A DNA stretch of 64,000 nucleotides from Prevotella sp. (GTDB taxonomy: Bacteria; Bacteroidota; Bacteroidia; Bacteroidales; Bacteroidaceae): the NCBI GenBank assembly GCA_017470345.1, contig JAFUEP010000025.1, positions 124,001 to 188,000 of the forward strand, written 5' to 3'. Below, one piece after another: positions 1 to 64,000 of this stretch (within the stretch, counting starts at the first letter, position 1; every line of letters starts with the position of its first letter). The notes beneath the pieces are model-generated. The model was not told where the DNA came from, did not search any database, and was given only the letters and a program-made list of their open reading frames with translations. Made by a program: the position numbers and the translations under genes.

Positions 1-151
1 CGACTTCAAGAAGTTTGAGGGCCGCTACTTCTCCACGCCGAAGAAGATGGGCGCACAGACGGCTGAGGCCAACAACAACGCCGGACTGGCCGCTGCCCGC
101 CAGATCAACGCCTTCTTCAAGGACGGCTGCACCAAGTTCAAGGTCAATTGA
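1..151 (+). CDS. serA: D-3-phosphoglycerate dehydrogenase, C-terminal end (partial)
   Basis: The last 49 codons of a gene that begins before the window; the frame runs from base 2 to a TGA. The tail reads GRYFSTPKKMGAQTAEAN and ends CTKFKVN, which resembles my recollection of the C-terminal end of Bacteroidetes SerA, the enzyme that oxidises 3-phosphoglycerate in the first step of serine synthesis. The next gene is a DUF1015 protein, and in Bacteroidetes serC, serA and a DUF1015 gene are often adjacent, which supports the call. With so little sequence no catalytic residue can be checked. A four-unit repeat array starts 13 bp after the stop codon. Confidence 0.7.
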   Translation, partial: DFKKFEGRYFSTPKKMGAQTAEANNNAGLAAARQINAFFKDGCTKFKVN

Positions 152-163
152 TCCGAAAAGTCA

Positions 164-240
164 AAGCGGTACTTTGAATGCAGAGAAGTGCCGCTTTGAG
201 CTACGCAAAGTACCGCTTCTCACATCGCGAAGCGGTACTT
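164..240. repeat. Four-unit 22-bp-period repeat array, copy 1
   Basis: Four 11-bp cores start at 164, 186, 208 and 230: AAGCGGTACTT, AAGTGCCGCTT, AAGTACCGCTT, AAGCGGTACTT (orientation F-R-R-F). Core and spacer are each 11 bp, so the period is exactly 22 bp. Units 3 and 4 are perfectly complementary; units 1 and 2 pair with one G-U in RNA. A T-run follows the last unit. The array lies between the serA stop and the DUF1015 promoter, so it could end the serA transcript. Confidence 0.93.
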
Positions 241-279
241 CTTTTTTTCAGACGAAGCAGGAAAAATAAGACGGAAATA

Positions 280-311
280 TTTGGCCGTTACGAAGAAAAA
301 GCGTAACTTTG
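280..311 (+). promoter_or_regulatory. Bacteroidetes-type promoter before the DUF1015 gene
   Basis: TTTG at 280-283 and TAACTTTG at 304-311, 20 bp apart, match the Bacteroidetes primary sigma factor consensus. The DUF1015 start codon is 42 bp further on, so this gene need not depend on serA read-through. Confidence 0.75.
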
Positions 312-353
312 CACAGTCAACAAAAATCTTAATCATTAAACAAATGTAATACT

Positions 354-1604
354 ATGGCAACAATCAAGCCTTTCCGTGGCATACGCCCGCCGAAAGAATT
401 CGTAGAACAAGTGGAAAGCCGTCCCTACGACGTGCTCGACTCTGAAGAGGCACGCGCCGAAGCCGGCGACAATGAGAAGAGTCTGTATCACATCATCAAG
501 CCTGAGATCGACTTCCCCGTCGGCACCAGCGAGTATGATCCACGCGTCTACGAGAAGGCAGCCGAGAATTTCCAGAAGTTCCAGGACAACGGATGGCTCG
601 TCCAGGATGCGCGCGAACATTATTATATATATGCGCAGGAGATGAACGGCCACTGGCAGTACGGCCTCGTCGTCGGCGCCTGGGTCAACGACTACATGGA
701 GGGCCGCATCAAGAAGCATGAGCTGACGCGTCGCGACAAGGAGGAGGACCGCATGAAACATGTCCGCGTGAACAACGCCAACATCGAGCCCGTCTTCTTC
801 GCCTATCCCGACAACCGTGTGCTCGACGAGCTCATCATGCGCTATGCCGACCACGTGGAGCCCGAATACGACTTCATCGCCCCCGTCGACGGATTCGGCC
901 ACAAGTTCTGGGTCATCAGCAACGAGAACGACATCCAGCTCATCACTGACGAATTTGCCAAGATGCCCAGCCTCTATATCGCCGACGGCCATCACCGCTC
1001 GGCCGCTGCCGCACTCGTCGGCGCTGAGAAGCAGAAGCAGAATCCCAACCATACCGGCCGCGAGGAGTATAACTACTTTATGGCCGTATGCTTCCAGGCC
1101 AGCCAGCTGACCGTCCTCGACTACAACCGCGTGGTGAAGGATCTCAACGGGCTGAGCAGCGAGGAGTTCCTCGAAGCACTGCGCAAGAACTTCACCGTCG
1201 AGGACAAGGGCACCGACATCTATAAGCCCCGCCAGCTGCATGAGTTCTCACTCTACCTCGACGGACACTGGTTCAGCCTTATTGCCAAGGAGGGAACCTA
1301 CGACAACAACGACCCCATCGGCGTGCTCGACGTCGACATCTCGAGCCGTCTCATCCTCGACGAGATACTGAAAATCGGCGACCTGCGCTCATCGAAGCGC
1401 ATCGACTTCGTCGGCGGTCTCCGCGGGCTGGGCGAGCTGAAGCGCCGCGTCGACAGCGGCGAGATGCGGGCCGCACTGGCCCTCTATCCCGTCTCGATGC
1501 AGCAGATCATGAACATCGCCGACAGCGGCAAGATCATGCCGCCCAAGGCCACGTGGTTCGAGCCGAAGCTGCGCTCGGGTCTCGTCATTCACAAGCTGGC
1601 ATGA
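354..1604 (+). CDS. DUF1015 family protein
   Basis: A 416-residue soluble protein, starting MATIKPFRGIRPPKEFVEQV, with the DUF1015 signature segments YIADGHHRSAAA near residue 205 and YPDNRVLDELI near residue 150. The family is widespread and has no established reaction. In Bacteroidetes it usually follows serA, as here, so a link to serine metabolism is possible but is inference. The start is the first ATG after a clear promoter. The stop codon overlaps the next gene's start (ATGA), so the two are likely translated together. Confidence 0.88.
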   Translation: MATIKPFRGIRPPKEFVEQVESRPYDVLDSEEARAEAGDNEKSLYHIIKPEIDFPVGTSEYDPRVYEKAAENFQKFQDNGWLVQDAREHYYIYAQEMNGHWQYGLVVGAWVNDYMEGRIKKHELTRRDKEEDRMKHVRVNNANIEPVFFAYPDNRVLDELIMRYADHVEPEYDFIAPVDGFGHKFWVISNENDIQLITDEFAKMPSLYIADGHHRSAAAALVGAEKQKQNPNHTGREEYNYFMAVCFQASQLTVLDYNRVVKDLNGLSSEEFLEALRKNFTVEDKGTDIYKPRQLHEFSLYLDGHWFSLIAKEGTYDNNDPIGVLDVDISSRLILDEILKIGDLRSSKRIDFVGGLRGLGELKRRVDSGEMRAALALYPVSMQQIMNIADSGKIMPPKATWFEPKLRSGLVIHKLA

Positions 1605-2188
1605 TCGACGAATATAAGACGATAACGACGACTATAGGCGAGGGATTTTACTCCGAAAAGCGGAGTAAATTCCTCGCTTTTGCCCATCATGTAGAGACCG
1701 TCGACGAGGTGAAGGACCTCATCGCGCAGTATCGCAAGAAGTATTATGACGCCCGCCATGTCTGCTATGCCTACATGCTCGGAGCCGGACGCGACGAATT
1801 TCGGGCCAACGACGACGGCGAGCCCTCGTCGACGGCAGGCAAGCCCATCCTGGGACAGATCAATTCCAATGAGCTGACAGACGTGCTGATCGTCGTCGTC
1901 CGCTACTATGGCGGCGTCAACCTGGGCACCAGCGGGCTCATCGTGGCCTATCGCGAGGCGGCAGCCGATGCCATCGCCCATGCGACCATCGAGACGCGAC
2001 AGGTGGAGGAAGTGGTGACCTACGACTTCCCCTACGTCATGATGAACGACGTCATGCGCATTGTCAAGGAAATGCAGCCCCGCATTGTCGGACAGACGTT
2101 CGACAATACATGCCAGATCCGGCTCAGTATCCGCCGGTCAGAGGCCCCTCAGCTGCGTGAAAGACTGAATAAATTAAGTTTTGAGTGA
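1601..2188 (+). CDS. IMPACT/YigZ family protein
   Basis: A 195-residue protein with the N-terminal UPF0029/IMPACT domain: EKRSKFLAFAHHV, KYYDARHVCYAYMLG, NDDGEPSSTAGKPILGQI and VVRYYGGVNLGTSGLI are all typical. A C-terminal DUF1949-like segment follows from about residue 135. The family is related to eukaryotic IMPACT; its role in bacteria is not settled (ribosome or translation links have been proposed for YigZ). I chose the ATG that overlaps the preceding stop codon as ATGA; an in-frame extension upstream would lie wholly inside the DUF1015 gene. Confidence 0.88.
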   Translation: MIDEYKTITTTIGEGFYSEKRSKFLAFAHHVETVDEVKDLIAQYRKKYYDARHVCYAYMLGAGRDEFRANDDGEPSSTAGKPILGQINSNELTDVLIVVVRYYGGVNLGTSGLIVAYREAAADAIAHATIETRQVEEVVTYDFPYVMMNDVMRIVKEMQPRIVGQTFDNTCQIRLSIRRSEAPQLRERLNKLSFE

Positions 2189-2204
2189 ATTTATTCCAAA
2201 AAGA

Positions 2205-2236
2205 TTTGGCCGATTCAGAAAAAAGTATTACCTTTG
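2205..2236 (+). promoter_or_regulatory. Promoter of tRNA-Cys
   Basis: TTTG at 2205-2208 and TACCTTTG at 2229-2236 with a 20-bp spacer, a full match to the Bacteroidetes consensus, 18 bp before the mature tRNA. Confidence 0.75.
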
Positions 2237-2254
2237 CATCCGCAATAAAGCACT

Positions 2255-2326
2255 GGTGCCTTGGATGAGTGGCTTAGTCAACGGTCTGCAAAACCGTCTA
2301 CAGCAGTTCGAATCTGCTAGGCACCT
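2255..2326 (+). tRNA. tRNA-Cys (anticodon GCA)
   Basis: A 72-nt cloverleaf: acceptor stem GGTGCCT pairs with AGGCACC, the anticodon stem ACGGT/ACCGT encloses CTGCAAA with anticodon GCA at 2288-2290, and the T-arm contains GTTCGAATC. CCA is not encoded. Confidence 0.95.
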
Positions 2327-2340
2327 CTAAATCCGAAAGT

Positions 2341-2380
2341 CGGGAAGCGCAGTTGAATGACTGGCGCTTCTCGATTTTCT
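2341..2380 (+). terminator. Probable intrinsic terminator after tRNA-Cys
   Basis: GAAGCGC and GCGCTTC form a stem with a short loop, extended by flanking CG pairs and followed by a T-rich stretch (GATTTTCTTTTT). Confidence 0.6.
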
Positions 2381-2478
2381 TTTTGAAGCAAACCATATTG
2401 AAGGGTTGCTCTTAGTTAAAAAACTTTAAGGATAAACATAATTCTTAAAGAGTGGTTCGCGGTTCACAAAATTTTTTG

Positions 2479-2486
2479 TACCTTTG
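2479..2486 (+). promoter_or_regulatory. -7 element for the rpmB operon
   Basis: TACCTTTG preceded by a T-run, 52 bp before the rpmB start. No convincing -33 TTTG is seen. Confidence 0.55.
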
Positions 2487-2538
2487 CACCCTGTTTGGAG
2501 TAAGTATCAATTAACGGAACAAAAGAAAGTAGATAGCA

Positions 2539-2802
2539 ATGTCGAAAGTTTGTCAAATCACAGGAAAGAAGGCACAGATCGGTAACAATGTGTCTCACTC
2601 AAAGCATCGCACGAAGAGAAGCTTTGACGTAAACCTGTTCAGCAAGAAGTTCTACTATGTAGAGGAGGACTGCTGGATTCAGTTGAAGATTAGCGCTGCT
2701 GGCCTTCGTATTATTAACAAAGTGGGTCTTGACGCCGCTCTGAAGCAGGCTGTTGCCAAGGGCTTCGTGGATTGGAAGGACATTAAAGTTATAGGAGACT
2801 AA
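2539..2802 (+). CDS. rpmB: 50S ribosomal protein L28
   Basis: An 87-residue basic protein opening [21 protein letters not shown] with the following KHRTKRSF, the L28 signature. It is a structural protein of the large ribosomal subunit. Full length for the Bacteroidetes form. It is followed 5 bp later by rpmG and then a DUF4295 gene, the usual Bacteroidetes order, with one shared promoter upstream and a strong hairpin terminator after the third gene. Confidence 0.97.
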
Positions 2803-2807
2803 TAACC

Positions 2808-2999
2808 ATGGCAAGCAAGAAAGCAAAGGGTAATCGCGTCCAGGTCGTACTGGAGTGCACCGAGATGAAGAACAGCGGCCTTGGCGGTACCAGCCGTTAC
2901 ATTACGACGAAGAATCGTAAGAACACGCCTGAGCGCATGGAGCTGATGAAGTATAACCCCATCCTGAAGAAGATGACCCTTCATAAGGAGATTAAGTAA
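2808..2999 (+). CDS. rpmG: 50S ribosomal protein L33
   Basis: A 63-residue basic protein, starting [20 protein letters not shown] and including [23 protein letters not shown], as in L33. The zinc-binding cysteine pairs of the Cys-rich L33 form are absent; only one Cys is present, so this is the zinc-independent form. Second gene of the rpmB operon. Confidence 0.97.
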
Positions 3000-3013
3000 A
3001 CCGTAGCAGCAGT

Positions 3014-3172
3014 ATGGCAAAGAAAACCGTCGCAACCCTCCACGAAGGCTCGAAGGATGGTCGCGCTTACTCGAAAGTTATCAAGATGGTTCGCAGCCCG
3101 AAGACGGGTGCTTACATCTTCGACGAGCAGATGGTTCCCAACGAAGCCGTTAAGGACTTCTTCAAGAACTGA
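3014..3172 (+). CDS. DUF4295 family small protein
   Basis: A 52-residue basic protein, MAKKTVATLHEGSKDGRAYS followed by KVIKMVRSPKTGAYIFDE, that sits 14 bp after rpmG. A small protein of this type directly after L33 is a constant feature of Bacteroidetes genomes (DUF4295). Its role is unknown; its size, charge and constant place in a ribosomal protein operon suggest ribosome association, which is inference. It is too short for many gene callers. Confidence 0.85.
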   Translation: MAKKTVATLHEGSKDGRAYSKVIKMVRSPKTGAYIFDEQMVPNEAVKDFFKN

Positions 3173-3205
3173 TACCGACAGATTAATTCTTTAGATAAGA
3201 GACAG

Positions 3206-3246
3206 ACAGTGCAGACGTTTCCATAGCGTCTGCACTGTTTTTTTTG
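3206..3246 (+). terminator. Intrinsic terminator of the rpmB-rpmG-DUF4295 operon
   Basis: A perfect 12-bp stem (ACAGTGCAGACG / CGTCTGCACTGT) with a 9-nt loop, followed directly by eight Ts. Confidence 0.93.
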
Positions 3247-3285
3247 CTTGTGGAGTAAGGTTCTGAGGTGACAGGGGGGGAGGTC

Positions 3286-4380
3286 CTATAGCTGCTGATA
3301 GAAAGCCTCATATTGTCGTGCCACCTTGAGGTAGTCATGATGTCGGCGGACGTACTCCGTGCTTTGGCGCTTCAGGTCAGGAATGCGTTCTGGATGGAGG
3401 ACGAACTGTTCCAGCTGGCGGCAGACGCTCTCATAGCTCGGCTCGACATTGATGATGGGGCGGAGCTCCGTCTCGCCGAGGATGTCGTAGTTCTCTGGCT
3501 CACCTCCGCCGATGCAGATGATGCCCTTCGACATGGCCAGTAGTGCGTTCATGGCGGGTGTGTAGCTGTAGAGCTGGTCCATGAGCACGTCGCAGCCGTC
3601 CAGCATCCTCTGGTATAGGTCGAAGGGGATGCCTTCCACCTTGATGAGCTCTAGTCGGTCAGGGTGTCTCTGCCTGACTGCCTCTGCGGCCTTGAGCATG
3701 ATGTCTGTTCCTTTATATACGCTGCGTCCTTTGCTGATGCCAATGAAAAGCTTGATAGGCAGTGCTGCTGAGCCGGCCGGCTCTAATCCCGCCTGTACTT
3801 TGATGGGGTAGGGGATGAATTGCGTCTTCTGCGGGAAGTACGGTTCGTAGCACACCTGGTACTCGTAGAGTCCCGTGACGATGCCGTCTGAGTCGGCCGC
3901 AATCATTTGGTTGAGCCTGCCTTTGGCGGTATTGAGCCAGTCACGTTGCTCCCTGACGGCCGCCTCGTCTGTTCTGACGTGGTCGCCGATGTTGAAATCG
4001 CTGTAGCGCAACGGCTTGTTGTATGTGCATTCATTGACCCAGTACCAGTCCATGCCGTAAGCTCCGAGCACCATCTTCCTGTTGTGCCTGCGCAGATACT
4101 TGTATATGGGGAATATGCGCTCAGCCTTGAGTTCGAGGAACATGGGGTTGATCAGTTGCACGACGTCATAGTCGCGCCATCGTGGCAGCAGTGAGCAGAC
4201 CTTTGCCATCAGCCTGATGCCGCCTATCTTTCCTGGGCGTCTGGCCAAGTCGATGTCACGTGGATAGTCCTTCCAGAAATCGCCGTTGGAGGCCACTGTC
4301 ACGTCGTGGCCCAACTGTCGGAGCCCTTCGGCAAGGGTGTTGTGAACGTTGCTGTATTCGCCAAGTAACAGAATCCTCAT
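3286..4380 (-). CDS. Glycosyltransferase, GT-B fold (GT4-like)
   Basis: A 364-residue protein opening MRILLLGEYSNVHNTLAEGL, a Rossmann-type N-terminus with the GEYS.VH.TLA pattern of GT-B glycosyltransferases. The C-terminal half has FIGISKGRSVYKGTDIMLKA and MSKGIICIGGGEPENY, where a nucleotide-sugar-binding acidic residue is expected. It probably adds a sugar to a cell-surface glycan from an activated donor; donor and acceptor cannot be read from sequence. It is last of three leftward glycosyltransferase genes and overlaps the preceding one by 4 bp. GC content is visibly lower than in the housekeeping genes nearby. Confidence 0.8.
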   Translation of the reverse strand: MRILLLGEYSNVHNTLAEGLRQLGHDVTVASNGDFWKDYPRDIDLARRPGKIGGIRLMAKVCSLLPRWRDYDVVQLINPMFLELKAERIFPIYKYLRRHNRKMVLGAYGMDWYWVNECTYNKPLRYSDFNIGDHVRTDEAAVREQRDWLNTAKGRLNQMIAADSDGIVTGLYEYQVCYEPYFPQKTQFIPYPIKVQAGLEPAGSAALPIKLFIGISKGRSVYKGTDIMLKAAEAVRQRHPDRLELIKVEGIPFDLYQRMLDGCDVLMDQLYSYTPAMNALLAMSKGIICIGGGEPENYDILGETELRPIINVEPSYESVCRQLEQFVLHPERIPDLKRQSTEYVRRHHDYLKVARQYEAFYQQL

Positions 4381-5369
4381 CTCTCCTTGTTTAGCAGTGG
4401 AATGGTTCTCATCAGTGCCGTCAGTCCAAGTTCCGAATTAGCCATGTGGCGGAACCAGCTGTATTTCTTCGTGTAGTTCTTGTCAGGCAGGGGATAGAGC
4501 CCGATGCTGCTGAGCTGCTGCAGTTTTCGGTCCAGATAATGACGGCTGCCGGTGATGACGATGATGTTATAGATATAGTCCATGGTGAGCTGGGCGACAC
4601 GTCTCTGCATGGCCTGGCGGTCGGCCGTGGGCAGTGTCTCGGCTATGTCGTGAAGCCTTCTGATGACCTCCTGGGAGTCATTCAGTCGCCAGAGCTTGCG
4701 CTTGATGTCGTCAGAGCCTGTGGCCGAATTGGCCCTTTGGCGGTAGTAATAGGCCTTTGCTGTGGTCTGGCATACGCTGTCGGCCCTCAGCAGGAGTTGC
4801 GGGGTGAACTCCTCGTCCTCCCCGTAAGCGATGTCGGGGCTGAAGCGCAGGCTGCCCAGTATGCTTTTTCTGAAGACGTTTGACCAGACCGATCCGTGGA
4901 TGTTGTATTGTCTCATGAGTTCTGAGCCGCTCATGGGGGTGCTGTCCTCGTAGTTCACTGCGTCCTGCGGGTCTTTGGTGAAGTCGAACATCACCATATC
5001 GCAATTGCCGTAGCGCAGCATGTCAAGCACATGCTCGTAAGCAGGCTGGATGAGGCAGTCATCGCCGTCGATGAACTGTATGAACAGTCCGTTGGCCATT
5101 GTCAATGCCCGATTCCTGGCCGAGGATACTCCCATGTTCTTCTGTCGGACGTAGATGATGTTGTCAATCAGGTCCTCGATGCCTTCCGTCGCACTGTGGT
5201 CAGAGCCGTCGTCGATGACGATGATTTCCCGTTCGGCTTCGCGCAGCGACAAGGCGAGGATGCTCCCGATGCACTTTCGGAGCATGTCGGCAGGCACGTT
5301 GTAGACGGGGATGATGAAGCTGATCAGCGTCTGCCCGTCCATTGGTGTATGGTTTTGTTTAGCTTGCAT
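4377..5369 (-). CDS. Family 2 glycosyltransferase
   Basis: A 330-residue GT-A enzyme. LISFIIPVYNVPADMLRKCI is the GT2 N-terminal strand, IIVIDDGSDHSATE is the nucleotide-binding DDGS motif, and FIDGDDCL is the DXD-like metal site. An ATG nine codons inside (MDGQTL) is an equally good start and would shorten the overlap with the upstream gene from 46 to 19 bp. Second gene of the leftward trio. Its substrate is unknown; a role in capsule, O-antigen or exopolysaccharide side-chain assembly is inferred from the neighbouring Wzx flippase. Confidence 0.88.
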   Translation of the reverse strand: MQAKQNHTPMDGQTLISFIIPVYNVPADMLRKCIGSILALSLREAEREIIVIDDGSDHSATEGIEDLIDNIIYVRQKNMGVSSARNRALTMANGLFIQFIDGDDCLIQPAYEHVLDMLRYGNCDMVMFDFTKDPQDAVNYEDSTPMSGSELMRQYNIHGSVWSNVFRKSILGSLRFSPDIAYGEDEEFTPQLLLRADSVCQTTAKAYYYRQRANSATGSDDIKRKLWRLNDSQEVIRRLHDIAETLPTADRQAMQRRVAQLTMDYIYNIIVITGSRHYLDRKLQQLSSIGLYPLPDKNYTKKYSWFRHMANSELGLTALMRTIPLLNKER

Positions 5370-6226
5370 ATTGTCTTCACATCAGATAAGTTCAGGAAAA
5401 GCCCTTTCATTCGTTCCTTGAAGGACAGCTTTTCGGCGAGCAAAGCGATGCTTCTGTAAGGTAGAAGGGGCGCTTCGCCAGTGAGTTCGTAGACGTCCAT
5501 CTGTATGTTGAGCACGTGCAGGTAGTAGCGGTCGTCGCACCAGTGGCCGATCACCTTGCAATGTGCATCCAGCAGCATGCTGAGCTCTCGGCCCGAGGCT
5601 GTGGCAGTGATGCCCCTCGGGTTGGTGCAGTAGTAGTAGCAACCCTTGTCTATTGTCTGCACCCGTCGGGCATTCGCCAATAGATGTGGTAGCGTGTGCA
5701 CGTCTTCGAACACTATTCCTTCGGGGAAGCGGACGTTGTCGAACAGATTCCGTCTGTAGAGTTTGTTCCATGCGTAGGCATGCTCGTAGGCCCTGCCCTC
5801 GATCCAGTAGTCGCGCATGTCGGAATAGTCGTGAGGCTGGAGCGACAGCAGTTTCTGTCTGTGCGTCCCGTAGAACCTGAGGACGGGAAACTCCACGATG
5901 TCGGCATCGTCGATAAAAGGCATGGCAGCCTCGTATGTCCCGGGAGCTATGAAGTCGTCGGAGTCGATAAAGGTGATGACGTCGCCTTTAGCTGCCTCGA
6001 TGCCCGAATTGCGGGCGCCGCTCAATCCCTTGTTTTCCTGGTGTATCACGTGGATGCGAGTGTCGCGCCTGGCCCACTCGTCGCAGAGGCGTGGACAGTT
6101 GTCAGGTGAACCGTCGTCAACCAAGATGATTTCGAGATTGTCGAACGACTGTCCCACGACGCTTTCCATGCAGCGTTCAAGTGTGTGCTCCGTTTGATAT
6201 ACAGGTATAATGACGCTTAACTTCAT
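5324..6226 (-). CDS. Family 2 glycosyltransferase
   Basis: A 300-residue GT-A enzyme with MKLSVIIPVYQTEHTLERCM, ILVDDGSPDNCP (donor binding), GLSGARNSGIEAAKGD and the DXD-type FIDSDDF. Such enzymes often carry out single sugar additions in surface polysaccharide synthesis. It is first in the leftward glycosyltransferase set and is separated by 77 bp from the divergent flippase gene. No good TAnnTTTG element was seen on either strand in that gap. Confidence 0.9.
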   Translation of the reverse strand: MKLSVIIPVYQTEHTLERCMESVVGQSFDNLEIILVDDGSPDNCPRLCDEWARRDTRIHVIHQENKGLSGARNSGIEAAKGDVITFIDSDDFIAPGTYEAAMPFIDDADIVEFPVLRFYGTHRQKLLSLQPHDYSDMRDYWIEGRAYEHAYAWNKLYRRNLFDNVRFPEGIVFEDVHTLPHLLANARRVQTIDKGCYYYCTNPRGITATASGRELSMLLDAHCKVIGHWCDDRYYLHVLNIQMDVYELTGEAPLLPYRSIALLAEKLSFKERMKGLFLNLSDVKTICKLNKTIHQWTGRR

Positions 6227-6303
6227 TACTATAATGTTTCAACAAAATAACGAAGAATAATAATAAATGTTGTGTTTTTGCGTTATTAATTGAAAATAAA
6301 AAA

Positions 6304-7800
6304 ATGCACGACGAACGCGAAGACAGCTTTACTCATGTCCTTAAATATACAGGCATCTTTGGCGGCGTACAGGGACTGAATATTCTGATAGGCCTTGTGC
6401 GCAATAAGGTGGTCGCCCTGTTGCTGGGTCCTGGTGGAATGGGTCTGATGTCGCTCTTCAATACAACGATCAATTTCATCTCGCAGGCCACAAACTTTGG
6501 TATCTCCTTCAGTGCTGTCCGCCATGTGTCAGAGCTGTTTGATGCTGGGGATGAGGATCGCATACGCCATTTCGTCAAGGTCGTTCGCTGGTGGTGTCTG
6601 CTGACGGCATTGCTTGGCATGCTGGTATGTGTGATGGCCGGCCCCCTCCTTAGTAATTATACATTCTCCTGGGGCGACCATACCTTGCACTTTGTCATGC
6701 TGGCACCGGCCGTAGGGCTCATGGCCATCTCAGGCGGCGAAATAGCTATCCTGAAAGGTGCCCGCCAGCTGAAGTCGCTGGCTGTCATACAGTTGCAGAA
6801 CATGTCGTTGGCTCTGATCATCTCGGTGCCACTCTTCTATTTCTTTGGCGAGCGAGCCATCGTGCCCGTCATCGTGCTGAGTGCGCTGAGTGCTATGCTG
6901 GTGACGCTGCGCTATTCCTATCGTTTATATCCCTTGCAGCTGCGAGGCGAAAAAGGCCTCTTTCGCGAAGGCGGCGAGATGGTGCGTCTGGGCGTTGCCT
7001 TTGTGCTGGCAGGCATTCTGGGCAGTGGTGCTGAGATTGTCATACGGTCCTATCTGAACGTTACGGGCGATCTGGACACCGTCGGCCTCTACAATGCCGG
7101 TTATATGATAGCTGTCGCCTATGCTGGCATGGTGTTCTCTGCGATGGAGACCGACTATTTTCCCCGTCTCTCGGCTGTCGGTGATGACCGTGAGACCATG
7201 TGCGACATGGTGAACAAGCAGATTGAGGTGTCTGTGCTCATCTCGTCGCCCATGTTGTCCCTGCTCATCGTCTTCATGCCGCTCATCATTCCGATGTTAT
7301 TCACTGACGCCTTCCTGCCTGTAGTTCCAATGGCTCAGGTAGCTTTGCTGTCAATGTATATGAAAGCCATCTCGCTGCCAATAGCCTATTTAACGCTGGC
7401 CAAGGGCCATTCGTTGAATTTTTTCCTGCTGGAGGCTGTCTTCGACATTGTCTTGGTGGTTCTGATTGTGCTATGTCATAATGCTTGGGGACTCTATGGT
7501 ACGGGCGTGGCCCTTGTCTTGGCTTATTCGTTTGACGTCGTCTTGGTCTATGCCTATGCGCATGTGCGCTATGGATATACCTTCTCGGCACCCGTCGTCC
7601 AGCTGGCTGGCATCCAACTACCTATCGGCATCGCAGTTTATCTGACGACCCTCATCTCGCCCCTGTGGTTGGGCTGGGGCTTGGGCCTTTTGCTCTGTTT
7701 CGTCAGTATTGGGGTAGCATTCTACATCCTGCGCCAGAAGTCGTCGCTATGGAATGCCTTAATTAAGAAGTTCAAGTCAAAATTCCGCAGCCATGCCTAA
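6304..7800 (+). CDS. O-antigen/polysaccharide flippase (Wzx-like)
   Basis: A 498-residue integral membrane protein with about 12 to 14 hydrophobic helices. GLVRNKVVALLLGPGGMGLM near the N-terminus is typical of MATE-like polysaccharide translocases of the Wzx/RfbX group. It should move lipid-linked oligosaccharide units from the inner to the outer face of the inner membrane. It heads a rightward set with a glycosyltransferase (8-bp overlap) and lies next to three more, so the region is a small surface-glycan locus. No Wzy polymerase or chain-length regulator is seen in the window. Confidence 0.87.
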   Translation: MHDEREDSFTHVLKYTGIFGGVQGLNILIGLVRNKVVALLLGPGGMGLMSLFNTTINFISQATNFGISFSAVRHVSELFDAGDEDRIRHFVKVVRWWCLLTALLGMLVCVMAGPLLSNYTFSWGDHTLHFVMLAPAVGLMAISGGEIAILKGARQLKSLAVIQLQNMSLALIISVPLFYFFGERAIVPVIVLSALSAMLVTLRYSYRLYPLQLRGEKGLFREGGEMVRLGVAFVLAGILGSGAEIVIRSYLNVTGDLDTVGLYNAGYMIAVAYAGMVFSAMETDYFPRLSAVGDDRETMCDMVNKQIEVSVLISSPMLSLLIVFMPLIIPMLFTDAFLPVVPMAQVALLSMYMKAISLPIAYLTLAKGHSLNFFLLEAVFDIVLVVLIVLCHNAWGLYGTGVALVLAYSFDVVLVYAYAHVRYGYTFSAPVVQLAGIQLPIGIAVYLTTLISPLWLGWGLGLLLCFVSIGVAFYILRQKSSLWNALIKKFKSKFRSHA

Positions 7801-8785
7801 AGTAACCGTCCTTATTGCTGTATACAATGCATCTGCCTACCTGAATAAATGTATTGATTCAATACTTGGACAGACGCTTACCGACCTCCAAGTCGTATGT
7901 GTCGACGATTGTTCGACTGACAATTCACTCTCGATATTAAAAGATTATGAGCAGCATGACCATCGCGTAGAAGTCGTGCATTTGGAGCAGAACGTAGGAC
8001 TCGCGAAAGCTCGTAATATAGCGCTGGCACGTGCTTCCGGTGACTATATTTGTATGGTAGATGCCGACGACTGGTATTCTCTTGATGCTATGCAACTTGC
8101 GGCCGATATCTTAGATGCCCATAAGAAGACAGGGTGTGTACTGTTCCGCTTTGTCTTGGCTTTTCCTTCCGGCCAAGGCTTTAGCCTGAAGGACTTCCCC
8201 TCTGCTGAGTTTTCTGTCATGAGTGGTGCCGAAGCATGTCGCATGAGCCTTACTTGGCAGATACACGGCATCTATATGGTTCGGGCAGACATTCATAAGC
8301 GTTATCCTTATGACGAAACCTGCCGCGTGTACAGCGACGAAAATACCTGTCGCATGCATTATGCTGTGTCAGAAGAAGTACGGTCCTGCTCAGGCGTCTA
8401 CTTTTATCGTCAGCACAACCAGTCGGTGACTCATAGCGTTACCGTGCACCGTTTTGACCGGTTGAAGGCCAAAGAGAGCTTAATGGCTCAGTTGAAGACT
8501 GTAGATGTTGGTCTTGATATGACCGGTATCCTGACTAATCAGTTGTGGCTTGATGTAGTCGACTTGTATATGTTTCTTTACGTTCATGGCCGTGAATTGA
8601 CGGAGGCGGAGCGTCGCTATGGGCTCGGCGAGCTGAAGCGCGTGTGGTCGACCATCGACCGCACGCTGCTGGACCCTCAAGCTCACCGTAAGCTGGGCTA
8701 TCGGCACATGCCCACTTGGACTTTGTTCCGCCTGCAAGAGTGGATCTACTTTACTTTGAGAGGATTCTTAGGAAAAAACAAATAG
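7793..8785 (+). CDS. Family 2 glycosyltransferase
   Basis: A 330-residue GT-A enzyme: VTVLIAVYNASAYLNKCIDS, VVCVDDCSTDNS, GLAKARNIALARASGDYI and MVDADDWY give the donor site and the DXD motif. The start overlaps the flippase gene by 8 bp, so the two are co-translated. Base composition in the first 400 bp is clearly AT-richer than the helicase or men genes, as expected for an exchangeable glycan locus. Confidence 0.9.
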   Translation: MPKVTVLIAVYNASAYLNKCIDSILGQTLTDLQVVCVDDCSTDNSLSILKDYEQHDHRVEVVHLEQNVGLAKARNIALARASGDYICMVDADDWYSLDAMQLAADILDAHKKTGCVLFRFVLAFPSGQGFSLKDFPSAEFSVMSGAEACRMSLTWQIHGIYMVRADIHKRYPYDETCRVYSDENTCRMHYAVSEEVRSCSGVYFYRQHNQSVTHSVTVHRFDRLKAKESLMAQLKTVDVGLDMTGILTNQLWLDVVDLYMFLYVHGRELTEAERRYGLGELKRVWSTIDRTLLDPQAHRKLGYRHMPTWTLFRLQEWIYFTLRGFLGKNK

Positions 8786-8789
8786 CGTT

Positions 8790-9983
8790 ATGATAAAAGA
8801 CTTCAATTTCTATGCGCCGACGCGCGTGGTGTTCGGCCGCCAGTCGGAAGAACAGTTGGCACAGCTGCTCAAGGCCAATGGTGCCACGCGTATACTCATC
8901 CACTATGGTGGCGGTTCGGCACGCCGTTCGGGCTTGCTCGACAAGGTTTATGGCTTGTTGGCCGAGGCTGGCATCGACTATGTAGAGCTGGGCGGCGTCG
9001 TGCCCAACCCGCTGCTGTCGAAGGTGCATGAGGGCATCGCCCTTTGCCGTAGTGAGCATGTCGACTTCATCCTGGCTGTAGGAGGCGGCAGCGTGATTGA
9101 CTCTGCGAAGGCCATCGGCTATGGGGTGGGGTACGACGGCGAGGTATGGGATTTCTGGGAGGGCAAGGCCACCCCGCAGTCATGTCTGCCTATCGGCGTC
9201 ATGCTGACCATTCCTGCCGCCGGCAGTGAGATGTCGAGCTCGTGTGTCATCACCAAGGACGACGGCCTACTGAAGCGCGGCATCAACAGTGACCTCTGCC
9301 GTTGCAAGTTCTGTATCATGAACCCCGAGCGCACATACACCTTGCCGCCATATCAGACGGCTGCCGGTGCTACGGACATCATGATGCATACCATGGAGCG
9401 CTATTTCTCGAACTACGAGGACATGACGCTCACCGACAGCATCAGCGAGGCTCTGCTGCGCACGGTGAAAGACTGTGCCGTGGAGGTGCTGCGCCATCCC
9501 GAGGACTATCGCAACCGCGCCCAGATCATGTGGGCTGGCTCGTTAGCACATAACGACCTGACCGAATGCGGCACCGAGAAGGACTTCGCCACACATCGTC
9601 TGGAACACGAGCTGAGCGCCCTCTTCGGCGTCACCCATGGGGCAGGCCTGGCCGCTCTGTGGGGCTCGTGGGCACGCTTCGTCATGCCTCGACACCAGAG
9701 CCGCTTCGTACGGTTCGCAGTCAACGTGATGGGCGTGACCAACGACTTTGCCCACCCTGAGCTGACGGCAGAGCGCGGCGTGGAGGCCATGGAGGCATTC
9801 TATCGTCAGATAGGCATGCCGACGAGCATTCCTGAACTCATCGGCCGCCCTGCGACTGACGACGAGATAGCGCTCATGGTCAGCAAGTGCAGCCGTGGCG
9901 GCTCCATTGCCGTGGGTGCGTTGGAAGTGCTCCACGAGGCCGAAATGGCAACGGTCTACCGCATGGCCAATGGCGCAAAGTAA
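8790..9983 (+). CDS. Iron-containing alcohol dehydrogenase (butanol dehydrogenase-like)
   Basis: A 397-residue member of the iron-dependent alcohol dehydrogenase family, group close to BdhA/YqhD. LAVGGGSVIDSAKAIGYGV is the nucleotide-binding loop. Expected metal ligands fall in GATDIMMHTMERYF (Asp, His), ATHRLEHELSALFG (His) and THGAGLAALWG (His). It reduces aldehydes to alcohols with NAD(P)H in the cytoplasm; the physiological aldehyde is unknown. It begins 4 bp after the glycosyltransferase stop, so it shares that transcript, but the higher GC suggests a core gene. Confidence 0.9.
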   Translation: MIKDFNFYAPTRVVFGRQSEEQLAQLLKANGATRILIHYGGGSARRSGLLDKVYGLLAEAGIDYVELGGVVPNPLLSKVHEGIALCRSEHVDFILAVGGGSVIDSAKAIGYGVGYDGEVWDFWEGKATPQSCLPIGVMLTIPAAGSEMSSSCVITKDDGLLKRGINSDLCRCKFCIMNPERTYTLPPYQTAAGATDIMMHTMERYFSNYEDMTLTDSISEALLRTVKDCAVEVLRHPEDYRNRAQIMWAGSLAHNDLTECGTEKDFATHRLEHELSALFGVTHGAGLAALWGSWARFVMPRHQSRFVRFAVNVMGVTNDFAHPELTAERGVEAMEAFYRQIGMPTSIPELIGRPATDDEIALMVSKCSRGGSIAVGALEVLHEAEMATVYRMANGAK

Positions 9984-10027
9984 GTAAAACCTTGAGTTTC
10001 CCGTAAGCAAACAAAGACCTTCAAGGG

Positions 10028-12385
10028 ATGGAACTACTGAATCAATTGAACGACAGCCAGCGCGAGGCCGTCTGCTATTGCGACGGCGCATCGCTGGTCA
10101 TTGCCGGCGCAGGCTCAGGCAAGACGCGCGTGCTGACCTACAAGATAGCCTATTTGCTGCAACAGGGGCTGAAGCCATGGAACATCTTGGCCCTGACGTT
10201 TACCAACAAGGCGGCGCGCGAGATGAAGGACCGCATCGGCCGGCTGGTGGGGCTGGATCAGGCCCGCTATCTCCAGATGGGCACCTTCCACTCCGTCTTC
10301 TCGCGCATCCTGAGGGCTGAGGCCGACAAGCTGGGCTATCAGTCGAGCTTCACCATCTACGACCAGGCCGACTCACGCTCGCTGATGAAGAGCATCATCA
10401 AGGAGGCGGGGCTCGACGACAAGGTCTACAAGCCCTCGTCGGTCAGCGACCAGGTGTCGATGGCCAAGAACCATCTCATCCTGCCCGATGCCTTCGTCAA
10501 CAGTTCGCTCTACGACGAGAAGCGGCCCAAGGTGGGCCAGCTCTACAAGGTCTATGCGGAGCGCTGCCGCCAGGCCAATGCGATGGACTTCGACGACCTG
10601 CTGGTTCAGACCTATCTGCTGTTCGAACGCTTCGAAGACGTCAGGATGAAGTATGCCGACAAGTTCCAGTTCGTGCTCGTCGATGAGTATCAGGACACCA
10701 ACTTCGCCCAGCAGAAGATCGTCTATCAGCTGACGCGCGAACGCCAGCGTGTCTGTGTCGTCGGCGACGATGCGCAGAGCATCTATAGTTTCCGTGGAGC
10801 GAATATTGATAACATCCTGAATTTCAGGGAGGCATACGATGACGCAAAGCTCTTCAAGCTGGAACAGAACTATCGCTCCACACAGCTCATCGTGCAGGCT
10901 GCCAACAGCCTGATCCGAAAGAACGAGCGCCAGATTCCCAAGGACGTCTACAGTCGCAACGAGCATGGCGAGAAGCTACAGCTGAAGCCTGCCTACAGCG
11001 ATCGCGAGGAAGCGATGATCGTCTGTCAGGACATCAAGCGCCTGCGCCGTCAGGAGCACCTCGACTATAGCGACTTTGCCATTCTCTATCGCACCAATTC
11101 GCAGAGCCGCTCCTTTGAGGAGCAGATGCGCAAGGACGGCATTCCCTATCGCATCTATGGCGGACTGAGCTTCTATCAGCGCAAGGAGATCAAGGACGTG
11201 ATAGCCTACTTCCGCCTCGTGGCCAATCCCGACGACGAGGAGGCCCTGAAGCGCATCATCAACTATCCGACGCGTGGCATCGGCGACACGACGCTTCAGA
11301 AGATTGTCGCCGCGGCGACGGCCTATGGCGTGTCGCTCTGGACGGTCATCTCGCAACCGGTCCTGTTCCGTCTTGACGTGGCAAAGACGACGGGCGCCAA
11401 GCTCGAGGCCTTCCGCCAGCTCATCGAGGGATGGCGCGCCCGGCTCGCGACGGAGGACGCCTATCAGCTGGGTCATGCCATCATCATGGAGAGCGGCATC
11501 TCGAAAGACATCTATGGCAGCCGTAATCCTGAAGACTTGTCGCGCCAGGAGAACCTCGAGGAATTCCTCAGCGGCATGCAGGACTTCGTCGAGAGCCGTC
11601 GCGAGGAGGACGAGGGCGACCACGTCGGCATTGCCGACTTCCTGCAGGAGGTGGCTCTGCTGACCGACCTCGACAGCGATGGCGACGAGGAGCAGGCCAA
11701 GGTGTCGCTCATGACGATCCATTCGGCCAAGGGTTTGGAGTTCCCGACCGTTTTCGTCGTAGGACTGGAGGAGAACATCTTCCCCTCGCCGATGTCGACG
11801 GGCTCGATGCGCGAGCTGGAGGAAGAGCGTCGGCTGCTCTATGTGGCCATCACGCGAGCCGAGAAGCATTGCATCCTGACCTGTGCGCAAAACCGTTTCC
11901 GCTATGGACGTATGGAATATGACACGCCCTCGCGCTTCATCCGCGATATCGACCCGCAGCTGATCCAGGTGGACTCGGGCGTGCCCGAGGAGGTCAGGAG
12001 CAGCACGCCGCGGCGGCAGTCGTGGACGCAGAATCCACGCCCTGTGGCCACCCAGTTCCGGGCCGACCCCATGCCGCGTGCCGTGGCCCCTCGCAAGGCC
12101 GAGACGCCTGTCGACCCGCTCTCCGACGGCTTCAAGCGCCAGCTGAGCCAGGCCAGCGGCGGGCGCTATCGTCCTGTGCGGCCGTCGGCGCCTTCCAGTC
12201 CCGCGCCGTCCTCGGCCGGCGGCACGCTTCACGAGGGCAATGTCATTGAGCATCAGCGTTTCGGCATCGGCACCGTTATTAAGACGGAGGGCACGGGCGA
12301 GAATGAGAAAGCCACCGTCGAGTTCCGCAATGCCGGCACCAAGCAGTTGCTTTTGAAGTTTGCCAAGTTCACAGTCCTAAAGTGA
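10028..12385 (+). CDS. ATP-dependent DNA helicase, UvrD/PcrA type
   Basis: A 785-residue superfamily 1A helicase. Walker A is GAGSGKTRV (residues 27-35), motif II is LVDEYQDTN near 220, motif III VVGDDAQSIYSFRGAN, motif IV LEQNYRST, and motif VI LLYVAITRAEKH near 605. After a Pro/Ser-rich linker the last 50 residues (GNVIEHQRFGIGTVIKTEG) form the Tudor-like domain that contacts RNA polymerase in PcrA/UvrD. It unwinds DNA in excision and mismatch repair and in clearing stalled transcription. Full length. It is followed by repeat array copy 2 and faces a convergent kinase gene. Confidence 0.95.
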   Translation: MELLNQLNDSQREAVCYCDGASLVIAGAGSGKTRVLTYKIAYLLQQGLKPWNILALTFTNKAAREMKDRIGRLVGLDQARYLQMGTFHSVFSRILRAEADKLGYQSSFTIYDQADSRSLMKSIIKEAGLDDKVYKPSSVSDQVSMAKNHLILPDAFVNSSLYDEKRPKVGQLYKVYAERCRQANAMDFDDLLVQTYLLFERFEDVRMKYADKFQFVLVDEYQDTNFAQQKIVYQLTRERQRVCVVGDDAQSIYSFRGANIDNILNFREAYDDAKLFKLEQNYRSTQLIVQAANSLIRKNERQIPKDVYSRNEHGEKLQLKPAYSDREEAMIVCQDIKRLRRQEHLDYSDFAILYRTNSQSRSFEEQMRKDGIPYRIYGGLSFYQRKEIKDVIAYFRLVANPDDEEALKRIINYPTRGIGDTTLQKIVAAATAYGVSLWTVISQPVLFRLDVAKTTGAKLEAFRQLIEGWRARLATEDAYQLGHAIIMESGISKDIYGSRNPEDLSRQENLEEFLSGMQDFVESRREEDEGDHVGIADFLQEVALLTDLDSDGDEEQAKVSLMTIHSAKGLEFPTVFVVGLEENIFPSPMSTGSMRELEEERRLLYVAITRAEKHCILTCAQNRFRYGRMEYDTPSRFIRDIDPQLIQVDSGVPEEVRSSTPRRQSWTQNPRPVATQFRADPMPRAVAPRKAETPVDPLSDGFKRQLSQASGGRYRPVRPSAPSSPAPSSAGGTLHEGNVIEHQRFGIGTVIKTEGTGENEKATVEFRNAGTKQLLLKFAKFTVLK

Positions 12386-12495
12386 GGCCGTCGCAAGGCC
12401 TTGTTTGTCTGTCGATTTGTAAACAAAATTCCGAATCATTCGCCCTGCATTTGGAATTGCTTGATTATTAGAAGATTACCTGAAACGAATAAAAG

Positions 12496-12572
12496 AAGCG
12501 GCACTTCTCGACGTGAGAAGTGCCGCTTTTCGATTCGAGAAGTGCCGCTTTTTGCCCCGAAAAGCACCGCTT
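12496..12572. repeat. Four-unit 22-bp-period repeat array, copy 2
   Basis: Cores at 12496, 12518, 12540 and 12562: AAGCGGCACTT, AAGTGCCGCTT, AAGTGCCGCTT, AAGCACCGCTT (F-R-R-R), exact 22-bp period. Units 1 and 2 with their flanks make a perfect 14-bp stem and a 5-nt loop. AAAAG precedes and CTTTTT follows the array, so each strand reads hairpin then T-run. It lies between the convergent helicase and kinase genes, the only terminator-like structure in that 250-bp gap. Confidence 0.95.
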
Positions 12573-12635
12573 CTTTTTCGTGGCGGTGCTGTTTGTCATG
12601 AAAATTCGCAATGTTAGGGCGGAGGCGAGGTAGCG

Positions 12636-14315
12636 TCAGTACTTGAAGCTTGACCCGCCGACGAACTCGCGCATGATGCTTGTGGGTGGGATTTCCTTGT
12701 CGCTCACGGGGATGAAGAAGTGGATGAACTTTAGCAGGCGGTGGGCCTCGGCATACTCCGGACAATTCTTCGGCACAGAGGCCAGGATGAGCTCGGCATG
12801 CGTGCGCAGCACGGCGAACTCGATGTTGAGGGCCGAATTGAACATCACGTCGGCCGTCTCCTGGAAGGGGAAAATCCACTTGTCCTCCGCCTCGCAGACG
12901 TTCTTCCACTGGGCGATGGTCTCCTGGGCCGTGTAGGCGCCCTTGTTGTAGTCGCGGATGATGCGTCGCAGCAGTCGGTTGTCGCGTGTGGGAATCCAGT
13001 TGTGGTCGTCGATCGAGATGCTCGTCAGTGCTGAGATGTAGATCTTGTACTTCTTGTCGTCAGGGATGTTCTTGGTCAGCAGCGGGTTGAGGGCGTGGAT
13101 GCCCTCGATGATGAGCACCGAGTCGTTCTGCAGCTTCAGCCGCTTGCCGTTATATTCGCGCTTGCCAGTGACGAAGTTGTATTCGGGCACCTCGACGCGC
13201 TCGCCCTTCATCAGGCGGGTCAGGTGGTCCTCCAGCAGGTGGTAGTCGACCGTCTCGATGTTGTCGAAGTCGTAGTCGCCGTTGGGCAGCTTGGGCGTGT
13301 CGACGCGATTGACAAAGTAGTCGTCAGTAGAGAACGACACGGGCCTCAGTCCGCAGGCCAGCAGCTGGATGCTGAGGCGCTTGCAGAAGGTGGTCTTGCC
13401 TGACGACGAGGGGCCCGTGATGAGCACGAGGCGGATGGGGTTGTCCTCGTCGTGGAACCGGCGGTCGATGTCCTCGGCTATCTGGACGATCTTCTTCTCC
13501 TGCAGGGCCTCGCTGACCTGGATCAGTTCCGACGCATGTCCCTTGAGCACGGCCTTGTTGACGTCGCCCGCATTCGACAGCCGCATGATGATGTCCCACC
13601 GACCTTTCTCGGCAAACATCTCGAACGTCTTGGGCATGTCGACCTTCTCGGCCAGCCGCGAGGGGTCGTTCCAGTCGGGCACGCGCAGCAGCAGTCCGTC
13701 GTGATAGCGCTCCAGCCCCCACACCTTGAGGTAGCCGGCCGAGGGCACGAGCGGTCCGTAGAAATAGTCGACGGTGTCGCCCAGCATGTAGTAGTCGCTG
13801 TAGATCTGGCCGCTGGTCTCAAGCAGCTTCACCTTGTCCTGGAATCCGCGCTCCTGGAAGACGCGCACGGCCTCCTCCGTCGTCGCTTCGCTGCGGCGGA
13901 AGGGCATGTCGAGGTCGATGATCTCCTTCATCCGCTGGCAGATGTTGCGGATGTCGTCGTCGCTCATCGGCTCGCCCGAGCGCTTCTTGAAGTTGCAGTA
14001 GTAGCCGCGGCTCAGCGGGTGTTCGATGAAGAGCTTGGAGCCTGCGAAGAGGTCCTGCGTGGCCTTGTAGAGCACGAAGCACAGCGAGCGGACGTAGGCA
14101 CGGTGGCCTGAGCCCTGTCGGGCGTCGAGAAACTCCACGTCGCGGTTCTGGAAGAGCCGGAACTTGAGTCCCTGCGAGGCGTTGTTCACTTTGGCCGAGA
14201 CCACGGGATAGGGCATCTGGAGCTCAGGTGCGAACTCCTGATAGACATCGAGCAGCGAGCTCCCTTCAGGGAAGCTCTTGGTGATGCCGTTGTTTTTACA
14301 GCGGATTTGGAGCAT
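12636..14315 (-). CDS. Nucleoside (uridine) kinase with N-terminal TGS domain
   Basis: A 559-residue protein. The first 60 residues form a TGS-like domain (LDVYQEFAPEL, PYPVVSAKVNN); a threonyl-tRNA synthetase-like second domain follows to about 250. The C-terminal half is a phosphoribulokinase/uridine kinase fold with P-loop GPSSSGKT near residue 301 and IIEGIHALNPLL. It should phosphorylate a nucleoside using ATP or GTP; uridine is the usual guess. The start is set by a TATCTTTG promoter element that overlaps an upstream in-frame ATG at 14339, so that ATG would not be in the transcript. Confidence 0.87.
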   Translation of the reverse strand: MLQIRCKNNGITKSFPEGSSLLDVYQEFAPELQMPYPVVSAKVNNASQGLKFRLFQNRDVEFLDARQGSGHRAYVRSLCFVLYKATQDLFAGSKLFIEHPLSRGYYCNFKKRSGEPMSDDDIRNICQRMKEIIDLDMPFRRSEATTEEAVRVFQERGFQDKVKLLETSGQIYSDYYMLGDTVDYFYGPLVPSAGYLKVWGLERYHDGLLLRVPDWNDPSRLAEKVDMPKTFEMFAEKGRWDIIMRLSNAGDVNKAVLKGHASELIQVSEALQEKKIVQIAEDIDRRFHDEDNPIRLVLITGPSSSGKTTFCKRLSIQLLACGLRPVSFSTDDYFVNRVDTPKLPNGDYDFDNIETVDYHLLEDHLTRLMKGERVEVPEYNFVTGKREYNGKRLKLQNDSVLIIEGIHALNPLLTKNIPDDKKYKIYISALTSISIDDHNWIPTRDNRLLRRIIRDYNKGAYTAQETIAQWKNVCEAEDKWIFPFQETADVMFNSALNIEFAVLRTHAELILASVPKNCPEYAEAHRLLKFIHFFIPVSDKEIPPTSIMREFVGGSSFKY

Positions 14316-14336
14316 CTTCGTTAAAGGTTTTGCATG

Positions 14337-14344
14337 CAAAGATA
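14337..14344 (-). promoter_or_regulatory. -7 element of the nucleoside kinase gene
   Basis: TATCTTTG on the minus strand. Transcription would start near 14330, after the ATG at 14339, which decides the shorter start at 14315. Confidence 0.6.
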
Positions 14345-14386
14345 ATCATTTTCCGGGAAAAGAATGGCTGTTTGCGCATTTTTTTG

Positions 14387-14394
14387 TAACTTTG
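14387..14394 (+). promoter_or_regulatory. -7 element of the menB operon
   Basis: TAACTTTG after a T-run, 21 bp before the menB start. A TTTG at 14371 is too close for a standard -33 box. Confidence 0.6.
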
Positions 14395-14415
14395 TAGCGG
14401 AAAAAACTGATAAAC

Positions 14416-15273
14416 ATGGAAAAACGAGAATGGAAAGAGATTCGGAAGTTCGAGGAGATTCTCTTCGAGGAGTATAACGGCATTGCCAAAATCACCATCA
14501 ACCGGGCGCGCTATCGCAATGCGTTCACCCCCAGGACGACGCTGGAGCTGAGCCAGGCCTTCGCCATGTGCCGCGAGCTGCAGCGCATTCGCGTGGTGCT
14601 GCTGACGGGCGCCATGTCGGAGGTGCCTGAGGGCCAGCGGCTGGAGGACGTCAAGCACGCCTTCTGCTCGGGCGGCGACATGCACGTGAAGGGTCGCGGC
14701 GGCTACATCGACGAGGAGGGCGTGCCACGCCTGTCAGTGCTCGACGTGCAGATGCAGATACGCCGTCTGCCCAAGCCTGTCATCGCGATGGTCAACGGCT
14801 ACGCCATCGGCGGGGGCCACGTGCTTCATCTGGTCTGCGACCTGACGATAGCCAGTGAGAATGCCGTCTTCGGACAGACGGGGCCCAAAGTGGGCTCCTT
14901 CGACGCCGGCTTCGGCTCGAGCTATCTGGCCCGCATCGTAGGCCAGAAGAAGGCGCGCGAGATATGGTTCCTCTGTCGTCAGTATACGGCTCGCGAGGCC
15001 GAGGCAATGGGGATGGTCAACAAGGTGGTGCCGATCGGCCGTCTGGAGGATGAGTGCGTCGAATGGGCCGAGACGATGATGGAGCGTTCGCCCCTGGCGC
15101 TGCGCATGATCAAGGCCGGACTCAACGCCGAGCTTGACGGACAGGCCGGCATTCAGCAGCTGGCAGGCGACGCCACGATGCTCTACTACTTCCTCGACGA
15201 GGCTCAGGAGGGCGGCCGCGCCTTCCTCGAGAAGCGCAAGCCTGACTTCGGGCAGTACCCCCAGATTCCGTAA
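14416..15273 (+). CDS. menB: 1,4-dihydroxy-2-naphthoyl-CoA synthase
   Basis: A 285-residue crotonase-fold enzyme. [12 protein letters not shown] and [20 protein letters not shown] form the oxyanion hole and CoA site; [20 protein letters not shown] is diagnostic for MenB over general enoyl-CoA hydratases. It closes the second ring of the menaquinone head group from O-succinylbenzoyl-CoA. It is first gene of a rightward menB-preA-menC-menE cluster with its own promoter. menF and menD, which usually precede it in Bacteroidetes, are not in the window. Confidence 0.95.
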
Positions 15274-15296
15274 GTTCACATTATTTTTTTATAGCC

Positions 15297-16778
15297 ATGG
15301 GAAAGATGCATATCAAGGAAGAGGCGTCACGGTGTCTGCTGTGTGTGGATGCACCGTGCAGTAAACAGTGCAGGAAGGGCGACCCCGCAAGGGCTATCCG
15401 TGCCATCCGCTTTGGCAATGAGGCTTTGGCAGGGCGCTGGGTCGCCGAGTGTAATGACCAGGAATTGGAGGCTGCAGAGAGGGCTTGCATCCACTATGAC
15501 CGTCCGATACGAATTAAGGAGTTGCTGCGTTCCGTGGGCTATGAAACGACTGCCGCAGACACGGCTCCTTCGCTCAGTATCGACTTTTGCGGCATCCGTT
15601 GTGAGAATCCTTTCTTTCTGGCCTCATCGGCCGTCTGTACGAACTACGAGATGGTGGCGCGGGCCTTTGATGCCGGCTGGGCGGGTGTGTTCTACAAGAC
15701 CATCTGCCTGCAGGACATCAGGGAGGTCTCGCCACGATTCGATGCCCTGCACAACGACGGGACGAGCGACTTCTTCGGCTTCCGGAACATGGAGCAGCTG
15801 AGCGAGAATCCCGCCTCGGTGGACTTCGACATCCTGCGGCGGCTGAAGCAGGACTACCCCACGAAGGTGGTGGTCGCCTCCATCATGGGACAGACGGAAG
15901 AGGAGTGGATAGAGCTGGCCAAGATGGCCGAGGAGGTGGGTGTCGACGCCGTCGAGCTGAACTTCTCGTGTCCCCAGATGCGTTTGGCGGGTATGGGCAG
16001 CGACGTGGGTCAGAATCCTGAGCTGGTGCTTTTCTACACAGCCTACGTTAAGCGCACTGTCAAGATTCCCGTCATACCCAAGATGACGCCGAATATCACG
16101 CAGATCAACCAGCCCGCTATGGCCGCCTATTTCGCCAATGCCGATGCTATCTCAGCCATCAATACCATCAAGAGCGTGACGATGGGTGACCGTGCCGAGG
16201 TCAATGGACGTCATGTCGTCAGCGGACTCTCGGGACGTGCCGTGAAGCCTATCGCCCTGCGTTATATCCTCGATATGTCCAAGAACCCCCTTCTCACTGG
16301 TGCGCATGGACAGACTGTCCAACTGAGCGGTATCGGAGGCATCGAGACGTGGCGCGACGCTCTGGAGTTTATCCAGTTGGGATGCCGTTGCGTGCAGGTG
16401 TGTACGGCTGTCATGCAGTATGGCTACCGCATTATCGACGACCTGATACTTGGCCTTCAGCATTATCTCGCAGAGCGTGGGCTCACCTCGGTTGAAGCCC
16501 TTGTCGGCGAGGAACTGCCCAACTTCGTGACGCCCACCGACCTGGACCGCGAAACGATTGTCTATCCGAAGATCGACCGTGACCGCTGTATTGGTTGTGG
16601 TCGCTGTTACGTGTCGTGTCAGGACGGTGGTCATCAGGCCATTACGTTCGACGCTGACAGCCGCCAGCCACGTATTGCCGGCACAAAGTGCGTCGGCTGT
16701 CATCTCTGCCGTCTCGTCTGTCCCACGGGAGCCATAGGCATCACGAAACGCATACCCAAGAAATCCCCTATAGAATGA
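15297..16778 (+). CDS. preA: Dihydropyrimidine dehydrogenase PreA-like, with extra N-terminal Fe-S motif
   Basis: A 493-residue protein. Residues 80-410 match the FMN-binding dihydroorotate dehydrogenase-type barrel of PreA (LASSAVCTNYEMVARAFDAG, VELNFSCPQM, VIPKMTPNI, GGIETWRDALEFIQLG). The C-terminus has two 4Fe-4S motifs, CIGCGRCYVSC and CVGCHLCRLVCP. The N-terminus adds C13-x2-C16-x4-C21-x3-C25 (CLLCVDAPCSKQC), the type of motif found at the N-terminus of PreT/GltD flavoproteins, but no flavin/NADPH domain follows. The expected role is pyrimidine reduction or a related FMN redox step. It sits between menB and menC and overlaps menC by 4 bp, an unusual place. Confidence 0.87.
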   Translation: MGKMHIKEEASRCLLCVDAPCSKQCRKGDPARAIRAIRFGNEALAGRWVAECNDQELEAAERACIHYDRPIRIKELLRSVGYETTAADTAPSLSIDFCGIRCENPFFLASSAVCTNYEMVARAFDAGWAGVFYKTICLQDIREVSPRFDALHNDGTSDFFGFRNMEQLSENPASVDFDILRRLKQDYPTKVVVASIMGQTEEEWIELAKMAEEVGVDAVELNFSCPQMRLAGMGSDVGQNPELVLFYTAYVKRTVKIPVIPKMTPNITQINQPAMAAYFANADAISAINTIKSVTMGDRAEVNGRHVVSGLSGRAVKPIALRYILDMSKNPLLTGAHGQTVQLSGIGGIETWRDALEFIQLGCRCVQVCTAVMQYGYRIIDDLILGLQHYLAERGLTSVEALVGEELPNFVTPTDLDRETIVYPKIDRDRCIGCGRCYVSCQDGGHQAITFDADSRQPRIAGTKCVGCHLCRLVCPTGAIGITKRIPKKSPIE

Positions 16779-17875
16779 AAGTGACGATAGAGGAGCGCGT
16801 GCTCCATTTCAAGCAGCCGGCAGGGACGTCGCGCGGGGTGTACACCGAGCGGCGCAGCTGGTTTGTGACCGTCAGCGACGGTGAGCGGTGTGGAGTAGGG
16901 GAGTGTGCCCCGCTGCCCGACCTCAGCTGCGACGCACGCCCGGACTACGGCAAGGTTCTGCGGGCCTTCTGCGACCGTCTGGAACAGACGGGCGAGATTC
17001 CCTACGAGGCGATGCGCGACTATCCGTCGATGCTCTTCGGCTTAGAGACGGCGATGCTCAGTTTAGAGTGTAGAACGGAGAGTGTAGAGTTTGCTACCGC
17101 CGTCCCCTCTGCGGAAGGTATGGCGGTAGCAAACTCTACACTCTGCACTCTACACTCTACACTCTACGACACGCCCTTCAGCCGTGGCGAGGCGGGCATT
17201 CCCATCAATGGGCTCGTCTGGATGGGCTCCTACGAGGAGATGCTCCGACGGATGGAGGAGAAACTTGAGCAGGGCTACCACTGCGTCAAGCTGAAGATCG
17301 GGGCCATCGACTTCGACCATGAGCTCGACCTGGTGCGCCGCATCCGCGAGCGTTTTTCGCATCGCGAGGTGGAGCTGCGGCTCGACGCCAACGGCGGTTT
17401 CCCCTACGACGAGGCACTCTATAAGCTTGAGCTGCTGTCGCAATATGCCATCCACTCCGTCGAACAGCCCATCCGCCAGGGCCAGTGGGCCCGCATGGCC
17501 GAGCTATGTCGCGACGCCCCACTGCCCATCGCCCTCGACGAGGAGCTCATCGGCGTGAACGACCCAGGACAGAAGCGCCAGCTGCTGCGCATCGTCAAGC
17601 CTGCCTATATCGTGCTGAAGCCGTCGCTCCATGGGGGCATCAGCGGCTGCCGCGAATGGATAGCCCTGGCCCGCGAGGAGGGCATCGGTTCATGGATCAC
17701 GTCGGCCCTCGAGAGCAATGTGGGGCTCAATGCGATTGCCCAGTTCTGTGCTGACGTCTATGGGTCTGACATCCGTATGCCGCAAGGGCTCGGCACGGGC
17801 CGACTGTTTACTGATAATATTCCTATGCCCCTTGAAATCAGGGGCGAACGGCTATGGGTCTCAAGGAATTCTTGA
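16775..17875 (+). CDS. menC: o-Succinylbenzoate synthase, with in-frame palindromic insertion
   Basis: A 366-residue enolase-superfamily enzyme that dehydrates SHCHC to o-succinylbenzoate. Active-site segments are visible: CVKLKIG (catalytic Lys), LRLDANGGF (Asp), SVEQPI (Glu), ALDEELIG (Asp) and YIVLKPSL (Lys). Residues 97-130, between SLE and LYDTPFSRGE, have no counterpart in the usual family pattern and are encoded by an inverted repeat with CTCTACA repeats; frame is kept. Start chosen as the ATGA overlap with preA; its stop overlaps menE by 22 bp. Residues on both sides of the insert look intact, so the enzyme may still work. Confidence 0.92.
   Translation: MKVTIEERVLHFKQPAGTSRGVYTERRSWFVTVSDGERCGVGECAPLPDLSCDARPDYGKVLRAFCDRLEQTGEIPYEAMRDYPSMLFGLETAMLSLECRTESVEFATAVPSAEGMAVANSTLCTLHSTLYDTPFSRGEAGIPINGLVWMGSYEEMLRRMEEKLEQGYHCVKLKIGAIDFDHELDLVRRIRERFSHREVELRLDANGGFPYDEALYKLELLSQYAIHSVEQPIRQGQWARMAELCRDAPLPIALDEELIGVNDPGQKRQLLRIVKPAYIVLKPSLHGGISGCREWIALAREEGIGSWITSALESNVGLNAIAQFCADVYGSDIRMPQGLGTGRLFTDNIPMPLEIRGERLWVSRNS
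17079..17144. repeat. Palindromic insertion inside menC
   Basis: Perfect 23-bp inverted arms at 17079-17101 and 17122-17144 around a 20-bp loop. Degenerate CTCTACA repeats flank it on both sides (17063-17075 and 17140-17166). The whole insert is a multiple of three and has no stop in the menC frame. Confidence 0.88.
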
Positions 17876-18828
17876 CCGAATGGCACGACCCGTCAGCCCG
17901 CCTTCTGGTTCACACCAGCGGCTCTACGGGCCAGCCTAAACCCCTCTGGGTCGAGAAGTGGCGCATGGAGGCCTCGGCACGCATCACGTGTCAGTTCTTA
18001 GGCTTGAAGGCTGACGACACGGCCCTGCTCTGCCTGCCCCTCGACTATATCGCGGGCAAGATGATGGTGGTCAGGGCGCTGACCTGCGGCCTCAGGCTCG
18101 TCAGCGTGGAGCCCAGTGGCCATCCGCTGGCCAGCGTGACAGAGCCGGTCAGCTTTGCAGCGATGATTCCCCTGCAGGTCTACAATTCATTGCGCGTCGA
18201 GGCGGAGCGTCGGCGACTCATGCGGATTGACCATTTGATCATTGGTGGCGGCGCCGTCGACGACGATCTGGCGCGCGAGCTGAAGGACTTTCCCAACGCC
18301 GTCTGGAGCACATACGGCATGACAGAGACCCTGTCGCACATCGCCCTCAGACGGCTCAGCGGTCCTGAGGCGAGCCAGTGGTATACGCCCTTCCCGTCAG
18401 TCAGCGTCAGCCTGAATGTTGATGGCTGCCTGGTGATCGATGCGCCCCAGGTATGCCAGGAGACGCTGACGACCAACGACATCGCAGAGATGGCCGATGG
18501 GCGCTTCCGCATCATCGGACGACGCGACAATGTGGTCTGTTCGGGGGGAATAAAGATTCAGATAGAGGAGGTGGAGCGGAGGCTGCATGGTCGTACGGAG
18601 GCGCCGCTGCTCATCACGAAGCGGCCCGACCAGCGGCTGGGACAGGCGCTGGTGCTGCTCACCACCTCGCAAGAAGCGGCCGACGAGCTGCGCAGGCTGT
18701 GCGCGCAGGTGCTGCCCCGCTATTGGCAGCCCAGGGACTATCTCGTCGTCGACCGGCTGCCCCTCACGCCGACAGGCAAGCCTGCCCGCGGCGAGGCTGA
18801 GCGGATGGCCGTCATGGCAGGTGGCTGA
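17854..18828 (+). CDS. menE: O-succinylbenzoate-CoA ligase, short form
   Basis: A 324-residue adenylate-forming enzyme. The ATP-binding P-loop LVHTSGSTGQPK lies only 18 residues from the N-terminus; WSTYGMTETLSHI, the hinge region GRRDNVVCSGGIKIQIEEVE and the terminal LPLTPTGKPAR (catalytic Lys) complete the set. It activates o-succinylbenzoate as its CoA thioester for MenB. Most family members are longer by about 100 or more N-terminal residues, so this is a minimal form. It overlaps menC by 22 bp and the convergent DUF5103 gene by 17 bp. Confidence 0.92.
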   Translation: MGLKEFLTEWHDPSARLLVHTSGSTGQPKPLWVEKWRMEASARITCQFLGLKADDTALLCLPLDYIAGKMMVVRALTCGLRLVSVEPSGHPLASVTEPVSFAAMIPLQVYNSLRVEAERRRLMRIDHLIIGGGAVDDDLARELKDFPNAVWSTYGMTETLSHIALRRLSGPEASQWYTPFPSVSVSLNVDGCLVIDAPQVCQETLTTNDIAEMADGRFRIIGRRDNVVCSGGIKIQIEEVERRLHGRTEAPLLITKRPDQRLGQALVLLTTSQEAADELRRLCAQVLPRYWQPRDYLVVDRLPLTPTGKPARGEAERMAVMAGG

Positions 18829-20068
18829 CGACCTCCTGATAGCCTACGAGCCGCCACGTGCGCTCGCCCGTACCTTTATAATATACAAAGGCCTCGTAGC
18901 GGTTCTCCGTCTGGAAGAATGAGCCTTCCTCGGGCACGCGGCTGACGGCGCCTTGCGCGTCCTCCATCATGAGGCGGTAGTTGTAATAGCCCAGCTTCTG
19001 CAGGACGACGGCATTGTAGGATCCGTCCTCCTCGTCGTAAGTCATCGTATAGACGTCGCGAGGCTCCGTCGTCCAGGCACCGTCGATGAAGAGACGGGCG
19101 TCAGGATAGGGGTGGACGGCCATCAGTTTGTAGTGGACGAGGACATACTCGGAGGTGCGCTCCGACTCGTAGTTGTCGCTGTTGCGCAGGATGAAGGCTC
19201 CGTCGGCATCCTGGTCGTAGATATAGTTGCGCTGAGGTTCGCACAGGTAAGGGAAGACGTGGTAGCGGCGCTCGTCCTGCGACCACGCGACATGGGCCAG
19301 GCCCATGGTGGTATGGTCAGGGTCGAGCACCTCAAACTTGTGATACTCGTTGCCGGCGTCGAAGATGAGCTCGCGGTTGTGCTCCCACTGCAGCCCCCTC
19401 TGGTTGATATAGTTGGGGCGGGGGTTGACGACCATATTGTCCTCGCAGCCGTTCTGCATGACGACGGTCTGCAGCTGCTCCTCAAGGTTGGTGACGCGCA
19501 GCGTGTTGTAATTGACGGTCATGCCCAGCTGCTGGTAGCGGCCGTTTAGCTCCAGGTCGGTGTTCGTCGTGACGCCCAGGCCGACGTTGACCAGCGGCTC
19601 GACGACGCGGAACTCCACCGTAGCGACTTCCTTCTCCTCGTCGTCCTCTTCGAGCAGCACGTGAAGCCGGTAGTTGCCGCTCATCTTCAGGCGCATCTGG
19701 TCGTTAGGTATCGTGAGCTGATAGTGCGTGTAGAGCACGTTGGTGTTGATGGAGTTGTCGTAAGTCTCGATGGGCAGACGGCTGAACCCCTCCAGCCAGT
19801 CGCTCTCGAAGAGTCCCTCCGTCGGCGTCCAGTCGGGCTCGCAGTGCTCGACGGCGTAGACATAGCGGTGGAACGTGTGCGACAGCTCGTCGAACGTGAC
19901 GCTGAGCACATCGCCCGAACCCAGCTGCATGACAGGCTGCAGCTGCATCCAGTCGTCGTTGACGCATACCTGGAGCGACTTCACAGTGGGATCCCAGATT
20001 CTGTGGCGGGCATGGCCGACAATGGGCAGGATGATGAGGCACAAGGCCATCAGGGACTTTCTGAACAT
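18812..20068 (-). CDS. DUF5103 family exported protein
   Basis: A 418-residue protein with signal peptide MFRKSLMALCLIILPIVGHA. The body is rich in aromatic residues and beta-strand patterns (HRYVYAVEHCEPDWTPTEGL, VYYKGTGERTWRLVGYQ). It matches the Bacteroidetes DUF5103 family as I recall it; no function is known. The start is fixed by the signal peptide and by a TAACTTTG element at 20093-20100 on the minus strand, which overlaps a longer upstream reading frame. Its 3' end overlaps the convergent menE gene by 17 bp. Confidence 0.8.
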   Translation of the reverse strand: MFRKSLMALCLIILPIVGHARHRIWDPTVKSLQVCVNDDWMQLQPVMQLGSGDVLSVTFDELSHTFHRYVYAVEHCEPDWTPTEGLFESDWLEGFSRLPIETYDNSINTNVLYTHYQLTIPNDQMRLKMSGNYRLHVLLEEDDEEKEVATVEFRVVEPLVNVGLGVTTNTDLELNGRYQQLGMTVNYNTLRVTNLEEQLQTVVMQNGCEDNMVVNPRPNYINQRGLQWEHNRELIFDAGNEYHKFEVLDPDHTTMGLAHVAWSQDERRYHVFPYLCEPQRNYIYDQDADGAFILRNSDNYESERTSEYVLVHYKLMAVHPYPDARLFIDGAWTTEPRDVYTMTYDEEDGSYNAVVLQKLGYYNYRLMMEDAQGAVSRVPEEGSFFQTENRYEAFVYYKGTGERTWRLVGYQEVVSHLP

Positions 20069-20092
20069 AATTCTCAATGGTTGGTTATTGGC

Positions 20093-20100
20093 GACAAAGT
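20093..20100 (-). promoter_or_regulatory. -7 element of the DUF5103 gene
   Basis: TAACTTTG on the minus strand, 24 bp before the chosen ATG; it rules out a start further upstream. Confidence 0.6.
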
Positions 20101-20195
20101 TAAGTAAAAAATCTGATATCAGCATCCTTTCAGGCGATAAAAATGCGGGTGAAAGACTGAAAATGCAGGTTCTTCAAAAAAAAGAACCGAAAAAG

Positions 20196-20227
20196 TTTGG
20201 CGGGTTCGGAAAAAAAATGTACCTTTG
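20196..20227 (+). promoter_or_regulatory. Promoter of the tRNA cluster
   Basis: TTTG at 20196-20199 and TACCTTTG at 20220-20227, 20 bp apart, 22 bp before the first tRNA-Lys. It is nearly the same as the tRNA-Cys promoter at 2205, including GG after TTTG and the A-rich spacer. Confidence 0.8.
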
Positions 20228-20249
20228 CACCCGCAATTCGACAAAGGAT

Positions 20250-20322
20250 GCACCCTTAGCTCAGTTGGTAGAGCACCTGACTCTTAATCAGGGTGTCCAG
20301 GGTTCGAGCCCCTGAGGGTGTA
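20250..20322 (+). tRNA. tRNA-Lys (anticodon CTT)
   Basis: A 73-nt cloverleaf. The anticodon loop CTCTTAA lies between CTGA and TCAG; the T-arm is CAGGGTTCGAGCCCCTG. The acceptor stem closes with a G-T pair. CCA is not encoded. Confidence 0.95.
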
Positions 20323-20364
20323 CTCCGAAGGTCGGAAGCCAAAGAAAAGGCACATTTTGATGAT

Positions 20365-20437
20365 GCACCCTTAGCTCAGTTGGTAGAGCACCTGACTCTT
20401 AATCAGGGTGTCCAGGGTTCGAGCCCCTGAGGGTGTA
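20365..20437 (+). tRNA. tRNA-Lys (anticodon CTT), second copy
   Basis: Identical over all 73 nt to the copy 115 bp upstream, a tandem duplication. Confidence 0.95.
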
Positions 20438-20447
20438 CGAGTGATAA

Positions 20448-20520
<73 letters not shown>

Positions 20521-20578
20521 CACGGAGAGGAGGGGTAGCGTCAAGTCCCCTTTTCTTGCATTTATAAGCTTGTGTAAC

Positions 20579-20651
20579 GCGGAATTAGCTCAGTTGGTAG
20601 AGCATTGGCTTCCCAAGCCGAGGGTCGCGGGTTCGAGTCCCGTATTCCGCT
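20579..20651 (+). tRNA. tRNA-Gly (anticodon CCC)
   Basis: Acceptor stem GCGGAAT/ATTCCGC; anticodon loop TTCCCAA gives CCC, which reads GGG. The T-arm is CGGGTTCGAGTCCCG. Confidence 0.94.
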
Positions 20652-20665
20652 CTAAGCTGAGAATC

Positions 20666-20695
20666 AGGAGGTTAGGTTTACGACCTCCTTTTTTC
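20666..20695 (+). terminator. Terminator of the tRNA cluster
   Basis: AGGAGGT and ACCTCCT form the stem, followed by six Ts. Confidence 0.88.
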
Positions 20696-20742
20696 GTAAT
20701 ATTTTAGTTGGGAATATGCGCTGAAATGTGAAAATTATTTTG

Positions 20743-20750
20743 TACTTTTG
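20743..20750 (+). promoter_or_regulatory. -7 element of the GH13 gene
   Basis: TACTTTTG, 25 bp before the ATG; the -33 region is poor. Confidence 0.5.
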
Positions 20751-20775
20751 CAGACACATTACTAACTGACGGATT

Positions 20776-22719
20776 ATGAAACGTATTTTAATGCTCGCCC
20801 TCATGATGGGCACATTGACAATGAACGCAGCAAAAAGTGTGAAGCCGACGGTCAGCCGGATCGACCCCACTGACTGGTATGTCGGCATGAAGAACCCGCA
20901 GCTGCAGCTGATGGTCTACGGCAGCGGCATCCGCAACGTCAAGACCGTGACGACCGACTATCCCGGCGTCGCGATCGACAGCATCGTGCGGCTCGATTCG
21001 CCCAACTATCTGCTGGTCTATCTCAACCTGCGCGATGCAAAGGCTGGGACGATGACCCTCAACTTCGATAAGCGTAAGGTCAGCTATGAGCTGAAGCAGC
21101 GCGCCATGAGTGGGGCGGAGCGCCGCGGCTTCGACATCGGCGACGTGCTCTATCTGCTCATGCCCGACCGCTTCGCCTCGGGCCGCCAGGACAACGACCA
21201 GATTCAGGGAATGAATGCATACCATAACGACCGCTCGAAGCCCTCGCTGCGCCACGGCGGCGACATGGAGGGCATCCGCCAGCACCTGGACTACTTCACG
21301 GAGCTGGGCGTGACGGCCCTGTGGTTCACCCCCGTTCTGGAGAATAATTCGCCCGACACGCCCAACGGCTATTCCACCTATCATGGCTATGCCACCACCG
21401 ATTATTATAAGGTGGACCCCCGCTTCGGCACCAACGAGGAGTATTGTCAGCTCATCCGTGAGGCTCACGCGAAGGGATTGAAGGTGGTGATGGACATGAT
21501 CTTCAACCACTGCGGGTTCGAGCATCCGTGGGTCAGCGACATGCCGTCGAAGGACTGGCTCAACACGCCCGACTGGCTCAGCGAGAAGCAGTCAGGGCGC
21601 GACCCCATGACGGGCTTCACGGCCAATGCCGACGGCAGCGAGCCGGCCAAGAGCGCCTATCTGCAGACGAGCTATAAGCTGACGCCCGTCGTCGACCCCT
21701 ATGCCTCCAAGGCCGACCTGCGGGAGACCGTCGAGGGATGGTTCGTGCCCTCGATGCCCGACCTGAACCAGCGCAACCCACACCTGATGCGCTATCTCAT
21801 CCAGAACAGCATCTGGTGGATCGAGACGGCCGGCATCGACGGTATCCGCATGGACACCTATCCCTATGCCTTCCGCGAGCCGATGGCCCAGTGGATGAAG
21901 GAACTCGATGAGGAATATCCCAACTTCAACACGGTTGGCGAGACATGGGTCACGGAGCCTGCCTACACCGCCGCCTGGCAGAAGGACTCGAAGCTGTCGG
22001 AGCAGAACTCATACCTCAAGACCGTCATGGACTTCTCCTTCTTCGATAAGCTCAATCAAGCCAAGCACGAGGAGACCGACGCATGGTGGCAGGGCCTGAA
22101 CCGCATCTACAACTCGTTTGTCTACGACTACCTCTATCCCAACCCCTCGAGCGTGCTGGCCTTCATCGAGAACCACGACACCGACCGGTTCCTCGCTGAT
22201 GGGCGTGACTCGCTCATGCTCAAGCAGGCGCTGGCCTTGCTGCTCACCGTGCGCCGCATCCCACAGCTCTACTATGGCACCGAGGTGATGATGAACGGCA
22301 CGAAGGAGGTAACTGACGGCAACGTCCGAAAAGACTTCCCCGGCGGATTCCCTGGCGACGACCACAACGCCTTCACCCGCGATGGACGCACGCGGCAGGA
22401 GCAGCAGATGTTCTCGTGGCTCAGCCGCCTGCTGCACTGGCGGCAGGGCAACCGCGTCATCTCGGAGGGCTCGCAGACGCACTTCATACCCTACAACGGC
22501 ATTTATGTCATTGCCCGCCAATGGCAGCGCCACACGGTGCTCACGGTGCTCAACGGCACGTCGAAGCCGGCCACGATGGAGGTGGCCCGCTATCAGGAGG
22601 TCATCGGCAAGACCTCGCGAGTGAAGGACGTCGCGTCCCAGCGCTATTACGACCTGTCGAAGAACATTGAGCTGAAGCCTCGCCAGTCGCTCGTACTGGA
22701 ATATACAATGGAAGAATAA
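20776..22719 (+). CDS. GH13 alpha-amylase/neopullulanase, exported (SusA-like)
   Basis: A 647-residue protein with an N-terminal signal peptide (MKRILMLALMMGTLTMNA), an N-terminal beta-sandwich domain to about residue 115, and a GH13 barrel. Conserved regions are VVMDMIFNHCG (region I), GIDGIRMDTYPYAF (nucleophile Asp), FNTVGETWV (acid/base Glu) and FIENHDTDRF (third Asp). It should cut alpha-1,4 links of starch or maltodextrin in the periplasm. Layout and size match SusA-type neopullulanases. No starch SusC/SusD pair is adjacent; the next gene, 23 bp on, is a GH43-like enzyme. Confidence 0.92.
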   Translation: MKRILMLALMMGTLTMNAAKSVKPTVSRIDPTDWYVGMKNPQLQLMVYGSGIRNVKTVTTDYPGVAIDSIVRLDSPNYLLVYLNLRDAKAGTMTLNFDKRKVSYELKQRAMSGAERRGFDIGDVLYLLMPDRFASGRQDNDQIQGMNAYHNDRSKPSLRHGGDMEGIRQHLDYFTELGVTALWFTPVLENNSPDTPNGYSTYHGYATTDYYKVDPRFGTNEEYCQLIREAHAKGLKVVMDMIFNHCGFEHPWVSDMPSKDWLNTPDWLSEKQSGRDPMTGFTANADGSEPAKSAYLQTSYKLTPVVDPYASKADLRETVEGWFVPSMPDLNQRNPHLMRYLIQNSIWWIETAGIDGIRMDTYPYAFREPMAQWMKELDEEYPNFNTVGETWVTEPAYTAAWQKDSKLSEQNSYLKTVMDFSFFDKLNQAKHEETDAWWQGLNRIYNSFVYDYLYPNPSSVLAFIENHDTDRFLADGRDSLMLKQALALLLTVRRIPQLYYGTEVMMNGTKEVTDGNVRKDFPGGFPGDDHNAFTRDGRTRQEQQMFSWLSRLLHWRQGNRVISEGSQTHFIPYNGIYVIARQWQRHTVLTVLNGTSKPATMEVARYQEVIGKTSRVKDVASQRYYDLSKNIELKPRQSLVLEYTMEE

Positions 22720-22742
22720 TCATCAAATATATTGAACATACA

Positions 22743-23792
22743 ATGAAGAAACTACTGACACTGGCAGGCTTCGTGCTTGCCGCAATGGCCACGCAGGCAC
22801 AGAACATCCAGCGTGGCGACTATGGCTATCTGTATTGTCACATGAGCGACCGCGGCGAATACACCGCCTATGCCCTCAGCCGCGACGGCTACCACTACGA
22901 GGACATCATCGGCGGCGACCCCATCATGGACCCCAAGGAGCACGCTCGCATCGAGGGCGGACAGCGCGACGCCTACATCACCCGGTCATGGGACGGTAAA
23001 GGCTTCGTCATGGTGACCACCGACATGTGTGTGGCCAAGTCGCACAAGTGGGACAACTACGGCATCGACCTGCTGCGCTCCGACGACCTCATCCACTGGG
23101 AGAGCGTCACCTTCGACTATCGCAAGGGCACGCAGATCTTCTGCGACCCTGAGTCGAAAAGCGTCTATCGCGACTGGTCTACCATCAACCGCGTCTGGGC
23201 ACCCCAGATATTCTGGGACCCTGACTATCGCTGGCCCAACGGCGAGTGGGGCGGCTACATGATCTACTACTCGATGCTCAACCGTCCTGAGGAGAAGTAC
23301 GACCGCATGTACTACAGCTATGCTGACAAGTCGTTCACCCGTCTGACCCAGCCGCGCCTGCTCTTCGACTGGGGCTATGCCACCATCGATGCCGACATCA
23401 ACCTCCTCGACGACGGCCTCTACCACATGCTCATCAAGAAGGAGGGCGGCAAGCCTGGCATCTACACGGCCACTTCCGAGCACCTGACCTACGGTTGGGG
23501 CGAGCCTGTCGACGACGACTATGTCTCGTTCGAGGGCAAGAAGAACTGCGAGGGCTCCAGCGCCTTCCAGCTCATCGGCGACAAGACGTGGCGCGTGGCC
23601 TACATCCAGTACAGCGACAATCCCAAGCACTACCGCATCTGCAAGGCCGACGAGCACCTGCGCAACTTCCACGACCCTGTCGACATCGAGGGCGTCACCG
23701 GTCCGCAGCACGGCTCGTTCATGCGCCTGACCAAAAAGGAATACAAACGGCTACAGAAGTGGAGCGCCCGGCAGATGAAAAAGCGCCGCTGA
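22743..23792 (+). CDS. GH43-like five-bladed propeller glycosidase, exported
   Basis: A 349-residue protein with signal peptide MKKLLTLAGFVLAAMATQAQ. It repeats aromatic blade motifs (DLLRSDDLIHWESV, RVWAPQIFWDP, GYMIYYSML) seen in GH43/GH32-type propellers. Likely acidic residues are Asp in GGQRDAYI, Asp in ATIDADIN and Glu in CEGSSAFQL; these assignments are my reading, not tested. The substrate could be an arabinose- or xylose-containing glycan. It sits 23 bp after the GH13 gene. A dyad array of 22-bp period begins 31 bp after the stop. Confidence 0.78.
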   Translation: MKKLLTLAGFVLAAMATQAQNIQRGDYGYLYCHMSDRGEYTAYALSRDGYHYEDIIGGDPIMDPKEHARIEGGQRDAYITRSWDGKGFVMVTTDMCVAKSHKWDNYGIDLLRSDDLIHWESVTFDYRKGTQIFCDPESKSVYRDWSTINRVWAPQIFWDPDYRWPNGEWGGYMIYYSMLNRPEEKYDRMYYSYADKSFTRLTQPRLLFDWGYATIDADINLLDDGLYHMLIKKEGGKPGIYTATSEHLTYGWGEPVDDDYVSFEGKKNCEGSSAFQLIGDKTWRVAYIQYSDNPKHYRICKADEHLRNFHDPVDIEGVTGPQHGSFMRLTKKEYKRLQKWSARQMKKRR

Positions 23793-23822
23793 CCACCCTC
23801 CCCTTTGGCAATTGTCCAAAAA

Positions 23823-23909
23823 GTGTATAGCCCGGCTAAACACTGTGTATAGTCCGGCTATACACTGTGTATTCCCGGGCTATACACTTTGTTTAGTCCT
23901 ACTATACAC
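23823..23909. repeat. Four-unit 22-bp-period dyad array with a different core (copy 6, variant)
   Basis: Four 21-bp dyads start at 23823, 23845, 23867 and 23889, exact 22-bp period. Each has half-sites like GTGTATAG and CTATACAC around a CCGG or similar centre; the fourth is degenerate (TTGTTTAG / CTATACAC), and half of a fifth follows. AAAAA precedes the first unit, as in the other arrays. The core shares no sequence with AAGCGGNNCTT, but unit number, period and 3' position are the same. Confidence 0.9.
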
Positions 23910-23938
23910 AAACTAAACACCCCGGTGTGATTATTAAA

Positions 23939-24012
23939 ACAAAAATCTTTCAAAAATCTGACGCGAATCTTCTATTTAGATGATTACTGTCAGATTTTTG
24001 AAAGATTTTTGT
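23939..24012. repeat. Perfect 24-bp inverted repeat
   Basis: Arms at 23939-23962 and 23989-24012 are perfectly complementary and enclose 26 nt. The arms are AT-rich (AAAAATCTTTCAAAAATCTG). The right arm ends in TTTTTGT, so it may act as a terminator or be the remains of a mobile element. Confidence 0.85.
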
Positions 24013-24036
24013 CCTTTTACAATGTGCCAATTATGC

Positions 24037-24179
24037 GTAACTATTCAGCAACCCTGAATAAATGAAAGAAATTTTCGTAATTAACATAATAAACAGCACC
24101 GGACAAGCCTCTTAGGCGTATGAATTACGAAAATTATGGAAATTTCTTTCTTTTTCAGATTGGGGTGCTGAGTAGTAAC
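24037..24179. mobile_element. MITE-like element with 5-bp direct repeats
   Basis: GTAAC flanks the element at 24037-24041 and 24175-24179. Inside, TATTCAGCA and TGCTGAGTA form imperfect terminal inverted repeats, followed by CCC/GGG, GAAAGAAAT/ATTTCTTTC, and a perfect inner 13-bp pair AATTTTCGTAATT/AATTACGAAAATT. The 133-bp unit has no coding capacity. The 453-bp gene-free stretch 23793-24245 is made of this element, the 24-bp inverted repeat and the dyad array. Confidence 0.65.
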
Positions 24180-24245
24180 ATGAATTCATGCAGGAGTTAA
24201 TTAAGGTTAAATTCGACGGACTACGGCTATTGATTTTCCCTTGAC

Positions 24246-24836
24246 ATGCGTTTGAAATTGATAGAAATGAGACTTGACAGACCCATGGACGGAGAACGCA
24301 CGGAACTCTACCACATCGCCCAAGGCAACCAACTGGCCTTCGACGGTTTTATGGACCGCTACGGCCCACAGCTCTACCATCATGCCTATGGTATTCTCGG
24401 TCAGCGCGAGCTGGCTGAGGAGGTGGTCAGCGACGTGTTTCTCGAAGTGTGGAAAAACCGCTCGCGACTTCAACAGATGGAGAGTCTGGCGGGATGGATG
24501 AACACCATCGTCTACCACCGCTCCGTCTCGGCGCTGCGCCACCACCGGCGGCAGCGGCGCGAAGTGTCCATCGACGGATTCCAGGACTTCCTCTTCCCCC
24601 AGATCCAGCCGGCCTCGCCCATCGACCACCTCATCAGCGACGAGGAGAGCCGCCGGCTGAACGAGGCCATCGCACTGCTGCCACCGCGCACGAAGCATGT
24701 ATTCTTTCTGGCCAAGGTGGAGCGTCTCAGCTACGCCGACATCGCCCGCATGCTCGACATCACCGAGGCCACTGTCAACTACCACATCACCCAGGCCCTC
24801 AGCCAACTGCGACGGCAGTTGCGACGCCAAGCCTGA
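24246..24836 (+). CDS. ECF-type RNA polymerase sigma factor
   Basis: A protein of up to 196 residues with sigma region 2 (LAFDGFMDRYGPQLYHHAYG, ELAEEVVSDVFLEVWKNRS, AGWMNTIVYHRSVSALRHH) and region 4 (LPPRTKHVFFLAKVERLSYA, ITEATVNYHITQALSQLR). It directs RNA polymerase to specific promoters. The start is uncertain: MRLDRP (24267) or MDGERT (24285) fit the usual N-terminus better. FecR, SusC and SusD genes follow, so by analogy with Bacteroides trans-envelope signalling it should be released by FecR when SusC is loaded, and switch on this locus. Confidence 0.93.
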   Translation: MRLKLIEMRLDRPMDGERTELYHIAQGNQLAFDGFMDRYGPQLYHHAYGILGQRELAEEVVSDVFLEVWKNRSRLQQMESLAGWMNTIVYHRSVSALRHHRRQRREVSIDGFQDFLFPQIQPASPIDHLISDEESRRLNEAIALLPPRTKHVFFLAKVERLSYADIARMLDITEATVNYHITQALSQLRRQLRRQA

Positions 24837-24878
24837 CCTTTAACCGTAAAAAAAGTAACAAAGGTTATAATTATAATA

Positions 24879-25805
24879 ATGAGTGAAACTAACACTAATC
24901 ACGATAACGAGATGAGAATCCAGATGCTCATCGACCACTGCATGCCCATGAACAGCGACCTCGACAGCATTAAGCTTAAAACCTATGACAAAATTCAGCG
25001 TCATAATCTCTCTCGACGACGACATCGCTGGCTGGTCGCTGTCATGGGTATTGCCGCCTGCGCACTGTTGGCCTTGCTCATTGGGGTTGGGCATGACCGG
25101 ATGACCGCGACCGACAGCTCCACGCTCTTGGCTGAGGCTCAGACCGACGCCCGCGACGAGGCTCCCGTGGCCATGCGCTCCGTCAGCGTGCCCTCGGGCC
25201 GACGGCTGACGCTGCGCTTGAACGACGGATCACGCATCGTAGCCAACGCCCGCAGCCGTGTGGAGTGGCCCGAACAGTTTGCTGCCGACAGCCGCGAGAT
25301 CTACGTCCACGGCGAGGTCTACATCGAGGCCGCCCACGATGCCACGCGCCCCATGACCGTCAGGACCGACGGTTTCTTGCTGCGCGTGCTCGGCACCCGC
25401 TTCGCGGTCTACGACTACGACCGCAGTCGCTCGTGCGTGGTGTTGGCCGAGGGACAGGTAGAGGTGACCACCACCCACAACGACAAGGCGAAGATGAAGC
25501 CAGGCCAGCTGCTGACCGTCGAGAATGGCGACATCACAAACATCGATCACGTCCGCACCAGCGACTATCTGCTCTGGACCGATGGTCTCCTTCCCCTCAA
25601 CGGCGAGGACATCTACCACGTCGTCAGCCGCATCCAGCACTACTACGACGTGCCCATCGTCTGCGCTCCCAACCTGCCCCGCCATCAGCTCTACGGCAAA
25701 CTTGAACTGAAGCGCGATGCCGCCGACGTGCTGCGCAGTCTGCAGTCACTGGCCCACATCCAGGTCGAAGATCAGGGTGCCCGGCGAATCGAAATCAGCA
25801 AATAA
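24879..25805 (+). CDS. FecR family anti-sigma factor
   Basis: A 308-residue single-pass protein: cytoplasmic residues 1-50, membrane helix 51-70 (WLVAVMGIAACALLALLIGV), then a periplasmic FecR domain (VPSGRRLTLRLNDGSRIVAN, EIYVHGEVYIEAAHD, LLRVLGTRFAVYDYD, VVLAEGQVEV) and a C-terminal STN-like domain near 240-308. It should hold the upstream sigma factor until it receives a signal from the STN domain of SusC. It begins 42 bp after the sigma gene. Confidence 0.93.
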   Translation: MSETNTNHDNEMRIQMLIDHCMPMNSDLDSIKLKTYDKIQRHNLSRRRHRWLVAVMGIAACALLALLIGVGHDRMTATDSSTLLAEAQTDARDEAPVAMRSVSVPSGRRLTLRLNDGSRIVANARSRVEWPEQFAADSREIYVHGEVYIEAAHDATRPMTVRTDGFLLRVLGTRFAVYDYDRSRSCVVLAEGQVEVTTTHNDKAKMKPGQLLTVENGDITNIDHVRTSDYLLWTDGLLPLNGEDIYHVVSRIQHYYDVPIVCAPNLPRHQLYGKLELKRDAADVLRSLQSLAHIQVEDQGARRIEISK

Positions 25806-25894
25806 GAATCTGCGGTGGCGTCTGTCCTCATACCACCACACTCACGAATACCTTTTCATAACACTCAACAAATATTAAAACAAAACCCTAAACA

Positions 25895-28800
25895 ATGATG
25901 AAACAAAGAGAACTACTAACTCGTAGGATGCTCCGCCGCATCGGCGCGGGCATGGGCCTCGCTGCCACGCTCGTGGCACTGCCGCAGACAGCCGCTGCCG
26001 CCGAAAGCCTTCGGCTGAGCCACACCGACGGCATCTACATGCTACAGGCCCACCAGACCACCATCAAGGGCGTGTTCGACTACATCGAGCGCAACAGCGA
26101 CTACGTCTTCGTCTACGACGAAAAGGTGCGCAGCCGTCTGAGCGAACCGGCCGACGTGACACTTGAGGCTGACAACGTGGACGGACTCATCAGCGAGATG
26201 TGCCAGAAGAAGGGCTTGGCCTACGAGGTGTCGGGCCGCCAGGTGACCGTCACCGAGGGTCAGCAGCCCCAGCGGCCCGCCAAGAACCAGAAGACCGTGA
26301 AGGGCACCGTCAGCGATGCCGACGGCAATCCGCTCATCGGAGCCACGGTGCAGGTGAAGGGCTCGGACGTGAAGACCGTCACCGACCTCAACGGCCAGTT
26401 CACGCTCGACGTGCCACGCGGTGCCCAGCTCGTCGTGAGCTACATCGGCTACGACCAGACGGAACTCAGCATCGGCACGGCCACGAACTACGGCGTCGTG
26501 CTCCGCGAAGACACCAACACGCTCAATGAACTCGTCGTCATCGGCTACGGCCAGGTGCGCAAGAAGGATCTCACGGGCAGCGTCACCGCCCTCAAGCCCG
26601 ACGAGCTGAACAAGGGTGTGCAGACGGCTGCCCAGGACGCCCTGATCGGTAAGATTGCCGGCGTGAACGTCGTCACCAACTCGGGTGCGCCCGGCGCCAG
26701 CTCCACCATCCGCATCCGCAGCGGCGCCTCGCTGTCGGCCTCCAACGACCCGCTCATCGTCATCGACGGTGTACCCGTGGACAACTCCTCTATCGAGGGA
26801 GGCGGCAACCTCATCGGTGCCATCAACCCCAACGACATCGAGACGTTCACCGTCCTGAAGGATGCCTCGGCCACGGCCATCTACGGTTCGCGCGCATCGA
26901 ACGGCGTCATCGTCATCACCACGAAGAAAGGCACTGACGGCGGGCTGAAGTTCAACTACAACGGAAACTTCTCCACATCGGTCGTTGGCCACCGCCTCGA
27001 CCCGCTCACGGCTGATGAGTTCCGCGCCTTCGTGCCCACCATCACGGGTGTGCCTGCCAATATCGAGTACGGCAAGGCCAACACCGACTGGCAGGACGAA
27101 ATCTACCGCACGGCAATCGGCACCGACCACAACTTCTCCGTCTCGGGCAACGCCGCCCGCATGGCCCCCTTCCGCGCCTCCGTGGGCTACACCAACCAGA
27201 ACGGTATCATCCGCACCAACAACTACGAACGCTTCACCTTCGATGGCGGCATCGCCCCCTCGCTTCTCGACGACCACCTGACCATTTCGCTTAACCTGAA
27301 GGCAAGCTATGAAAACAACAAAATCGTGGACGGCAGCGTTGTCAACAACGCCCTGCGCTACGACCCCACACGCCCCGTGCATCAGGGCAGCTCAACCGAC
27401 CCCGGACTGGGCTACTTCATTTGGATGAACGGCTCGTCGCCCATGGCCATCCAGACTGACAACCCCGTGGCCCAGCTGGAACTGCAGGACGAGCACAACA
27501 AGGTGACCCGCTCCATAGGCAATGCCGCCATCGCCTACAAGGTGCATGGTTTTGAAGACTTGACGCTCAATGCCAACCTGGGCTACGACGTGCTTCAGAG
27601 CAAGTTCATGCAGGACGTGCCCGACAAGGCTGGCATGATGTACACCGCAAACAAGAAGGACGGCACGGGTCTGGACTACGACGGCAAGCAGCAGAAGCAC
27701 AACTACCTGCTTGACCTCTATGCCAACTACGCCCACACCTTCGTCAAGAAGCACGACCTGAGCGCAATGGTCGGCTACGGCTGGCAGCACTTCTGGCGCA
27801 AGTTCGACGAGACGACGCTTTCGCCCTCCGGCGACGAGCTGTTTTCGCCCAAGCACGAGGAGACCGAGTACTACCTGCTCTCGCTTTACGGCCGCGTGAA
27901 CTACACCTACGACAACCGCTACATGCTGACCGCCACGCTGCGTGGTGATGCCTCGTCGCGATTTGCCAAGGAAAACCGCTGGGGCTACTTCCCCTCGGTG
28001 GCACTGGGCTGGCGCATCACTGAGGAGCAGTTCATGAAGCAGGTCGACTGGCTGTCGAACCTGAAGCTGCGCCTTAGTTACGGCCAGACCGGTCAGCAGG
28101 ACATCATCAACGACTATCCCTACATGACCACTTTTTCCGTGTCCTATCCCGAGTCGAGCTACCGCTTCGGCGACACATGGTACTACATGTACCGCCCCAA
28201 CGGCAACGACCCCGACATCAAGTGGGAGACCACCACGACGTGGAACGCCGGTCTGGACTTTGGTTTCCTCGGCAACCGCATCTACGGTGCCATCGACGTC
28301 TATAAGCGCCACACCAAGAACCTGCTGAACACGATCAACGTCTCGGCCGGCACCAACTACTCGCCCATTATCACAACTAACATCGGCGAGATGGACAACA
28401 AGGGCGTCGAGCTGGCCATCGGGGCCGTGCCCATCGAGACCCACGACCTGAAGTGGGACGTCAACGCTAACTTCACGTGGAACACGTCGAAGATCACCAA
28501 ACTGAACACCATCGACTCGAAGGACAACTACGTGGCTACGGGTGCCATCTCGGGCACGGGCAAGTTCGTGCAGTGCTTCGTGTTAGACGAGCGCCCCTAT
28601 ACCTTCTATCTGGCCAAGCAGGCCTACGACCAGAACGGCAAGCCCCTCGAGGGTCAGTACGTGCAGCCCGACGGATCGGTCTCGACTACCGAGACGCGTT
28701 ACGCCACGGGCAAGAGCGCACTGCCCAAGACGTACATGGGCCTCTCGACGTCGCTCACCTACAAGGACTGGTACCTGGGCATCTCGGGCCACGGCGCCTT

Positions 28801-29161
28801 CGGCAACTACGTATACAACTACATCAAGGGCGACCAGTACCTGCAGTCGGCCTACAGCGACCAGGGCAACTTCTCGAACCTGCTACCCTCTACGCGCGAT
28901 AACGGCTTCGAGATCCAGCAGCTCTACAGCGACTACTGGCTCGAGAAAGGCGACTTCTTCCGTCTGGACAACATCACCCTGGCCTACACCTTCCGCCGGC
29001 TGTGGAACAAGGCCAGCTCGCTGCGCCTGGCTTTCACCATGCAGAACGTCCACACCTTCACCGACTATTCGGGCATCGACCCCGAGCTGTCCAATGGCAT
29101 CGACCGCGAGGTGTACCCCCGTCCGCGCACTTTCTCCGTTTCAGCTAACCTAAACTTCTAA
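25895..29161 (+). CDS. SusC/RagA-type TonB-dependent outer-membrane transporter with STN domain
   Basis: A 1088-residue protein: signal peptide (about residues 1-36), STN signalling domain (about 45-115, GVFDYIERNSDYVFVYDEKV), carboxypeptidase-regulatory-like domain (about 133-205, VKGTVSDADGNPLIGATVQV), TonB box/plug (ELVVIGYGQVRKKDLTGSVT, VLKDASATAIYGSRASNGVI) and a 22-strand barrel ending SVSANLNF. It imports a bound nutrient across the outer membrane with energy from TonB. The STN domain marks it as a signalling transporter that talks to the FecR protein. SusD follows 25 bp later. Confidence 0.95.
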   Translation: MMKQRELLTRRMLRRIGAGMGLAATLVALPQTAAAAESLRLSHTDGIYMLQAHQTTIKGVFDYIERNSDYVFVYDEKVRSRLSEPADVTLEADNVDGLISEMCQKKGLAYEVSGRQVTVTEGQQPQRPAKNQKTVKGTVSDADGNPLIGATVQVKGSDVKTVTDLNGQFTLDVPRGAQLVVSYIGYDQTELSIGTATNYGVVLREDTNTLNELVVIGYGQVRKKDLTGSVTALKPDELNKGVQTAAQDALIGKIAGVNVVTNSGAPGASSTIRIRSGASLSASNDPLIVIDGVPVDNSSIEGGGNLIGAINPNDIETFTVLKDASATAIYGSRASNGVIVITTKKGTDGGLKFNYNGNFSTSVVGHRLDPLTADEFRAFVPTITGVPANIEYGKANTDWQDEIYRTAIGTDHNFSVSGNAARMAPFRASVGYTNQNGIIRTNNYERFTFDGGIAPSLLDDHLTISLNLKASYENNKIVDGSVVNNALRYDPTRPVHQGSSTDPGLGYFIWMNGSSPMAIQTDNPVAQLELQDEHNKVTRSIGNAAIAYKVHGFEDLTLNANLGYDVLQSKFMQDVPDKAGMMYTANKKDGTGLDYDGKQQKHNYLLDLYANYAHTFVKKHDLSAMVGYGWQHFWRKFDETTLSPSGDELFSPKHEETEYYLLSLYGRVNYTYDNRYMLTATLRGDASSRFAKENRWGYFPSVALGWRITEEQFMKQVDWLSNLKLRLSYGQTGQQDIINDYPYMTTFSVSYPESSYRFGDTWYYMYRPNGNDPDIKWETTTTWNAGLDFGFLGNRIYGAIDVYKRHTKNLLNTINVSAGTNYSPIITTNIGEMDNKGVELAIGAVPIETHDLKWDVNANFTWNTSKITKLNTIDSKDNYVATGAISGTGKFVQCFVLDERPYTFYLAKQAYDQNGKPLEGQYVQPDGSVSTTETRYATGKSALPKTYMGLSTSLTYKDWYLGISGHGAFGNYVYNYIKGDQYLQSAYSDQGNFSNLLPSTRDNGFEIQQLYSDYWLEKGDFFRLDNITLAYTFRRLWNKASSLRLAFTMQNVHTFTDYSGIDPELSNGIDREVYPRPRTFSVSANLNF

Positions 29162-29186
29162 ACAAACTTAAAGACCTGACACAGTT

Positions 29187-30875
29187 ATGAACAAGATATA
29201 TTCCAGCATAGCAGCAATCGCCCTCGCCACGGCAGGGCTTACATCGTGCTTCAGCGATCTCGACACCATGCCCATCGACGACAACCAGCTCGTCAGCGAG
29301 CAGGTCTACTCCACGGCCGACGGCTACACCGGCATGCTGGCCAAGTGCTACGGCTCGCTCATCCTCACCGGCCAGAAGGGCGGCGACGGCGGCGACGGCG
29401 ACCTCGAAGGGGCCAACGAAGGCTACTCGGGTTACGTGCGCCTGCTGTTCTACCTGCAGGAGATGCCCACCGACAACTTCCTCATGCCCTCGTCGTCGAA
29501 CGGCCTGCGCAAGTGCCTCAACCTGCAGTGGGACGCTTCCAATGCGCCCGTGGCCACCTGGACCTACCAGCGCCTCTACATGACCATCGCCTATTGCAAC
29601 GAGATGCTCCGCGAGTGTACCGAGGGCAAGCTGCGCGACCGCGGTCTGTGGGACAAGCTGGGCAGCGAGCTGACAGCTTATCGCGCCGAGGTTCGCTTCA
29701 TTCGAGCCTACTGCTACGCCTCGCTGTGTGACCTCTTCGGCGGTGTGCCCTATATCGACGAGAACATCGGGGCCAAGGACGTGCCCGAACAGATGACTCG
29801 CAAGCAGACCTTTGAGTATGCCGAGAGCGAGTTGAAGGCCATCGAGGCCGACATGAAGGCGCCGGGCCAGGCCCTCTACGGGCGTGTGGACCGCGTAGCC
29901 AGCTGGTTCCTGCTCTCGCGCCTCTACCTCAACGCCAAGGTCTACACCGGCGAGGAGCGCTACACCGACGCCCTGACCTACGCCAAGAAGGTGATCGACG
30001 AGGGCGGCTACCCCCTGGCCCGTGACTATCGCGACATCTTCCGCGCCGACAACGAGGACTGCACTGAGATCATCTGGCCCCTCGTGCAGGACGGCCAGCG
30101 GGCACAGTCGTCAGCCGGTACCAACTTCTACGTGAAGGCCTTCGTCAACGGCCCGATGAACGAACTGTTCGTCACCGGCGTTGGCTCGCGCGGCTGGGGC
30201 AACGTCCGTGCCAAGATGACGCTTGTCGATGCCTTTGATGCCAGCGACGTCGCCTTCGACACGGCCGACACCTGGGGCGACCAGAAGAAGGACAAACGTG
30301 CTCAGTTCATGACGGCCCTGCCCAACCAGAAGAAGGAGACCTACGACGACAACGGCGCCATGACCAGCACCTTCACCTGCGGCTATGGCTACATCAAGTG
30401 GCGCAACGTCGACCGTAACAACCTGTCGGCCGCACAGGGCGAAGCCTACTGCTCGATTGACTTCCCCCTGTTCCGCACGGGCGAGGCTTACCTGACTGCT
30501 GCCGAGGCCATCCTGCGCGGTGCATCGGGCGGCACGCGGGCTGAGGCGCTGAGCTATGTCAACGAAATCCGCGAGCGGGCTTACATGCACGGCAGTTACG
30601 CCAAGGCCGGTGTGCGCACCGATGTCAGCGGAGCCATTACCGACAGCGAACTGACGCTCGACTTCATCCTTGCCGAGAGGCAGCGCGAACTGGCCAGCGA
30701 GCTGGTGCGCCGCACCGACCTCGTACGCTACGACCTGCTCTGCAAGGGCAAGAACTGGGACTGGAAGGACGGCGTGCGTGACGGTCAGGACGTGGACACG
30801 AAGTACAACCTCTTCGCCATCCCCGAGACTGAGTTGACCAACAACCCGACACTGAAACAGAACCCCGGATTCTGA
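29187..30875 (+). CDS. SusD/RagB-family nutrient-binding outer-membrane lipoprotein
   Basis: A 562-residue lipoprotein: signal sequence with lipobox LTSC (Cys21), then helical SusD fold with tetratricopeptide-like helices (ELTAYRAEVRFIRAYCYASL, SWFLLSRLYLNAKVYTG) and the C-terminal motif ERQRELASELVRRTDLVRY. It caps SusC at the cell surface and gives ligand selectivity. The ligand cannot be told from sequence. Its TGA overlaps the next gene's ATG by one base, so the phosphatase is translationally coupled to the binding protein. Confidence 0.95.
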   Translation: MNKIYSSIAAIALATAGLTSCFSDLDTMPIDDNQLVSEQVYSTADGYTGMLAKCYGSLILTGQKGGDGGDGDLEGANEGYSGYVRLLFYLQEMPTDNFLMPSSSNGLRKCLNLQWDASNAPVATWTYQRLYMTIAYCNEMLRECTEGKLRDRGLWDKLGSELTAYRAEVRFIRAYCYASLCDLFGGVPYIDENIGAKDVPEQMTRKQTFEYAESELKAIEADMKAPGQALYGRVDRVASWFLLSRLYLNAKVYTGEERYTDALTYAKKVIDEGGYPLARDYRDIFRADNEDCTEIIWPLVQDGQRAQSSAGTNFYVKAFVNGPMNELFVTGVGSRGWGNVRAKMTLVDAFDASDVAFDTADTWGDQKKDKRAQFMTALPNQKKETYDDNGAMTSTFTCGYGYIKWRNVDRNNLSAAQGEAYCSIDFPLFRTGEAYLTAAEAILRGASGGTRAEALSYVNEIRERAYMHGSYAKAGVRTDVSGAITDSELTLDFILAERQRELASELVRRTDLVRYDLLCKGKNWDWKDGVRDGQDVDTKYNLFAIPETELTNNPTLKQNPGF

Positions 30876-32200
30876 TGAATAAGGCAATGCTTGCGTGGAC
30901 AGCCATCGCGCTGTCCACCCTTCAGCTCTCAGCTCAGACCACGCGTCAGGAGATGATGGACAACCCCCGACTGGCCTCGGGCGTCTATCTGGCCTACCCT
31001 GAGCCGACTGACGCGCCGACGCCTGCGCCAAAGGGCTATGCGCCTTTCTACGTGAGCCACTACAGCCGCCACGGTTCGCGCTACCTGATCAGCGACCGCG
31101 ACTACCAGTGGGTCACGCGGCTGATGGAACAGGCCGACTCGGCCCATGCGCTGACAACGCTGGGCTGCGACGTGCTCTCCCGCCTCGAGCAGCTCGCGCC
31201 CTTGGTGGACGGCCGCAGCGGCGACCTGACCCCCATCGGCGAGCGCCAGCACCAAGACATAGCCCGACGCATGGCTGAGCATTACCCGCAGGTGTTCCAG
31301 GGCGAGCGCAGCGTCTCGGCCCGCAGCACGCCGTCGCACCGCTGTGCCATGTCGATGGCTGCCTTTGCGGAGAGCCTGAAGTCGATTGCTCCGCAGTTGC
31401 ACATCCGCAGCGAGATCAGCGATCGCTACGTGCGCTACCTGAACTGGCACAGCGACGCGTCGAACCGCTTCACCAACCTGAACAACGGGCCGCTGGCCGA
31501 GGAATACCGCAAGTTCGAGGCCCGACAGACACGCCCTGACCGGCTGATGCGGGCGCTGTTTGCTGACTCAATGTACGTCGTGCGCCACGTCAACCCGCAC
31601 GACCTGATGTGGGGCCTCTACTGGATTGCGGTCGACATGCAGGACGTCGAGACCGACGTCACGTTCGACAATGTGCTCACACCCGATGAGCTATTTGACC
31701 TCTGGCAGGTCATCAACTACCGCTTCTACGTCAGCAGCGCCAATCACGCCGAGGGCCGCGGCGTCGTCATGGCCAACGCCGCCCCCCTGCTACGCAACAT
31801 CATCGAGACGGCCGACGAGGCCATCGCCCGTGGCGACGTGGCGGCCACGCTGCGCTTCGGCCACGACGGCAATGTCATCCCCCTGCTGGCACTGATGCAC
31901 ATCGAGGGGTTCGATGCCGCCGTCAGCCGCCCCGAGCAGGTCTACCGCTCATGGTGCGACTTCCGAGCCGTGCCGATGGCGGCCAACGTGCAGATGGTCT
32001 TCTATCGCAACCATGCGGGCCACGTGCTGGTTCGTCTAATGCACAACGAGCGCGAGGTCAGCATCCCCGTCGCTACCGACCTTTTCCCCTATTACGACTG
32101 GCAGCGCGTGCGCGATTACTACATGGGGCAAGTGTTGCCTGCTGCTGAATCTTTATACCAGGACACACAGGCACACACTAAAGTGAAGGATTTGCATTGA
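30875..32200 (+). CDS. Histidine acid phosphatase, exported (phytase/MINPP-like branch)
   Basis: A 441-residue protein with a signal peptide (MNKAMLAWTAIALSTLQLSA). The catalytic RHGSR lies at residues 65-69 (SHYSRHGSRY), and H330-D331 in FGHDGNVIP is the second catalytic site of clade-2 histidine phosphatases. The family hydrolyses phosphate esters, including inositol phosphates. It is coupled to SusD and is the only enzyme in the sigma-FecR-SusC-SusD operon, so the imported ligand is probably an organophosphate such as phytate or a phosphorylated sugar; that is inference. A strong terminator follows. Confidence 0.88.
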   Translation: MNKAMLAWTAIALSTLQLSAQTTRQEMMDNPRLASGVYLAYPEPTDAPTPAPKGYAPFYVSHYSRHGSRYLISDRDYQWVTRLMEQADSAHALTTLGCDVLSRLEQLAPLVDGRSGDLTPIGERQHQDIARRMAEHYPQVFQGERSVSARSTPSHRCAMSMAAFAESLKSIAPQLHIRSEISDRYVRYLNWHSDASNRFTNLNNGPLAEEYRKFEARQTRPDRLMRALFADSMYVVRHVNPHDLMWGLYWIAVDMQDVETDVTFDNVLTPDELFDLWQVINYRFYVSSANHAEGRGVVMANAAPLLRNIIETADEAIARGDVAATLRFGHDGNVIPLLALMHIEGFDAAVSRPEQVYRSWCDFRAVPMAANVQMVFYRNHAGHVLVRLMHNEREVSIPVATDLFPYYDWQRVRDYYMGQVLPAAESLYQDTQAHTKVKDLH

Positions 32201-32282
32201 TTTAGGTTAGTTTAAGTAATAAGTAGTTAGGTAGTCAGATTGCTTCGTCTGGCCCCTGTAGAAGTTTTCAGGATAGCAGAAG

Positions 32283-32325
32283 TTCCCGCCACCCCGTCGC
32301 ACTGGGGTTGCGGGAATCTTTTTTG
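32283..32325 (+). terminator. Terminator of the SusCD-phosphatase operon
   Basis: TTCCCGC/GCGGGAA with an inner ACCCC/GGGGT extension, followed by TCTTTTTT; 83 bp after the phosphatase stop. Confidence 0.88.
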
Positions 32326-32374
32326 TGAAGGGCCAGAGCTTTGGAGAAGCGCCATTTTTCGTTTGGAATGTGAT

Positions 32375-33280
32375 TCACACTGGCTGCCGTTTGTAGTCCT
32401 GGGGCGTCAGGCCCGTCAGCCGCTTGAAGTATTTGCTAAAGAACGACGGGTTGGGGAAGTTCATCTCGTCGGCTATCTGGGCCGCGCTCTTGTCCGTGTG
32501 GCGCAGTTCGGCCTTGACCCGCATCACGATGGCGCGGTCGATCCAGGCCTTGGCCGTGGTGCCGCTGGTCTGGCGCACGACGGTGCCCAGATAGCGCTCC
32601 GTGAGGCACATCTTCGCGGCATAGAACTGCAGGTGGTGCTCCGTCTGACTATGGCGGTTGACCAGATAGATGAAGCGGTCGAAGATGGTCTGCTCCCTCG
32701 ACCGCGTGGCCTCAAGCTGGGCCTCATGCTGGCGGAACAGGCGGTCGTAGTGGTGCATCTGCGCCGCCACCAGGGCGCCCACGGTCTGCCGGTTGTAGTC
32801 GGGTTGATGCACGATTTGCCAGATGGTGTCGACGATGCTCCTGGCCGTCACGAGGTCGGCTTCGTCGGCCGGCAGCTGGAAGTCGCGCACCTGTCCGTTG
32901 AAAGCCTGCGGCAGCTGCCCTGGCGCAAAGGGCATGGGGAAGAGTGGCGACAGCCCGATGCCGTACAGCTCGGCGTCGGGCGAGATGCTGACGGGGCTGA
33001 GAATGGAGCCTGGTCCGATGAAGACCAGTGTGCCCGGCGTCAGGCGCTTCTCCACCAGGTTGAAGTTGGCAATGAGCTCTCCCTTCGTGATGATGCCCAG
33101 TCGGTGGTCGTCGATGACGAAGGGCGGCTGTTGCTGCATGACGAGGCGGAAGATGAGCGGGTCTCCCTGAACGATGGCTATCTCGCTGTTGATGAAGACG
33201 TGTTCACGAAGCTGCTCACCCTGAGTGCCGAAGATGTCGCGCATGCGCGACAGACTCATTAGTTTTGGTTGTGTGCTCAT
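32375..33280 (-). CDS. AraC family transcriptional regulator
   Basis: A 301-residue protein: an N-terminal ligand/sensor domain with cupin-like pattern (GELIANFNLVEKRLTPGTLV), then a C-terminal pair of helix-turn-helix motifs (MCLTERYLGTVVRQTSGTTA; DKSAAQIADEMNFPNPSFFS with KYFKRLTGLTPQDYKR). It is divergent from the TolC-HlyD-ABC efflux operon 168 bp away and likely controls it in response to a small molecule. Start chosen at the first ATG downstream of a TATCTTTG element on the minus strand. Confidence 0.92.
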   Translation of the reverse strand: MSTQPKLMSLSRMRDIFGTQGEQLREHVFINSEIAIVQGDPLIFRLVMQQQPPFVIDDHRLGIITKGELIANFNLVEKRLTPGTLVFIGPGSILSPVSISPDAELYGIGLSPLFPMPFAPGQLPQAFNGQVRDFQLPADEADLVTARSIVDTIWQIVHQPDYNRQTVGALVAAQMHHYDRLFRQHEAQLEATRSREQTIFDRFIYLVNRHSQTEHHLQFYAAKMCLTERYLGTVVRQTSGTTAKAWIDRAIVMRVKAELRHTDKSAAQIADEMNFPNPSFFSKYFKRLTGLTPQDYKRQPV

Positions 33281-33306
33281 AACGTGCGTTACCTTTATTT
33301 TGTTTG

Positions 33307-33314
33307 CAAAGATA
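33307..33314 (-). promoter_or_regulatory. -7 element of the AraC regulator gene
   Basis: TATCTTTG on the minus strand, 26 bp before the start codon. Confidence 0.55.
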
Positions 33315-33411
33315 ATGATTTTTGTTGGATTACGTTCAATTCTTCATGATAATCGAACAAAAAGAACATTATTCAGTAGAAAGAGGTAACGCGGGAATGA
33401 GGAAAAAGGCG

Positions 33412-33419
33412 TAACTTTG
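33412..33419 (+). promoter_or_regulatory. -7 element of the efflux operon
   Basis: TAACTTTG, 29 bp before the TolC-like gene. The -33 region lacks TTTG, as expected of a promoter that needs an activator such as the adjacent AraC protein. Confidence 0.6.
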
Positions 33420-33448
33420 CAGCGGAATTCACAAACAACGATTTATAT

Positions 33449-34729
33449 ATGCGACATTATCTCATCATGGCCATCGCGTTAGCGGCGTCGCTCAGCGCTG
33501 CAGGCCAGACATTGCAGGAATGCCAGGAGGCGGCAGAGCGCAACTATCCGCTCATCCGTCAGTATGGGCTGATAGAACGGACGACGCAGCTCAGCGTGGA
33601 GAACATCCGCAAGGGCTGGCTTCCGCAGCTGTCGGCCATGGCCCAGGCCACGCTTCAGAGCGACGTGACGGCCTTCCCCGACGAGCTGCAGACGCTCTAT
33701 CAGCAGGCCGGCATCACGATGGAAGGACTCAAGCGCGACCAGTATCGCGTGGGCGTCGACATCAGCCAGACCGTCTTTGACGGCGGCGCCATCCGCCATC
33801 GCCAGACGGTGGCCCAAAGAGAGGGCGACGTGGAGCGGGCCGAGACCGCGGTGAGCCTCTACGCCGTGCGCCAGCGCGTCAACGAGATGTACTTCGGATT
33901 GTTGCTCATCGACGAGCAGATCCGGCTGAAGCAAGACCTGGCTAAGCTCCTGGAGGGCAGCGAGCAGAAGCTGGCCTCGATGTTCAAGCGGGGCACGGCC
34001 GCAGAGAGCGACTATCTGGCCGTCAAGGCCGAGCGGCTGGGCGTGGAGCAGCAGGTGCTGTCGCTCCAGTCGCAGCGGCAGTCGCTGGCCGGCGTGCTGA
34101 GCACTTTCTGCGGCCTTGAGGTGTCGGCTCCCGTGAAGCCCAACCTGCCAGTTCCGTTAACAACATGGCAGACTGCACAACAGCGGCCGGAGCTCCAGGC
34201 CATCGACGCCCGCCTGCGCCTCGTCGATGCTCAGGAGGCGGCCCTCACCTCGGGCCTACTGCCCAAGCTGAGCATCTTTGCGCAGGGCTTCTACGGCTAT
34301 CCGGGCTATAATATGTTTGAGGATATGATGCGCCGCCGCTGGTCGCTTAATGGCATGATCGGCGCCCGACTGACGTGGAACATCGGGGCGCTCTATACCC
34401 ACCGTAACGACAAGTCGCGCCTGCAGAGCCAGCGCGAGGCAGCCGAGGTGAGCCGCGAGGTGTTCCTGTTTAACAACCGGCTGGAGCAGATGCAGCAATC
34501 CGACGAGGCTGAGCGCTATCACCGGCTGACGGAATCGGACGCTGAGATTGTCAGCCTGCGCGCCTCCGTGCGGCGTGCAGCCGAGTCGAAGCTGGCCCAC
34601 GGCATCATCGACACGAACGATCTGGTGAAGGAGATGAACCTTGAGAGCGCAGCCCGCATCCAGCAGTCTGTGCACGAGATAGAGATGCTCAAAAAGATGT
34701 ATGAACTGAAAATAACACGGAATAACTGA
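33449..34729 (+). CDS. TolC-family outer-membrane efflux protein
   Basis: A 426-residue protein with a short signal peptide (ending SLSAAGQ) and two long helical repeats of the outer-membrane efflux family: LQECQEAAERNYPLIRQYGL with RVGVDISQTVFDGGAI, and a second from about 230 with LTWNIGALYTHRNDK. It forms the outer-membrane exit duct for the inner-membrane ABC transporter encoded downstream. It is first in a five-gene operon; its stop overlaps the next start (TGATG). Confidence 0.9.
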   Translation: MRHYLIMAIALAASLSAAGQTLQECQEAAERNYPLIRQYGLIERTTQLSVENIRKGWLPQLSAMAQATLQSDVTAFPDELQTLYQQAGITMEGLKRDQYRVGVDISQTVFDGGAIRHRQTVAQREGDVERAETAVSLYAVRQRVNEMYFGLLLIDEQIRLKQDLAKLLEGSEQKLASMFKRGTAAESDYLAVKAERLGVEQQVLSLQSQRQSLAGVLSTFCGLEVSAPVKPNLPVPLTTWQTAQQRPELQAIDARLRLVDAQEAALTSGLLPKLSIFAQGFYGYPGYNMFEDMMRRRWSLNGMIGARLTWNIGALYTHRNDKSRLQSQREAAEVSREVFLFNNRLEQMQQSDEAERYHRLTESDAEIVSLRASVRRAAESKLAHGIIDTNDLVKEMNLESAARIQQSVHEIEMLKKMYELKITRNN

Positions 34730-35628
34730 TGGGAAAGACAAAGATTGCTTGGGCCGCTATGGCCCTGCTATGGTCCGCTTGCGGATCGGAGAAGAAAGAC
34801 TACGACGCCACGGGCACGTTTGAGGCTACTGAGACCACCGTCTACGCCGAGCAGAGCGGCGCGCTGCTCACGTTCAGCATCGACGAGGGCGACAGCGTTG
34901 CGGCGGGCCAGGAGGTCGGACTGATAGACACCACCCAGCTCTGGCTGAAGGTCAGGCAGCTGGAGGCCTCGAAGGCCGTCTATCAGAGCCAGAAGCCCGA
35001 CGTCGAGGCACAGGTCAGCGCCACGCGCCAGCAGCTCAGCAAGGCTCGTCAGGAGCAGCAGCGCTATCGCGAGCTGGTGGCCGACGGGGCCGCTCCGTCC
35101 AAGATGCTCGACGACGCGACCAGCCAGGTGCTGCTACTGCAGCGCCAGCTTGAGGCCCAGCTGTCGGCCCTGCGCACGACGACGCGCTCGCTCGACCGCC
35201 AGACCGATGCCGCCGACGCCCAGCGGGCCCAGCTGCTCGACCAGTTGGCAAAGTGTCATGTCGTGGTTCCGATGTCCGGCTGCGTCCTTGAGAAGTACGT
35301 CGAGCGGGGCGAGTTTGTCGCCGTGGGCAAGCCGCTGTTCAAGATGGCCGATACGGAGCACATGTACATCCGTGCCTACGTCACGACGGCCCAGCTGCAG
35401 CATGTCCGTCTGGGCCAGGCGGCCAAGGTGTTTGCCGACTATGGCGACGGCCAGCGTCGCGAGTATGAAGGGCATGTCAGCTGGATCTCGAGCCGGTCGG
35501 AGTTCACGCCGAAGACCATCCTGACCGACGACGAGCGGGCCGACCTGGTCTATGCCATCAAGGTGAGCGTCAGGAGCGATGGCTATGTCAAGATGGGCAT
35601 GTATGGCGAAGTGAAGTTTGCGGAATGA
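34729..35628 (+). CDS. HlyD/YbhG-type membrane fusion lipoprotein
   Basis: A 299-residue periplasmic adaptor with lipobox LWSAC (Cys18). A biotinyl-lipoyl-like half (SGALLTFSIDEGDSVAAGQE) is followed by a coiled-coil hairpin (about residues 75-170, rich in Gln/Arg) and the returning half (HVVVPMSGCVLEKYVERGEF). It bridges the ABC permeases and the TolC-like duct. It overlaps the ATPase gene by 4 bp. Confidence 0.9.
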   Translation: MGKTKIAWAAMALLWSACGSEKKDYDATGTFEATETTVYAEQSGALLTFSIDEGDSVAAGQEVGLIDTTQLWLKVRQLEASKAVYQSQKPDVEAQVSATRQQLSKARQEQQRYRELVADGAAPSKMLDDATSQVLLLQRQLEAQLSALRTTTRSLDRQTDAADAQRAQLLDQLAKCHVVVPMSGCVLEKYVERGEFVAVGKPLFKMADTEHMYIRAYVTTAQLQHVRLGQAAKVFADYGDGQRREYEGHVSWISSRSEFTPKTILTDDERADLVYAIKVSVRSDGYVKMGMYGEVKFAE

Positions 35629-37085
35629 TAGACGTTAGAGGCATATCGAAGAGCTATGGCCGCGTGAGGGCGCTCAGCGACGTGACGTTCAGCGTCGGGC
35701 GGGGTGAGGTGTTCGGACTCATCGGCCCTGACGGAGCGGGCAAGACGTCGCTCTTCCGCATCCTCTGCTCACTGTTGCTGCCCGACGGCGGCACGGCGAC
35801 GGTCGATGGCTTCGACGTGGTCAGCCAGATGCGCCAGGTGCGCCGGCTCGTGGGCTACATGCCGGGCCGCTTCTCGCTCTATCAGGACCTGACGGTCAGG
35901 GAGAACCTTGAGTTCTTTGCCACCATCTTCGGCACCACCGTCGATGAAGGCTACGACAGCGTCCGCGCCATCTATTCGCAGATTGAGCCCTTCAGCAACC
36001 GCAAGGCGGGCGCCCTCTCGGGCGGCATGAAGCAGAAGCTGGCCCTCTCGTGTGCGCTGATCCATCAGCCTCGCGTGCTCTTTCTCGACGAGCCGACCAC
36101 GGGCGTCGACCCTGTCAGCCGCAAGGAGCTCTGGGCGATGCTCGCCACGCTGAAGGAGCGCGACATCACGATTGTCGCCTCCACGCCCTATCTCGACGAG
36201 ATCCGCTGTTGCGAGCGTGTGGCCTTCCTCAGCGAGGGTCGCGTGCAGGGCATCGGCACGCCTGAGGCCATCCTCGACCGCTTTGCCGACGTCTTCTGTC
36301 CGCCAGGGCTTGAGAAAGAAGCCGGGGCAGGGGTGGACAGCGGAGCCGAGACGGTCATCGAGGTGGAACATCTGGTGAAGGCTTTCGGCACGTTCCATGC
36401 TGTCGACGACATCTCGTTCTCAGTGAAGCGGGGCGAGATTTTCGGATTCCTTGGCGCCAACGGGGCCGGCAAGACGACAGCCATGCACATGCTGACAGGA
36501 CTGAACCAGCCGACGAGCGGCCGCGGCCGTGTCGCGGGCTTCGACATCAGCCGCGACTATGAGCAGGTGAAGCGCCACATCGGCTACATGAGCCAGCGCT
36601 TCTCGCTCTACGACGACCTGACGGTGCGCGAGAACATCCGTCTCTTCGGCGGCATCTACGGGATGAAGAGCGACGAGATACGCCGCAAGACCGACCGCGT
36701 GCTCAGCGAGCTGCAGTTCAGCGACCATGCCGACGACCTGGTCGGCAGCCTGCCCCTGGGCTGGAAGCAGAAGCTGGCCTTCACCGTCAGCATCTTCCAC
36801 GACCCGTCGATTGTCTTCCTCGACGAGCCTACGGGCGGCGTCGACCCGGCCACGCGGCGCCAGTTCTGGCAGCTCATCTACGAGGCGGCCCGTCGTGGCA
36901 TCACCGTCTTCGTGACGACTCACTACATGGACGAGGCCGAATATTGCGACCGCATCTCAATCATGGTCGACGGCAAGATCAGCGCCATGGGCACGCCCGC
37001 CGAGCTGAAGCAACGCTACGGCCAGCCCGACATGGACCACGTCTTCACCCTTCTGGCCCGCCAGGCCAGGCGTTCAAGCGACTGA
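35625..37085 (+). CDS. ABC transporter ATPase with two nucleotide-binding domains (YbhF-like)
   Basis: A 486-residue protein with two tandem ATPase domains. Domain 1: Walker A GPDGAGKT (34-41), signature LSGGMKQKLALS, Walker B VLFLDEPTTGVDP. Domain 2: Walker A GANGAGKT near 280, signature LPLGWKQKLAF instead of LSGGQ, Walker B IVFLDEPTGGVDP. The Asp in the first P-loop and the LPLG signature are usual in the YbhF/RbbA group. With the two permeases and HlyD-like protein it would drive export of drugs or another small molecule. Confidence 0.92.
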   Translation: MIDVRGISKSYGRVRALSDVTFSVGRGEVFGLIGPDGAGKTSLFRILCSLLLPDGGTATVDGFDVVSQMRQVRRLVGYMPGRFSLYQDLTVRENLEFFATIFGTTVDEGYDSVRAIYSQIEPFSNRKAGALSGGMKQKLALSCALIHQPRVLFLDEPTTGVDPVSRKELWAMLATLKERDITIVASTPYLDEIRCCERVAFLSEGRVQGIGTPEAILDRFADVFCPPGLEKEAGAGVDSGAETVIEVEHLVKAFGTFHAVDDISFSVKRGEIFGFLGANGAGKTTAMHMLTGLNQPTSGRGRVAGFDISRDYEQVKRHIGYMSQRFSLYDDLTVRENIRLFGGIYGMKSDEIRRKTDRVLSELQFSDHADDLVGSLPLGWKQKLAFTVSIFHDPSIVFLDEPTGGVDPATRRQFWQLIYEAARRGITVFVTTHYMDEAEYCDRISIMVDGKISAMGTPAELKQRYGQPDMDHVFTLLARQARRSSD

Positions 37086-37096
37086 AAATAAACGAT

Positions 37097-38149
37097 ATGA
37101 AACCATTCCTCTCATTCGTCATCAAGGAGATGCGCCACATCCTGCGCGACCGCCGCACGATGCTCATCCTCTTCGGCATGCCCGTGGTGCTGATGCTCCT
37201 CTTCGGATTTGCCATCACGACCGATGTGCGCAATGTGCGGACGGTCGTCGTCACGTCGCAGATGAGCCCTGAGACGCAGCAGGCCTTCGACCGCCTGGCG
37301 GCGTCCGACTACTTCACGCTGACGGCCGCCGTAGGCACCCCCGCCGAGGCCGAGCGACTGATCAGAAGCCAGCAGGCCGACCTGGCTGTCATTCCCGGCA
37401 GCGGCCACACGTGGCAGATCATGGTCGACGGCAGCGACCCCAACATGGCCCAGCAATGGAGCAGCTATGCGCAGCAGACCATCGTCAATCCGTCGGCGGC
37501 CCTGCTGCAGGTGAAGATGCTCTACAACCCCCAGATGCGCTCGGCCTACAACTTCGTGCCTGCCATCATGGGCATGCTCCTGCTGCTCATCTGCGCCATG
37601 ATGACCTCCGTCTCCATCGTCCGCGAGAAGGAGCGCGGCACGATGGAGGTGCTCCTCGTCTCGCCCGTCAGACCCCTGATGATCATCGTGGCCAAGGCCG
37701 TGCCCTATCTGCTGCAGGCGCTGCTCATCCTGGCCGTCATCCTGACGATGTCGTGGACCGTGCTCGACGTGCCGCTGGCCGGCTCGCTGGTGTGGATCGT
37801 GGGCGTCTCGCTCGTCTATATCATGCTGGCGCTGGCCTTGGGGCTGCTCATCTCGAACGTCGCCCAGACCCAGTTTGTCGCCCTGCTCGTCTCGGCCATG
37901 GTGCTGCTGCTGCCGACGGTGATGCTCTCGGGCATGCTCTTCCCCGTCGAGTCGATGCCGCGCGTGCTGCAATGGGTGTCGGCCGTCATCCCCCCGCGCT
38001 ATTACATCCAGGCCATGCGCAAGCTGATGATCATGGGCGTGGGCATCCGCGAGGTGCTGCCCGAGGTCGGCTTCCTCCTTGGCGCTACCGCCCTGCTGCT
38101 TTTCGTCGCTCTCAAGAAGTTCAACCAACGCCTGTCCACTGCCGTATGA
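37097..38149 (+). CDS. ABC-2 type permease (YbhS/YbhR-like), first
   Basis: A 350-residue permease: an N-terminal helix (MLILFGMPVVLMLLFGFAIT), a large periplasmic loop (about 50-165) and five to six C-terminal helices, with MTSVSIVREKERGTMEVLLV, the ABC-2 signature. The chosen ATG follows the ATPase stop by 11 bp; a longer in-frame start would lie inside the ATPase gene. The next gene overlaps as ATGA. Confidence 0.9.
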   Translation: MKPFLSFVIKEMRHILRDRRTMLILFGMPVVLMLLFGFAITTDVRNVRTVVVTSQMSPETQQAFDRLAASDYFTLTAAVGTPAEAERLIRSQQADLAVIPGSGHTWQIMVDGSDPNMAQQWSSYAQQTIVNPSAALLQVKMLYNPQMRSAYNFVPAIMGMLLLLICAMMTSVSIVREKERGTMEVLLVSPVRPLMIIVAKAVPYLLQALLILAVILTMSWTVLDVPLAGSLVWIVGVSLVYIMLALALGLLISNVAQTQFVALLVSAMVLLLPTVMLSGMLFPVESMPRVLQWVSAVIPPRYYIQAMRKLMIMGVGIREVLPEVGFLLGATALLLFVALKKFNQRLSTAV

Positions 38150-39213
38150 CCACCCTACGCTATCTCATCTGGAAGGAGTTCCTGCAGATCCGCCGCAACT
38201 CGTTCATGCCGAAGATCATCTTCGTCTTCCCCATCGTCATCATGTGCGTCATGCCATGGGTGATGAATCAGGAGGTGAAGCACATCGTCGTCGAGACGGT
38301 CGATAACGACCGCTCGCCGTCGTCGGAGCGGCTGATCCGCCAGATTGAAGCCAGCCGCTACTTCGTCTTCGCCGGCCAGAGGCCCTCATGGCAGGCAGCG
38401 CTGAGCGACATCGAGCAGAGCCGCGCCGACATCGTCGTCGTCATCCCCCCGCACTTCGGCCGCGACCGCTCGTCAGGGCGCCCCTCGCCGCTGCTCATCG
38501 CTGCCAACGCCGTCAACGGCACCAAGGGCAGCATCGGCTCGGCCTATCTCTCGCAGATGGTCGTCCCGGCTCACGAGGAGACCTTCTCGCTGAAGACGCT
38601 CTACAATCAGACGCAGAGCTACAAGGTCTTCATAATTCCCGCCCTGATGGGCATCCTGATGATGATGCTCTGCGGATTCCTGCCGGCCCTGAATATCGTG
38701 GGTGAGAAGGAGAAGGGGACTATCGATCAGATCAACGTCACGCCCGTGCAGAAGTGGGCCTTCATCCTGGCCAAGCTCATCCCATACTGGATCATCGGCC
38801 TGCTGGTGCTCAGCGTCTGTCTACTGCTGGCATGGGCCGTCTACGGCATCACCTGCCAGGGGCCCCTCGTGCTCGTCTATGTGCTGGCCGTCGTGCTGGC
38901 CCTTTTCTTCTCCTCGCTCGGACTGACCATCTCGAACTATAGCGAGACGATGCAGCAGGCCATGCTCGTCATGTGGTTCTTCGTCGTCTGCCTGATGCTG
39001 CTCAGCGGCCTGTTCACGCCAACCCGCTCGATGCCCGACTGGGCCTACGCGACGACCTATGTCAATCCGATGAGCTATTTCATCGACGGCGTCCGGACGG
39101 TCTTCGTCCGCGGGGGCGGGCTGGCCGACATCGCCCGTCAGCTGGCGGCCCTCTTAGGGTTGTCGACTGCCATGGCTGTCTGGGCGGTTGTCAGTTACAG
39201 GAAGAATCATTGA
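38146..39213 (+). CDS. ABC-2 type permease, second
   Basis: A 355-residue paralogue of the upstream permease with the same layout: N-terminal helix near 20-40, a periplasmic loop, and the ABC-2 segment GEKEKGTIDQINVTPVQKW before the C-terminal helices. The two probably form a heterodimer served by the two-domain ATPase. The start overlaps the previous stop as ATGA; a much longer open frame upstream is antisense-free shadow of the first permease and was not used. Last gene of the operon; repeat array copy 3 begins 87 bp later. Confidence 0.9.
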   Translation: MTTLRYLIWKEFLQIRRNSFMPKIIFVFPIVIMCVMPWVMNQEVKHIVVETVDNDRSPSSERLIRQIEASRYFVFAGQRPSWQAALSDIEQSRADIVVVIPPHFGRDRSSGRPSPLLIAANAVNGTKGSIGSAYLSQMVVPAHEETFSLKTLYNQTQSYKVFIIPALMGILMMMLCGFLPALNIVGEKEKGTIDQINVTPVQKWAFILAKLIPYWIIGLLVLSVCLLLAWAVYGITCQGPLVLVYVLAVVLALFFSSLGLTISNYSETMQQAMLVMWFFVVCLMLLSGLFTPTRSMPDWAYATTYVNPMSYFIDGVRTVFVRGGGLADIARQLAALLGLSTAMAVWAVVSYRKNH

Positions 39214-39299
39214 GGTGATTTTGTAAAATAAACTGACAGTAATCCGTGTGTAATTCGCAACAGTCTGATTTATAGCGACATATTATTTTAAAGAAAAAG

Positions 39300-39376
39300 A
39301 AGCGGTACTTCTCGACCCGAGAAGTGCCGCTTTTCGTGTCGAGAAGCGGTCCTTTTTTGAACGTGAAGTGCCGCTT
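39300..39376. repeat. Four-unit 22-bp-period repeat array, copy 3
   Basis: Cores at 39300, 39322, 39344 and 39366: AAGCGGTACTT, AAGTGCCGCTT, AAGCGGTCCTT, AAGTGCCGCTT (F-R-F-R), exact 22-bp period. AAAGAAAAAG precedes and TTTTC follows. It sits between the convergent permease and OmpA genes. Bases 39214-39299 show nothing else. Confidence 0.94.
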
Positions 39377-39437
39377 TTCTGCTGGCTAAATTTAGTATGT
39401 AAATAAAAGTTACTGCTCGCTCCAGGACTTTAGGGCA

Positions 39438-39470
39438 CAAAAAAGCCATCCGACGTGAGTGTCGGATGGC
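39438..39470 (-). terminator. Terminator of the OmpA lipoprotein gene
   Basis: GCCATCCGAC/GTCGGATGGC, a perfect 10-bp stem with a 6-nt loop, followed on the minus strand by six Ts; 22 bp after the OmpA stop. Confidence 0.9.
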
Positions 39471-39492
39471 CGTATGAGATGAGCGGGGACGT

Positions 39493-40353
39493 TTACTTGT
39501 CAGTCTCGGGGGCCTCGCCGATGAGCTCCATGAACTCGTCGAGCTTTGGCGTGATGATGATCTGAGTGCGGCGGTTGCGCTGCTTGCCAAGCTCAGTGTC
39601 GTTGGACTGCAGGGGGTTGTATTCGCCACGTCCGCCAGCCGTCAGACGCTTCGGGTCGACGCCGTACTTGGTCTGCAGCTCCTGGACGACGCTGGATGCG
39701 CGGAGGCAGGAGAGGTCCCAGTTGTTGCGGATGTTCTCGCGGTTGATGGGCACGTTGTCCGTGTTGCCCTCGATGAGCACGTCGTAGTCCTTGTAGTCCT
39801 TGATGATCTTGGCAATCTTCGACAGCGTCTCCGAGGCACGGCTGTTGATGGTGTAGGTGCCGCTCTCGTAGAGCATGTTGTCAGCCAGCGAGATGTAGAC
39901 GACGCCCTTCAGCACCTGCACGTCGACCTCCTTGAGCTCCTCCTTCGAGAGGGATCGCGTCAGGTTGTTGGTGAGCACCATGTTGAGCGAGTCGCTCTTC
40001 GACTTGACTTCTACGAGGTGACGGATGTACTGATTCGACTCGTTGATCTGGTCGACGAGCTTCTCGATGGAGATGTTGTTCTGCGAGGCGTTGGTCAGAC
40101 TCTTGTCGAGTGACTCCTGAAGCTTGGCGTACTTGGCCTCGGCGGCCTTCAGAGCCTGCTGGAGTCCTTTCTGCTGCTCCTCGAGGCTGGTGATGCGGGC
40201 GTTCTTGCCGGCCAGGTCTTCCTTGGTCGACATGAGCGACTCGGTGAGGGCCTTGTTCTGGTCCTGACAGGCCACGAGGTCTTTCTTGCTGGCGCAGCTG
40301 CTGATGGTCAGCGCGGCGGCTGCCAGACTTATTAATGCTACGTTTGTTTTCAT
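39493..40353 (-). CDS. OmpA-family peptidoglycan-associated lipoprotein
   Basis: A 286-residue protein with lipobox ISSC (Cys20), a long coiled coil (about 25-125, CQDQNKALTESLMSTKEDLA onward), and a C-terminal OmpA domain (VLIEGNTDNVPINRENIRNN; LTAGGRGEYNPLQSNDTELG; QRNRRTQIII). The Asp and Arg that bind diaminopimelate in OmpA domains fall in NWDLSCLRA and NRRT. It probably ties the outer membrane to the cell wall. It has its own promoter and terminator. Confidence 0.92.
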   Translation of the reverse strand: MKTNVALISLAAAALTISSCASKKDLVACQDQNKALTESLMSTKEDLAGKNARITSLEEQQKGLQQALKAAEAKYAKLQESLDKSLTNASQNNISIEKLVDQINESNQYIRHLVEVKSKSDSLNMVLTNNLTRSLSKEELKEVDVQVLKGVVYISLADNMLYESGTYTINSRASETLSKIAKIIKDYKDYDVLIEGNTDNVPINRENIRNNWDLSCLRASSVVQELQTKYGVDPKRLTAGGRGEYNPLQSNDTELGKQRNRRTQIIITPKLDEFMELIGEAPETDK

Positions 40354-40387
40354 AATCGCGTTCTTTTGTTTGTTGATAATTCGGTTG

Positions 40388-40395
40388 CAAATTTA
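40388..40395 (-). promoter_or_regulatory. -7 element of the OmpA lipoprotein gene
   Basis: TAAATTTG on the minus strand, 34 bp before the start codon. Confidence 0.55.
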
Positions 40396-40511
40396 CGTTT
40401 TCTGACGTCAAAAACCTCGGAAAGTGAGTCGTTATTAGCATTATTTAAGCAAAAGGCAGGCGTTTTTCAGCTCCTTTATGGCCTTTTGGGGCGTGCACAT
40501 GGCGAGAGTGG

Positions 40512-41555
40512 TCAGAGCGTGGGCCATCCGTCGGCAGTCCACGTGATGGGCCTTTGGATGAGAATCGACTGTCCGCCCAGCTTGGTGCTGTAGCCATGGC
40601 AGATGAAGACCGACTCGCCGCCCGGCAGGTCGTAGGCAGCGCAGTGGCCAGCGGCCTCATATTCAGTCTTGTCGCCCTCGAGGAACAGCGTGCCTCCTCC
40701 TTCGAGCATGTCGCGGCCCTCACGGTCGAGGTATGGCCCGCTGACCTTCTTGGAGCGTCCGACGGCCACGCGGTAGTTGCTCTTCGCACCACGGCAGCAG
40801 TAGTCCCACGAGACAAAGAGGTAATAGTAGCCGTCGTGCCGGAGGATGAAGGGCGCCTCGATGGCATTGCGGCCGGCATACTTCGAGGTGGGGTTCTCAG
40901 CCGCATTGGGGTCGCCGGGGCGATGGCGGCGGGCGATGGTCACAGGGCGCGAAGCCAGATGCATCGTCGAGTCGAGCCGGGCCAGCTGGATGCCGTCCCA
41001 GAAGGAGCCCCACGTCAGCCAGGGCTGGTCGTCGTCATCGATGACGAAGGCAGGATCGATGGCGTTCCAGTCGTCGCGCTTCTCACGCGAGGCGACGATG
41101 CAGCCCTCGTCGTTCCATCTCCCGTTGAGGCGGTCGGAGGTCATGAGGCCGATGGCCGATGTGTTCTTGCCGAAGGTTGAGCAGCTGTAGCCGAGCCACC
41201 AGCGGCCGTGCCAGCGGATGATGTCGGGCGCCCAGACGTGGTTACGGAAGCCGGGGACGGAGTCTTGGGTCCATTGGGGCAGCTGCTCGATGAAGGGGGT
41301 TGATTGTACGACCCACGTTTGGCGGTCCTTCGACGTGGCCCACTGCAGGCCCATGCCTGTTGAGAGCAGATAGTAGGTGCCGCGTTCGTAGGCCATCACA
41401 GGGTCGTGCACCATTACCGTGTCAGTCTGGAAGGCCATGCGGCGGTGGTAGGGGCGCTGGCCGCGAGGCTGGGGCTGGGCTTGGGCGAGGGCGGCATGGC
41501 ATGCCGCCAAACAGAAGAAGAGCAGCAGGGGGGAATGTCGCGTTAAATGTTTCAT
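40512..41555 (-). CDS. GH43 family glycosidase, arabinanase-like, exported
   Basis: A 347-residue protein with a signal peptide (LLLFFCLAACHAALAQAQ; the Cys may instead be a lipobox). The five-bladed GH43 propeller shows the three acidic residues: Asp in MVHDPVM (base), Asp in NAIDPAFVI, and Glu in NAIEAPFIL (acid). VWAPDIIRWHGRWWLGYS is typical of endo-arabinanases. It would cut alpha-1,5-arabinan from pectin. No SusCD pair lies next to it. Confidence 0.88.
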   Translation of the reverse strand: MKHLTRHSPLLLFFCLAACHAALAQAQPQPRGQRPYHRRMAFQTDTVMVHDPVMAYERGTYYLLSTGMGLQWATSKDRQTWVVQSTPFIEQLPQWTQDSVPGFRNHVWAPDIIRWHGRWWLGYSCSTFGKNTSAIGLMTSDRLNGRWNDEGCIVASREKRDDWNAIDPAFVIDDDDQPWLTWGSFWDGIQLARLDSTMHLASRPVTIARRHRPGDPNAAENPTSKYAGRNAIEAPFILRHDGYYYLFVSWDYCCRGAKSNYRVAVGRSKKVSGPYLDREGRDMLEGGGTLFLEGDKTEYEAAGHCAAYDLPGGESVFICHGYSTKLGGQSILIQRPITWTADGWPTL

Positions 41556-41574
41556 GTTGGTCTTTTTGGGGGGA

Positions 41575-42150
41575 TTAGTAAAGGAGTAGCAGGCCGGCGA
41601 AGCCAGCCATGAGTATCATCTTGATGGGGTTGATCTTGAACAGCTTGGTGCCGATGAAAGTCGCCACGAAGATGGCAATGCTGATCCAGAACTGCCAGCC
41701 GTTCTCCGAGGGCGACGAGAAGTTCTCCTTCGTGCAGAGTAACAGTGTGGCAGCTGCCAGCAGGCCGACCACGGCGGGTCGCAGGCCGCTGAAGATGCTC
41801 TGGACGGCTTGCGTCTTCATGTACTTCATAAAGAGACGGACAATGAGGATCATCAGGATGAGCGACGGCAGCACCAGGGCCGTGGTGGCCACGACGGAGC
41901 CCAGCACGGACATCGACATCGACATGCCTGCGTTGTGGCAGGCAGCATAGCCGCAGTAGGTGGCCGAATTGATGCCGATGGGGCCTGGCGTCATCTGGCT
42001 GATGGCGACGATGTCGGTGAATTGTGCCGACGTGAGCCAGTGCCAGTGCTCGACCGTCTCATGCTGAATGAGCGACAGCATGCCGTAGCCGCCGCCAAAG
42101 CCGAAGAGGCCTATCTCGAAGAAGGTGATGAACAGGTAGAGGTAGATCAT
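41575..42150 (-). CDS. Chromate transporter family protein, half 2
   Basis: A 191-residue membrane protein of about six helices with the CHR signature near the N-terminus: FGFGGGYGMLSLIQHETVEH, then ISQMTPGPIGINSATYCGY. The family moves chromate or other anions; in many anaerobes its true substrate is unknown. The start is the ATGA overlap with the partner half; an upstream in-frame extension falls inside that partner. Two half-size genes in tandem replace the fused ChrA protein. Confidence 0.9.
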   Translation of the reverse strand: MIYLYLFITFFEIGLFGFGGGYGMLSLIQHETVEHWHWLTSAQFTDIVAISQMTPGPIGINSATYCGYAACHNAGMSMSMSVLGSVVATTALVLPSLILMILIVRLFMKYMKTQAVQSIFSGLRPAVVGLLAAATLLLCTKENFSSPSENGWQFWISIAIFVATFIGTKLFKINPIKMILMAGFAGLLLLY

Positions 42151-42689
42151 TCCGTAGGTTTGATGTAGTTGCCATAGACATAGCCGCCGATGGCTGCGGC
42201 CAGGATGATGATGACGGGCGAGACGCCCAGGAGCCATATCAGCAGGGCGCCGGCGACGGGAATCCAGCAGTTGACCCACGAGATTTTGGCACTCACGGCC
42301 AGGTTGAACGTGGGCACGGCGATGAGGGCCACCACCGCAGGGCGTATGCCGCGGAAGATGGCCGCCACGACTGGATTGTCCTCAAACTGATGGAAGAACA
42401 TGGCGATGGCCAGGATGATGAGGAACGATGGGAGGGCGGTCCCTATGGCACAGGCCAGTGCGCCCCGCACCTTGCGGAGCTTGTAGCCGATGAAGGTGCT
42501 GATGTTGATGGCGAAGACGCCTGGGCAGCTCTGTGCTATGGCGATGAGGTCGAGAAACTCCTCCTTGGTCACCCACTTGTGCTTCTCGACCACCTCCGTC
42601 TCGATAATAGGTATCATGGCATATCCACCCCCAAGGGTGAACATGCCAATCTTGAAGAAAGTCTTGAAGCTCTCGCCGTAGATGCTCAT
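42147..42689 (-). CDS. Chromate transporter family protein, half 1
   Basis: A 180-residue membrane protein with TLGGGYAMIPIIETEVVEKH and AQSCPGVFAINISTFIGYK, the same CHR pattern as its partner. The two halves are expected to pair. It overlaps the purL stop by 4 bp (ATGA) upstream and the second half downstream, so all three genes form one transcript. A functional link with purine synthesis is not obvious. Confidence 0.9.
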   Translation of the reverse strand: MSIYGESFKTFFKIGMFTLGGGYAMIPIIETEVVEKHKWVTKEEFLDLIAIAQSCPGVFAINISTFIGYKLRKVRGALACAIGTALPSFLIILAIAMFFHQFEDNPVVAAIFRGIRPAVVALIAVPTFNLAVSAKISWVNCWIPVAGALLIWLLGVSPVIIILAAAIGGYVYGNYIKPTE

Positions 42690-45600
42690 TGCTTTTCAAT
42701 CCATTTGCGGGCGTTGACGAAGGCTTCGATCCATGGGGTCACCTCGTCCATGCGGTGCTGCTGCGGATACCATGCGCACTGCCAGGGGAAGATGGCGCGC
42801 TCCAGATGGGGCATCATGCAGAGGTGGCGACCGTCAGCAGAGCACAGGCCAGCCACGTCGTAGCAGGAGCCGTTCGGGTTGGCGGGATAGCCGTGGCGGT
42901 TGTATTTGGCGACGACGTTATACTTGTCTTCGCTCTCGGGCAGCATGAACTTGCCCTCGCCGTGGGCCACCCAGATGCCGAGCTTCGATCCGCTGAGCGA
43001 CGAGAACATGACGCTCTTGTTCTCAGGAATCTGCAGCGTGAGGTAGCCGCTCTCGAACTTGTGCGAGTCGTTGTGGAGCATCCGTGCCCCAGGGGCGCCG
43101 ACAAGTCCGAGCTCGATCATCAGCTGGCAGCCGTTGCAGATGCCCAGCGAGAGGGTGTCCTTGCGGGCATAGAAGCGGTCGAGGGCCTCCTTGGCCTTGG
43201 GGTTATAGAGGAAGGCGCCGGCCCATCCCTTGGCCGATCCGAGGACGTCGCTGTTGGAGAATCCTCCGCAGAAGACGATGAGGTTGACCTCGTCGAGCGT
43301 CTCGCGGCCCGTGATGAGGTCGGTCATCATGACGTCCTTGACGTCGAAGCCGGCCAGATAGAGCGAGTAGGCCATCTCGCGCTCGCCGTTGGTGCCTTTC
43401 TCGCGGATGATGGCAGCCTTGACGCCTGACGGCTGTCGGCGGTCGGCCGAGATGCCGTATTGTGCGAGCTGGCCGCTGAAGCCGGTGGGCAGCTTGATCT
43501 CGACGGGCTGCTCCTTATAGTTGGCGTAGCGCTTGGCAGCCTTGCCGTTGAAGCTCTGGCGGCGGTCGAGCAGGTAGCTGGTCTTATACCATACGTCGCG
43601 CAGGTGGTCGATGTCGAAGGTCAGTTCCGTCTGGCCTGTCTTGACGACGAGGGTGCGCTGGTCCTCGACGGGATAGCCGATCTTGGCGTAGCCTACGCCG
43701 CACTCTTCCATGAATTCCTTGAACTCAATCTTATGCTCGTCGCTGACCTCAATGACGATGCCGGGATTCTCGGCGAAGAGGGTTTTCACCACGTCGCCGT
43801 CGGGGCAGAGGTCGTGCAGGTTGATGTTCAGGCCGCCGCGCGTGTTGGCGAAGGTCATCTCGAGCAGACAGGTGATCAGACCGCCAGCCGATATGTCGTG
43901 GCCAGCCATGATCCATCCGCGACGGATGAGCTCCTGGACGGCATTGAAGGCATCGGCAAAGTATTCGGCATTACAGACCGTGGGCACGTCGTCGCCCACC
44001 TTGCCCAGGCTCTGCGCGAAGGCCGATCCGCCCAGACGCTGCTCGCAGAAGGAGAAGTCGATGTGATAGAGCGAGGCGTGCTTGTCGTTGACGACGACGG
44101 GCGAGACGACTCCCCGGACGTCGCTCACCTCGGCTCCGGCCGAGACGATGACGGTGCCCGGCGAGATGATCTTCTCGCCGTTGGGATATTGCTGCGAGAG
44201 CGAGAGCGAGTCCTTGCCCGTCGGCACGTTGATGTGAAGCTCACAGCAGAAGTCGCTCAGGGCCTTGACGGCCTGATAGAGACGGGCGTCCTCGCCTTGC
44301 TGCGAGCGGCAGGGCCACATCCAGTTGGCCGAGAGCGAGACGCCCTCGAGGCCGCCTTCGAGCGGTGCCCAGATGATGTTGGTCAGTGCCTCGGCCACGG
44401 AGAGGACGCTGCCTGCCTCGGGCGAGGCCAGTCCTGCCTGCGGGGCATGTCCGATGGCGGTGGCGATACCTTTGCGTCCGCGATAGTCGAGGGCGACGAC
44501 GCCGCAGTCGCTCAGCGGCAGCTGCAGCTCGCCCTGACATTGCTGGCGGGCAATCTTGCCCGTGACGGAACGGTCGACCTTGTTCGTCAGCCAGTCCTTG
44601 CATGCGACGGCTTCGAGCTGGAGGACGCGCTCGAGGTATTGCAAGAGAGAAGCCCCCCCTACGGCCCCCGAGGGGGCTTCTATAGTTTTGTCGTCAGCAG
44701 GACTATCTGCTCCCCCCCTCGGGGGGGCGGGGAGGGGGGCTGAATATTTCACGTTCTCATAGTGGCGCTCGACGGTCGTATCGCGCATGATGGTCTTGGG
44801 CGAGTGGCCGAACATCTGGGCGACGTCGAGGTCGAAGGGCTTCACGCCGTCGCCCTGCACGAACGAGAAGTGGGCGTCGCCAGTGGTCTCGCCGACGACG
44901 TAGAGCGGAGCACGCTCGCGCTCGGCAATGCGGCGCACGTGGTCGATGTGCTTCTCGTCGATGAGCAGGCCCATGCGCTCCTGACTCTCGTTGGCGATGA
45001 TCTCCTTCGACGAGAGGGTGGGGTCGCCGATGGGCAGCTTGGTCATATCAATTGTGCCGCCGCACTCCTCGACAAGCTCGGAGAGGCAGTTGAGGTGGCC
45101 GGCTGAGCCGTGGTCATGGATGGAGACGACAGGGTTGACGTCCTCCTCGCACAGGGCGCGCACCAGGTTGTAGGCGCGCTTCTGCATCTCGGGGTTGGCG
45201 CGCTGGATGGCGTTGAGCTCGATGCCGCTGGTGTAGCGGCCCGTGTCGACGCTGGAGACGCTGCCGCCGCCGAGTCCGATACGATAGTTGTCGCCTCCGA
45301 CGACGACGACCTTGTTGCCCTTCTGGGGCTCCTTCTTCAGGCAGTCGCGCTTCGTGCCGTAGCCGACGCCGCCTGCCAGCATGATGACCTTGTCGTAGGC
45401 GTACTTCGTGGGGGCGGTTGCGACGGAATCGCAACCCGCAGTGCTTTGAGCCTCCTGATGCTCGAAGGTCAGGACGGAGCCGCAGATGAGTGGCTGGCCG
45501 AACTTGTTGCCGAAGTCGCTGGCGCCGTTGGAGGCCTTGATCAGGATCTGCTCAGGCGTCTGGTAGAGCCATTCGCGCACGGGCAGAATGTTTTCCCAAT

Positions 45601-46579
45601 CCCTCTCCTGGTGAGAATTGAGAGGTGAGAGGTGAGAAGTTTTATTACCTTCAGCGTCGCAAGTCTGACAAGACTTCTCACTTCTCACTTCTGACTTCTC
45701 ACTTAATCTTGGGTATGCCGTCATGTAGACAGCCGTGCCGGCAATGGGCCATGAGCCCGTGCCGCCGCCCATGCGGTCGCGAATCTCGCCGCCTGTGCCT
45801 GTGGCGGCGCCGTTGAAGGGCTCGACGGTGGTGGGGAAGTTGTGGGTCTCGGCCTTGAGCGAGATGACGCTCTCGATGTCCTTCACCTGGAACCAGTCGG
45901 CTGTCGACTGGTCCTGCGGGGCGAACTGCTCCACGACGGGACCCTGCGCAAAGGCTACGTTGTCCTTATATGCCGACAGAATCTTGTTGGGATTCTCCTG
46001 TGTCGTCTTCTTGATCATCTGGAACAGGCTCGACTCCATCTCCTTGCCGTCGATGATGAACGTGCCGCCGAAGATCTTGTGGCGGCAATGCTCGGAGTTG
46101 ATCTGGGCGAAGCCGAAGATCTCCGAGTCCGTCAGCGGACGGCCGTTCTGCTTCTCCAGCCCGTGCAGATAGTCGATCTCCTCAGGCGATAGGGCCAGTC
46201 CCTCTGACTCGTTGTAGGCCTCGAGGTCGTCGACATACTTGATGGGCTCGGGCTTGATGTTGACGGTGAAGATGTCCTGGTCCAGCCCCTCGTAGCGGCG
46301 TTGCAGCATGGGGTCGAAATCGTTGCTGTCAGGGAAGTATTCCTCAATGCGCCGGATGCCCTGAAGGTTCATGTTCTGGGTGATTTCTACGGCGTTGGTC
46401 GACCATGGCGTCACCATTTCGCGGCGCGGGCCGATGAATGTTCCGTCGATGGCGGGGGCGCTGACGAGCTGTGCGCCGCCGTAAAGCCAGCAAAGTTTTT
46501 CTACCTCGGATTGTTGGAGCTGATGGTCGGCCTCAGTGGCTATCACGCTCTGGTTGGGGGTCTTGAAGAAGAAGATCAT
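42686..46579 (-). CDS. purL: Phosphoribosylformylglycinamidine synthase with two in-frame insertions
   Basis: A 1297-residue single-chain FGAM synthase, the fourth step of purine synthesis. Visible parts: the linker/FGAM domain (FAQINSEHCRHKIFGGTFII), first ATP-binding half (LKAETHNFPTTVEPFNGAAT), second half (GHDISAGGLITCLLEMTFAN) and a C-terminal class I glutaminase (SLGICNGCQLMIELGL, nucleophile Cys; WVAHGEGKF, His). Two segments look added: about residues 290-323 (KSEVRSEKSCQTCDAEGNKT) and about 612-645 (PAPPRGGADSPADDKTIEAP). Both are coded by repeat-like DNA and keep the frame. Without them the length is near 1230. Confidence 0.94.
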   Translation of the reverse strand: MIFFFKTPNQSVIATEADHQLQQSEVEKLCWLYGGAQLVSAPAIDGTFIGPRREMVTPWSTNAVEITQNMNLQGIRRIEEYFPDSNDFDPMLQRRYEGLDQDIFTVNIKPEPIKYVDDLEAYNESEGLALSPEEIDYLHGLEKQNGRPLTDSEIFGFAQINSEHCRHKIFGGTFIIDGKEMESSLFQMIKKTTQENPNKILSAYKDNVAFAQGPVVEQFAPQDQSTADWFQVKDIESVISLKAETHNFPTTVEPFNGAATGTGGEIRDRMGGGTGSWPIAGTAVYMTAYPRLSEKSEVRSEKSCQTCDAEGNKTSHLSPLNSHQERDWENILPVREWLYQTPEQILIKASNGASDFGNKFGQPLICGSVLTFEHQEAQSTAGCDSVATAPTKYAYDKVIMLAGGVGYGTKRDCLKKEPQKGNKVVVVGGDNYRIGLGGGSVSSVDTGRYTSGIELNAIQRANPEMQKRAYNLVRALCEEDVNPVVSIHDHGSAGHLNCLSELVEECGGTIDMTKLPIGDPTLSSKEIIANESQERMGLLIDEKHIDHVRRIAERERAPLYVVGETTGDAHFSFVQGDGVKPFDLDVAQMFGHSPKTIMRDTTVERHYENVKYSAPLPAPPRGGADSPADDKTIEAPSGAVGGASLLQYLERVLQLEAVACKDWLTNKVDRSVTGKIARQQCQGELQLPLSDCGVVALDYRGRKGIATAIGHAPQAGLASPEAGSVLSVAEALTNIIWAPLEGGLEGVSLSANWMWPCRSQQGEDARLYQAVKALSDFCCELHINVPTGKDSLSLSQQYPNGEKIISPGTVIVSAGAEVSDVRGVVSPVVVNDKHASLYHIDFSFCEQRLGGSAFAQSLGKVGDDVPTVCNAEYFADAFNAVQELIRRGWIMAGHDISAGGLITCLLEMTFANTRGGLNINLHDLCPDGDVVKTLFAENPGIVIEVSDEHKIEFKEFMEECGVGYAKIGYPVEDQRTLVVKTGQTELTFDIDHLRDVWYKTSYLLDRRQSFNGKAAKRYANYKEQPVEIKLPTGFSGQLAQYGISADRRQPSGVKAAIIREKGTNGEREMAYSLYLAGFDVKDVMMTDLITGRETLDEVNLIVFCGGFSNSDVLGSAKGWAGAFLYNPKAKEALDRFYARKDTLSLGICNGCQLMIELGLVGAPGARMLHNDSHKFESGYLTLQIPENKSVMFSSLSGSKLGIWVAHGEGKFMLPESEDKYNVVAKYNRHGYPANPNGSCYDVAGLCSADGRHLCMMPHLERAIFPWQCAWYPQQHRMDEVTPWIEAFVNARKWIEKQ
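44644..44742. repeat. G/C-run palindromic insertion inside purL
   Basis: Outer arms AGCCCCCC (44651) and GGGGGGCT (44734) enclose two inner hairpins, GCCCCCGAGGGGGC at 44664 and CCCCCCCTCGGGGGGG at 44712. It codes for a Pro/Ala/Gly-rich stretch in the purL frame with no stop. Confidence 0.78.
45610..45708. repeat. Low-complexity inverted insertion inside purL
   Basis: Degenerate GTGAGAAGT repeats (45613-45640) face ACTTCTCAC repeats (45673-45702), with GTGAGAAGT/ACTTCTCAC the best pair. It codes for a Ser/Glu/Lys-rich stretch in frame. Confidence 0.75.
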
Positions 46580-46614
46580 ATACCTTAATTATATATATTA
46601 ATCAAATTTGCCTG

Positions 46615-46622
46615 CAAAGTTA
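46615..46622 (-). promoter_or_regulatory. -7 element of the purL operon
   Basis: TAACTTTG on the minus strand, 35 bp before the purL start. No purine riboswitch structure was recognised in the leader. Confidence 0.6.
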
Positions 46623-46698
46623 CACCTTTTTAGGCAGAAAACCAAATACTTCGATTGAAAAATATGCCTTGGGGTGGCACGTTTTGGAAAAAACATTG

Positions 46699-46706
46699 TA
46701 CCTTTG
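46699..46706 (+). promoter_or_regulatory. -7 element of murF-alr
   Basis: TACCTTTG, 40 bp before the start codon, with an A/T-rich spacer upstream. Confidence 0.55.
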
Positions 46707-46746
46707 CAGTCGCAAGTAACCATAAAGTTGAAAAAACAATAAGACC

Positions 46747-49200
46747 ATGACCTATTCAATAGAAAAAGTGACGACGCTCATCGGAGCACGACGCTACGGC
46801 GAGACCGATGCTGCCATCGGATGGCTCCTGACTGACAGCCGCTCACTCTGTTTCCCCGAGCAAACCTTGTTCTTCGCCCTGCGCACCAGCCGCAACGACG
46901 GCCACCGCTATATTGACGACCTCTATCGTCGCGGCGTCAGGAACTTCGTCGTAGAGCGCATCCCCGATGAGGGGACCGACCGCTTTGCCGATGCCAACTT
47001 CCTCCGTGTGCCCTCGCCTCTGGCAGCCCTGCAGCGGCTGGCCGAGCGCCATCGCGACGAGTTCCAGATTCCCGTCGTCGGCATCACGGGCTCCAACGGC
47101 AAGACCTGGGTCAAGGAATGGCTCTATCAGCTGATGAGAGCCGAGGGTGGGGTGGTGCGCTCGCCCCGCTCCTACAACTCGCAGATCGGCGTGCCCCTGA
47201 GCGTATGGCTGATGAACGAGCACTCGCGCGTCGCCCTCTTCGAGGCGGGCATCAGCCAGCCGGGCGAGATGCTGGCCCTGCGCGACATCATCCAGCCGAC
47301 GGTGGGCGTCTTCACGTCGCTCGGCGCGGCTCATCAGGAGAACTTCCGCTCGATGGACGAGAAGTGCATGGAGAAGCTGCAGCTCTTCCACGACACGCAG
47401 GCCATCATCTATCCCAGCGACGACGACGTCGTCAGCCGCTGCGTCCGTCGTGCCCAGTATGCGGGCGAACGCCTCGGATGGTCGCGCTTCAACAAGAATG
47501 CCGCCATGTATGTGCATAGCGTCAGTCCGACTGACGACGGCCAGATGCAGGTGCAATATATATATAAAGGTGTCAGCGGCCAGTACACTATCCCCTACAT
47601 CGACGAGGCTTCAGTGGAGAACAGCATCACCTGCGCCACCACGGCCCTCCACTTCGGCCTCTCGCCCGAGCAGATAGCAGAGCGCATGCCCAGGCTGGAG
47701 CCCATCGCCATGCGACTCGAAGTGAAGGAGGGTCAGCACGGGCTGACGCTGATCAACGATGCCTATAACAACGACCTGCAGTCGCTCGACATCGCCCTCG
47801 ACTTCATGCAGCGCCGACCTGACCAGCAGGGGCGCCGCCGCACGCTCATCCTGAGCGACATCTTCCAGAGCGGCGAGTCGGCTGCCGAGCTCTATCGGCA
47901 GGTGTCAGAGCTGGCCCAGAAGCGCGGCGTCGACCGCTTCATCGGCATCGGCCCCGAGCTGTCAGCCCAGGCCGAGCGCATCGCCATCGGCCAGAAATGG
48001 TTCTTCCGCGACGTCGACCAGTTCCTCGCCAGTGGCGTCTTCCGCTCCCTCCACGACGAGGTGGTGCTGCTCAAGGGCGCCCGCACGTTCGGATTCGAGC
48101 GCATCAGCGAGCTGCTGGAACAGCGGGTCCACGAGACCATCCTCGAGGTCGACCTCAATGCCGTGGTCACCAATCTCAACCATTATCGCTCGTTCCTGCG
48201 GCCTGAGACGAAGATGGTCTGCATGATCAAGGCCGACGCCTACGGGGCAGGAGCCGTCGAGATAGCCAAGACGCTGCAGGACCACCGTGTCGACTATCTG
48301 GCCGTGGCCGTGGCCGACGAGGGCGCAGAGCTGCGGCGGGCAGGCATCACGCAGAACATCATCGTGATGAACCCCGAGATGTCGTCGTTCCAGACGCTCT
48401 TCGACTACGAGCTGGAGCCCGAGGTCTACTCCTTCCGCCTGCTCGGCGCACTGGTGCGGGCGGCCCGCGCACAGGGCATCACGGGCTGGCCTGTCCACAT
48501 CAAGCTCGACACGGGCATGCACCGTCTGGGTTTCGAGCCCTCGCAGATGCCGGAGCTCATCGACCAGCTGAAGCATCAGCAGGCCGTCATCCCGCGCTCC
48601 GTCTTCAGCCATTTCGTGGGGAGCGACAGCGTCGACTTCGATGCCTTCTCGGCCCATCAGTTCGAGGTCTTCGATGCCGCCAGCCGTCAGCTTCAGGCGG
48701 CCTTCTCCCACAAGATTCTTCGCCACATCGACAATTCAGCCGGCATCACCCATTTCCCTGAGCGTCAGCTCGATATGGTGCGCCTCGGCATCGGCCTCTA
48801 TGAGGGCGTCGAGAGCGTCAGCACGCTCAAGACCACCATCCTGCAGATCCGCGAGGTGCCCAAGGAGGAGACCGTCGGCTACAGCCGCAAGGGCGTCCTG
48901 ACGCGCGACTCGCGCATCGCCGCCATCCCCATCGGCTATGCTGACGGACTGAACCGCCATCTGGGCAATCGCCACGGCTATTGCCTTGTCAATGGTCAGC
49001 GGGCCGAGTATGTGGGTAATATATGCATGGACGTGGCCCTCATCGACGTCACGGATATTCCCTGCCAGGAGGGCGACAGCGTCGAGATCTTCGGCCGCAA
49101 CCTGCCCGTCAGCCTCCTGGCCAGCCAGCTCGACACGATTTCCTACGAGGTGCTGACGGCCGTCAGCAATCGCGTCAAGCGGGTCTACTTCCAGGACTGA
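46747..49200 (+). CDS. Fused UDP-MurNAc-tripeptide:D-Ala-D-Ala ligase and alanine racemase
   Basis: An 817-residue two-domain protein. Residues 1-450 are MurF: ATP-binding GITGSNGKTWVKEWL, the nucleotide region AGISQPGEMLAL and LINDAYNNDLQSL. Residues 455-817 are alanine racemase: EVDLNAVVTNLNHY, MIKADAYGAGAVEIA with the PLP lysine, and VGYSRKG / GNICMDVALIDV. It makes D-alanine and joins D-Ala-D-Ala to the peptidoglycan precursor. The fusion is known in Bacteroidetes. Single-gene unit with its own promoter; repeat array copy 4 fills the gap to mltG. Confidence 0.95.
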   Translation: MTYSIEKVTTLIGARRYGETDAAIGWLLTDSRSLCFPEQTLFFALRTSRNDGHRYIDDLYRRGVRNFVVERIPDEGTDRFADANFLRVPSPLAALQRLAERHRDEFQIPVVGITGSNGKTWVKEWLYQLMRAEGGVVRSPRSYNSQIGVPLSVWLMNEHSRVALFEAGISQPGEMLALRDIIQPTVGVFTSLGAAHQENFRSMDEKCMEKLQLFHDTQAIIYPSDDDVVSRCVRRAQYAGERLGWSRFNKNAAMYVHSVSPTDDGQMQVQYIYKGVSGQYTIPYIDEASVENSITCATTALHFGLSPEQIAERMPRLEPIAMRLEVKEGQHGLTLINDAYNNDLQSLDIALDFMQRRPDQQGRRRTLILSDIFQSGESAAELYRQVSELAQKRGVDRFIGIGPELSAQAERIAIGQKWFFRDVDQFLASGVFRSLHDEVVLLKGARTFGFERISELLEQRVHETILEVDLNAVVTNLNHYRSFLRPETKMVCMIKADAYGAGAVEIAKTLQDHRVDYLAVAVADEGAELRRAGITQNIIVMNPEMSSFQTLFDYELEPEVYSFRLLGALVRAARAQGITGWPVHIKLDTGMHRLGFEPSQMPELIDQLKHQQAVIPRSVFSHFVGSDSVDFDAFSAHQFEVFDAASRQLQAAFSHKILRHIDNSAGITHFPERQLDMVRLGIGLYEGVESVSTLKTTILQIREVPKEETVGYSRKGVLTRDSRIAAIPIGYADGLNRHLGNRHGYCLVNGQRAEYVGNICMDVALIDVTDIPCQEGDSVEIFGRNLPVSLLASQLDTISYEVLTAVSNRVKRVYFQD

Positions 49201-49249
49201 GGTCCCCATTTCCTTTTCGGAGATAAGGCTTTTACGCCTGAAAAAAAAG

Positions 49250-49326
49250 AAGCGGCGCTTCTCGCATGACGAAGTGCCGCTTCTCTCATGTCAAAGTACC
49301 GCTTCTCTCATGTCAAAGCGGCGCTT
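49250..49326. repeat. Four-unit 22-bp-period repeat array, copy 4
   Basis: Cores at 49250, 49272, 49294 and 49316: AAGCGGCGCTT, AAGTGCCGCTT, AAGTACCGCTT, AAGCGGCGCTT (F-R-R-F), exact 22-bp period. Units 1 and 4 are perfect palindromes around one base. Spacers 2 and 3 are identical (CTCTCATGTCA). Eight As precede it. It ends 3 bp before the mltG stop codon and is the main feature of the 129-bp convergent gap. Confidence 0.95.
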
Positions 49327-49329
49327 CGT

Positions 49330-50355
49330 CTATCTGATGTTCCTGGCATTGAGGGCCTGCTGGTATCGGCGGGCGTTCTGCATGTGCTCGCTGCTGGTGC
49401 GGGCAAAGTTGTGAGTGCCGGAGAAGTCCTCCTTGGCGCACATATAGAGGAAGTCGTGCTTCTCGGCATTGAGGACGGCGTTGATGCCCTGGACGGAGGC
49501 CACCTTGATGGGGCCCGGGGGCAGTCCGGCATGACGATACGTGTTGTAGGGGCTGTCGGCCGTCAGGTGCTTGTTGAGGATGCGGCGCAGGGTGGGGTCG
49601 CCGACGGCAAACTTCACCGTCGGGTCGGCCTGCAGGAGCATCCCCTTGCGGAGGCGGTTCAGATAGAGCCCCGCCACGCGAGGCTTCTCGCTGCCCACGG
49701 CCGTCTCCTCGTCGACGATGCTGGCCAGTGTCTGCACCTCCGCGGGGGTCAGTCCGAGGGCCTCGGCCTTCTGCAGGCGGGCCTTCGTCCAGAAGGCGTC
49801 GTGCTCCTTCTTCATGCGCTCCAGCAGCTTCTCGGGGCTGATGTTCCAGTAGACCTCGTAGGTGTCGGGGATGAAGAGGCAGGGCAGGGTGGGGCCGCTG
49901 AATCCCAGCGCGGCGCAGAGGCTGCTGTCGCCCAGTGCGTCGGCCAGTGCCGTGCTGTCCGCCATCAGCTTGCGGCCGAGTGCGCCGGCCATCAGGTCGA
50001 GCGTCCGCACCTCGGGCACGGTGAGCATCATGGGCGACTGGTGGCCGCGCTTCAGCTGCCGGAAGACGTCGATGGTGCTGCTTTGCGGCTCGATGGCGAA
50101 TCGCCCCGTATGGATGTGCTCCTCGTAGTCGCAATGTCGCACGAGTGTGCGCAGTCCTGTCATGGCGTGGGCTGAAGCCATGGGCGCCAGCTTGTGATAG
50201 ACGGAATCGGCCGTGTCGTCGCCGTCGATGTAGAGATATTGCGTCTCGTCGCGGGTCGAGAAGTCGGTCATGAAGTAATAGTAGGTCATACCCAGCAGGC
50301 CCAGCAGGCAGAGGGCGACAGGCGTCAGATAATATTTGGCTTGGGTCAGTTTCAT
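49330..50355 (-). CDS. mltG: Endolytic murein transglycosylase MltG
   Basis: A 341-residue single-pass membrane protein: N-terminal helix (VALCLLGLLGMTYYYFM, about 12-28), then the YceG domain. The catalytic glutamate lies in LASIVDEETAVGSEKPRVAG, and LNRLRKGMLLQADPTVKFAV is the other conserved stretch. It cuts new glycan strands to set peptidoglycan chain length. It is divergent from the HAD phosphatase gene and has a TACCTTTG element upstream. Confidence 0.94.
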   Translation of the reverse strand: MKLTQAKYYLTPVALCLLGLLGMTYYYFMTDFSTRDETQYLYIDGDDTADSVYHKLAPMASAHAMTGLRTLVRHCDYEEHIHTGRFAIEPQSSTIDVFRQLKRGHQSPMMLTVPEVRTLDLMAGALGRKLMADSTALADALGDSSLCAALGFSGPTLPCLFIPDTYEVYWNISPEKLLERMKKEHDAFWTKARLQKAEALGLTPAEVQTLASIVDEETAVGSEKPRVAGLYLNRLRKGMLLQADPTVKFAVGDPTLRRILNKHLTADSPYNTYRHAGLPPGPIKVASVQGINAVLNAEKHDFLYMCAKEDFSGTHNFARTSSEHMQNARRYQQALNARNIR

Positions 50356-50378
50356 GATGTGTAAGCTCTATTTTGGTG

Positions 50379-50386
50379 CAAAGGTA
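50379..50386 (-). promoter_or_regulatory. -7 element of mltG
   Basis: TACCTTTG on the minus strand, 23 bp before the start codon. Confidence 0.6.
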
Positions 50387-50430
50387 CGAAAAAAAAGCGA
50401 ATTTCTTGGGGTTGTTCGGTTTTTATTTCG

Positions 50431-50438
50431 TAATTTTG
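50431..50438 (+). promoter_or_regulatory. -7 element of the HAD phosphatase gene, very close to the ATG
   Basis: TAATTTTG ends only 5 bp before the ATG at 50444, so the message would have almost no leader. Confidence 0.55.
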
Positions 50439-50443
50439 TGCGC

Positions 50444-51091
50444 ATGAATCAGTACGACACATATATCTTCGACCTTGACGGCACGTTGCTCAACACGCTC
50501 GACGACCTTGCTGCGGCCACTAACTATGCACTCCGGACGAACGGATTGCCGCAGCATTCCGTCGACGACGTGCGACGCTTCGTGGGCAACGGCGTGAGGA
50601 TGCTGATGCGGCGGGCCGTGCCTGACGGCGAGCAGAACCCGCGGTTCGAAGCGGCCTTCGCTGCCTTTCGGCAATACTATTTGGCTCATTCGCTCGACAC
50701 GACACGCCCCTACGACGGCATCATGACGATGCTTCGTTCGCTGAAGAGCCGCGGCTGTCGGCTGGCTGTGGTCAGCAATAAGTTCTGCGCGGCCACTGAG
50801 GAGCTCTGCCGCCACTTCTTCAACGGATTGATTGAAGTGGCCATCGGCGAGAACGAGGCGGCTGGCATCCGCAAGAAGCCGGCTCCCGACACCGTCTTCG
50901 AGGCCCTCCGCCAGCTGGGGGGCACGGCCGACGGTGCCGTCTATGTGGGCGACAGCGAGGTCGACATCCAGACGGCCCGCAACGCCCAGCTGCCCTGCAT
51001 CAGCGTGCTATGGGGATTTCGCGACCGCGACTTCCTGACAGCAAATGGGGCAACCACTTTCGTAGCTGCCCCACTCGACATGTTGACTTGA
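50444..51091 (+). CDS. HAD-family hydrolase, phosphoglycolate phosphatase-like
   Basis: A 215-residue HAD subclass IA enzyme: motif I FDLDGTLLNT (nucleophile Asp), motif II VVSNK, a Lys in RKKPAPD (motif III) and motif IV YVGDSEVDIQTA. The helical cap lies at about 16-85. It removes phosphate from phosphoglycolate or a similar small substrate. I chose MNQYDTYIFD as the start; an upstream in-frame ATG lies before the promoter and inside the divergent mltG gene. The start codon is 5 bp from the -7 element, so the mRNA may be leaderless. Confidence 0.88.
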   Translation: MNQYDTYIFDLDGTLLNTLDDLAAATNYALRTNGLPQHSVDDVRRFVGNGVRMLMRRAVPDGEQNPRFEAAFAAFRQYYLAHSLDTTRPYDGIMTMLRSLKSRGCRLAVVSNKFCAATEELCRHFFNGLIEVAIGENEAAGIRKKPAPDTVFEALRQLGGTADGAVYVGDSEVDIQTARNAQLPCISVLWGFRDRDFLTANGATTFVAAPLDMLT

Positions 51092-51136
51092 TAAAAGTAA
51101 AAACTCATCACTCATCATTCATCACTCATCAGTCAT
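51092..51136. repeat. ACTCATC low-complexity repeat between convergent genes
   Basis: Degenerate heptads (ACTCATC, ACTCATC, ATTCATC, ACTCATC, AGTCAT) fill 51104-51134 between the HAD gene and the DUF4301 gene. CATCAGT and ACTGATG at its right end can form a small hairpin. No other terminator is seen here. Confidence 0.75.
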
Positions 51137-52636
51137 TTACTGATGCTGCTCGCGGAGCAGGTCGTTGACGGTCTTCACGGGGTTGAACGTGCCGAGGGGC
51201 ACCTCGACGAAGACGGTCGACCAGTCGCTCATGGCGCCATTCCAGAGGCCCGGCAGCTCGAGCGCCTTCAGTTCCTTGCCGCCCTTCGACTTCGATGAGA
51301 TGAAGCCAGTGGTCTTGTCGACGAAGGCGGGCAGGTCGAAGGGCCGTCCCTTGTAGTCCTTCACGGCGCAGACGAGGTCGACGGGGTTGAAGTGGGTGCC
51401 CTGCGTGAACATCTTCATGTACTCGCTGTTGTTCGTGTCAATCTGCGAGCTCTCCAGAATCTGCAGGCTGACGGTGCCGTCTTGGTTGTAGGTCAGGAAC
51501 GGGCCGCCGCCAGGCTCGCCGACGTTCTTCACCACGCCGCAGACGCGCATCGGGCGGTTCAGCTTGCGACGCAGATAGTCGGCGTCGACCTTGTTGGCCT
51601 TCGGGTCGATGCAGAGGCACTTCTCCACGAACGCTGCCATCTCTCGGAGCTGCTCGTCGCTGGCTCCCTCGTCAAGCTGACGGAGGTATTCGAAGGCCTT
51701 CGACTGGAGGGTGACGAGGACGCCGGCGATGACCTGCTTCCACTCGACGGTCTCGGGCTTCAGGCGGTCGGGCACGACGTTGTCGATGTTCTTGATGAAG
51801 ATGACGTCGGCCTCAATCTCGTTCAGGTTCTCAATCAGGGCGCCGTGGCCGCCAGGACGGAACAGCAGACGGCCGTCGGCCTCGCGGAAGGGCGTGTTGT
51901 CAGGATTGGCGGCGACGGTGTCAGTCGACGGCTTCTGCTCCGAGAAGGTGATGTCGTACTTGATGCCGAACTTCTGGGCAAAGCCGTCAGCCTTCTCGGC
52001 CACCTTCTGTTTGAAGAAGTCGATGTGCTCGTGGGAGACGGTGAAGTGGACATGGGCCTCGCCGTTGGAAGCGGCGTAGAGGGCGCCCTCCACCAGATGC
52101 TCCTCCATCGGGGTGCGGGCTCCCTCGTCATACTTGTGGAAGAGGAGCATGCCCTTAGGCAGCTGGCCATAGTTGAGGCCTTCGGGGCGCAGCATGTTGG
52201 CAGCCACGGCCTTATAGTTGCCCTCGCTCATCAGCGCCTTGATGCCCTTGCCCTCGTTCTTGCGGCAGACGTCGTCGAGTGCATCGTAGAAGGCGAACTT
52301 CTCAATCTCCTGGAAGTACTTCTTCTCGAAGTCGGTGGTCGGCACGTCGTAGTCGGCATCGACGAAGGCGAACATGTTCTTGAACATGCGGCTGGCGGCA
52401 CCCGAGGCGGGCACGAACTTCACCACCCGGCGGCCCTCGGCCTTATACTTCTGCCAGGCGTCGACATACTGGCTGCGCTCGGCCTCGCTGGGGGCTATGA
52501 TGCCACGGCCGACGGCGGCTGCGGCCTCTAATTTCAGGAACGGGAATCCCGTCTCAAACTGCTTTAACTGAGTCTCAATCTGCTCCTCGCTGATGCCGCG
52601 CTGAGCAATCTGTTTCAGGTCTTGTTGTGTTAGCAT
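51137..52636 (-). CDS. DUF4301 family protein
   Basis: A 499-residue soluble protein, starting MLTQQDLKQIAQRGISEEQI, with conserved stretches KFVPASGAASRMFKNMFAF, RLLFRPGGHGALIENLNEIE and FIKNIDNVVPDRLK. The GGHGAL and FIKNIDN pattern recalls nucleotidyltransferase-like folds, which is a weak hint. It fits the Bacteroidetes DUF4301 family; the function is unknown. It is the last of four leftward genes after two MFS transporters and a patatin, 56 bp after the patatin stop. Confidence 0.83.
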   Translation of the reverse strand: MLTQQDLKQIAQRGISEEQIETQLKQFETGFPFLKLEAAAAVGRGIIAPSEAERSQYVDAWQKYKAEGRRVVKFVPASGAASRMFKNMFAFVDADYDVPTTDFEKKYFQEIEKFAFYDALDDVCRKNEGKGIKALMSEGNYKAVAANMLRPEGLNYGQLPKGMLLFHKYDEGARTPMEEHLVEGALYAASNGEAHVHFTVSHEHIDFFKQKVAEKADGFAQKFGIKYDITFSEQKPSTDTVAANPDNTPFREADGRLLFRPGGHGALIENLNEIEADVIFIKNIDNVVPDRLKPETVEWKQVIAGVLVTLQSKAFEYLRQLDEGASDEQLREMAAFVEKCLCIDPKANKVDADYLRRKLNRPMRVCGVVKNVGEPGGGPFLTYNQDGTVSLQILESSQIDTNNSEYMKMFTQGTHFNPVDLVCAVKDYKGRPFDLPAFVDKTTGFISSKSKGGKELKALELPGLWNGAMSDWSTVFVEVPLGTFNPVKTVNDLLREQHQ

Positions 52637-52692
52637 AATAGTTATTAAGAAATTTAGTTAATGTAATAGATGTCAAAAATCGTGTGCGTGTG

Positions 52693-53664
52693 TCATTGTT
52701 GCGTCGTCATCCGTCTGATGTCCTCCAGCTTGCTCCATTGCGAGCGGGCTGCCTCCTCGCCGATGACAATCATGCGGCGCATGGCCTCGTTGCCGAAACT
52801 CGATGCCTCGTAGTCGGGCAGGGGAGGGTTGATGTAGACGTCGGCCTGCTGGCGGTTCTCGTTGTATTTGCGGATGTCGGGGCGCGAGACGACCCAGTCG
52901 GCAATCTGGCCAAGCCCGATGAGGTCAGCCAGCCCTACGAGCGGGCTGTCCTTCTGCTCCTCGCGCGTGGGGCGCTTGGTCTGCTGCAGGTCGATGGCGA
53001 TGACGATGTCGGCTCCCATCTGTCGCACGACGTCGACGGGCAGGTTGTTCATCATGCCGCCGTCGACCAGCGACTGGCCGTTGATGACGACGGGCTTGAA
53101 CAGCCCCGGGATGGCCATCGATGCCTTCACGGCTTGCGGCACGGTGCCTTCGTCGAGCACGACCTCAGTGGCCGTCTTCAGCTCGGCAGCGACGCATCGG
53201 AAGGGAATCTTCAGCGACGTGAACTCTACGGCATCCCTTGCGGCCAGCATCGAGTCGACGACCTGCTCGACGCGTCCGCCTCGCAGGACGCCCCACGAGG
53301 GGTTGCCCTTGTCGAGCACGGGGAATCCGAAGATGTAGGTCACGCCGTTCACCTGCTTGAAGGGCTCGCCGCTCAGCTCCATGTTGCGGTCGGTCAGCAG
53401 CGAGAGCCACTCCTGCTGGCAGAACAGCGAGTCGAGCTCGGCCGACGAGTAGCCCGCCGCATAGAGACTTCCGACGATGGCGCCGATGCTCGTGCCTGCG
53501 ATATAGTCGATGGGCAGGCCCGCCTCTTCGATGACCTTCAGGGCGCCCACCTCGGCCGCTCCTTTGGCACCGCCGCCCCCAAGCACCAATCCGATCTTGG
53601 GGCGTCGGGCGCTGGCGGAGAGCAGCAGCGTCAGGCAGATGATGAGAAGTGAGAGTCGTTTCAT
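52693..53664 (-). CDS. Patatin-like phospholipase, exported
   Basis: A 323-residue protein with a signal peptide (MKRLSLLIICLTLLLSASA). The patatin fold shows GLVLGGGGAKG (oxyanion hole), nucleophile Ser59 in GTSIG, and catalytic Asp in VDGGMMNN. It is expected to hydrolyse lipid acyl esters in the periplasm or at the surface. PlpD-type proteins carry a BamA-like barrel after the patatin domain; this one stops about 50 residues after the domain and has no barrel. It overlaps the MFS gene upstream by 4 bp. Confidence 0.92.
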   Translation of the reverse strand: MKRLSLLIICLTLLLSASARRPKIGLVLGGGGAKGAAEVGALKVIEEAGLPIDYIAGTSIGAIVGSLYAAGYSSAELDSLFCQQEWLSLLTDRNMELSGEPFKQVNGVTYIFGFPVLDKGNPSWGVLRGGRVEQVVDSMLAARDAVEFTSLKIPFRCVAAELKTATEVVLDEGTVPQAVKASMAIPGLFKPVVINGQSLVDGGMMNNLPVDVVRQMGADIVIAIDLQQTKRPTREEQKDSPLVGLADLIGLGQIADWVVSRPDIRKYNENRQQADVYINPPLPDYEASSFGNEAMRRMIVIGEEAARSQWSKLEDIRRMTTQQ

Positions 53665-54998
53665 TGTCTGATGATGTTGGGTTGTTGGAGACCATAGCCC
53701 TTTTTGCCGTCAGTCCACAGCAGGGCGAAGGCTACGACGACGCCCGCCAGGGCCGTGAAGGCGAAGATGAGCATGCCGCTGGTGTAGCTGGGGTCGTGCT
53801 CGTTGGCACGTCCCACCATCATGGGGATGACGGCCCGTCCGAAGTTCTGGATGAAGAAGATGAGGGAATAGGCCGTGCCGAGACATTTCAGCGGGATGAT
53901 CTTGGGAACGCAGGGCCACAGTGCAGCAGGTGCGAGCGAATAGCCGATGGCCAGGATGACCATGAGCGTCAGGGCAAACATGCTGCTGTGGAGGGGCAGG
54001 CTGAAGGCGAAGTGGACGAAGGCCAGCATGGCGGTGCCGATGATGACGAGGGTGACGCCGTGGCCCCTGCGGTCGTAGAACGACCCGAACAGCGGCGTCA
54101 GCAGCATCGTGCCGAAGGGTGCTATGGAACTGAAGAATCCGGCTATGTCAGGGTCGACGCCGTACTTGACCACCATCAGCTTCGTCGCAAACTTGAGGAA
54201 TGGCGACACGGCGGAATAGAACAGCACGACGAAGAGCGTGATGAGCCAGAAGCCAGGGTTACGCACGATCAGTCCGATGTCCTTCAGGCGGAACTCGTCG
54301 TTGTCGTCGCGCGATGCGCCGCTGGGCTGGCTGGCGTCTAACCTGCGGTCCATCACGCAGAAGACGAGGAACGCGAGCAGTCCGATGATGAGGAAGGCGA
54401 GGGCGACGAGCAGTGGCGTGCTGAGCGTGAAGCGCTGCGCGATGGGGACCGAGACGCTCAGTGCGGCGGCTGTGCCGAAGCGGGCCATGGCCAGCTGGAG
54501 CCCCATGGCCAGCGCCAGCTCATGGCCTGTGAACCATCGCACCATGGCCTTCGACACTGAGATGCCGCACATCTCATAGCCTACGCCAAAGACGGCAAAG
54601 CCGAGCGACATGACGGCTGCCGACTTGGGAATGGTGAACTGTGTGATGGGAATCGTCAGCTCCGAGTTGCCGAAATCGGCCGTCAGCCCGTAGAGCTTCA
54701 GCAGCACGCCGGCCACCATCAGCGAGCAGGCCAACGTGCCCGTGAAGCGCACGCCCATCTTGTCGAGGATGAGCCCCGAGAAGAAGAGCATCAGCAGGAA
54801 GACATTGATGAAGCTGCCGGCGCCCGAGAAGAATCCGTAGTCGCTCGACGACCACCCGAGGCCTCCCTCCGAGCGCGGTGCTTCGAGCATCGACTCGAGG
54901 GGCGACATGACGTCATTGACAAAGTAGCCCATCATCATGGCCGTAGCCACGATGATGAGCACTGTCCAGCGTGCAGCGGGTGAATCGTTGAGCCTCAT
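53661..54998 (-). CDS. MFS transporter, second of a tandem pair
   Basis: A 445-residue membrane protein with about 12 helices. It shares the loop-2/3 motif ILDKMGVRFT and the N-terminal pattern with the gene just upstream, so the two are tandem paralogues. SLAPAALWPCVPKIIPLKCL and GYEMCGISVSKAMVRWFTG also have counterparts there. The substrate is unknown. It begins 3 bp after the first MFS stop and overlaps the patatin gene by 4 bp. Confidence 0.88.
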   Translation of the reverse strand: MRLNDSPAARWTVLIIVATAMMMGYFVNDVMSPLESMLEAPRSEGGLGWSSSDYGFFSGAGSFINVFLLMLFFSGLILDKMGVRFTGTLACSLMVAGVLLKLYGLTADFGNSELTIPITQFTIPKSAAVMSLGFAVFGVGYEMCGISVSKAMVRWFTGHELALAMGLQLAMARFGTAAALSVSVPIAQRFTLSTPLLVALAFLIIGLLAFLVFCVMDRRLDASQPSGASRDDNDEFRLKDIGLIVRNPGFWLITLFVVLFYSAVSPFLKFATKLMVVKYGVDPDIAGFFSSIAPFGTMLLTPLFGSFYDRRGHGVTLVIIGTAMLAFVHFAFSLPLHSSMFALTLMVILAIGYSLAPAALWPCVPKIIPLKCLGTAYSLIFFIQNFGRAVIPMMVGRANEHDPSYTSGMLIFAFTALAGVVVAFALLWTDGKKGYGLQQPNIIRQ

Positions 54999-55001
54999 GC
55001 G

Positions 55002-56624
55002 TCAGTCCTTGATGTTGGGCTCCTCAAGTCCGAGGCCCTTCTTCTTGTCGACGGCCTTCAGGATGAAGCCGAGGATGAGGGCGGCCACACCCAGCGATGC
55101 CAGCATGACCAGCGGAGCCGTGTAGTTGAACTGCGTCGGGTCGGTGACGCCAGGGTTCGTCTTGTCGAGCACCTTGCCGATGAGCAGGGGGAACAGCCAG
55201 AGGCCGATGTTCTGAATCCAGAAGATCAGGGCATAGGCCGAGCCAATCACCTTGGCGTCGACCAGCTTGGGCACTGAAGGCCACAGCGAGGCAGGCACCA
55301 GCGAGAACGAGGCGCCAAGCACCAGGATGGTGAGGTAGGCAATAGCGATGCCGCCGACGGGGCTGCCCTTGAACATCGGCAGGATGAAGGCGAACGTCAG
55401 GTGGCAGGCGATGAGCAGCACAGAGCCCAGCACGAGCATGGAAGCGGCCTTGCCCTTGTGGTCGACATAGGAGCCGAGAATGGGGGTGATCAGCACGGCC
55501 AGGAGGGGGAACACGGCAAAGATGGATTCGGCCGACTGGCGCATATAGCCCATGTAGCAATAGGTGACGAGGGCTACGATGGAGAGGCCGAGGAGTCCGT
55601 ACTGGCGGCTCTTCACCTTCTGGAAGTTAGAGGCGAAGCCAGCCGCTGCCACGACGAGCATGATGACATACTGGACGATGGTGACGCTCGATGAAGCCCA
55701 GAACGAATCGGCGGCGGGCTCCGTCAGGGTCAGGTTGCACTGCAGCATGTTGACGGCATACTTCTGGAAGGGGAAGATGGCAGAATAGTAGAGCACACAA
55801 AGCAGGGCGACGAGCCAGAAACCGCTGTCGGTCAGGATCTTGCCGAGGTCGCTGATCTTGAACGGGTCGTCCTTCTCCTCAGCCTCGCCCGTCTGGGCGT
55901 CGAGCTTCTTGTCCATGAAGAAGTAGACGATGAACATGATCAGGGCGATGCACATCAGCACCACGCCGAAGGCTACGGAACGGCTCACGCTCACCTCGCC
56001 GCCCAGCTTGGCAAAGAAGGGCGAGAAGATCATGCACGTGGCAACGCCCAGACGGGCCAGTGCCATCTCGGAGCCCATGGCCAGCGCCATCTCGCGGCCC
56101 TTGAACCACTTGACGATTCCGCGCGAGACGGTGATGCCGGCCATCTCGCATCCGCAGCCGAAGATCATGAATCCGCAGGCGGCAAACTTGGCTGAGGCGG
56201 GCATGCCCTCATAGAAAGGCGAGACGCCGAGCTCATCGAAGACGGGGATGTAGTTCAGGTTGTTGGTGAACCATGTCTCCAGGCCGCTGCCCATGAAGGC
56301 CTCGCTCACGGCATACCACTTGATCAAGGCGCCGCAGAGCATCACGGCTCCTGAGAGCACAGCCGTGAAGCGCACGCCCATCTTGTCGAGGATGATGCCA
56401 GCGAAGATGAGGAAGAAGACGAAGACGTTGAGGAACACCTCAGAGCCCTGCATGGTGCCGAAGGCTGTGGAGTCCCATCCACGCGTCTCCTGCATCAGGT
56501 CCTTGATGGGTGAGAGGATGTCCATGAAAATGTAGCTGCAGAACATGGCCAGGGCCAGCAGCAGCAGTGCGGTCCAGCGCATGCCGGCGCTGTCACGCAG
56601 AGTCTTTTGAATTGCTTGTGTCAT
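55002..56624 (-). CDS. MFS transporter, first of a tandem pair
   Basis: A 540-residue membrane protein of about 12 helices with GIILDKMGVRFTAVLSGAVM, MAGITVSRGIVKWFKGREMA and SLVPASLWPSVPKLVDAKVI. It is longer than its downstream paralogue by extra loops near residues 105-145 and 240-260. It is likely an inner-membrane secondary transporter for a small organic compound. It has its own TAACTTTG promoter element and heads a four-gene leftward unit. Confidence 0.89.
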   Translation of the reverse strand: MTQAIQKTLRDSAGMRWTALLLLALAMFCSYIFMDILSPIKDLMQETRGWDSTAFGTMQGSEVFLNVFVFFLIFAGIILDKMGVRFTAVLSGAVMLCGALIKWYAVSEAFMGSGLETWFTNNLNYIPVFDELGVSPFYEGMPASAKFAACGFMIFGCGCEMAGITVSRGIVKWFKGREMALAMGSEMALARLGVATCMIFSPFFAKLGGEVSVSRSVAFGVVLMCIALIMFIVYFFMDKKLDAQTGEAEEKDDPFKISDLGKILTDSGFWLVALLCVLYYSAIFPFQKYAVNMLQCNLTLTEPAADSFWASSSVTIVQYVIMLVVAAAGFASNFQKVKSRQYGLLGLSIVALVTYCYMGYMRQSAESIFAVFPLLAVLITPILGSYVDHKGKAASMLVLGSVLLIACHLTFAFILPMFKGSPVGGIAIAYLTILVLGASFSLVPASLWPSVPKLVDAKVIGSAYALIFWIQNIGLWLFPLLIGKVLDKTNPGVTDPTQFNYTAPLVMLASLGVAALILGFILKAVDKKKGLGLEEPNIKD

Positions 56625-56668
56625 AACTGTGTTGTTTTATTATGGTTGTTTTGCTTTCTTCGCGACCG

Positions 56669-56676
56669 CAAAGTTA
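56669..56676 (-). promoter_or_regulatory. -7 element of the MFS-patatin-DUF4301 unit
   Basis: TAACTTTG on the minus strand, 44 bp before the start codon. Confidence 0.6.
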
Positions 56677-56737
56677 CAAAAAAGAAATGAAACAGAAAAG
56701 AAAATCGATTTTCTTTTCATTTCTCTCACTTTTTTTG

Positions 56738-56745
56738 TAAATTTG
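56738..56745 (+). promoter_or_regulatory. -7 element of the small hypothetical gene
   Basis: TAAATTTG after a run of Ts, 33 bp before the ATG; AAAGGAG 5-11 bp before the ATG is a good ribosome-binding site. Confidence 0.6.
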
Positions 56746-56778
56746 CCGCACAATCATTAATCGGTTAAAGGAGTTATT

Positions 56779-56940
56779 ATGAAAAAGAATCTCGTCAGGG
56801 AGTATGCCTCGCTCAATCATCTTTTCCAGCACAGCACCACAGGGCTCCCGATGGAATATAGGCAGATTGAGGAGACTATAGCTGAGGAGGTGCTTGACGA
56901 CATTGCCACGTGGATTGTCAACCAGGCGGCGTCGAGATAG
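56779..56940 (+). CDS. Small hypothetical protein
   Basis: A 53-residue protein starting MKKNLVREYASLNHLFQHST, with an acidic helical centre (YRQIEETIAEEVLDDIATWI). No family is recognised. The call rests on context: a TAAATTTG promoter element, AAAGGAG ahead of the ATG, and a strong hairpin terminator 21 bp after the stop. An overlapping 93-residue minus-strand frame lacks such signals and crosses the promoter. No membrane helix or signal peptide; probably cytoplasmic. Confidence 0.65.
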   Translation: MKKNLVREYASLNHLFQHSTTGLPMEYRQIEETIAEEVLDDIATWIVNQAASR

Positions 56941-56960
56941 GAAAAGGAATGACAAGAGAA

Positions 56961-57006
56961 AGCCGTTGGCTGCGACTCATGATGATGTGCAGCCAACGGC
57001 TTTTTC
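56961..57006 (+). terminator. Strong terminator between the small gene and the S9 peptidase gene
   Basis: A perfect 13-bp stem, AGCCGTTGGCTGC/GCAGCCAACGGCT, with a 15-nt loop, then TTTTTC on the plus strand; TTTCTC on the other strand may let it serve the convergent peptidase gene too. Confidence 0.88.
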
Positions 57007-57026
57007 TGTTTAGGTGTCTTGACGCC

Positions 57027-59216
57027 TTATTGCTTCAGCCAGCGGTCGAGCCATGCGAAGTAGGTGCGCTGCCAGAGAATGCCGTTCTGGGGCTTGAGCA
57101 CCCAGTGGTTCTCGTCGGGGAAGATCAGCAGCTGGGCCTCGACACCCTGCATGCGTGCGGCGTTGAAGGCCGACATGCCCTGTGTGGCGTTGATGCGATA
57201 GTCCTTCTCGCCATGGATGCAGAGGATGGGCGTGTCCCACTTGCCGACGTAGCGGTGGGGCGAGTTCATGTAGGTGCGGCTGGCGTTAGCCGTGCGGTCA
57301 ACGTTCCAGTAGGCATCGTCGTACTCCCAGTTGGAGAACCAGTTCTCCTCTGTCTCAGTGTACATTGCCTCGAGGTTGAAGGCGCCGTCGTGGGCGATGA
57401 AGCACTTGAAGCGCTTCTGATGATGGCCTGCCAGATAGTAGACGGAGAAACCGCCGAACGAGGCACCCACGGCTCCCATACGGTCGCGGTCGACGTAGGG
57501 CAGGTTCTGGGCGGCATCGTCAATAGCCGTGAGGTAGTCCTGCATGCACTGCCCGGTCCAGTCGCCAGAGATCTGCTCGCACCATTCGCTGCCGAAGCCC
57601 GGCAGTCCGTGGCGGTTGGGGGCGATGATGACGTAGCCCTGCGAGGCCATGATGAAGAAGTTCCAGCGGTAGCTCCAGAACTGGCTGACGGGGCTCTGCG
57701 GTCCGCCTTCGCAGAAGAGCAGGGTGGGGTACTTCTTCGTCTCGTCGAAGTTCGGGGGCAGGATAATCCAGTAGAGCATGTCGCGGCCGTCAGTGGTCTT
57801 CACCCAGCGCTGGTCGACGGTGGGCTTGGCCAGCTGGTCGAGGATTTCCTTGTTGACGTCGGTGATCTGCTTCACCTCGGCCACGTTCATCTCCTCGTCT
57901 TCCTCAAGCGTGTTGGGCGTGACGACGTAGAGGTCGGCAGGTGCTGTGTAGCTGTGGCGCTCCATGAGGAGCTGGCTGCCGTTGTTAAGCATCTGCAGGC
58001 TTCCGAAGTCGGCCCACTCGTTGCTGAGCTGGCGCACCTCCATGTCCTTGGTGACGGCATAGAGGTTCTCCGTGGCATGCCATACGCCGATGAAATAGAT
58101 GAGGGCTGCCTCGTCGTCGCTCCAGCAGAAGTCGTCGACGTTGGAGTCGAACGTCTCCGTCAGGTATTGCTTCTCATTGGTTGCGAGGTCGTAGCAGCAG
58201 AGGCGCTGACGGTCGCTCTCGTAGCCGTCGCGGGCCATCGACAGCCATGCGACGTACTTGCCGTCGGGCGAGAACTTCGGGTTCTGGTCGTAGCCGGGAT
58301 TGTTCTTGAGGTTCTGCTCGCTGTTGACGAGCTGCGTGCGCAGCGTCTTCGTGGCGACGACCTCTGGGTCCTTGTAGTCGGCCGGCTTGCAGAGGTTGCG
58401 CGTCTCACGCGTTCCTATAGTATAGAGATAGATGTCGGAGTCAGTCGAGATGGAGTAGGCGCGCCCCGTCTTCTTGCGGCAGGTGTAGGCGATCTGCTCG
58501 CCGTCGGGGCTGAAGTCGAGCTGCTCGATGCCTCCGAAGGGCTCCATGGGGCACTCGAAGGGCTCACCCTCGAGCACGTCGGTCATCTCGCTGCTGATCT
58601 TCGAGCCGTCGAAGTCGGCCACAAAGGGGTGCTGGATAGCCTCGACGTAGTGGTCCCAGTGGCGATACATGAGGTCGTTGACGACGCGTCCTGTCGACAG
58701 CGGCAGGTCGTCGGGGCGTGCCTCGATGATGTCGTTGAAGGGTATCGACTTGACCAGTACGACGCGGTTCATCGTGGGAGCGAACTTGAATCCCTCGACG
58801 CTGCCCTCCGTCTCGGAGAGCTGTCGGCGGGCGGAGCCGTCGGCCTTCATGCTCCACACCTCGCCCTCGCGGATGAAGGCGATGGTCTCAGCGTCGAGCC
58901 ATGCGGGGTCGGTCTCGTTCTGGGCGTCGGAGGTCAGCTGGCGCTGCTCGCTTCCGTCGGCGTTCATCATCCACAGCACCTGGTGGCTCTTGTTCTCCTT
59001 GACACTGTAGTAGCCCATCTGGAAGACCACCTTGCTGCCGTCAGGCGATGCGGCGTAGGCGGCGATGCGGCTCATGGCCCACAGGGCCTCGGGCGTCATC
59101 TGGTCGCTCTCGAGCGTGACGGTCTGTTTCTCGATGTTCACGGCTGTTTCCTTGTCGGTTGTGCCGCAGGCAGCCATCATGGCGGCCGCCACGGCGATAG
59201 TCAATGCTTTGTTCAT
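57027..59216 (-). CDS. S9 family prolyl oligopeptidase-like dipeptidyl peptidase, lipoprotein
   Basis: A 729-residue protein with lipobox MMAAC (Cys17). Residues 45-450 are WD40-like propeller repeats (MNADGSEQRQLTSDA, MKADGSARRQLSE, FSPDGKYVAWLSM). The C-terminal alpha/beta hydrolase has nucleophile Ser in GAVGASFGGFSVYY, Asp in HGEKDYRIN and His in PDENHWV. It removes dipeptides from peptides at the periplasm or cell surface, in line with the proteolytic lifestyle of Bacteroidales; it resembles DPP5-type enzymes. It follows yidC by 13 bp, a pairing common in this group. Confidence 0.92.
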   Translation of the reverse strand: MNKALTIAVAAAMMAACGTTDKETAVNIEKQTVTLESDQMTPEALWAMSRIAAYAASPDGSKVVFQMGYYSVKENKSHQVLWMMNADGSEQRQLTSDAQNETDPAWLDAETIAFIREGEVWSMKADGSARRQLSETEGSVEGFKFAPTMNRVVLVKSIPFNDIIEARPDDLPLSTGRVVNDLMYRHWDHYVEAIQHPFVADFDGSKISSEMTDVLEGEPFECPMEPFGGIEQLDFSPDGEQIAYTCRKKTGRAYSISTDSDIYLYTIGTRETRNLCKPADYKDPEVVATKTLRTQLVNSEQNLKNNPGYDQNPKFSPDGKYVAWLSMARDGYESDRQRLCCYDLATNEKQYLTETFDSNVDDFCWSDDEAALIYFIGVWHATENLYAVTKDMEVRQLSNEWADFGSLQMLNNGSQLLMERHSYTAPADLYVVTPNTLEEDEEMNVAEVKQITDVNKEILDQLAKPTVDQRWVKTTDGRDMLYWIILPPNFDETKKYPTLLFCEGGPQSPVSQFWSYRWNFFIMASQGYVIIAPNRHGLPGFGSEWCEQISGDWTGQCMQDYLTAIDDAAQNLPYVDRDRMGAVGASFGGFSVYYLAGHHQKRFKCFIAHDGAFNLEAMYTETEENWFSNWEYDDAYWNVDRTANASRTYMNSPHRYVGKWDTPILCIHGEKDYRINATQGMSAFNAARMQGVEAQLLIFPDENHWVLKPQNGILWQRTYFAWLDRWLKQ

Positions 59217-59229
59217 ATTAAGTTTTTGG

Positions 59230-61110
59230 TTAGCGTTTAAGGTTCTCGCGCTGTCGCTGCATCTCGGCGGCCTGCTTCTGCATGGCTTCGAGCCGTGCGG
59301 CCAGTCCGCTCTGCTTCTTCGGGTTGTTCTGGTTCTCGCGATAGTTCTGTTCGAGCTTGGCGAGCAGCTTCTCGTCGTTGGTCGTCTTGCGCAGGATGAA
59401 CATGATGGCAGCCGAGAAGAAGAGCGAGATGAAGTAGTAGAAGTTGAGGCCGCTGGAGTAGTCGTTGAAGATGAAGAAGAACATCAGGGGCATGAGATAC
59501 ATCATCCACTGCATCATCTTCATCTGCTCAGCCTGCTGGCCCACCATCTGGTCGCGCTGCTGGCGCATGGTCATGTAGCTGTAGAGGATGTTGGCCACGC
59601 AGAAGAGGATGCAAGTCAGTGAGAGGTGGTCGCCGATGCCCCAGATGGGCTTGGCCCACTCGATGATGGGGTCGTAGGTCGACAGGTCGTTCATCCATAG
59701 GAACGACTCGCCGCGCAGCTGGATGGCGTTAGGCACGAAGAAGAACATGGCCATCCAGATAGGCATCTGAATGAGCATGGGCAGACAGCCGCTGAGCGGC
59801 GAGACGCCATACTTGGCATACATCGACATCATGGCCTGCTGCTTCATCATCTGGTCCTCGGGCTTGTCGTACTGGCGGGTGGCCTCGTCGAGTTTCGGCT
59901 TCAGGACGCGCATCTTGGCCGACGACATGTAGCTCTTCTTCACCATGGGGAAGGTGATGGCCTTCAGCAGCAGGGTGATCAGGATGAGGACGATGCCCAT
60001 GGGCAGGCCCCACGAGGTTAGCCAGTCGAAGACGTAGATGGTGAACCAGCGGTTGATCCAGCGCACGAGCCACCATCCGAGGTAGACGAGCTTCTCCAGG
60101 TCGAGGTCCTTGCCGAATCGGCTCTGCTCCTCCACCTGCTTGATGAGGCGGAAGTCGTTGGGGCCGAGGTAAAGCTCAAGCTCCGTCGGCTGCAGTCCCG
60201 AGGGGTCGAAGGCCGTCTGAAGCTGTGCATCATAATATTTGAGGAATCCGGAGCCCTTCTCCTGGGGGACGCTGCGGAGCTGTGCACCCTGCTGGAAGTT
60301 GTCCTTCGAGATGAGCACGGCCGAGAAGAACTGGTTCTTGAAGGCCACCCAGTCGAGCTCCTCCTCTATGGTCTTCGTCTTCTCCGACGTCTCGCTCAGC
60401 TGCTCCGTGCCGCCGGCGTGCTCCTTGTAGGTCAGCGTGGCATAGCGGTTCTCAAACGTGAAGCCCTTCTCCTGCTGGCGGCAGGTGTCTTGCCATTCGA
60501 TGGCCAGCGTCTTGGTGGTGGGGGCGAAGTGGCGGCTGAGGCCCTGGGCCTGGAACTGCATGTGGAGCAGATAGTCAGGGCCCAGCTCATAGCGGAAGAC
60601 GATCTGACCGCCGTCGGCTGCCGCAGCCGTCAAGGTCAGCGTCGAGTCAGTCTGTTCAGAGGGGGTGAAGTATAGGTCGCGCGTGACGATGTTGTCGTCC
60701 TTGCCGGCGATGAGGAAGTTCATCTGCTGGCCCTCAGGCGTGAAGAGGGTGACATCCTCGGCGCCGTTGCGGTCCTTGAAGCCCAGGATGCGGGCGCTGC
60801 TCAGCGTGCCGCCCTTGGTGCTGAAGGTGAGGGCGAGCTTGCCGTTGCGGAGCTCTATCTGCTCCTCAGGGCCGTTCAGCGCAGCATAGAAGAGCGCCGT
60901 CGTGTCGCCCTTGGCGGCAGCCTCAGCAGCCTCGCGGCGGGCCTCCTCGGCCTCGAGCATCTGCTTCTGAGCGGCTGCGGCAGCCGTGGCGATGCTGTCT
61001 TGTTGTCTTTGGTAGGCTTCGACCTCCTCCTTCGAGGGCTGGTTATACCAGCTGAAGCCAATCAGTAGTGCGGCCATCAACAGAAGGCCAGTCAGGGTGT
61101 TCTTGTTCAT
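59230..61110 (-). CDS. yidC: Membrane protein insertase YidC
   Basis: A 626-residue protein: N-terminal helix (TGLLLMAALLIGFSWYN), periplasmic domain of about 330 residues, then five helices of the Oxa1/YidC core. GIVLILITLLLKAITFPMVK with KSYMSSAKMRVLKPKLDE, YGVSPLSGCLPMLIQMPIW and the C-terminal basic tail are typical. It inserts and folds inner-membrane proteins with or without SecYEG. Its promoter is half of a mirrored promoter pair shared with the divergent DUF3078 gene. Confidence 0.95.
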   Translation of the reverse strand: MNKNTLTGLLLMAALLIGFSWYNQPSKEEVEAYQRQQDSIATAAAAAQKQMLEAEEARREAAEAAAKGDTTALFYAALNGPEEQIELRNGKLALTFSTKGGTLSSARILGFKDRNGAEDVTLFTPEGQQMNFLIAGKDDNIVTRDLYFTPSEQTDSTLTLTAAAADGGQIVFRYELGPDYLLHMQFQAQGLSRHFAPTTKTLAIEWQDTCRQQEKGFTFENRYATLTYKEHAGGTEQLSETSEKTKTIEEELDWVAFKNQFFSAVLISKDNFQQGAQLRSVPQEKGSGFLKYYDAQLQTAFDPSGLQPTELELYLGPNDFRLIKQVEEQSRFGKDLDLEKLVYLGWWLVRWINRWFTIYVFDWLTSWGLPMGIVLILITLLLKAITFPMVKKSYMSSAKMRVLKPKLDEATRQYDKPEDQMMKQQAMMSMYAKYGVSPLSGCLPMLIQMPIWMAMFFFVPNAIQLRGESFLWMNDLSTYDPIIEWAKPIWGIGDHLSLTCILFCVANILYSYMTMRQQRDQMVGQQAEQMKMMQWMMYLMPLMFFFIFNDYSSGLNFYYFISLFFSAAIMFILRKTTNDEKLLAKLEQNYRENQNNPKKQSGLAARLEAMQKQAAEMQRQRENLKR

Positions 61111-61154
61111 TACTTAAATCTTTGTCGTATATATACTTCTTTTCTTTGAGCCTG

Positions 61155-61185
61155 CAAAGTTACGGATTTTTTCCCATTCCGCCAA
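61155..61185 (-). promoter_or_regulatory. yidC promoter
   Basis: On the minus strand, TTG at 61183-61185 and TAACTTTG at 61155-61162 with a 20-bp spacer; 44 bp before the yidC start. Confidence 0.72.
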
Positions 61186-61373
61186 GCGGAAAGGAAAAAA
61201 AAGATAATGATATCAAAGATAATAGATAAAAGATAATAAATAAAAGATACGAGAACAGATGAAGTTAAGAGATTAAGAGACGTTTTAAAAAATATCCCAA
61301 TATCCCAATGTCCCAATCTCCAACGCCGCCGCTTATCTATTATCTGTTATCTATTATCTTTTTTCTCTTTCCT

Positions 61374-61405
61374 TTTGGCGGAATGAAAAAAAATCCGTAA
61401 CTTTG
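61374..61405 (+). promoter_or_regulatory. DUF3078 gene promoter
   Basis: TTTG at 61374-61377 and TAACTTTG at 61398-61405 with a 20-bp spacer. The ATG follows the -7 box by only 8 bp, so the leader is at most a few bases. Confidence 0.78.
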
Positions 61406-61413
61406 CAGAAGTT

Positions 61414-62640
61414 ATGAAAAAGTCCATGTTACTCATCGCGGCCATGGCAGCGCTCAGCAATGCCGCCGCACAGCAAGATCAGTCGGCAGAGCCCGACGGC
61501 CAGTACTATCAACTCTTTGCCCCCCTGACGTTCTATCACGGCGTGGCTCAGAGCCAGCTGTCGCTGAGCGACGAGGAGGCCGACGCCGACGTCAGCCAGG
61601 CCGTCAACGATGCCCTGATGCACGTCTATCTCGACCGCCCCGACCTCGTCGAGGTGACCCAGAGCGAGCAGGAGGCCTCGGGCCAGCTGCGCCAGGACAT
61701 CATCGAGCAGCCCGTCGTGCAGAGCGTCGAGATGGTCGAGGTCGGCCCTGAGCCCCAGCCTGCCGAGCCCGAGGCCGAGCCCGTCGAGGTGGAGGTGAAG
61801 AAGCCTAAGTTCTGGAAATACAAGGGCGACGGCTATCTGCAGTTCATGCAGAACTACGTCTCGGGCAACTGGTACAAGGGTGGCGAGTCGAACTACTCGG
61901 CTGTCGGCGCGCTGACACTCGAAGCCAACTATGACAACAAGTCGAAGTGGAAGTGGGACAACAAGCTCGAGATGAAGCTCGGCTTCCAGACCTCTCGCAC
62001 TGACGAGATCCATAAGTTCAAGGCCCACGAGGACCTCATCCGATACACGGGTAAGGTGGGTCTGCAGGCTGCCAACAAGTGGTACTACACGCTGCAGGGC
62101 CTTGCCTACACGCAGTTTGCCCGCGGCTTCAAGGCCAACGACATCCGCACCTACTCCGACTTCCTCTCGCCGCTCAACATCAGCGTTGGTCTCGGTATGG
62201 ACTACAAGGTGGAGTGGTTCAACAAGAAGCTCACGGGCACCATCAACATCTCGCCCCTGGCCGTCAACTACCGCTACGTCGACCGTCGGTACTTCCGATC
62301 GAAGAACGACGCCGAGGTCGAGCAATTCGACTGGATGCCCTCGCGCTACGGCATCGACGACCAGAAGCACCACCTGACCGACTTTGGTTCGCAGCTGACG
62401 GCCGCCCTCGAGTGGAAGATTTCCGACAACGTCACGTGGAAGTCGCGCTTCTACACCTTCACCTCCTATCACCGTGCTGAGCTCGAGTGGGAGAACACCT
62501 TCGCCCTGCGCGTCTCGAAGTATATCTCGGCCAACCTCTTCCTCTTCCCGCGCTTCGACGACTCCAACCGCCGCGACGACGACCTCGGCTACTGGCAGTT
62601 CAAGGAGTACTCCTCGCTTGGGTTCTCCTACAACTTCTGA
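61414..62640 (+). CDS. DUF3078 family outer-membrane beta-barrel protein
   Basis: A 408-residue protein with signal peptide (MKKSMLLIAAMAALSNAAAQ). Residues 105-130 form a Pro/Glu-rich stretch (VGPEPQPAEPEAEPVEVEV), like the stiff linker of TonB-type proteins. The rest alternates aromatic beta-strands (WKYKGDGYLQFMQNYVSGNW) and ends SLGFSYNF with a terminal Phe, as in outer-membrane barrels. It matches the Bacteroidetes DUF3078 family as I recall it; the function is unknown. Its promoter mirrors that of yidC. Repeat array copy 5 starts 79 bp after the stop. Confidence 0.82.
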   Translation: MKKSMLLIAAMAALSNAAAQQDQSAEPDGQYYQLFAPLTFYHGVAQSQLSLSDEEADADVSQAVNDALMHVYLDRPDLVEVTQSEQEASGQLRQDIIEQPVVQSVEMVEVGPEPQPAEPEAEPVEVEVKKPKFWKYKGDGYLQFMQNYVSGNWYKGGESNYSAVGALTLEANYDNKSKWKWDNKLEMKLGFQTSRTDEIHKFKAHEDLIRYTGKVGLQAANKWYYTLQGLAYTQFARGFKANDIRTYSDFLSPLNISVGLGMDYKVEWFNKKLTGTINISPLAVNYRYVDRRYFRSKNDAEVEQFDWMPSRYGIDDQKHHLTDFGSQLTAALEWKISDNVTWKSRFYTFTSYHRAELEWENTFALRVSKYISANLFLFPRFDDSNRRDDDLGYWQFKEYSSLGFSYNF

Positions 62641-62719
62641 TTGTAATAAAATTTCGCACCTTTTCGGCCTGATTTCTCAATTGCTTGAAAATCAGCATAT
62701 TTACAAAACTAATAAAAAG

Positions 62720-62796
62720 AAACGGTGCTTTTCGTTCAAAGAAGCGGTGCTTTTCGACCCGAAAAGCACCGCTTCTTGGTCTTTAAAGGACCGCTT
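62720..62796. repeat. Four-unit 22-bp-period repeat array, copy 5
   Basis: Cores at 62720, 62742, 62764 and 62786: AAACGGTGCTT, AAGCGGTGCTT, AAGCACCGCTT, AAGGACCGCTT (F-F-R-R), exact 22-bp period. Units 2 and 3 with flanks form a 15-bp stem and 3-nt loop (stem TTTTCG / CGAAAA inside). AAAAAG precedes. It follows the DUF3078 gene; the 62641-63187 gap also holds the MITE-like element below and no gene. Confidence 0.94.
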
Positions 62797-62885
62797 TGTC
62801 CCGCCATAGAGTGTGCTATGTAAAGAATATTCGGAATTCTGACGGCAGGCTAAGTTGCACGCTGCCATGAGCTCCATAATGGGCC

Positions 62886-63074
62886 ACTTTGATGCGTATC
62901 TATTCAGCGAATCTGAGAAACGGCAGCCTTCGGCTGGAAATTTTTCAAAATTAATTCAAAATTTTTCATCTAGTGCGTTTAGATTTGTCATTTTGTTCAA
63001 TTTTGTTTCAAATTTTGAAAAATTTCCCGCCGAAGGCGGTTCGATTCGCGATTCGCTGAAAGTTACTTTGATGC
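62886..63074. mobile_element. MITE-like inverted-repeat element with 10-bp target duplication
   Basis: ACTTTGATGC occurs as a direct repeat at 62886-62895 and 63065-63074. Between them lie inverted pairs: TTCAGCGAATC/GATTCGCTGAA (62903, 63050), a small GCCTTCGGC or GCCGAAGGC hairpin in each arm, and a perfect 17-bp pair at 62936-62952 and 63011-63027. No transposase is coded; short frames on both strands read SAGNFSK because of the symmetry. Confidence 0.72.
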
Positions 63075-63147
63075 CTTGGAAAGTTAAATAAGTATAATGT
63101 TTGGGGCGAAAATCAATGGTGGAAGGAGTAATGTGAGGAAAATTTTG

Positions 63148-63155
63148 TAATTTTG
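63148..63155 (+). promoter_or_regulatory. -7 element of ftsX
   Basis: TAATTTTG, 32 bp before the ftsX start, just after the MITE-like element. Confidence 0.55.
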
Positions 63156-63187
63156 CATTCAAATTGGCATATTATGCCTTCGTACGA

Positions 63188-64000
63188 ATGAAGAAAAATA
63201 ACAGTCAGACCGGCCGCCGACATGGTATGCAGGTCGTCACTTTGTGTATCAGCACCACGATGGTGCTCATCCTGCTGGGACTCGTAGTGCTGTCCGTGCT
63301 CACAGCCCGCAACCTCTCTACTTATGTGCGCGAGAACATGACCATGACGGTGATGCTGGGCGACAGTGTCCCCGTGCTGGAGGGCGCCGCCCTGGGCCAG
63401 ATGCTCGAGGCAGAGCCCTGGGCCAGGAAGGTCACCTATATCAGTCGTGAGCAGGCCCTCCGCGAGGGCACTGAGGCGCTGGGCAGCGACCCGTCGGAGT
63501 TTGTGGGCACAAACCCGTTTGCGCCCATGCTCGAGATTCAGATGGCTGGCGACTATGCCAACGGCGACTCGCTGCGGCGGGTGTCGGCCGAGCTGATGAA
63601 GCAGTGGCACCAGGTGACGGACGTGGCCTATCAGGAAGACCAGATCGACGACGTCAACCGCAACCTGCATCGCATCAACATCATCCTGCTCGTGCTGGCC
63701 GCCCTGCTCATCTTCGTCTGCTATGCGCTGGTGAGCAACTCGGTGCGGCTGGGCATCTATGCGCGCCGCTTCAGCATCCACACGATGAAGCTTGTCGGAG
63801 CCCGATGGTCGTTCATCCGTCGGCCCTTCGTGCGCCAGGCCATGACGGTCGGCGTGCTGGCAGCCCTGCTGGCCTGCGGCGTGCTGGGCGGTGTGGTCTA
63901 TGCGCTCTATCGCTATCAGCCCGGCATCGAGGACATCATCGGATGGCCCGAGATGATCGTCACGGCCGCCGCCGTGTTCGTCTTCGGCTTCGTCATCATG
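63188..64000 (+). CDS. ftsX: Cell division protein FtsX (3' end beyond the window)
   Basis: The first 271 codons of an FtsX-type permease; the frame is open to the window edge. N-terminal helix (TTMVLILLGLVVLSVL, near residue 25), extracellular domain (about 45-160), then helices with LHRINIILLVLAALLIFVCY and the FtsX motif SIHTMKLVGARWSFIRRPFV. With the ATPase FtsE it forms an ABC-like complex that activates peptidoglycan hydrolases at the septum. The basic cytoplasmic start MKKNNSQTGRRHGMQ is usual for the family. Confidence 0.92.
   Translation, partial: MKKNNSQTGRRHGMQVVTLCISTTMVLILLGLVVLSVLTARNLSTYVRENMTMTVMLGDSVPVLEGAALGQMLEAEPWARKVTYISREQALREGTEALGSDPSEFVGTNPFAPMLEIQMAGDYANGDSLRRVSAELMKQWHQVTDVAYQEDQIDDVNRNLHRINIILLVLAALLIFVCYALVSNSVRLGIYARRFSIHTMKLVGARWSFIRRPFVRQAMTVGVLAALLACGVLGGVVYALYRYQPGIEDIIGWPEMIVTAAAVFVFGFVIM

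Follow-up and report, generated by a model that had tools for sequence, protein, structure and literature searches.

A Prevotella genome carries about 100 short intergenic arrays, most of them built from four 11-bp cores that follow one another at an exact 22-bp step and most of them placed at gene ends, and other Prevotella genomes hold arrays that keep this step with different core letters. One repeat that already has a name, PINSR, very probably contains an array of the same architecture. We tentatively read the arrays, with somewhat less than even confidence, as phased sites for a putative DNA-binding protein that would act at transcription ends.

Five arrays in the window

The window is a stretch of 64,000 nucleotides (G000:C16:124001-188000) from a 2.67-Mb assembly of a rumen-type Prevotella, here called G000, that is 61.6% complete. 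Five arrays had been described in it by the initial annotation, and all five were found at the positions below, with their units in the forward (F) and reverse (R) orientations originally given. Two separate terminator-like hairpins lie close to two of them.

Array 1, 164 to 240, no strand: FRRF, with cores at 164-174 (+), 186-196 (-), 208-218 (-), and 230-240 (+)
Array 2, 12496 to 12572, no strand: FRRR, with cores at 12496-12506 (+), 12518-12528 (-), 12540-12550 (-), and 12562-12572 (-)
Array 3, 39300 to 39376, no strand: FRFR, with cores at 39300-39310 (+), 39322-39332 (-), 39344-39354 (+), and 39366-39376 (-)
Array 4, 49250 to 49326, no strand: FRRF, with cores at 49250-49260 (+), 49272-49282 (-), 49294-49304 (-), and 49316-49326 (+)
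Array 5, 62720 to 62796, no strand: FFRR, with cores at 62720-62730 (+, AAACGGTGCTT), 62742-62752 (+), 62764-62774 (-), and 62786-62796 (-)
Hairpin, 12382 to 12404, + strand: separate and weaker terminator-like hairpin where the PcrA-like gene ends, ahead of array 2
Hairpin, 39445 to 39470, - strand: separate terminator-like hairpin with a T-run, past the OmpA-like gene, ahead of array 3

As described, 19 of the 20 units fit the consensus AAGCGGNNCTT on one strand, the twentieth being the AAACGGTGCTT unit at 62720; AAGCGGNNCTT has 19 matches in the window, whereas 100 shuffles gave 0.47 on average and at most 2. Three arrays (12496, 39300, and 49250) do lie between convergent genes: array 2 between genes for a PcrA-like helicase (ending at 12385) and a kinase-like protein (ending at 12636), array 3 between ABC-permease-like and OmpA/MotB-like genes, and array 4 between genes for a MurF-Alr fusion and MltG. 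Array 5 is found 79 bp past the stop of a DUF3078 gene. The closeness to a stop codon claimed for all five arrays stands for the four that could be checked, the gene upstream of 164-240 being outside the window. An Rfam search of the window at gathering score returned five tRNAs and no family for the arrays, and a search of the window array against phages and plasmids gave no match. The nearest named relative of the MurF-Alr protein is from Prevotella sp. RGIG3793 (81%; very near records may be absent from the search), and its other relatives, among the matches listed, are mostly from ruminant-gut Prevotella.

Number, spacing, and placement of arrays in the genome

Searching the forward strand of G000 for AAGNNSNNCTT at a 22-bp step gave 264 pairs and 164 triples, while the reversed-pattern control gave none. 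Because a run of k cores yields k-1 pairs and k-2 triples, the number of runs with two cores or more is 100. A sample of 880,775 bases (a third of the genome, window included) was analyzed in detail and contained 77 arrays, defined as places with at least two chained units of up to two mismatches each. Four units were present in 68 of these, five units in 5, three in 2, and two in 2; the count includes one questionable place (L045:17961), where just one unit is exact, and leaves out a duplicate (L103) of one array whose flanks are identical as well. That copy and its counterpart (L086), on contigs 47 and 31, share approximately 5.6 kb of identical sequence round the identical array, reflecting either a genome duplication or assembly redundancy. 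Neighboring exact cores within 60 bp of each other were 22 bp apart in 211 of 212 cases in G000, and the same measure gave 50 of 51 in genome G060 and 46 of 47 in genome G082, where the exception was 44 bp.

The sample contains 300 exact cores, 287 of them in arrays, and by our own open reading frame-based gene calls every one of these 287 is intergenic; of the 13 single cores outside arrays, 9 are in coding sequence. With respect to their neighbors, 23 arrays are in convergent gaps, 44 in co-directional gaps, 5 in divergent gaps, and 5 at the ends of stretches, and the same sample, which is enriched for arrays, has 44 convergent, 166 co-directional, and 62 divergent gaps of at least 100 bp. 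We also counted arrays in 404 kb made up of the window and 17 stretches of contigs 15 and 16, which were not cut around arrays, although the contigs were chosen as known to bear them. Per gap of at least 100 bp, arrays were present in 9 of 24 convergent, 6 of 62 co-directional (the doubtful L045 array among the 6), and 0 of 26 divergent gaps, with 2 more at edges (convergent versus divergent, Fisher p = 0.0005). For the 44 co-directional arrays, the median distance is 92.5 bp to the stop upstream and 206 bp to the start downstream, and the stop is the nearer of the two in 37. The preference for 3' ends and convergent gaps, first seen in the window, is therefore real in G000. Elsewhere, divergent gaps hold 5 of 14 arrays in G082 (counting arrays with two called neighbors; two of the 14 overlap a called gene), 5 of 27 in G017, 3 of 11 in G012, 1 of 6 in G060, and 1 of 6 in G004. 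Given the counts in G082 and G017, 3'-end placement is not universal.

Anatomy of the units

To describe the units, we used 65 G000 arrays that have four units and at most one mismatch in total, after removal of one near-duplicate. The first unit had been said always to be forward, which is true of the window; across the 65 arrays, the rule becomes a tendency of the fixed GCGG half to point outward in outer units (100 of 128), with no preference in inner units (60 of 130). Inverted pairs occur near or below the expected frequency for all six pairs of units, and the orientations of units within an array look independent of each other. There is a weak bias on the sense strand of 38 co-directional arrays, with 90 R and 61 F units. 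The two free bases of the core (n = 260) are TG in 115 units, CA in 61, and TC in 39, while CG (22) and TA (15) are rarer than they would be under independent choice.

Spacers are varied, with 138 of 195 distinct in G000 and one found 16 times. They had been described as dyads in their own right, and this is only loosely so: Watson-Crick pairs are no more common than in shuffles at four of the five mirrored position pairs. An A-run precedes the arrays and a T-run follows them, with nothing strong beyond these within 20 bp on each side. Several arrays on G000 contigs 24, 41, and 48 have TA or TC centers, TTTGA-like spacers, and sometimes five units, and are perhaps a sub-family.

Arrays in related genomes

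Arrays with other core letters and the same step are present in G003, G004, G010, G012, G014, G017, and G082, and AA/TT is found at the core edges in the dialects examined. In G082 the core is AAGCCGTTCTT, and each listed array has a single orientation, making it a series of direct repeats. The distribution of the AAG-CTT pattern is patchy: it is present in 7 of 35 other genomes of the genus and in 7 of 50 named Prevotella genomes, just three of which have more than 80 matches. Three-core matches number 86 in G060 (RGIG3793), 261 in G089 (RUI320), 288 in G082 (RGIG9954), and 1 to 3 in the four others; the reversed-pattern control was nonzero in four of the 50 genomes (1, 3, 1, and 6). Among other genomes of the order, a single match was found, in 1 of 294, by a pattern that other dialects would escape. 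In 80 named loci (1.6 Mb, threshold 25), we found one array of the G000 dialect (L252) and one direct-repeat array (L245), with none in the control, and two further genomes (G016 and G024, 100 kb each) had no arrays at the threshold used. The G032 matches, which are part of a longer tandem run of direct repeats, may have no connection with the arrays. When AT-rich stretches of G010 were scanned de novo, six matches were obtained forward and six in the reversed control, so no count was taken, and in a similar scan of G017 (9 forward, 10 control) the control is not independent, because its matches resemble arrays read backward.

Two further observations concern dialects. Loci L303, L306, and L307 (from G090, G086, and G109) show another dialect at the 22-bp step, often with GAT ahead of the AAG-CTT core and ATC after it. 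The single match among the 294 other genomes of the order (G268:C18:586-640) comes from a different family and consists of AAGTCGGACTT followed by AAGTCCCACTT twice at the 22-bp step.

Some shared places in related species carry arrays. Of 21 arrays in G060, six have a neighboring gene at least 70% identical to one in the G000 sample, and in five of these cases the corresponding gene end in G000 also bears an array; 90 of 600 sampled genes carry such a label, and the count begins from G060 arrays and an array-enriched G000 sample. Four full pairs of arrays align without gaps in the 22-bp register. In these pairs AAG/CTT agrees at 103 of 108 positions (a partly circular figure, as that pattern was used to find the arrays), the inner five core bases at 62 of 90, spacer ends at 30 of 56, and spacer middles at 42 of 98; in the flanks, coding bases included, three pairs together agree at 79 of 308 positions and the fourth pair at 67 of 110. 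For the pair at L105, the best alignment is one unit out of register. A fifth pair, with two versus three units, was excluded from these totals (AAG/CTT 11 of 12, inner core 5 of 10, spacer middle 2 of 7). Orientation itself can differ at a shared place, as in the third unit of the 39300 array and the fourth of the L112 array, each of which is opposite in G000 and G060.

Of four window arrays sought at the same place in G060, the one at 39300 is present, with the same gene pair, and the other three are absent: G060 has no array past its kinase, MurF, or DUF3078 gene, and has one approximately 100 bp ahead of the DUF3078 gene instead. Arrays of other dialects lie past the kinase gene in G010 and G017 (3 of 30 loci, G000 included), in a scan whose control gave five uncollapsed positions, all within two of the three matching loci. 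Beyond the DUF3078 gene, other-dialect arrays are present in G012 and G082, and there is none in G060 or G089. The MurF-MltG and permease-OmpA pairs were not found as convergent pairs in the 80 named loci, and therefore afford no empty-site comparison. No gene recurred, by eye, beside the arrays in eight loci from other genomes, which yielded no linked binding protein.

PINSR as a named array-bearing repeat

The arrays had initially been thought to match no named element. Our literature searches returned no Prevotella 22-bp or convergent-gene repeats and no Bacteroidales REP, and a broader search led to PINSR, a 188-bp intergenic repeat of P. intermedia/nigrescens that lacks terminal inverted repeats and has 177 and 184 copies in two genomes. 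The passages of the PINSR paper at hand report no function, and the term "22 bp" is absent from the main text, from which a hyphenated form may have escaped matching. In G017 the array lies within a conserved repeat of approximately 207 bp (L179-L208), for which a first look gave 306 candidates; identity was 93-98% at every one of the 40 places scored. A 105-base consensus of this repeat has an 85.7% match in a P. nigrescens replicon, situated between convergent genes, and the match (L362:20069-20145, NZ_CP082843.1) contains a 4 x 22 array. On clade, length, and this match, the G017 repeat is very probably PINSR, which would then very probably contain a 4 x 22 array. The earlier statement thus needs amending to the extent that a named repeat very probably has the same architecture, while the period is absent from the paper's available passages. 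Other candidate arrays with different cores occur at 10062, 27685, and 42332 of L362, where the reversed control also gave four matches.

The G000 arrays are like PINSR in being intergenic and of high copy number. Unlike PINSR, a copy-like repeat of 188 bp, they have varied spacers and no clearly conserved flank beyond approximately 10 bp (20 bp per side considered), and while PINSR is confined to the P. intermedia/nigrescens group, the relatives of the window's MurF-Alr protein are mostly ruminant-gut Prevotella. PINSR, described without a function, gains in this way a probable internal architecture, one that ties it to other Prevotella via geometry and not sequence.

What the arrays might do

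Two options had been offered for the arrays, a multi-hairpin 3'-end element and a phased site for a protein. Under the first, cores 1 and 2 and cores 3 and 4 would pair in RNA and be followed by a T-rich spacer or flank on either strand, making the array a bidirectional intrinsic terminator or a 3'-end stabilizer. We consider this possible but on the unlikely side. In its favor, 63 of 71 G000 arrays (four or five units, at most two mismatches) fold at z <= -2 on the strand labeled sense, a label that simply denotes the contig plus strand for arrays at edges and in convergent or divergent gaps. Among 82 3' ends within 300 bp of an array of at least three units, another terminator-like site stands ahead of the array in just 10, and 55 have one with the array included; such sites are found at 13 of 50 array-free convergent ends, 23 of 149 co-directional ends, and 5 of 460 coding background positions. 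The A-run and T-run and the outward GCGG halves would also suit a terminator, as would central letters that match more often than in shuffles in inverted units 1-2 (15 versus 8.7) and 3-4 (12 versus 6.3), with 2-3 at 4 versus 8.5. Agreement also exceeds shuffles for inverted 1-3 and for same-orientation 1-2 and 2-3, and because twelve tests were made, the p values of 0.004-0.006 are borderline. In the P. nigrescens copy, moreover, the first two units are perfectly reverse-complementary, and both depart from the commonest G017 copies. Unit 2 is reverse-complementary to unit 1 in 11, and to unit 3 in 17, of the 30 G017 copies with the best match.

However, a stable hairpin with a T-run at 55 of 82 ends is accompanied by no sense-strand bias in folding: the sense strand is more stable than the antisense in just 14 of 41 co-directional arrays, and the A-run side of such arrays is no weaker than their T-run side. 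The pairing between units that had been proposed is weakened by this result, although most arrays do fold strongly and inverted units 1-2 and 3-4 do share central letters. Nor are inverted neighbors more common than expected. Some single-orientation arrays such as L101 and L105 have no predicted structure (L105 z = 0.1 and 2.1 on the two strands), and G060 has an array at the same place as L105. The G082 arrays, being direct repeats, cannot form full core-to-core hairpins, and their structure is weaker (mean z = -1.8 and -1.5, n = 17), with about 7 of 17 still reaching -2 on one strand. Hairpins may contribute to function, but they need neither an exact 22-bp step nor four units, and they leave these features and the direct-repeat dialect unexplained.

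It is improbable, in our estimate, that the arrays are dispersed repeats of the REP/PINSR kind without a host function, which would spread in some Prevotella and persist where harmless downstream of genes. In favor are the patchy AAG-CTT distribution, which would be odd for an essential element, the near-identical copies in G017, the absence from G060 of three of the four window arrays sought there, and the spacer repeated 16 times in G000, which suggests copying. Against this, most G000 spacers are distinct and units vary in orientation and letters, so the arrays are not simple copies; the exact period is kept between G000 and G060 even where spacer middles agree at fewer than half of positions; and Y1_Tnp, the sole mobilizer type searched for, has no match in G012 or G017. 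Least probable of all, and very unlikely, is a wrapping site for a topoisomerase or general nucleoid protein, in which AT-rich steps every 11 bp would favor wrapping and relieve supercoils at gene ends. The AA/TT core edges and the preference for convergent gaps would fit, but core letters within a genome (19 of 20 units in the window) are fixed well beyond the needs of bending.

Of the two options originally offered, the phased DNA site fits better, because the 22-bp step is kept across changes of letters between species, one species has direct repeats, and unit orientations look independent. We infer that each array would group about four sites for a putative sequence-specific DNA-binding protein. 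One putative dimer would occupy each 22-bp unit, made up of a core of 11 bp (AAG, five bases, and CTT in G000) and a spacer of the same length. The exact two-turn spacing would align the dimers along a single face of the helix, where they could bind cooperatively. Bound past gene ends or between convergent genes, the protein would most likely mark or block the end of transcription from both sides as a roadblock or insulator, or else anchor the DNA. If a protein does read the arrays, they would represent a transcription-end or chromosome-marking system set by helical phase, with a specificity that turns over between species. A broader proposal, which we hold to be rather doubtful, is that they form a new class of cis-element: helically phased arrays in which some four sites would serve a fast-evolving putative DNA-binding protein, acting as a roadblock that ends or insulates transcription, in dialects that keep the geometry and of which PINSR would be one.

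Relation to other known elements

Intergenic repeats such as PINSR and REP were known before, and we have not seen the phased architecture described. REP/BIME/REPIN elements are short palindromic intergenic repeats near 3' ends, occurring in groups, with a species-specific sequence and an association with RAYT; unlike them, the present arrays have an exact 22-bp phasing of about four units. REP and REPIN palindromes are reported to carry a terminal GTAG or CGTC tag on one side (PMC3733652), and neither tag is present in the G000 unit and spacer consensus. The sole match to Y1_Tnp, the RAYT domain, in G000 is partial (L128/L071, G000:C35:31873-32097) and lies inside an open frame of 1,202 codons; with none in G012 or G017, we rejected a RAYT/Y1-driven origin as a general rule.

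BrickBuilt of Porphyromonas gingivalis, as presented in the available text, is a 23-nt intergenic tandem repeat with 19 copies in one strain, consisting of direct repeats without spacers and with IS5-like terminal inverted repeats (PMC4596501). The present arrays resemble it, as there described, in being intergenic, tandem, of near-equal repeat length, and from Bacteroidales, and differ in their 22-bp step, the spacers between cores, and the consensus. Iterons and tandem operators (parC, MetJ boxes, and the TnsB sites of Tn7 ends) are phased tandem protein sites at about 11 or 22 bp, present at one or a few loci per replicon. By contrast, G000 has approximately 100 arrays, mostly at gene ends.
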